Shown here: piece after piece, positions 1 through 20,405 of the stretch
Layout: the number at the start of each line of letters is the position of its first letter
How positions within the stretch are numbered: position 1 is the first letter of the stretch
Source of the DNA: a virus
Reading direction: 5' to 3' (one strand)
Length of the DNA: 20,405 nucleotides
IMG/VR virus record: IMGVR_UViG_3300030101_000163
Span: 1-20,405 of that record
Notes under the pieces: model-generated
Told to the model about the DNA's origin: nothing
Databases searched by the model: none
The model's input: the letters and a program-made list of their open reading frames with translations, nothing else
Position numbers and translations under genes: made by a program

Positions 1-81
1 GGAGCAAGTAAGCTTCATGCTTCTCAGGCAGACAAGATAGAAAGAACACTTCAAAAGAAAGCCCCCAAGAAAAAGAAGTAA
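1..81 (+). CDS. C-terminal end of an unidentified protein (5' end outside window)
   Basis: The first frame is open from the first base to a TAA at 79-81, giving 26 visible residues beginning GASKLHASQADKIERTL and ending in a lysine-rich tail (KKAPKKKK). The stop overlaps the ATG of the next gene by one base (TAATG), the same coupling seen throughout the window, which supports it as real coding sequence. Too little is visible to assign a family. The basic tail would suit nucleic-acid or membrane-surface contact, but that is only inference. Confidence 0.6.
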   Translation, partial: GASKLHASQADKIERTLQKKAPKKKK

Positions 82-302
82 TGGATGATGGTCTTGCGAA
101 AGCTATGGGTATGGATGATCAGGGTCAAAAAGCCTTGCAAGAAATAAACGCACATGAGCGTGAGTGTGCGTTACGGTATGAAAGAATAGAGGAAAGATTA
201 GCAGATGGATCTAGGCGATTTGATCGTTTAGAAAGAATGTTATGGGGCGTTATTATTTTAATTATAGGGAGTCTTTTGGTTCCCCAGTTTTTAGGAGCTT
301 AA
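81..302 (+). CDS. Small membrane protein, XhlA-like, lysis cassette
   Basis: This 73-residue protein has a charged, probably helical N-terminal part (residues about 15-52, with HERECALRYERIEERL) followed by one hydrophobic segment (about 53-70, LWGVIILIIGSLLVPQFL). An amphipathic helix joined to a single C-terminal membrane anchor is the layout of the XhlA/hemolysin-type phage proteins that assist holins, and the HECALRYERIEERL-type motif is common in phage lysis regions. It starts on the stop of the upstream gene and ends two bases before the next ATG. A role in lysis is inferred from layout and from the holin and lysozyme further downstream. It could also be another small membrane accessory protein. 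Confidence 0.7.
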   Translation: MDDGLAKAMGMDDQGQKALQEINAHERECALRYERIEERLADGSRRFDRLERMLWGVIILIIGSLLVPQFLGA

Positions 303-303
303 T

Positions 304-609
304 ATGAGTGATGCAAACACTATAAAGGTTCCGACATGGGCGTTGCCAATAGCTGCCGCCGCATTGTCTGGAGCTATTGCGTGGGGATCTATGCAAGCAA
401 GAGCAGAAGCAACAGATGCAGAAGTCCAAAGGATTGAGCAAGCTGTAAAAAAGACAGCGGAACAGGCAGTAGCCAACGGGCAACTGTCAGCAGTCAATCA
501 GACGCAGATCAAGGCGGTGGTGGACAGCCTGAGTCAGCAACAGGAAACATTGAAAGCGACAGACGAAAAACTGGCTCAACTGATCCAGATAATGCTTCAG
601 AAGCAGTAA
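304..609 (+). CDS. Single-TM coiled-coil protein, possible lysis accessory
   Basis: This 101-residue protein has an N-terminal membrane segment (about residues 12-29, WALPIAAAALSGAIAWGS) followed by a Gln/Ala-rich coiled coil running to the C-terminus. The N-terminal anchor plus periplasmic coiled-coil layout is that of inner-membrane spanins and some holin accessory proteins, but no diagnostic motif is visible. A good Shine-Dalgarno (AGGAG, 7-8 bases before the ATG) supports the start. The gene contains A AAA AAG at 447-453, in the register used for -1 frameshifting, and the -1 frame stays open from 438 to 890. A second, longer product (about 195 residues) sharing the first 50 residues is therefore possible. 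Confidence 0.75.
   Translation: MSDANTIKVPTWALPIAAAALSGAIAWGSMQARAEATDAEVQRIEQAVKKTAEQAVANGQLSAVNQTQIKAVVDSLSQQQETLKATDEKLAQLIQIMLQKQ
430..488 (+). promoter_or_regulatory. Candidate programmed -1 ribosomal frameshift signal
   Basis: The heptamer A AAA AAG lies at 447-453, with codons GTA AAA AAG in the 304-609 reading frame. It is the same slippery heptamer as in E. coli dnaX. An SD-like AGGA lies 13 bases upstream (430-433), similar to the stimulatory SD of dnaX. A weak 6-bp hairpin, GGCAGT (465-470) with ACTGTC (483-488), lies 11 bases downstream. After slippage the ribosome would continue at 453 into a frame open to the TGA at 888-890. The hairpin is not strong, so the claim rests mainly on the heptamer and the startless downstream frame. 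Confidence 0.4.
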
Positions 610-710
610 GATTAGAATACGATCCCGAAGATCCCAATCTGTTTTGTGATCTGAGGGAGTGGAACAAGCTTCAGCTTGTAAACCCGCCGTCCAAAAGACA
701 TAAGGTTGCA

Positions 711-890
711 ATGGATTGGCTGCGGTTTAACCATCAGCAGTGCGGGTATGGGGCGTATATCTATATCAGGAACAGTATGCCTAGAATCCTTGGCACTGCT
801 CATCAAACAGATATAGATGTTCTCACATGGGACTTAGTTCAACCTAAAGCAGAAAGAACTCAAGCCATTACAAAGAAGCGTAGATTATGA
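711..890 (+). CDS. Hypothetical phage protein; N-terminus probably lies further upstream
   Basis: The first canonical start in this frame is ATG 711, with AAGG five bases upstream, giving 59 residues (MDWLRFNHQQCGYGAYIYIR onward) to a TGA at 888-890 that overlaps the next ATG. The frame is open back to 438 without any ATG, GTG or TTG. The stretch 612-710 would translate to coding-like sequence including EYDPEDPNLFCDLREW. Starting at 711 would also leave about 100 unexplained bases in an otherwise gapless gene set. The true product may therefore be a -1 frameshift extension of the 304-609 protein, or may use a non-standard start such as CTG 639. No family was recognised. Confidence 0.6.
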   Translation: MDWLRFNHQQCGYGAYIYIRNSMPRILGTAHQTDIDVLTWDLVQPKAERTQAITKKRRL

Positions 891-1147
891 CTCTTATGAT
901 TTTTGTTCTAGTGCTTCTAACTCCCGGTGGAGTGCCAACCGGCGTAGAGCTTTATTTTCAGGAACTCACTTCCTGTTTAGAATATCGTGATGCGCTCGTT
1001 CATCAGTCTGTACACCAACACAACTGGATGCGTAGTAAAACGACTAAGTTTGATGGCTTTTGTGAGGTGAGACTGATACCTCAAAGCGAAGCTGGCAAAG
1101 GTAAATATATATTTAGAGATCCTGTTAGGAAGAAAGAAGATGAGTGA
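887..1147 (+). CDS. Small exported or membrane-anchored phage protein
   Basis: The 86-residue product begins with a very hydrophobic stretch (residues 2-12, TLMIFVLVLLT), which reads as a signal peptide or an anchor. A soluble part follows with two cysteines (Cys30 in ELTSCLEYRD and Cys59 in FDGFCEV) that could form a disulfide in the periplasm, and the C-terminus is charged (RKKEDE). It overlaps the upstream stop as ATGA and runs 8 bases into the next gene. Position in the lysis region suggests an envelope role, but no function is assigned. Confidence 0.65.
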   Translation: MTLMIFVLVLLTPGGVPTGVELYFQELTSCLEYRDALVHQSVHQHNWMRSKTTKFDGFCEVRLIPQSEAGKGKYIFRDPVRKKEDE

Positions 1148-1364
1148 AATACCGCCTTTTCCGAACAGTGTTCAGGCTCAACCGCCGAACGCGAAGCATC
1201 AGATTCAAAAGATAGAAGTTGAAAGACTCCAAGCTAGAGAGATAAACCGCAAAAGCGAGGTGGTCACTACTTATTATGACTCTAAGGTTTATGCGTTTAA
1301 AAATGGATCTTTCAGTTATACAACACAAAAAGCCACCGGGCAGAATATTTTAGTGACTGTGTAG
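1140..1364 (+). CDS. Small hypothetical phage protein
   Basis: This is a 74-residue soluble-looking protein with a proline-rich N-terminus (MSEIPPFPNSVQAQPPNA), a charged helix (about 20-40) and a beta-prone tyrosine-containing C-terminal half (VVTTYYDSKVYAFKNGSFSY). It overlaps the previous gene by 8 bases, and the following ATG directly abuts its TAG. The tight packing and sustained open frame support coding. The family was not recognised and no function is proposed. Confidence 0.65.
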   Translation: MSEIPPFPNSVQAQPPNAKHQIQKIEVERLQAREINRKSEVVTTYYDSKVYAFKNGSFSYTTQKATGQNILVTV

Positions 1365-1709
1365 ATGGCAACAAAGAACGGATCATTGGATCTTAATGAA
1401 GGTACGGCGATACGCATACCTTTGGCAAACTTAATTTCTTTGCTTGCAGCAACTGCTGTTGCTTCTTACGCTTATTTTGGTTTGATTGAACGGGTTACTT
1501 TTTTAGAACATGACATGGATCTGCAACAAGTTGATGTAGAGGCAAACAGCGAGTTCAGGATTAAATGGCCTAGAGGGGAGTTAGGTGCTCTTCCCGCTGA
1601 TAGCAGACAGGATCTTAAAATTGAATTGCTAGAGGAAACTGTTAGCAAGCTTCAGCAGCAAGTAGAAGAATTAAAAGAAGATAGATATGAACTTAAAAAG
1701 TCTGGTTAG
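1365..1709 (+). CDS. Single-TM phage protein with WPRGELGALPAD motif and coiled coil
   Basis: This 114-residue protein has one membrane segment (about 20-40, LANLISLLAATAVASYAYF). A conserved-looking stretch IKWPRGELGALPADSRQD follows (about 66-83), then a C-terminal heptad-rich coiled coil (84-112, LEETVSKLQQQVEELKEDRY). Proteins with this TM plus WPRGELGxLPAD layout are familiar from marine podophages next to lysis genes. Their function is undefined; an inner-membrane spanin-like or holin-partner role is a guess from the topology. The ATG abuts the upstream TAG, and 11 bases separate its stop from the holin gene. Confidence 0.7.
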   Translation: MATKNGSLDLNEGTAIRIPLANLISLLAATAVASYAYFGLIERVTFLEHDMDLQQVDVEANSEFRIKWPRGELGALPADSRQDLKIELLEETVSKLQQQVEELKEDRYELKKSG

Positions 1710-1720
1710 CTGGTGTTGAT

Positions 1721-2104
1721 ATGAGCATAGTTTCACAGCTTGTTGGCCCTGTAACCGGCTTGTTGGATAAGTTTATTGAGGATAAAGATCAAAAGGCGGC
1801 TCTTGCTCACGAGATAGCCACTATGTCCGAAAAACACGCTCACGAAGCGTTAAAAGGACAGCTTGAAATAAATAAGGTTGAGGCAGCGCACCACAGTATA
1901 TTTGTTAGCGGATGGAGGCCAGCAATCGGTTGGGTGTGTATGCTTGGTCTGTTTTATAACGTGATCGTGGCAAACATTTTGGGTATATGGGTTGATGTGC
2001 CAGAAGTGGATACTACCTTGCTTGTTCCCGTAATGATGGGAATGTTGGGAATCGGTGCAATGAGATCCTACGAAAAGGTCAAAGGTGTTAGTAGAGAAAA
2101 GTGA
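1721..2104 (+). CDS. Holin, 3TM superfamily (GTA holin-like)
   Basis: This 127-residue protein has an amphipathic charged N-terminal half (KDQKAALAHEIATMSEKHAH, about 23-42). A GWRPAIGWVCMLGLFYNVI membrane segment follows (64-88), then a second hydrophobic segment (99-113, LLVPVMMGMLGIGAM) ending in RSYEKVKG. The WRP...GW start of the TM region and the RS(Y/F)EK ending are the signature of the 3TM holin family found in phages and gene transfer agents. It would form lesions in the inner membrane that let the lysozyme reach the cell wall. The lysozyme gene follows directly, which supports this. The initiation signal is weak (GGTG). Confidence 0.85.
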   Translation: MSIVSQLVGPVTGLLDKFIEDKDQKAALAHEIATMSEKHAHEALKGQLEINKVEAAHHSIFVSGWRPAIGWVCMLGLFYNVIVANILGIWVDVPEVDTTLLVPVMMGMLGIGAMRSYEKVKGVSREK

Positions 2105-2196
2105 GCATGTGGAGCGGCTACAGAAGATTAACTAGATTATTCTGTATTCCACAAATAAATATATTCACAGCTACTCCAGAAGAAAAGGAAACACGA

Positions 2197-2640
2197 ATGA
2201 AAACGAGCGAAGAAGGCATTGCGCTAATAAAAAAGTTTGAAGGCTGTGAGCTGTCTTCTTATATATGTTCTGGTGGCGTTCAAACAATAGGTTATGGTCA
2301 TACCAAAGATGTAAAAGAAGGGGATACCTGTACTGCCGAACAAGCAGAAGATTATTTAAAAGATGATTTAGAAAGTTTTGAGGGTGCAGTTTCTCGTTTG
2401 GTTGAGGTTGATCTTACACAAAACCAATTTGATGCTTTGGTTGCTTGGACTTTTAATCTCGGTTGGGGTTCTTTGTCTTCTAGCACTCTACTTAAAGTTT
2501 TAAACGATGGTAATTATCAGGGTGTTCCAGAACAAATAAAACGCTGGAATATGGCTGGTGGTAAAGTTTTGGATGGTCTTATTAGAAGGAGAGAGGCAGA
2601 AGCTCTTCTTTTTGAAGGCAAACCTTGGGAGGATGTGTAA
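2197..2640 (+). CDS. Endolysin, GH24 T4-type lysozyme
   Basis: The 147-residue product matches the GH24 lysozyme pattern. The catalytic Glu15 is in KKFEG, residue 24 is Cys where T4 lysozyme has Asp (E-x8-C), and Thr30 begins TIGYGHT (C-x5-T). Later family features are NQFDALVAWTFNLGWG and RRREAEALLFEG. It would cleave the glycan strands of peptidoglycan at lysis. ATG 2197 was chosen because it has AAGGA a few bases upstream and gives a normal GH24 N-terminus (MKTSEEGIALIKKFEG). A GTG at 2101 overlapping the holin stop would add 32 residues (including RRLTRLFCIPQINIF) that do not look like a family N-terminus or an obvious signal. Cys for Asp occurs in active phage members. Confidence 0.93.
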   Translation: MKTSEEGIALIKKFEGCELSSYICSGGVQTIGYGHTKDVKEGDTCTAEQAEDYLKDDLESFEGAVSRLVEVDLTQNQFDALVAWTFNLGWGSLSSSTLLKVLNDGNYQGVPEQIKRWNMAGGKVLDGLIRRREAEALLFEGKPWEDV

Positions 2641-2642
2641 TA

Positions 2643-4130
2643 ATGACAACAGGCAACCCAAATCAGCTCCCAATGGGTATGGCTGGGCCGTTAAACTTGA
2701 CACCCCAACCCAGCTATACTCCTCCTCCTGTTCCCTTCGGCTACGGTCAAATGCAGGGAATGCCAGCTTTATCAAGAAATCCAAATTACGGGGTTCCTTC
2801 TGGGATAGGTTCGCTGCTAGGTGGGCAGAATCCTATGATGGCACCCCAAGCAGGGGCGTTCCTTTCTCCTCAAGCCCCTGTTTCTACAAATGCGCTTGCC
2901 GGTACTAATCCTTTTACTGGTCAAGCGTTTCAAACCTTCACTGCTGGAGATGTGACTCAGGCAGCATCTGATTACAGAACCAATCAAGCAGAACTATTAA
3001 GACAAGCAGAAGCTCAAGCGGCGGCTCAACAACAAGCCGCTGAAGCAGCCGCAAAAGCAGAAGCAGATCGCATAGCCGCTGAACAGGCTGCTGCCGCCGA
3101 AGCCGCAAGAATAGCTCAAGAACAAGAGGCTGCTAGGATAGCTGCTGAACAAGCAGCCGCTGCTGCTGAAGCAGAAAAGATAGCCCAAGAACAGGCCGCC
3201 GCTGAAGCTCAAGCACAAGCCGATACTGAAGCCGCTGCGACTCAACAAACAGCGCAACAAACCGCTGCTGAACAGGCTGCTGCTGATGCTGCTGCAAGGA
3301 TCGCTTCTGGTGAAGTAGTGATGCCTACAAAAGAAGAGATCATGGGATCGGTCAGGCCGTCTGTCGGCATGGGTGGCGATAAGGGTGGGCCGGGAGGCGT
3401 TCTTCCTGCTGGTGGTGTAGTGATGAATCCTATAGAGCCACCTATGACGGGTGGTTTTGTTGATGATATTAGACCGCAAGTTCCGGGTGAAGACTTTATA
3501 CCTTTTATTCCTCCTCCGATTGATGACATTAGACCGCAAGTCCCTATTGAATCTGGCATAGGTTCTTTGATTGGTGTAGGCAGACCTTCTGAACCAATGA
3601 TACCTCCACCTCCTCCACCTCCTGTAAGACCGCCAATGCCTCCAGTTGTTAGTACTGGTGGGCCTGAAGATATGTCAGGAGTTTTGGGATTAAATCTGCC
3701 TTTTGTTGGAAGGGAAGAGATTCCTAACATTCCACCTCCACCTCCCATCCCAGTAAATGTGCAAAAGCCTATTGTTGCTCCGAAGCCTAGGCCAGTTCCA
3801 TTTGTGCCGCCTGAAATAGATCTTGATGCGATTAGAAGAAGGGTTGCAGTAATACAGCCTGAACCAGAGGTTGCCCTCCCTACACCAAGAAAGGGTAGAA
3901 AGCCTATAACTCAAGCTATTCCAACAAGAACTAAAGAAATACCAGATGTTTCTACAGCAGCAGATAAAAGAAGAGCTGCAACGCCAGCAGACATAAATCC
4001 AGAACAAATAATGGGGATTCCTCCAAAGATAAATACGCAACAGGTTGAGAAAAAACCAAAGACAAGAAAAATACAGCGTCCCAAGAAAAAGAAAAAGGGA
4101 GGCAGAAGAGGCGCGAGAGGTAGATCTTAA
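2643..4130 (+). CDS. Ala/Gln/Pro-rich low-complexity phage protein with basic tail
   Basis: This 495-residue protein is of unknown function. It has a Pro/Gly/Met-rich N-terminus (1-105), a long Ala/Gln/Glu coiled coil (about 110-222) with repeats of the type AARIAxEQ, and a Pro/Gly-rich middle with two DDIRPQVP repeats and poly-Pro stretches. It ends in a strongly basic tail (KKKKKGGRRGARGR). ATG 2643 was chosen because GGGAGG lies 10 bases upstream; a TTG at 2625 in frame would add six residues inside the lysozyme gene. Lying between endolysin and tail gene, it may be a virion or scaffold-like protein, with the basic tail suited to binding nucleic acid. Both are inferences from composition. 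Confidence 0.8.
   Translation: MTTGNPNQLPMGMAGPLNLTPQPSYTPPPVPFGYGQMQGMPALSRNPNYGVPSGIGSLLGGQNPMMAPQAGAFLSPQAPVSTNALAGTNPFTGQAFQTFTAGDVTQAASDYRTNQAELLRQAEAQAAAQQQAAEAAAKAEADRIAAEQAAAAEAARIAQEQEAARIAAEQAAAAAEAEKIAQEQAAAEAQAQADTEAAATQQTAQQTAAEQAAADAAARIASGEVVMPTKEEIMGSVRPSVGMGGDKGGPGGVLPAGGVVMNPIEPPMTGGFVDDIRPQVPGEDFIPFIPPPIDDIRPQVPIESGIGSLIGVGRPSEPMIPPPPPPPVRPPMPPVVSTGGPEDMSGVLGLNLPFVGREEIPNIPPPPPIPVNVQKPIVAPKPRPVPFVPPEIDLDAIRRRVAVIQPEPEVALPTPRKGRKPITQAIPTRTKEIPDVSTAADKRRAATPADINPEQIMGIPPKINTQQVEKKPKTRKIQRPKKKKKGGRRGARGRS
3461..3540 (+). repeat. Direct repeat encoding DDIRPQVP
   Basis: Two 20-base copies, at 3461-3480 and 3521-3540, differ at one base. They lie 60 bases apart, in frame within the low-complexity gene, and both encode DDIRPQVP. 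They look like a short duplicated linker motif rather than a mobile or regulatory repeat. Confidence 0.75.
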
Positions 4131-4132
4131 AA

Positions 4133-5983
4133 ATGCCACTTAGCAAGATAAAGTTTGCTCCCGGTGTAAACAAAGAGGGAACAGAATACTCTGCTGATGC
4201 TGGTTGGTTTGATGCCGACAAGATAAGGTTTAGGCAAGGAAGGCCAGAAAAGATAGGTGGATGGGTTAAATACTCAGAGACATCCTTTCTAGGTGTTTGC
4301 CGATCAATCCATGACTGGGCATCGCTAGAATCAATTAGGTATATCGGTCTTGGCACTAACCTGAAGTTTTATGTGGTAGAAGGTAATAGCTTTAACGATA
4401 TTACCCCGATTAGATCCACAACATCCGCTGGTGATGTAACATTTGCTGCAACTAACGGATCGAGCACAATCACTGCTACAGATACATCTCATGGTGCCGT
4501 AGTAAACGATTTTGTTACATTCTCTAGTGCTGCCTCGTTAGGTGGGAACATAACTGCGGCTGTTCTGAATCAGGAATATCAGATCACTGCTGTCCCTACG
4601 GTAAATACCTACGAATTTACAGCTAAGGACACGAGCGGAACTACGGTCACAGCAAACAGCAGCGATACAGGCAATGGTGGTGGCTCCACTGTTGGTGCTT
4701 ATCAGATCAACACAGGATTGAATGACTTCTTGGAAGGCACTGGTTGGGGTGCTGGAGCTTGGGGTATGTCTGCTTGGGGCAGTGCGAGTAGTATATCTGC
4801 CGCTGGACAGCTTCGTTTGTTTAGCCAAGACAATTTTGGAGAAGATTTGCTCTTCAATGCTAGAGGTGGTGGCATATTCTTTTGGGATGAGTCTAGTGGT
4901 ACAGGAGCTAGGGCTGTAAATATTACAAGTCTTAGCGGATCCGATCAGCCCACGATAGCTTTGCAGATTATGACGAGCGATATAGATCAGCACGTTATAG
5001 CTTTTGGTGTTAATCCGATTGGGTCTAGTCAAATAGACCCTTTGTTTATTAGATTCTCTGATCAGGAGAACGCAACTGACTGGACTCCTACAGCAACTAA
5101 TACTGCTGGTGGAATAAGAGTAAACTCTGGATCACAGATCATTGGTGCTGTTCAAGGAAGACAAGAGATACTTGTTTTTACAGATGTAAGCTTGCATTCA
5201 ATGAGATTTGTTGGAGCACCTTTTACTTTCCAGTTGCAAACCGTCAGCACTGACATATCAATGATTAGTCCGAATGCGGCGGTCAATGCTAGAGGATCTG
5301 TTTACTTTATGGATAAGGGTGGATTCTATGTTTATAACGGATCTGTCCAACCGTTGCCATGCTCTGTAAAACAGTTTGTTTTCTCAAATATAAATTTAGG
5401 TCAAGCATTTAAGGTGTTTGCAGCAGAAAACAATGCGTTTTCTGAGGTAATGTGGTTTTACCCTGTTGGCAGCGGAAACACAGAGATCACAAACTATGTG
5501 AGCTATAATTATGCAGAAAACTTGTGGTCTGTTGGAACCTTAGAAAGAGCTGCTTGGAGAGGCACTGGGACGCAAAACTTCCCGTTAGCAGCTTCAGTCA
5601 TAACAACGACTAACGATAACTTTTTGTACTTTCATGAGAATGGTTTTGATGATGATGGATCTGCCATGAACGCATTTGTTGAAAGCGGAGATCTTGAGGT
5701 TCAAGACGGAGAAAGGTTCATGATGATAAAAAGAATCATGCCTGACTTTGCCTTTACCGGCGCGACTGATGACGCATCTTTGAGTATGACTTTAAAAGGT
5801 AAGGACTTCCCGCTTCAATCAGCAACTACTTTATCAACATCAACAATTACAAACTCTTCAACACAGAATCACGTTAGGGCCAGAGCAAGACACCAGATAG
5901 TTAGAGTTGAGAGTAACGGTCTTGGATATGGATGGAGACTGGGTGATTTGAGATTTGATATAAAAGCGGATGGAAGAAGATGA
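4133..5983 (+). CDS. Phage tail/virion protein (KIGGW...GTNLKFY...DITPIR family)
   Basis: This 616-residue protein has an N-terminal block found in many marine podophage structural proteins: DKIRFRQGRPEKIGGW (29-44), GVCRSIHDWASLE (54-66), IGLGTNLKFYV (71-81) and NDITPIRS (88-95). Residues about 98-190 form a Ser/Thr/Gly-rich beta-like insert ending GAYQING-like, followed by repeated beta-propeller-like stretches (IIGAVQGRQEILVFTD, GSVYFMDKGGFYVYNG). Such proteins resemble head-completion, packaged-DNA-stabilising or tail-hub proteins of the P22 gp10 type, but I cannot confirm the assignment from sequence alone. It begins two bases after the previous stop and overlaps the next gene by four bases. 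Confidence 0.82.
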   Translation: MPLSKIKFAPGVNKEGTEYSADAGWFDADKIRFRQGRPEKIGGWVKYSETSFLGVCRSIHDWASLESIRYIGLGTNLKFYVVEGNSFNDITPIRSTTSAGDVTFAATNGSSTITATDTSHGAVVNDFVTFSSAASLGGNITAAVLNQEYQITAVPTVNTYEFTAKDTSGTTVTANSSDTGNGGGSTVGAYQINTGLNDFLEGTGWGAGAWGMSAWGSASSISAAGQLRLFSQDNFGEDLLFNARGGGIFFWDESSGTGARAVNITSLSGSDQPTIALQIMTSDIDQHVIAFGVNPIGSSQIDPLFIRFSDQENATDWTPTATNTAGGIRVNSGSQIIGAVQGRQEILVFTDVSLHSMRFVGAPFTFQLQTVSTDISMISPNAAVNARGSVYFMDKGGFYVYNGSVQPLPCSVKQFVFSNINLGQAFKVFAAENNAFSEVMWFYPVGSGNTEITNYVSYNYAENLWSVGTLERAAWRGTGTQNFPLAASVITTTNDNFLYFHENGFDDDGSAMNAFVESGDLEVQDGERFMMIKRIMPDFAFTGATDDASLSMTLKGKDFPLQSATTLSTSTITNSSTQNHVRARARHQIVRVESNGLGYGWRLGDLRFDIKADGRR

Positions 5984-6180
5984 GCACACAGACAAGATCA
6001 ACACCATTACCTATTCCTCCTCCTGAGTATGATGCAAGAGCAGAAGCAATAAATAGAAGAACTATAGAGTTGACCCTAGATCAAATAGAAAATGATGTAG
6101 TTCTTGCTAAAACTCAGGGTGATAAAGAGGGATCTCTAGCAATGAGAAGGTTTCAGTTTCTTCTCATGGGTGCCTCATGA
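5980..6180 (+). CDS. Small hypothetical phage protein in tail cluster
   Basis: This is a 66-residue acidic, helix-rich protein (PIPPPEYDARAEAINRRT, then TLDQIENDVVLAKTQGDKEG). Its ATG overlaps the tail-gene stop (ATGA) and its own TGA overlaps the next ATG. The overlaps on both sides, together with its position among virion genes, support coding. It may be a small connector or chaperone for its neighbours, but nothing in the sequence shows this. Confidence 0.7.
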   Translation: MSTQTRSTPLPIPPPEYDARAEAINRRTIELTLDQIENDVVLAKTQGDKEGSLAMRRFQFLLMGAS

Positions 6181-6506
6181 CAGATGTTATAAAGGTTTTG
6201 GGTCAGGCTGATGTTTCAGCTACAACGACTACTACTCTTTACACGGTTCCTAATCTGACACAAACAACTGTCAGTTCACTTGTGATCTGCAATAGAGGCG
6301 GCTCTGGTATTACGTTCCGGGTCAGCATTCACGTTGCCGGTGCTGGAGCGGATGACAAGCAGTTTATTTTCTTTGATGAAGATTTAGCAGCAACCACAAG
6401 CAGGACGGTAGTTATTGGTATCTGTTTGGCTCAGACAGATGTGGTCAAGGTATACGCAAGCGCAGCAAATGTTAGTTTTAACCTATTCGGGGTGGAGACA
6501 AGTTAA
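6177..6506 (+). CDS. Small beta-rich phage virion-associated protein
   Basis: The 109-residue protein is predicted to be nearly all beta: TTTTLYTVPNLTQTTVSSLV, then VICNRGGSGITFRVSIHVAG, then DVVKVYASAANVSFNLFGVE. This small beta-sandwich type, with LYTVP near the start and VYAS...SFxLFGxE at the end, recurs in phage structural regions as a stand-alone protein or as a domain. It may be a decoration or tail-accessory protein. The function is inferred only from neighbours (tail gene before, ejection-type gene after). It overlaps both flanking genes by 1-4 bases. Confidence 0.75.
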   Translation: MTDVIKVLGQADVSATTTTTLYTVPNLTQTTVSSLVICNRGGSGITFRVSIHVAGAGADDKQFIFFDEDLAATTSRTVVIGICLAQTDVVKVYASAANVSFNLFGVETS

Positions 6507-8494
6507 TGAATTATGTAAACGGTCAAATGCAACCAGCACCATTGCAGGGTGTTGCAGATCAGATGGCTCAGTACGGAAGATACGGAGACAGTATGCTTGT
6601 CCACATGAACCCAGCAGAGGTTCAAGGGATAGCATCTTTAGTTCCGGGTGGCCTGACCACTAATCCAATGACAGGACAGCCAGAAGCATTTCTACCGTTT
6701 TTGGCACCTGTAATCGGTAGTATGCTCGGATCTGCCGCATTGACTGGTGCCGGTGCGGGAGTGTTGGGTGCCGCTGGATTGAGTTCTGCTGCTGCTGGAG
6801 CGATAGGTTCAGGGCTTGCAACTACTGCATTGACTGGCGATTTAAAAGAAGGTCTTGTTAGCGGTCTTACAGGATTCGGCATAGGTAAAGCACTTGGCGC
6901 AGGGTTGGATTTAGCTAAAGGTGTTCCAGAGTCTATTGCTGCTGTTGACGCTGCTAAAGAAGGGGTTACTGAAGCTTCTAAATTAGCCGGTCAAGCTGGT
7001 AAAGATGCTTTAAAATCTGGTTTATCTGCCAGCGATCTGTCAGCTATAAAAGCAGATCCAAGCATAATTGGCCCGTTAGAAACGGTCACATCTCCAGCCG
7101 CGAGAGGTGTTGCTGACGCTTCTATGGCTCTTTCTGATGCACAACAGGCTTTGACAGGAGCTAAATCTGCTTACGGGCAAAGCTTACGGAATGTCGGTTT
7201 TGGTGGAAGATTAAAATCTATGGTTACTAACCCCGGAGCAGTTGGAAAGCAGCTTATGGGTGCCAGCTCTATCGTTCCTATTGCTGTAGGAGAGGGACAA
7301 AGAGCGCAAATGGATGCCATGAGGCAGCAAGAGAGAATAGCTAGACAGTACGAAAGGGATCAAGAAGAGCAAGGAAGAAGGGCAGAAGAAATACTAGGTA
7401 GTGCTGTTGGGTTGGCTGGTAGAGACTATGGTTTAGATTTATCAGGAGGCAATAATCCATATACCGCTTATGATCCAAACTACGCAAATGGCGGTATCGT
7501 TTCAGTAAATCCAGATTATTATCAAAGGGCTTTGCAAGAAGCTGCAATTATTGGCACTGAGCCAATGTTTAGAGGTGGAGTGACCAAAACAGTTACTCAA
7601 CAAGCGGTTGAAAAGGCGCAGTCAAATATGCCTTTCTCAGACACCATGAGCAATATTAGGTTTGGCCCCGGATCTGCTGCATCCAGACAAGCCCAGCTAA
7701 GAGGGCCGGAAGTTATAACTCCAGAAGAATTAAAAGGCTATCGTCCCGGCATAGATCCAGAGATTATGTATTTCAGACAAAGGACAACAGACACCACTCC
7801 TGATGTTCCTGATGTTCCCGGCACAATGCCGCCTTTTGAGTTGCCTGATGACTTTTTAGATTTTGTTCCTTTTGATGTTAGTGAGTTTGCTGGCATAGCT
7901 GGGTTGAGAGGTCGCATGGCTAGCGAAGAGATGCCGATGGGTGATATTCAAGAAATGGCTATGCAAGTCACAGAGCAAAAAATACCAAGAAAGGGAAGAA
8001 AGAGAGATACTGACTATACAGACATTTATGACTTTGAAGGTGGTATGCAGGAAGGTGGAGAGGTACGTTCTGCTGATGCTCTTATAGATCAAACAATCAT
8101 GGCTGTTCTAGGAAGACTTTCTCAGGACGAGTCAGACACAGTTATATCTAGATTTGTAGACGAATATGGGGCTGAAGCTTTTCAGCAGCTAAGGCAGGAG
8201 GCTCTAGCCGCTGTATCAAAATCAGATCCTCAAACTGAGGGTGAGATAGTTGGAGAGGGGGGAGGAATGGATGACATGATCGGAGGTACGATAGCCGGTC
8301 AACAACCAGTGGCACTATCTCCCGGCGAGTATGTAGTGCCAGCAGATGTTGTTTCTTCTATAGGTGACGGCAGCACAGATGCTGGTGTAGAGCAACTAGA
8401 TGGTATGCTAGACAGAGTTAGAATGGAAAAGACAGGCACTACTAAACAGCCTGACGCAATATCAGCCAAGATGGGAGGTATGCTTCCCGCATGA
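6506..8494 (+). CDS. Virion protein, probable DNA-ejection (internal virion) component
   Basis: This 662-residue protein has QYGRYGDSMLVHMNPAEVQG near the N-terminus (22-41) and a long Gly/Ala hydrophobic region (about 62-138, with several GSA/GAG helices) that looks membrane-active. A charged helix follows (about 270-296), then an acidic Pro-rich middle. The C-terminal module is VALSPGEYVVPADVVSSIGD...GMLDRVRMEKTG (about 600-645), a module commonly seen in marine podophage structural proteins. By layout it corresponds to the small pore-forming internal virion proteins of T7-like phages (gp14-like), which form a channel through the envelope at infection. That equivalence is inferred from position and hydrophobicity, not sequence identity. 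Confidence 0.75.
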   Translation: MNYVNGQMQPAPLQGVADQMAQYGRYGDSMLVHMNPAEVQGIASLVPGGLTTNPMTGQPEAFLPFLAPVIGSMLGSAALTGAGAGVLGAAGLSSAAAGAIGSGLATTALTGDLKEGLVSGLTGFGIGKALGAGLDLAKGVPESIAAVDAAKEGVTEASKLAGQAGKDALKSGLSASDLSAIKADPSIIGPLETVTSPAARGVADASMALSDAQQALTGAKSAYGQSLRNVGFGGRLKSMVTNPGAVGKQLMGASSIVPIAVGEGQRAQMDAMRQQERIARQYERDQEEQGRRAEEILGSAVGLAGRDYGLDLSGGNNPYTAYDPNYANGGIVSVNPDYYQRALQEAAIIGTEPMFRGGVTKTVTQQAVEKAQSNMPFSDTMSNIRFGPGSAASRQAQLRGPEVITPEELKGYRPGIDPEIMYFRQRTTDTTPDVPDVPGTMPPFELPDDFLDFVPFDVSEFAGIAGLRGRMASEEMPMGDIQEMAMQVTEQKIPRKGRKRDTDYTDIYDFEGGMQEGGEVRSADALIDQTIMAVLGRLSQDESDTVISRFVDEYGAEAFQQLRQEALAAVSKSDPQTEGEIVGEGGGMDDMIGGTIAGQQPVALSPGEYVVPADVVSSIGDGSTDAGVEQLDGMLDRVRMEKTGTTKQPDAISAKMGGMLPA

Positions 8495-9006
8495 AGCAAG
8501 TATTAGAGATAGATCAAGTCAAGTTCAGGGACGTATCAAGAGAACACAAGGTTCGCAGAAAGGACGCTCCCAGAGAGATCACTCACACTATTACTTTAGT
8601 CCCTGCAAATTACGCACAAACACTTTGGCCTGAGATAGAGCATCACTTGATAAAAGCGGTTGTTAGATCCAAGGGCAGATGGAATATGGACTCTTTGTTG
8701 CAGTCCATATCAAATAACAGCCAACAACTATGGCTGGCTTTTGATTCAGAAAATCAAATAGATGGAGTCGGAACCACTGAGCTTGTGATGTATCCAAGCA
8801 AAAAGATGCTGTGCATACAGTTTCTTGGTGGTCAGAGGTTCAACGACTGGGTTTGGGATATGTTACAAAGGCTTACAGACTGGGCGGTTGATAATGATTG
8901 TGATGGCATAGAAGCCACTGCAAGGCTTGGTTTCTGGAAGTGGTTACAGCAAGACGGGTACGAAAGATCGTATGTCGTTTACGAGAGGAGTTTGAAAGAT
9001 GGGTAA
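8491..9006 (+). CDS. GNAT-like protein in virion gene cluster
   Basis: This 171-residue protein has the strand/helix order of a GNAT acyltransferase-type fold. A helical N-terminal part (ANYAQTLWPEIEHHL) is followed by a central strand pair (QLWLAFDSENQIDGVGTTEL, about 74-93), a helix (DWVWDMLQRLTDWAVDNDCD) and a C-terminal block GIEATARLGFWKWLQQDGYE ending YVVYERSL. The usual acetyl-CoA loop (Q/RxxGxG/A) is not clearly seen, so it may be a structural relative rather than an active enzyme. Small GNAT-like proteins occur at this position in T7-like and marine podophages next to internal virion proteins. It overlaps the upstream gene as ATGA and the downstream gene by 8 bases. Confidence 0.72.
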   Translation: MKQVLEIDQVKFRDVSREHKVRRKDAPREITHTITLVPANYAQTLWPEIEHHLIKAVVRSKGRWNMDSLLQSISNNSQQLWLAFDSENQIDGVGTTELVMYPSKKMLCIQFLGGQRFNDWVWDMLQRLTDWAVDNDCDGIEATARLGFWKWLQQDGYERSYVVYERSLKDG

Positions 9007-10549
9007 AGGCAGCAAAGCACCTAGCGGCCCCCAAGAGAGTACAGTTACTCAGACTAATCTTCCTGAGTATGCAAGGCCGTTTTATGAAGAGATGCTTGGT
9101 CGTACTGTTTACGAAAGCACAAGGCCGTATGAGGCGTTCCCCGGACAAAGACTAGCTGAGTTCAATCCTTTTGAACAAACGGCTATGACGGGCATAGCAG
9201 AGATGACTGCGGCTGGTGCTCCACAACAGATCAGATCTGCCAGTGATATAGCTACTCAAATAGGTTTTCAACCATCAAATCTAGGGCTAAACATCGCTCA
9301 AGGCTTTACTCCTCAAGCTCAGTTTTCTGGTTATCAGGCTGGGGATATAACTGCCGATTATGCTGCTGGTGATCTAGGTCAGGGGTTCCAAGCTGGTCAA
9401 CGAGGTGTTGGTTATCAGGCTGGTCAGTTTGATCCGGGCTACACGGCAGGAGATATTCAAACTCAATACACTGGTCAGGCTGACTTTGGCCCCGGATTCC
9501 AAGCAGGAACTGTAGCAGACGCTGCAACAATCCAAAGCTATATGAATCCATATCAGCAGCTAGTCACAGATATTGAGAAGAGAGAGGCCAAAAGAGCTTC
9601 TGATACACAAGCAGCAGAAATATCTCAACAAGCTGCTATGGCTGGTGGTTTGGGTGGATACAGAGAAGGTATTCTACAAGCAGAAAGAGAAAGAAACTTA
9701 TCTCAACAACTTGCTGATATACAGGCTAGAGGTGGTCAGGCAGCATTTGATCAGGCGCAGAGAGCATTTGAGACAGACAGAGCAGCTAGACTACAGCAAG
9801 CCCAACTCGGTTTACAAGCTGGCACTGAACAACAAAGAGCCTTGCAGCAAGCAGAACAACTCAGACAGTCAGCATTTCAAGCTGGAGAGGGTGCCAGACA
9901 GCAAGCGGCTCAACTTGGGCTTACAGCGCAACAGCAGGAAGATGCGGCAAGAAGAGCGCAAGAAGACTTCACACAGCAGCAGTTCCAGCAAAACGAGCAA
10001 CTTAGATTGGCTCAACAGCAAGAAGATAGAACTGCTTTTCAAGCTAGTGAAGCTGCTAGGCAACAAGCGGCACAGTTGGGTCTGTCTGCTCAAGAGATTG
10101 AGGAAAGAGCAAGGCAAGCAGATAACGAAGCGAGGATGAGAGCTAGAGAGTTCAATGTTCAAGCAGCTCAAGATCGAGCGCAGCTTGGTTTGGCTGGATT
10201 ACAAGCTGATCAGGCAACGAGGGGTCAAGCTCTAGATGCTGCAAGGTTGTTAAGCTCTCTAGGCGGTCAAGAGCAAGCGATGGCATTTGATAGATTGCAG
10301 AATCTACAAGCTGCTGGGGAAATACAAAGACAGTTGGCTCAAAGAGGTTTGGATATTGGTTATCAAGACTTCTTGCGTCAGCAAGCGTTCCCAAGAGAGC
10401 AGATCGGATTCTTCAGCAACATCTTACAAGGGTTGCCCGTTACACCCGGAAGCACTATGGCTTCATTCGGTGTTGGGCCTACAGATGCTCAGTCATTGCT
10501 TGGTGCCGGTATTGGTGGTGTGGGTCTATATAAAGCACTGGGAACATAA
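8999..10549 (+). CDS. Gln/Ala-rich coiled-coil virion protein (internal virion protein-like)
   Basis: This 516-residue protein has an N-terminal block LPEYARPFYEEMLGRTVYES (about 21-40) and FPGQRLAEFNPFEQTAM (about 47-63). A repeat region of [FY]-x-AG-[DQ] units follows (about 111-172), then the family-typical SYMNPYQQLVTDIEKREAKR (about 180-199), a long Gln/Ala/Arg coiled coil (about 200-455) and a conserved-looking end, FPREQIGFFSNILQGLPVTP. This layout recurs in marine podophage structural proteins. Position between the GNAT-like protein and the giant 1900-residue protein suggests a rod-like internal or tail-tube component used in DNA ejection, comparable in place to T7 gp15. The biochemical role is not established. 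Confidence 0.78.
   Translation: MGKGSKAPSGPQESTVTQTNLPEYARPFYEEMLGRTVYESTRPYEAFPGQRLAEFNPFEQTAMTGIAEMTAAGAPQQIRSASDIATQIGFQPSNLGLNIAQGFTPQAQFSGYQAGDITADYAAGDLGQGFQAGQRGVGYQAGQFDPGYTAGDIQTQYTGQADFGPGFQAGTVADAATIQSYMNPYQQLVTDIEKREAKRASDTQAAEISQQAAMAGGLGGYREGILQAERERNLSQQLADIQARGGQAAFDQAQRAFETDRAARLQQAQLGLQAGTEQQRALQQAEQLRQSAFQAGEGARQQAAQLGLTAQQQEDAARRAQEDFTQQQFQQNEQLRLAQQQEDRTAFQASEAARQQAAQLGLSAQEIEERARQADNEARMRAREFNVQAAQDRAQLGLAGLQADQATRGQALDAARLLSSLGGQEQAMAFDRLQNLQAAGEIQRQLAQRGLDIGYQDFLRQQAFPREQIGFFSNILQGLPVTPGSTMASFGVGPTDAQSLLGAGIGGVGLYKALGT
9329..9515 (+). repeat. In-frame tandem degenerate [FY]xAG repeat
   Basis: Within the 8999-10549 gene, about residues 111-172 contain eight degenerate units built on [FY]-x-AG (YQAGD, YAAGD, FQAGQ, YQAGQ, YTAGD, FQAGT and variants). 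Spacing is mostly 7-13 residues. At DNA level the phrase GGTTATCAGGCTGG occurs twice. It looks like expansion of a beta- or turn-forming unit within one protein. Confidence 0.75.
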
Positions 10550-10551
10550 GT

Positions 10552-12393
10552 ATGCAAAACATTATACAGATGGAAGATGACATCAAGGGTATGCCCGATC
10601 AGACTCTGCAAATGTTGGCGAGACAGCCAAGCAGTCAGGTTCCACAGTTTCTTGTTGTTAGTGAGATACAGCGCAGAACGGACATGCGGAAGCGTTTTGA
10701 AGCGCAAAAGCAACAACCTCAAGGATCGGTATCAGATAGAATAGTTGATGAAGGTTTGGCTTCACTGGCACCTCCTCCTCAAATGCAAGCTCCTATGCCT
10801 ATGCAACCTCAACAGATGCCACAGCAGATGGCTGCTGGTGGTGTTGTAGGTATGCAAGCAGGAAGGCAAGCTCCATTTACATATTTGTCTGATCCTAGAA
10901 GAGCTGGAGATGCTACCTCTAGACAAAGAATGCTAACTCCAGAGGGAAGGGCAGCTATAATGCCTTTGTATACAGGCACAACTCAGCTAAGAGAAAGCAA
11001 TAGGGGTGGAGAGTTTATAACTCCTAGTAAAATGAGAGAAATGAGAGCTGCTGGTCTTTCTGAAAACGATTATCAAGAAATGTTAGAGGCAGATGGTGGT
11101 TCAGGATCAGGGTATAGGGTTGATGCAACTGGTGGTCTTGTCAAAGACGCACCAACATTTGAGTATCAGGCATTTGATCCAGAACTAGCAGAAAGTTTTG
11201 CCGGTGTGGAATTTGAAAGTGAGAGCTTTGATCCTCTTGGAAGGACTAAAGAAGCTAACCTAGTAAGATTGGCTAGATTTGCAGAGCAAAATCCAGAAAG
11301 GTTTGGGCAAATTCAGGAAGGTCTTCAGGCTGGTCAGACGTTAAGAGAGTTTCTGCAAGCAGAAGATATAGCCAGAATGGGTGAGGCGATGAGGCCCGGA
11401 ATGGAGGCAATGTCTTACTCTGGCAATCCTCCCACAAACAGAGTTGATCCTATGGATCTTGATCAAGACGGTTTAGGGCTTAGTCCTGATGTAGATCTAT
11501 CTGAGGTTTTATCTTTTTCAATGCCTGAAATAGACGAAGGTGACGCATCAAAGCTTGCTTCAAACGCTGTTAAAGAAGATGGCACTCAAAGTCCATTAGA
11601 AGCGGCTGTAGCTCAAGTTGCTGCTGCAAGAGGGAAGAAAGCAGATGCAGAGTTTAATTATCAGGCTTTGATTGATCGGGCTAATACCAGTGCAGAACAA
11701 TACACTAGAGAAGCGGCAGAACGAGCAGAAGATTTAAGAAAGGAATCTAAGAAAGATATGTTGAGTAGTGCGTTGATAGAGCTTGGTGCTGGTATAGCTG
11801 CCGGTGATCTAGCTGGTGGATTGTCAAGAGCCGGTAGATCTGCTGCTGACATCAAGCAAACTGCGTCAACACAGGCTAGAGCTGAAGAGGCAGAAGCTAG
11901 GAGATTGGCTGAAGCTGCTAGACAAAGAGGAGAAGGATTCTCGATAGAAGCATTTAAGTCTGCTCAAGAGCAGGAACGATATGATCAACAACTGGATATT
12001 TCAGCTAAAGAGTTTGCTGCGAACATAGCTAGGTCAGATGCAGAGATGCAGTTAAGAAGAGATCTTTCTGCTGATGAGATAGAGGCTAGAAATTTACAGA
12101 TTGAGAATCAATTCAAAAATGATCAAGAAATACTAGAAACTAGATTAACGGCTGAAAGCGAACAAACAGCTCTTAGAACTCAACAACAAAATGCTCAAGC
12201 ATTTGCTGAATTTATAGAAGATACGTTAGATAACGCCACTAACAGGGCGATATTAGATAATATATATGATCCTCAAGAAAAGCAGGATAAAAGAGATGAG
12301 TTAAAAGCTGCTCTGAGGGCAGAATACAGGAAGTATTTTACAGGCTCTTCTACAGGTCAGTCTAAGTATAAAGTAACTCAAAGAAGCCCCTAA
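10552..12393 (+). CDS. Virion-associated coiled-coil protein with MPDQTL...SEIQRR N-terminus
   Basis: The 613-residue protein starts with MQNIIQMEDDIKGMPDQTLQ and PQFLVVSEIQRRTDMRKR (to about residue 48), a recognisable N-terminal module of many marine podophage structural proteins. A Pro/Gln/Met-rich linker (about 73-93) and an AAGGVVGMQAG motif (about 92-103) follow, then an acidic middle. Residues about 345-405 are helical, next to a Gly/Ala hydrophobic patch (ELGAGIAAGDLAGGLSRAG, about 408-426). A long charged coiled coil runs from about 430 to 600. It is placed between two other ejection-type proteins and overlaps the start of the 1900-residue gene by one base (TAATG). It is probably an internal virion protein. 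Confidence 0.75.
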   Translation: MQNIIQMEDDIKGMPDQTLQMLARQPSSQVPQFLVVSEIQRRTDMRKRFEAQKQQPQGSVSDRIVDEGLASLAPPPQMQAPMPMQPQQMPQQMAAGGVVGMQAGRQAPFTYLSDPRRAGDATSRQRMLTPEGRAAIMPLYTGTTQLRESNRGGEFITPSKMREMRAAGLSENDYQEMLEADGGSGSGYRVDATGGLVKDAPTFEYQAFDPELAESFAGVEFESESFDPLGRTKEANLVRLARFAEQNPERFGQIQEGLQAGQTLREFLQAEDIARMGEAMRPGMEAMSYSGNPPTNRVDPMDLDQDGLGLSPDVDLSEVLSFSMPEIDEGDASKLASNAVKEDGTQSPLEAAVAQVAAARGKKADAEFNYQALIDRANTSAEQYTREAAERAEDLRKESKKDMLSSALIELGAGIAAGDLAGGLSRAGRSAADIKQTASTQARAEEAEARRLAEAARQRGEGFSIEAFKSAQEQERYDQQLDISAKEFAANIARSDAEMQLRRDLSADEIEARNLQIENQFKNDQEILETRLTAESEQTALRTQQQNAQAFAEFIEDTLDNATNRAILDNIYDPQEKQDKRDELKAALRAEYRKYFTGSSTGQSKYKVTQRSP

Positions 12394-15300
12394 TGCCCGT
12401 TTATACAGTTGAAGATCCTGTATCTGGTGTAGTTTTAGATCTAGAAGGCGCAGTGCCTCCATCTGAATTAGAGTTAGATGAAATCTTTTCTCAATATAGG
12501 CAACCCGATCCGGCTCCAGAGCCTTTCGTTCAGGAAGTTGAAGAGGAAGATGACACAGGGATTATAGGACAAACAGGAGAGTTTTTAAAAGCAGTCCCAC
12601 GGGGCTTTGCTTCTGGCTTTCTATCTTCTGCTGAAGGTATTGCTGAGTTAGCAGATGCCACTACAAACTTTGTTGGTCTTGAGGATCTCATAGACAGTGG
12701 CGAAGAGAATGAGCTGGTTCGCCTTGCTAGAGAAGGCCGTAAATCACTAAACGAAAGCTTTCTGGGTGTTGATGAGAAGTACAAAGACGCTTGGACTACA
12801 AAGCTTGGTGAGGGAGTTGGATCGCTAGCCACATTCTTAACGCCCGGAGTCATTGCTCGTGTTGCTGGCACTGCTGGCAAAACTATGAAGGCCATAGAAT
12901 ACGGTGGTGCTGGAGCACTTGCTGTCGGTGCTGGTGCTGGTGATCAGGCACAAAGAATACAAGCAGCTAGAGATGCTGGCTTAAATGTAGACAATATGAC
13001 TGAAGATCAGGCAATAGTCAGCGGCGCGGCTGTTGGTTTGTCTGAGCTAGTACTGCCTATAAATCTATTCAAACGATTTGACCGTATAGCCAGTGACGAT
13101 ATAAAGAAAGAAGCTTTAAACAGAATAAAGAGCGCATTGGCTTCGGGATCAACTGAGGCTGTGCAAGAGGCTACTGCTGGTATCGCACAAGACTTGATAG
13201 AGAAGGGTTTGTATAACGAAAACCTACCTCTTTACGGGTCTTTAATGGACGATCTGACCGTTGGTGGTGCTACTGGTGCGTTAGCTGATCTGGTATTGAC
13301 CTCCGCTGCTGGAAGAAGAAGACAAACATCTGTTGATTCTGAGAAAGCAAAAGATCAGGGGAATATTCAGCAGGAAGAGCAGGATCAAGAAACAATACAG
13401 CAAACAATAAGAGAAGAAGCTGAGATACAGCAAGAGTTAGCTCAAGCTGTTGATGAAACGTATACTGATTTTGCCGGTCAGCTACAATCTCAAGATTTAG
13501 CTGCTAAAGAAGCAGAAATAAGAGAAAGAAGAAGGGCTGAAGCAAGCCCTGATGATATACGCCCAAGAAGAGGCGAAGACTACGCATCAATAATAGAGAG
13601 CAGTATGGGGGCTTATTTCCCATCTAGCGCAAAGTTTGATGTAAGAGAATCTATTTCTGTAGACCCCACTACTGGTCAAGAACGAACTCAGTTTGAGGTG
13701 TTTGAGACATCTACTAATCAGCGTTTTGGTGTGCCAGTCAACAAAACAGAAGCAGTTAAACTTCTGGATGGTCTGAACAAAAAAGTTATATCTAAAAACG
13801 TCATGCAACAAGCCACTGATGCTATGGATATTTCTCCTGAAACCTACGATACAGAACAGGCTGGCAAGCTATACAGAATACACAAAAGAGTATTAGAGCC
13901 TGAAGTCAATACGGTAACTTCTGCTTCGTTAAATGAAGCGGCTGGAACCACATTTCTACTTGAAGACAAAGACGGAAAGATTGTCTCCTTCCCAGAAACA
14001 GCTACCTTTGAAGAGATCATCGAGCGCACAGGGCGCAAATCAATAAATAGATCTGATCTACCCGCCTCCATGCAGTTGAACCTAGACAGATACAGAGATG
14101 GTCTGCCTGAATCTGACTCTTTCACGTTTGAAGAAGCCGCCAAAGTTCTTAACCCTGATCAGATGCAAGACTTGATTAGCATACAGGTCAAAGCCAGAAC
14201 AGAATCAGAAAGCTATCAATCAACTAGAAACGAAAAGGGTGAGCCAGCGGTAATATCTACTGATGGTAAGACCACTAGCCTTCGCCCAAGAAACGAGAGA
14301 GAAAGAGCGCAAGCTGAAAGGGAAGGCATAAACCCGGATTCGTTAGTTAAGTTTACCTCCCAAAGAGATGCAACCAACTTTGCTAACAAGCAAAATCAGG
14401 CGATTGGCACAGGCCCAGTGCCTAGAGGTATAGCTGATCTTGAAGGCGGTGGTGCTGCTACAGAAATACAGAATCTTTTAAACAACAAGAACATAGATGC
14501 CAAAGTAAATTCAAGAGAAGTCAAGGCCATAGCTAAGTCGTTTGTCGGCAAAAGCGACATAGGCAAGATGACCACCCCAGAAAGAGAGCTTTTTTATTAC
14601 AAGCTCAGAGCATTCCCAAAGTTTGATAAACCTACCAAGTTACCGAAGAACTTCTTTCGGGTAAAACCTTTTACAAGACAACAGTTTAACGCTGCGAAGA
14701 ATGCCATAAATGACACTGGAGAAAGCGGTGTAAACACTATTCGTCAAGCTTCTGGTTTATTAGATCAAGACTCTTTGACAAACAAGAAAGTTTTGAGATT
14801 GCGAGAAGAGCTTGTAGAGCAGGGAGTTATAAACAAGCGAGGCAAGGTATTGGCACCTTCTCCAAAAAGGCCAGAACCGCCTACCGTTATGGCTCAACCA
14901 AAAGAATCAACTTTAGACGAAGAAACACAAAGGTTAATATCAAAACAACCGAAAGCTCCTGTTTTAGATGAAACATTTGGGTTCCCTGTAGAGGTAAGAG
15001 CTAATCAGATACAGTCTAAAGCAGAGCAAGAAGCTAGCGTCAAAACAGGCCAAGCAAGAAGAAGCGTTGATCAAGTAAAACAATCCTTGCCTCCTAGCGA
15101 GGTTGGTAATGCCACTGTTGAAGAAGTGATTGAGGCAGAGACTGTTGATCGAGCAGAAAGAAATTTGCCTCCAGATGAGTTTGCATCCTTTGAAGCACCT
15201 ACCACTACTAGGGGCGACAGGTTTATCTTTCAGTTTGCTGACAAGCTGATTGGATTAAAAAAGATAGAGGAAGCAATAAATGCTGGCAGAGAAAAGCTTG

Positions 15301-18095
15301 GTCTTTCCCCTATACCAGCACTGAAGTCAGCTTATCTTGGTGAAGAATCTATAGCCGGTAAAGTTGGAGAAAGCGCAAGAGTATTTCAAAGAGAAGAGGT
15401 TGATCCGATTGTTGAAGATCTGGTTGCGATCAATACAGAAAAGAGCACACAAGAGGCAAGAAAGGAGTTTGATGACTACCTGACTTTGCGTCACGCAATA
15501 GAAAGAAACAAAAGAATATCTGAGGTTGATCCGCAAAATTTTGCTGATGGTGGAGCTGGTTCAATATTGGTTGGCGATCAGGAAGTGCGCCTGACTGATG
15601 ATTACGTCAAAACAAGAATGAAAGAAGAGTTTGATCTTGACTGGAATGATAGTAAAGGCGAGTGGACTGGCGGTAATAAGAGAGCAAAAGAGTTAGAAAA
15701 GATTGCTAAGAAAACTGATGCGATCATACAAGGCACACTGGATATACAGTTAGAGTCTGGGCTGCACTCGCAAGAAGATCACGATATGTTGTCTGGTCTG
15801 TTTAAGTATTATGTCCCGTTGAAAGGTAAAGCAGTCGAGGATGACTTTGCTGAGTTGTATTCTGCAACTGCTGGCACAAGCGGGAACCTTGGCACTAAGG
15901 GTGCAGAGGGTAAGAGGGCTCTAGGAAGAAAGTCTGCGGCAGAATCTCCATTAGCGACATTAATAGCTGACAGAAACAGGCAGATAGCCAGAGCAGCTAA
16001 GAATGTAAATATAGGCCAAAGACTATATGACTTAGCAAAAGAAAATCCCAACACAGATGTTTGGGAAGTCATTGATGCTAAAAGCCCTAGGTTTGATCGC
16101 ATAGTTGAAAGCTCTTACACCTACATACCCACTGGTCAAAAGGTAGCAAACATACCTGAAGGTATATCAAAGGAAGAGCGCAAGAACTATGTAAGAAGAA
16201 CAAAGCTGACCACAAAGAGCGCAAAAGAAGTTGGCAGAGAAAACCCTGATTTATTTGGTGTAAAGATAAACGGAGAGCAAGCTTTTATAGAAATCAAAGA
16301 TCCTGATCTCAAGAAAGCTTTGTTAAATCTAGATGCCGATAACACCAACAAGATCATACAAACTCTAGGCACAGTTAACAGATTCTTCTCTGCTGTAAAC
16401 ACATCTTTTAACCCTGAGTTCGTTGTAGGTAACTTCGCTAGAGATATACAGACAGCGGTTTATAACATACTTGGTGAACAGTCTATGCCAGCGGGTAAGG
16501 CAGAAGATACCAAGATAGTTAAACAGGTAGTCAAAGATACGTTCCCAAGCATCAAGGCTTTCTACAAGGGGTTCAGAAACAGCGGTAATCAGACAGAACA
16601 AGAAAGACAAGATTACAAAGAGTACATAAGTGCCGGTGCCAAAGCAGACTGGTTCCATAGCAGACCTCCGGGCGAACAGCTAAAGACTATAGAAACCATG
16701 ATCGAGATGAGCAAAGGAACCTTTAAAGGTGGCTTTAGAAAAGGTTATGAGTCGGTAAAAGATTATGTAGAAGACGCCAATGCTGCTGTAGAAAACGGTG
16801 TTCGCTTTGCTTCTTTCAAAGCAGCGAGAGATCAGTTCATAGAGAAAGGCATACCTCGTGATGAGGCTATTGCCAAAGCCGCTACGCTAGCTAAGAACCT
16901 AACTGTAAACTTTAATAGATCTGGTGATCTCGGCCCCACACTAAACAGCCTATATCTGTTCTTCAATGCTTCTGTTCAAGGCACATTAAACTTTGCCAGA
17001 GGATTGAATGTATTTGATCCAAAATCATCAAGACTCAAGCAGAAGATAGTTGGATCTATGATCGGGGGTGGTGCTCTGGCTGCTGCGTTAGCAGAGGCAA
17101 TGAGTGACGAGGATGAAAACGGCAAGTCCTTTTACATGAATATTCCTGAGTTTGAGAAGGAAAGGAATATCATAATCATGCGTCCCAATGGAAAGGATTA
17201 TTTTAAGATACCTTTGCCATACGGATACAACGCATTTCATGTGATGGGCCAAAACATTTTTGAGTCTTTGGCTGGATTAAAATCTCCAGAAAAAGCAGCA
17301 ACGATGGTAACTAAAACATTGATGGGATCTTTCAACCCGATTGGCTTTGCATCATCTCAAGACTTCTCTACACAGTTGTTAAAGACTGGTAGCCCAACAG
17401 CTCTTGATCCTTTTGTTGAGATAGCGGTAAACGAGAACTTCTTCGGATCACCTGTTTATACAGAGAACTTTCCTTTTGGCACACAGTTGCCTGAATCTCA
17501 GCTATCAAAGTCTTCTACAAACGAATACTTTAAGAACTTAGCTAAGTTTCTAAATGGGTTAGGAGGCGGCAACGAGAGTGAGCCGGGATTAGGCGGGGTC
17601 ATGGATATATCTCCTGACAAGCTACAACACCTGTTTAATTTCTCATTGGGCGGTATGGGTGCCACCGCTCTCAGAACGAAGACTGCTTTTGACAAAATAG
17701 CTAACGATGAAAATATATCAGTGAATCAAATCCCGTTTGTTAGAAGAGTGCTTGGCGAGGTAGATCACAGAATGAGCCAGCAAGATTTTTACGAGCGATC
17801 TGCTGATATAAAAAGAAAAGTTAATCAAACAAAGAATGTATTAAAAGGCCCGGAAAGGGTTGCATACGCTCAAGAAAATCAGCCATATCTATCTATGGAA
17901 GCTGCGATGAAAGCTACCGACAAAGAAATAAGATCTATAAATAAAAGGCTGACTCAACTGAGATCTCTTTCATCCCAAAGCCCAGCTAATTCAAAGCAAT
18001 TCTTAGAAGATGAAGAGAAGCTTTTGGAGATGAAGAAGCAAGCTTATGATCGGTTTAATAAGCGGTTCAATTACATCGTAGGTCAAGATAAGTAG
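12393..18095 (+). CDS. Giant 1900-aa internal virion / polyvalent-like ejection protein
   Basis: This is the largest gene. The N-terminus (MPVYTVEDPVSGVVLDLEGA, then PPSELELDEIFSQYRQ) is the type found on marine podophage virion proteins. A Gly/Ala-rich hydrophobic region lies at about 140-185 and another at about 205-230. A long charged, probably helical region follows, with EFDDYLTLRHAIERNKR near 1020-1040. The C-terminal part resembles a large polyvalent protein-associated domain (LPD38-like): NRFFSAVNTSFNPEFVVGNF (about 1328-1347), then NFNRSGDLGPTLNSLYLFFN (about 1508-1527), then a short hydrophobic helix (1552-1571). By size and position as the last gene of the set it corresponds to T7 gp16. 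I saw no clear lytic transglycosylase motif. It is presumably ejected with the DNA. Confidence 0.8.
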   Translation: MPVYTVEDPVSGVVLDLEGAVPPSELELDEIFSQYRQPDPAPEPFVQEVEEEDDTGIIGQTGEFLKAVPRGFASGFLSSAEGIAELADATTNFVGLEDLIDSGEENELVRLAREGRKSLNESFLGVDEKYKDAWTTKLGEGVGSLATFLTPGVIARVAGTAGKTMKAIEYGGAGALAVGAGAGDQAQRIQAARDAGLNVDNMTEDQAIVSGAAVGLSELVLPINLFKRFDRIASDDIKKEALNRIKSALASGSTEAVQEATAGIAQDLIEKGLYNENLPLYGSLMDDLTVGGATGALADLVLTSAAGRRRQTSVDSEKAKDQGNIQQEEQDQETIQQTIREEAEIQQELAQAVDETYTDFAGQLQSQDLAAKEAEIRERRRAEASPDDIRPRRGEDYASIIESSMGAYFPSSAKFDVRESISVDPTTGQERTQFEVFETSTNQRFGVPVNKTEAVKLLDGLNKKVISKNVMQQATDAMDISPETYDTEQAGKLYRIHKRVLEPEVNTVTSASLNEAAGTTFLLEDKDGKIVSFPETATFEEIIERTGRKSINRSDLPASMQLNLDRYRDGLPESDSFTFEEAAKVLNPDQMQDLISIQVKARTESESYQSTRNEKGEPAVISTDGKTTSLRPRNERERAQAEREGINPDSLVKFTSQRDATNFANKQNQAIGTGPVPRGIADLEGGGAATEIQNLLNNKNIDAKVNSREVKAIAKSFVGKSDIGKMTTPERELFYYKLRAFPKFDKPTKLPKNFFRVKPFTRQQFNAAKNAINDTGESGVNTIRQASGLLDQDSLTNKKVLRLREELVEQGVINKRGKVLAPSPKRPEPPTVMAQPKESTLDEETQRLISKQPKAPVLDETFGFPVEVRANQIQSKAEQEASVKTGQARRSVDQVKQSLPPSEVGNATVEEVIEAETVDRAERNLPPDEFASFEAPTTTRGDRFIFQFADKLIGLKKIEEAINAGREKLGLSPIPALKSAYLGEESIAGKVGESARVFQREEVDPIVEDLVAINTEKSTQEARKEFDDYLTLRHAIERNKRISEVDPQNFADGGAGSILVGDQEVRLTDDYVKTRMKEEFDLDWNDSKGEWTGGNKRAKELEKIAKKTDAIIQGTLDIQLESGLHSQEDHDMLSGLFKYYVPLKGKAVEDDFAELYSATAGTSGNLGTKGAEGKRALGRKSAAESPLATLIADRNRQIARAAKNVNIGQRLYDLAKENPNTDVWEVIDAKSPRFDRIVESSYTYIPTGQKVANIPEGISKEERKNYVRRTKLTTKSAKEVGRENPDLFGVKINGEQAFIEIKDPDLKKALLNLDADNTNKIIQTLGTVNRFFSAVNTSFNPEFVVGNFARDIQTAVYNILGEQSMPAGKAEDTKIVKQVVKDTFPSIKAFYKGFRNSGNQTEQERQDYKEYISAGAKADWFHSRPPGEQLKTIETMIEMSKGTFKGGFRKGYESVKDYVEDANAAVENGVRFASFKAARDQFIEKGIPRDEAIAKAATLAKNLTVNFNRSGDLGPTLNSLYLFFNASVQGTLNFARGLNVFDPKSSRLKQKIVGSMIGGGALAAALAEAMSDEDENGKSFYMNIPEFEKERNIIIMRPNGKDYFKIPLPYGYNAFHVMGQNIFESLAGLKSPEKAATMVTKTLMGSFNPIGFASSQDFSTQLLKTGSPTALDPFVEIAVNENFFGSPVYTENFPFGTQLPESQLSKSSTNEYFKNLAKFLNGLGGGNESEPGLGGVMDISPDKLQHLFNFSLGGMGATALRTKTAFDKIANDENISVNQIPFVRRVLGEVDHRMSQQDFYERSADIKRKVNQTKNVLKGPERVAYAQENQPYLSMEAAMKATDKEIRSINKRLTQLRSLSSQSPANSKQFLEDEEKLLEMKKQAYDRFNKRFNYIVGQDK

Positions 18096-18098
18096 AGT

Positions 18099-18125
18099 GC
18101 CGCCTCTAGGCCAGATCTGGGCGGC
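18099..18125 (+). terminator. Candidate hairpin ending the virion transcript
   Basis: A 6-bp GC-only stem, GCCGCC with GGCGGC, lies four bases after the stop of the 1900-residue gene, with a loop that contains the palindrome CCAGATCTGG. The stem is followed by TTCAG and not by a T-run, so an intrinsic terminator is only weakly supported. It could instead protect the transcript 3' end. Confidence 0.3.
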
Positions 18126-18255
18126 TTCAGATGTGTCACGTTCTTGTAAGGGGAACGCCTGACCTAAATTCTTCCCAGTTTCGGCCCTACTACTGGGGGA
18201 GTAGTTCTTAGGAAGCGGAGTAATGTGCTCCCTTGACCTGTTCAAAATCCTACAT

Positions 18256-18291
18256 AAAATGGCCCCCGTCTGCTAGACCACACGGACGGGG
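18256..18291 (-). terminator. Candidate terminator of the minus-strand recombination operon
   Basis: Read on the minus strand, a 7-bp stem CCCCGTC/GACGGGG (18264-18291) with a 14-base loop is followed by GCCATTTTATG, giving a short T4 tract. This is about 35 bases past the stop of the last minus gene; an AAGGGG/CCCCTT hairpin (18302-18323) lies between. The tract is short and displaced, so confidence is low. Confidence 0.35.
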
Positions 18292-18326
18292 AACGTGCTG
18301 GAAGGGGGTGATGAAATCCCCTTGGT

Positions 18327-18887
18327 CTAAACCGTTCCACATGAAACTATCTCCATGTTTTCTGAGAACGTAATCTGATACTTCGGGAATAGCGCATCAT
18401 TCCCAATATTCTGCCAAATAATATCGTCCAATGGGAGACAATATGCTAGATAGTTGTCTCCTCCCGGCCTATCTCTATCGCTTACCTTTTCCACTGTCCA
18501 ACGATCTCTAGTTGCTGACACGTTAACTACTGCTGCCACAGTCATCTCTTTGTTTATCACAAAGTAAAACGATGGCTCTGGATATGCCCGATCAAAACTA
18601 TTCTTGTTGCAAATGAAGAACTTATCAAAAGGCCAGTGTCCATACTGAAACGATCTGGAGGAGTGCTTGATCTCTATCTTCCTTCCGTTAACAAGCAAGT
18701 CACCTGAGTCAACATGATCCATACGAGATTCAAAGTCTGGTGTTATGGTCTTGTTAAATACCTTCACGCAGTTCTCTTTGTTATTGAGAAGCATCCAAGT
18801 AGCGATCATCTTCTCTGACAAAGAAGAGCCGCCGATCCGCATTTCGTAATGTTCTTTACGATCCATTCCTGCTTTCAAACTGCTCAT
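18327..18887 (-). CDS. PD-(D/E)XK nuclease-like protein
   Basis: The 186-residue protein carries DSGDLLVNGRKIEIKHSS (about 60-77), which fits the PD-(D/E)XK core: Asp63, then Glu72-Ile-Lys74, on a beta hairpin. A helix with SEKMIATWMLLNN precedes it as the usual N-terminal acidic helix. Later stretches PEPSFYFVINKEMTVAAVVN look like further strands of the core. Such proteins act as metal-dependent DNA nucleases (resolvases, exonucleases or host-DNA degraders). Its place at the end of a recombination operon suggests DNA-end or junction processing. ATG 18887 was chosen: GAGGG lies 6-8 bases upstream, and the earlier ATG 18956 lies deep in the HNH gene. It overlaps that gene by 32 bases. Confidence 0.75.
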   Translation of the reverse strand: MSSLKAGMDRKEHYEMRIGGSSLSEKMIATWMLLNNKENCVKVFNKTITPDFESRMDHVDSGDLLVNGRKIEIKHSSRSFQYGHWPFDKFFICNKNSFDRAYPEPSFYFVINKEMTVAAVVNVSATRDRWTVEKVSDRDRPGGDNYLAYCLPLDDIIWQNIGNDALFPKYQITFSENMEIVSCGTV

Positions 18888-19170
18888 ACAAATCCCTCGC
18901 AAGCTCCTGACCGAATGTTTCTTTCCTTCCATACTTAACAAAGAACTTAAACTCATTGCCTACCTGATCATGAAGTACGGCGTGATGATGCTGGCATAGC
19001 GGTATCACGTTCTCGTCAGAGGCTCTCATGCCCATACCCCTACCTCCAGTCCAAGGCTTGAGTAAGTGGTGTGCCTGAACGTCACCCCCACAAGAGAAGT
19101 CTGTTATACAACAAGGCATTTCAGATACTTCCTGTAAGTGCTTCTTAGACTTGAATATCTTCTTCTTCAT
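18856..19170 (-). CDS. HNH endonuclease-type protein, NinG-like
   Basis: This 104-residue protein has a Cys pair (MPCCITDFSCGG, Cys20/Cys21/Cys27), an AHHLLKPW element (His34, His35), DENVIPLC (Asn54, Cys59) and CQHHHAVLHD (His61-63, His67). Order and spacing (HH...N...H, with flanking Cys that could hold a structural zinc) are those of small HNH nucleases, including the phage NinG/Rap and DUF968-like groups. It probably cuts branched or double-stranded DNA. The neighbouring NinB-like gene makes a lambda nin-style recombination role more likely than homing. The start ATG overlaps the upstream 46-residue gene. Confidence 0.82.
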   Translation of the reverse strand: MKKKIFKSKKHLQEVSEMPCCITDFSCGGDVQAHHLLKPWTGGRGMGMRASDENVIPLCQHHHAVLHDQVGNEFKFFVKYGRKETFGQELARDLYEQFESRNGS

Positions 19171-19285
19171 CTTCTCTGGCCTTCTCTGCGAGTTGTATTA
19201 TCAACTTCAGAGTTTCAATGGCACTCAAAGCTAAATTAGTGATCTCTGGATTATCCAGATCTAATTCAATAGTTATCTTGTTCAT
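19145..19285 (-). CDS. Small acidic hypothetical protein
   Basis: The 46-residue product starts MNKITIELDLDNPEITNLAL and continues as a helix ending in an acidic run (REDEEEDIQV). ATG 19285 was chosen because AAGGTG lies 11 bases upstream; a longer form from 19339 would add 18 residues lying wholly inside the NinB-like gene. It overlaps both neighbours, which supports expression from the same operon. It may be a small regulator or adaptor, and no family was recognised. Confidence 0.55.
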   Translation of the reverse strand: MNKITIELDLDNPEITNLALSAIETLKLIIQLAEKAREDEEEDIQV

Positions 19286-19691
19286 GTGGTGGCGGCACCT
19301 TAAAGCCCATCTCTGCGCTGATTCTAATAAGAGTATCAATCAAATCAGCATACGTTGATGTTGTACAGTCTGAGCTTCTCTGATGTGGTCTTCTTCTTGT
19401 CGTTCCAAACTTGGTTACAAACTCGTCACTGCCAAACGTCATACACAAAAGCTCGTCATGTATTTCATCTGGTGCCAGTCCACAGAACTTTCCAAACTCC
19501 CTGCTCCACTTGCGGTAGTAGTTCTCTTGAGATCTTGATCGGTCTTTCTTTCTTTTGCTTACCTTGACCGTCACGCCAGTCTCATCTTTCATAAGATGCT
19601 CTAGCTCTCCAGCTCTTGATGGATGACTCAAGCAGAGGATGTTAACGATCTGACATCCACTGCTTTTATCAAAATCTAATCTGATCTCCAT
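19266..19691 (-). CDS. NinB-like recombination protein
   Basis: The 141-residue protein has a beta-rich N-terminus (MEIRLDFDKSSG) and then KRKKDRSRSQENYYRKWSRE (about 47-64). The R-S-x-x-Q-N-x-x-Y/W element is typical of the NinB family. Next come EIHDELLCMTFGS (about 76-88) and a C-terminal STYADLIDTLIRISAEMG (about 112-129) with VPPP, matching the STxxLxxxEFxxYLxxI...G..LP ending of NinB-like proteins. Lambda NinB (Orf) loads recombinases onto SSB-coated DNA and assists RecF/O/R-type pathways. Its neighbours here, an SSB-like and an ERF-like gene, fit that role exactly. The assignment is by motif pattern only. The start overlaps the SSB-like stop (TAATG). Confidence 0.75.
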   Translation of the reverse strand: MEIRLDFDKSSGCQIVNILCLSHPSRAGELEHLMKDETGVTVKVSKRKKDRSRSQENYYRKWSREFGKFCGLAPDEIHDELLCMTFGSDEFVTKFGTTRRRPHQRSSDCTTSTYADLIDTLIRISAEMGFKVPPPHEQDNY

Positions 19692-20008
19692 TAGAACGGA
19701 ATGTCATCCTCAAAATCATCTTGAGGTGGCGGTGGTGGTGGAGGTGGGGGCGGTGGCGCATCACTGGTTTCGGGTGGCAGGGTTTCCGTTTTCAGCCCCA
19801 TCCATCTGCTACCGTCATCTCCCGTGTTATCCCAAGCGGCTATGGTGATCTTCACCTCGTCTGCCCCATTCTTCATATGGGACATAATGTGCCTTGCTTG
19901 TTCTTTAGTCACAGTTACATGACCCCTGTAGTGGGGCATCTTCCCTGACCGATCATTGTTAGGCCATAGGTTTCCCTTTGACTCTTTCTTTAAATCATAA
20001 TTAGGCAT
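19691..20008 (-). CDS. Phage SSB-like protein with C-terminal DDIPF tail
   Basis: This 105-residue protein has a folded N-terminal part (about 1-78) containing LWPNNDRSGKMPHYRGHVTV and KITIAAWDNTGDDGSRWMGL, a WxND..G.MPxYRG type seen in small phage DNA-metabolism proteins with a probable OB-like fold. A run of 11 prolines (85-95) follows, and the end is QDDFEDDIPF. That end closely matches the C-terminal tail of bacterial SSB (DDDIPF), which recruits repair and replication proteins. It is likely a phage single-stranded-DNA-binding protein or SSB mimic. The typical SSB OB-fold signature is not clear, so a tail-bearing adaptor is also possible. Its start overlaps the ERF-like stop. Confidence 0.78.
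   Translation of the reverse strand: MPNYDLKKESKGNLWPNNDRSGKMPHYRGHVTVTKEQARHIMSHMKNGADEVKITIAAWDNTGDDGSRWMGLKTETLPPETSDAPPPPPPPPPPPQDDFEDDIPF
19724..19757 (+). repeat. G-rich simple tract encoding polyproline on the minus strand
   Basis: On the + strand the 34 bases are nearly all G in GGT, GGC and GGA triplets plus one GGGGG. On the minus strand they encode the 11-proline linker of the SSB-like protein. Such tracts can slip in replication and might form two-tier G-quadruplexes. Confidence 0.8.
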
Positions 20009-20405
20009 TTTCTTCTCCTTGTATTTTCATCTTCTGTGCAGTGAAAGCTGCTCCAATCTCCTCGTATAAATCTGGATAGTTGTCCTTCAATACGTCAATC
20101 CTCCCAGCGTTAGCTCTGTAATATCCAGACCACTTGTCCATGTCATCGTGCATAGACATAATCTCTTTGCACTTCTCTACAAATTTCTTTGCATCTCCCT
20201 CATTCCTTGGCAACCAGTAGTCTCCAGCTTCCACTACTTGTGGCTTACTGCTATCTGATGCCAACGTGAGTCCAGTGTCTTCACTAGACTTTTTCTTAGC
20301 AGGAGCCTTCGGTGCCTTGTCTTTAGCAACGCTTTCTGGATTCTCTTTAACAGCCTGAGTCGCCTTGTTGCCATCGTCATCATCCGCTCCGATGCCACAA
20401 GCAAG
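20001..20405 (-). CDS. ERF-like single-strand annealing protein, C-terminal part (5' end outside window)
   Basis: The frame is open to the right edge, showing 134 residues. It begins LACGIGADDDDGNKATQAVK; a short hydrophobic residue run followed by an acidic D-rich GN turn is the conserved end of the ERF-family catalytic core. A lysine/alanine/proline-rich linker (DKAPKAPAKKKSSE) and a C-terminal helical domain (DAKKFVEKCKEIMSMHDDMD and YPDLYEEIGAAFTAQKMK) follow. ERF-like proteins anneal complementary single strands in phage recombination. Neighbouring SSB-like and NinB-like genes agree. Only the core end is visible, so a Rad52/Sak-type or other annealing protein is possible. Its stop overlaps the start of the SSB-like gene. 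Confidence 0.65.
   Translation of the reverse strand, partial: LACGIGADDDDGNKATQAVKENPESVAKDKAPKAPAKKKSSEDTGLTLASDSSKPQVVEAGDYWLPRNEGDAKKFVEKCKEIMSMHDDMDKWSGYYRANAGRIDVLKDNYPDLYEEIGAAFTAQKMKIQGEENA

Follow-up and report, generated by a model that had tools for sequence, protein, structure and literature searches.

A programmed −1 frameshift very probably joins a small membrane protein to a conserved two-cysteine domain in the lysis region of the window, by which we mean the whole analysed stretch, an IMG/VR viral contig of 20,405 bases. According to the mechanism proposed from this sequence and those of its relatives, most ribosomes would read the gene at 304–609 to its own stop and produce a membrane-anchored protein of 101 residues, and some would slip by −1 at A_AAA_AAG (447–453) and read on to position 890, producing a protein of 195 residues. 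In the long form, the membrane anchor of the short protein would be followed by a flexible polar linker and then by the conserved two-cysteine domain. Because the domain in the window has neither a start nor an export signal of its own, slippage would supply both and, in addition, fix the ratio between the long and the short form. Comparison with related loci supports three elements of this scheme, namely the slippery site, a −1 frame that is open and dual-coding, and the lack of a start for the domain; the slippage itself and its frequency we infer, and the pair of products presumably has a role in lysis.

Slippery site and reading frames

The sequence-only reading had claimed an in-register heptamer within the gene at 304–609, an AGGA 13 bases upstream of it, a −1 frame open from 438 to 890 without ATG, GTG or TTG before 711, and a fusion of about 195 residues sharing its first 50 with the short product. 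These coordinates hold (Table 1). The AGGA ends 13 nt before the heptamer, TGA 435–437 is the last −1-frame stop before the open stretch, and the latter overshoots the 0-frame stop by exactly the 281 nt given before. Its earliest ATG, GTG or TTG is the ATG at 711, and the predicted fusion product has a computed length of 195 residues, of which 50 precede the shift. Hydropathy places the membrane segment near the start of the 0-frame protein, at about residues 9–27.

Table 1. Features in and around the proposed frameshift gene (positions in the window)
Position	Strand	Feature	Basis or remark
81–302	+	73-aa protein, membrane segment C-terminal	ORF, hydropathy, weak profile match
304–609	+	0-frame gene, 101 aa; single membrane segment, C-terminal part helical/coiled-coil-like	ORF, hydropathy, homologues
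430–433	+	AGGA, Shine-Dalgarno-like, possible stimulator; end 13 nt 5′ of slippery site	sequence; clade-wise pairing profiles
447–453	+	slippery heptamer A_AAA_AAG	in register, GTA AAA AAG
453–890	+	predicted −1-frame extension, stop 888–890	polar linker 453–614, then conserved domain
615–890	+	conserved 91-aa domain, invariant C11 and C43	alignments; whole domain reachable by shift only
887–1147	+	86-aa protein, N-terminus hydrophobic, two cysteines	ORF, hydropathy
1721–2104	+	holin, GTA_holin_3TM PF11351	E 3e-17; PHROG 3427 lysis
2101–2640	+	endolysin, phage lysozyme PF00959	E 2.9e-48

Of 20,000 simulations in which the 53 overlap codons were redrawn from the phage's own codon usage, 0.4% kept the −1 frame open, as did 0.16% of 5,000 shuffles of the synonymous codons within the gene. 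Among the window's genes, just 4 of 6,510 codon positions have A_AAA_AAG, C_CCA_AAG or G_GGA_AAR in register. A second in-register A_AAA_AAG is located in the endolysin gene (2229–2235), where a −1-frame TGA follows within at most two codons; it looks like a chance occurrence.

Scans of IMG/VR and GTDB genomes yielded 144 non-identical loci of the membrane protein, the family consisting mostly of uncultured viruses. The downstream domain is encoded in 133 of these loci, which are the window, further IMG/VR contigs and a single MAG contig with the label Sphingobacteriales (L177). When 50,697 phage records were searched by tblastn with the membrane protein, no relative was retrieved. The −1 frame carries the domain in each of the 133 loci and is free of stops from the slippery site onward, and ATG, GTG and TTG are absent between the site and the domain, a constellation that argues for the frameshift claimed from the window. 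Two loci (L180 and L268) do contain −1-frame starts, solely well 5′ of the slippery site. The mean number of −1-frame stops is 3.4 upstream of the site and 0 downstream of it, where the +1 frame averages 5.2. The membrane-protein relatives without the domain (L065–L068 and L091–L093) have a closed −1 frame; stops were counted in five of these loci and number 5–7 beyond the corresponding position. The three family heptamers are all absent from this group. A T_TTA_AAC is present in register elsewhere in the gene of L065–L068, where the −1 frame is closed, and is probably due to chance.

Conservation of the heptamer in related phages had been suggested beforehand as a check, and slippery motifs are indeed found in register across nine sequence clusters, every clade having either kept the motif or exchanged it for another one. 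An in-register heptamer that is efficient or ranks at the top in bacteria is present in 110 of the 133 loci (G_GGA_AAA in 45, G_GGA_AAG in 40 and A_AAA_AAG in 25), and the other 23 carry a tetramer alone, namely A_AAG in 22 cases and the weaker A_AAA in one (L059). The A_AAG sites are positioned at, or adjoin, the position aligned with A_AAA_AAG. In the heptamer loci the site was located by the motif itself and in the tetramer loci A_AAR was sought in the matching interval; for these 23 loci the evidence therefore consists in the conserved position, not in the presence of the motif. The codons at the site are conserved beyond the needs of the protein: clade 4 has ACG and GGA in all of its 66 unique CDS, clade 2 has ACG-GGA-AAG in 12 of 12, and the window's clade has GTA in 39 of 39. 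In Escherichia coli, C_CCA_AAG, G_GGA_AAG and A_AAA_AAG are the top three heptamers by efficiency when combined with stimulators; among the tetramers A_AAG ranks first, though tetramers hardly shift unless a stimulator is supplied (PMC4066793), a point that counts against the proposal at the 23 tetramer loci. The use of A_AAA_AAG, A_AAG or G_GGA_AAR in different clades offers a natural series for tests of slippery-site evolution.

A low synonymous change in the overlap, likewise suggested as a check, was found in the two larger clades, clade 2 giving no significant reduction (p 0.31); synonymous variation falls from 0.46 to 0.32 in clade 1 (p 0.0008) and from 0.49 to 0.40 in clade 4 (p 0.009), all of these values being raw with respect to amino-acid composition. 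Clade 4 features strong Shine-Dalgarno-like pairing 6–10 nt 5′ of the site, and other clades show it at other distances. The weak downstream hairpin noted previously is not conserved across clades and was not retained as a stimulator; neither z-scores nor alignment folding revealed a conserved downstream structure across clades, and downstream folding is weak. One candidate downstream stem was found in clade 2, whose sequence hardly varies there.

Alternative routes to the downstream domain

The domain might also be translated alone, through re-initiation or coupling close to the 0-frame stop, from a non-standard start (ATT, ATC, ATA or CTG) within the overlap, a route we consider improbable. 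Rare ATN starts occur in bacteria, and at least one of these codons is present somewhere in the −1 stretch of 90 of 130 loci; however, the other 40 contain none, a position common to a whole clade is found in small clades only and none is family-wide. Moreover, such a start would explain neither the invariant slippery codons nor a −1 frame that is open right up to the site. Even less credible is a slippage of RNA polymerase on the A run, generating mRNAs of altered length in which the two frames are joined. The window offers six consecutive A at 447–452 for such an event, but this is a short run for slippage during transcription, and most relatives have A runs of just 3–5 at the site.

A single contig would also have been compatible with a dead or broken downstream gene, or with a sequencing error that splits one frame, including the base error masking a standard start that the sequence-only reading had considered. 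This explanation is now practically without weight, as it is refuted by the comparative data: 133 non-identical loci, drawn from many samples, show the same frame relation, and the relatives retain a conserved domain and an intact stop.

Relation to known frameshift and lysis systems

The mechanism of −1 frameshifting as such is already known, and what appears to be new is its placement in a lysis-region membrane protein. Programmed frameshifts of DNA phages are known mainly from tail chaperone, capsid and tail genes (PMC5009743). At the level of titles and abstracts, no description of a −1 frameshift in a lysis gene of a tailed phage was found in the literature searched, which is weak evidence of absence. 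In analogy to lambda G/GT (G_GGA_AAG, a heptamer also used by two clades here), a single start and a −1 slip in the first gene would give rise to a short product and a longer fusion. The likeness to tail-assembly chaperones drawn earlier thus applies to the way in which the product is made and not to the identity of the gene, since the latter encodes a lysis-region membrane protein without chaperone or tape-measure context. An assignment as a tail-assembly chaperone pair was rejected, the gene being located before the holin and endolysin genes and its product having an N-terminal membrane segment.

The frameshifts of dnaX and the IS3 family proceed on identical slippery motifs (A_AAA_AAG, A_AAG). 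In dnaX, a Shine-Dalgarno-like element precedes the frameshift site, and such an upstream element is found here too. The genes concerned are different, however, and no conserved downstream stem or pseudoknot was found in the present family. The holin and antiholin S105/S107 of lambda originate from two start codons and differ at the N-terminus. In common with the present proposal, a single gene supplies a small lysis membrane protein in two versions; here, however, the C-terminus would differ, via a frameshift, and the protein is not known to have holin activity. By comparison with the two S products, the short-to-long ratio might time or regulate phage lysis at the level of translation, with forms that oppose or tune each other and with a slippery site instead of two starts setting the ratio; we regard this as rather unlikely.

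Phage capsid and tail proteins gain Ig-like C-terminal domains by frameshifting, which similarly adds a domain to a fraction of the protein, the domain also being found elsewhere without a frameshift (PMC5009743). Unlike these extensions, the one proposed here concerns a membrane protein, and its domain is unrelated to Ig-like folds by the searches made. Two-component spanins (i-spanin and o-spanin) combine an N-terminal membrane segment and a periplasmic coiled coil with a lipoprotein gene for the o-spanin close by; hydropathy indicates an N-terminal membrane segment in the 304–609 protein, and the N-termini of the small ORFs nearby, inspected by eye, show no obvious lipobox. Unimolecular spanins have an N-terminal lipoylation signal and no periplasmic cysteine (PMC6139136); this class was rejected for a protein with an N-terminal segment devoid of a lipobox cysteine and a domain with two invariant cysteines.

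If the proposal is correct, a membrane protein of the lysis region carries a conserved programmed frameshift, which attaches to its membrane anchor a domain that elsewhere has its own signal-like N-terminus. Standard gene calling would overlook the linker together with the domain's first third, because the usable start serves 711–890 only.

The two-cysteine domain and its neighbourhood

In a distant lineage (MW202825.1 and L335–L338), the domain is encoded by a free-standing gene with its own GTG start, which overlaps the preceding stop, and with an N-terminus (e.g. VKWWLSIFLLCVVLARSA) that appears signal-peptide-like by eye and from its hydropathy. The free and the frameshift-dependent forms are about 30–35% identical and share invariant C, R, A, L, N, C, YI, N and LGTA; the free gene also precedes a holin-like gene. 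It differs in following an unrelated membrane protein and in having no need for a frameshift. In MW202825.1 (L098:2935–3207), the annotated start at L098:2974 omits the in-frame GTG at 2935 together with the signal-peptide-like stretch.

Pfam, PHROGs, NCBIfam and a PDB sequence search provided no usable match to the domain, nor did Foldseek comparisons of its AlphaFold models with PDB and BFVD; the two models have mean pLDDT values of 52 and 64. The lone PDB sequence match, 8pjx (E 0.0036, 24 residues), contains no stretch passing alone and was judged to be due to chance. The domain family appears to be new. On account of the two invariant cysteines and the signal-like N-terminus of the free relatives, its likeliest reading is that of an exported, disulfide-stabilised domain encoded beside holin and endolysin. 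The frameshift probably ties this exported disulfide-type domain to a membrane anchor; the topology is presumably N-in/C-out, and the cysteines presumably form a disulfide in the periplasm. The domain DNA of L059 and L179 is 97% identical and their membrane proteins are 38% identical, which suggests that the domain is movable and might be swapped between phages as a module.

The surroundings are assigned as a lysis region because a holin and a phage lysozyme are encoded downstream (Table 1). The protein at 81–302 weakly resembles the gene-transfer-agent (GTA) family RCAP_rcc01685, with an E of 4.4e-06 that lies under the model's cut-off. In the endolysin ORF the lysozyme domain is preceded by a long N-terminal lead, and the true start of the endolysin may be the ATG at 2197.

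Follow-up and report, generated by a model that had tools for sequence, protein, structure and literature searches.

Among tandem pseudoknot families, the closest to the element reported here is STAXI (RF01728), which is built from other units, and the closest fold is that of the flaviviral exonuclease-resistant RNAs (xrRNAs). Type III antitoxins are near-identical RNA repeats that adjoin the toxin gene. The toxin is reported to bind these repeats individually. In STAXI, two or three copies of a pseudoknot unit stand in tandem, near genes for SSB and other DNA-handling proteins (Weinberg 2010, PMC2864571). For mosquito-borne flaviviruses, an xrRNA is described as a three-way junction whose third loop forms a pseudoknot with downstream bases, found in tandem copies in an untranslated position (PMC5760640); flaviviral xrRNAs are also reported to stop the bacterial RNase J1 in vitro. 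Among phages there is a T4/RB69 precedent, in which gp32 attaches to a pseudoknot of the mRNA that encodes it (PMC535899). Glutamine riboswitches were also considered among the known relatives.

The window analysed here is a whole IMG/VR virus record of 20,405 bases, in which a rightward giant gene and a leftward recombination operon converge on a gap. The genes next to the gap (annotated by Pfam/PHROGs scan) are as follows.

12393-18095, plus strand: giant virion-type gene, 1900 aa, with an LPD38 domain in the C-terminal part
18327-18956, minus strand: gene for a 209-aa protein, last of the leftward operon and directly 5' of the modules described below
18856-20264, minus strand: remainder of the leftward recombination operon within the window
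18856-19170, minus strand: HNH/DUF968
19266-19691, minus strand: NinB-like
19691-20008, minus strand: SSB-like
20001-20264, minus strand: ERF-like annealing protein, end only

The 209-aa protein had no family match in Pfam/PHROGs. In a longer relative, G001, ERF and an exonuclease are present in the same operon. Relatives of the giant gene come from Vibrio, Burkholderia, Escherichia, and other phages, all below 60 per cent identity. Towards its N terminus (window 12393-14300) the giant protein is unlike that of G001 in start and sequence, and the remainder is close. G001 also encodes an antirestriction protein of the ArdC type (L087:1030-1896), which contains a zincin metallopeptidase domain.

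The gap is rich in inverted repeats, which the preliminary description had located correctly: it counted seven, and with perfect arms of at least 6 bases and loops of at most 30 there are five.

18099-18125: GCCGCC/GGCGGC
18174-18197: CCCAGT/ACTGGG
18189-18205: ACTACT/AGTAGT
18264-18291: CCCCGTC/GACGGGG
18302-18323: AAGGGG/CCCCTT

Dinucleotide shuffles contained 1.3 such repeats on average, and 7 of 1000 reached five. The G+C content of the gap is 54 per cent, against 40 and 43 per cent in the flanking kilobases. T-runs are nearly lacking, as had been noticed before: the plus strand has no run of four or more T and only two AAAA, so that the minus strand has TTTT only twice, facing the AAAA at 18244 and 18256. 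Plain minimum-energy folding, which is blind to pseudoknots, was unremarkable (z = -0.84 for the plus and -1.18 for the minus strand). A pseudoknot descriptor applied to the minus strand of 18066-18360 gave scores of 34.1, 33.2, and 23.9; the best of 1000 shuffles scored 26.5, and none had two scores of at least 26. The covariance-model search that the preliminary description had proposed found no match at the gathering cut-off among 4227 Rfam families, and a permissive Rfam search of 17950-18450 returned only a 12-bit snoRNA match. A tRNA/tmRNA search found none. Small ORFs in the gap were rejected as genes, one on the plus strand being without a stop in G001 and the others short and unsupported.

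Read on the minus strand, 18329-18099 is a series of three modules, 66-70 nt in length, that share one topology. In RNA sense the order of parts is A1, hairpin, B1, two bases, C1, B2, A2, 0 to 3 bases, C2. Helix A closes a three-way junction containing the hairpin and stem B, and helix C (5-7 bp) is a pseudoknot that joins C1, located in the B loop, to C2 just 3' of A2.

18264-18329, minus strand: module M3, first in RNA sense
18323-18329 with 18274-18280, minus strand: M3 helix A
18303-18322, minus strand: M3 inner hairpin
18294-18297 with 18281-18284, minus strand: M3 helix B
18285-18291 with 18264-18270, minus strand: M3 helix C, pseudoknot
18174-18240, minus strand: module M2, middle
18235-18240 with 18181-18186, minus strand: M2 helix A, the weakest, with a recurrent A.G mismatch
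18210-18233, minus strand: M2 inner hairpin
18200-18204 with 18187-18191, minus strand: M2 helix B
18192-18197 with 18174-18179, minus strand: M2 helix C, pseudoknot
18099-18168, minus strand: module M1, last in RNA sense
18159-18168 with 18105-18114, minus strand: M1 helix A
18139-18157, minus strand: M1 inner hairpin, invariant loop
18128-18132 with 18115-18119, minus strand: M1 helix B
18120-18125 with 18099-18104, minus strand: M1 helix C, pseudoknot

The stop codon of the giant gene (TAG, 18093-18095) is 3 bases from the end of M1, and the gene lies outside the RNA. All 18 A/B/C pairs of M3 are Watson-Crick. In L119 and L120 the 209-aa gene is likewise followed by homologous modules, which show paired changes; a diverged copy of M2 is present in L124/L125. 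The loops are strongly conserved in M1 and M2. M1, M2, and M3 differ from each other in sequence and are not near-identical repeats.

Two of the inverted repeats, ACTACT/AGTAGT and CCCAGT/ACTGGG, had been taken to form mutually exclusive hairpins, as in a switch. That reading is not supported: after a two-base register shift, CTACT/AGTAG (helix B of M2) and CCCAGT/ACTGGG (helix C) share no base. Each shows changes on both sides, and both stems form together, as an H-type pseudoknot.

In M1, 97.7 per cent of 130 cells (26 pairs in five sequences) are paired, compared to at most 45.4 per cent with slid partners, and five pairs changed on both sides; its helix C is invariant and by itself gives no covariation evidence. 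In the B-C core of M2, 95.5 per cent of 44 cells are paired across four distinct sequences, with four double-sided changes against none for slid partners. The two unpaired cells, both in L012, reflect a one-base misplacement by MAFFT, and the C helix is fully paired when aligned by hand. The 16 distinct modules together have 280 A/B/C pairs, of which 270 are standard in the minus sense (252 Watson-Crick and 18 G.U), and only one G.U pair appears in the plus sense. The eleven modules found by sequence give 195 of 203 standard pairs in the minus sense, 11 of them G.U, and again a single G.U in the plus sense. Inner pairs are standard in 75/80 cases for helix A, 63/64 for B, and 80/80 for C, and when partners were exchanged between modules, none of 5000 permutations did as well for any helix. 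The A.G mismatch recurs in helix A, at position 5 in four of the sixteen modules and one further outward in L120. This count of sixteen leaves out near-duplicates (the G001 copies, G002 M1, G008 M3, L125, and L135). Modules found by sequence are M1, M2, and the M3 copies of the window, G001, G002, and G008; L119b and L120 came from the first of two descriptors and L118, L119a, L124, and L125 by eye, and only L131, L134, and L135 came unseen from the second descriptor.

The preliminary description had suspected a genuine structured RNA, with covariation in homologues as the check, and this check, once run, bore it out. From the aligned sequences we consider it very probable that the gap encodes a conserved structured RNA, with a fold conserved by shape more than by sequence. 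Because of the G.U bias, and because the modules lie between genes of the same direction in G002 and G008, we place the RNA on the minus strand; it would therefore be the 3'-terminal part of the leftward (recombination) operon and not of the giant-gene operon. The structured region proposed between the convergent operons is thus real, but it had been assigned to the wrong strand.

The identity of the gap between the window and G001 (97.8 per cent) was set aside as a sign of selection, since the whole right side is 96-97 per cent identical and identity alone is no proof. By region, the two are 95.9 per cent identical in the 209-aa gene, 96.8 per cent in the rest of the right side, and 85.5 per cent at the end of the giant gene. 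A sharp mosaic border lies near 18084-18097, where identity falls from about 98 per cent in the gap to about 75 per cent over the final 300 bases of the giant gene.

Related modules occur on thirteen phage contigs from a tailed-phage group. An exact pattern of one hairpin led to G002 (L010/L020) and G003 (L012), and a later pattern to G008 (L024). In G003, M2 and M1 are just behind a giant gene, as in the window. The modules of G002 and G008 sit within operons that read in the same direction as the minus strand of the element, with ORFs between its parts: small ones in G002, with called lengths of 98 and 107 aa and next to a stretch of N (L020:460-1024), and one called at 662 aa in G008 (L024:10690-12678). 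The real protein in G008 is shorter, as the first codons of the ORF overlap M3. Neither the 662-aa nor the 98-aa ORF had a family match. The window, G001, G002, and G008 carry three copies each (ORF-interrupted in the latter two), G003 and L119 carry two, and L118, L120, L124, L131, and L134 have a single copy.

With a profile of the giant-protein end, we took 80 viral loci of 237 relatives, plus 17 genome loci. Nine of the 80 viral loci contain modules: L116 (the same as G001), L118, L119 (two modules), L120, L124, L125, L131, L134, and L135. The 17 genome loci yielded no module with confidence. L184 has a plausible further module (minus strand, from 9179) with a long inner hairpin, 11 nt past a stop codon, in a phage whose giant protein is only 28 per cent identical. 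Among the 29 loci L117-L145, eight of twelve descriptor matches fall opposite the giant gene and at most 700 bases from its stop, a zone of 18,169 out of 489,570 strand-bases; five of these eight loci were known before the descriptor was written and three (L131, L134, and L135) were not, L134 and L135 being near-identical. Four cultivated relatives contained no convincing module, and one match was inside the giant gene of a Ruegeria phage.

With the first descriptor, false positives were numerous in G+C-rich loci. The second, corrected for composition, still returned 11 matches in the 611 kb of the 72 more distant loci, about one per 55 kb; one of them, L184, is plausible. In G008 the second descriptor ranked a false match (30.0) above the true M2 (28.7), and when run on the whole window it recovered M2 only with a wrong helix A. 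Searches with DNA patterns found true modules in 3/3, 3/5, 4/14, 4/16, and 4/42 of the matched stretches, always from G001, G002, G003, and G008 (without G008 for the 3/3 and 3/5 patterns). By reading, the remaining matches are coding or unrelated DNA; distinct fragments were read once and duplicates were not displayed. A DNA pattern had no match in the genome contigs, and blastn of the whole gap against the phage collection had none at E<=1.

The start of an array falls on a stop codon or at most about 50 nt past one, behind unrelated genes. In the window, the first three A1 bases of M3 are the UAG stop of the 209-aa gene (18327-18329). The array likewise starts on the stop codon in G001, L119, and L120, and, by reading, on the UAG of a 74-aa ORF in G003; in L118 and L134 its start overlaps a stop codon. 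Elsewhere the distance past the stop is 5 nt (L124/L125), 17 nt (G008 M2), or 47 nt (L131), and in G002 and G008 the array is 11 nt past the stop of SSB (phrog_378). The upstream genes include the 209-aa family, SSB, others, and one whose product, on visual inspection, resembles a cytosine-C5 DNA methylase. No U-tract follows the modules in the arrays examined.

Like STAXI, the modules occur in tandem (singly in some contigs) and near DNA-handling genes. The RF01728 model nevertheless had no hit in any of five phage records at E<=10, while a genuine STAXI sequence reaches 134.3 bits with that library, and our first descriptor did not match a real STAXI example (L098). The STAXI unit, as read from one real example, runs a1-b1-a2-hairpin-b2 with CUGAGA and UUCG and has no long helix A; its helix order is not the A1-hairpin-B1-C1-B2-A2-C2 of the phage unit. 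Flaviviral xrRNAs share with the modules their topology, tandem copies, and untranslated position. We take the order of parts to be the same in both. The comparison is between an animal RNA virus and a DNA phage, and no sequence relation is expected. We recognised no report of such phage RNAs in the literature searched, where subscription journals are thinly covered.

What the modules do is a separate question. Our favoured account, which we offer tentatively and at somewhat less than even confidence, is a tandem structured RNA acting as a nuclease barrier in cis on phage mRNA. The modules would form the 3' end of the recombination-operon transcript and would mechanically block exoribonucleases, like the flaviviral xrRNAs of the same topology. 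A module at a stop codon would keep a 5'-3' exonuclease (RNase J, where the host has it) out of the downstream RNA, or alternatively would protect the upstream message from 3'-5' decay; several in series would tighten the block, and genes inserted between modules would get a barrier of their own. We favour this account because of the position at stop codons, the independence from the upstream gene, the lack of U-tracts, the xrRNA-like topology, and the tolerance of inserted ORFs, from which each module probably works alone, as expected for cis barriers. Against it, the modules are the last part of the operon in the window, so a 5'-3' block would protect only the modules themselves. The rarity of modules, in just nine of the 80 giant-gene viral loci and none convincing in the four cultivated relatives, also counts against it.

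Several other roles can be weighed on the same evidence. The phage SSB or annealing protein may bind the pseudoknots to control its own operon, as T4 gp32 does and as STAXI, found near SSB genes, perhaps does. Such control would fit the modules directly behind the SSB gene in G008 and G002 and the exonuclease-ERF-SSB-NinB operon of the window and G001, and the T4 operator is likewise a phage pseudoknot tied to an SSB gene. Other arrays, however, follow non-SSB genes, and the T4 operator is a single element of about 28 nt located 5' of its gene (PMC535899), whereas the phage modules are 3' of genes; we regard this role as rather unlikely. Tandem, independently folded pseudoknots of one topology, with very conserved loops in M1 and M2, also recall the type III antitoxins ToxI and CptI, and an excised, stable RNA could act in trans by titrating a host protein such as a defence nuclease. 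A discrete small RNA is possible, but action of this kind seems unlikely to us: the modules differ from each other in sequence, they are single in L120, L131, and L134, and no toxin gene was recognised among the genes scanned (Pfam/PHROGs). Integron attC sites, which are recombination sites, fold as single strands. A comparable element at the DNA level, a single-strand-folding site or hot spot for gene insertion and recombination as has been suggested for STAXI, would account for the different ORFs between or beside modules in G002, G008, L119, L120, and L124 and for the shift in identity between the window and G001 at the module border, from 75 to 98 per cent. We think it quite unlikely, as the 18-to-1 bias in G.U pairs speaks for RNA and insertion beside tolerant 3' UTRs needs no special site.

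Ordinary bidirectional terminators would suit G+C-rich stems between convergent genes, yet they are very improbable here, in agreement with the preliminary description: there are no terminator-like sites and no U-tract, covarying pseudoknots are present instead, and the same modules occur inside co-directional operons. Self-cleaving ribozymes that process a polycistronic RNA could look much like these compact, tandem, intercistronic junctions with a pseudoknot; with no Rfam ribozyme match, and no nucleotides seen in common to all three modules that would form one active site, we give them very little weight. Nothing was found in support of a packaging signal, which had also been raised.

The modules represent a structured RNA class absent from Rfam, with an unusual pseudoknotted junction. 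Both a nuclease-blocking role and the binding of a recombination protein can be tested directly on an RNA of 60-70 nt. If recombination proteins bind the modules, this would be relevant to the STAXI RNAs too, for which an explanation is lacking. Should the modules block nucleases, a mechanism known from animal and plant RNA viruses would have its counterpart in bacterial viruses, and the modules could serve directly as a means of adjusting mRNA stability. The furthest extension of the nuclease-barrier account, conceivable though doubtful, is that DNA phages own an xrRNA-like class, independently evolved and placed in tandem behind stop codons, that would set the lifetimes of recombination messages.
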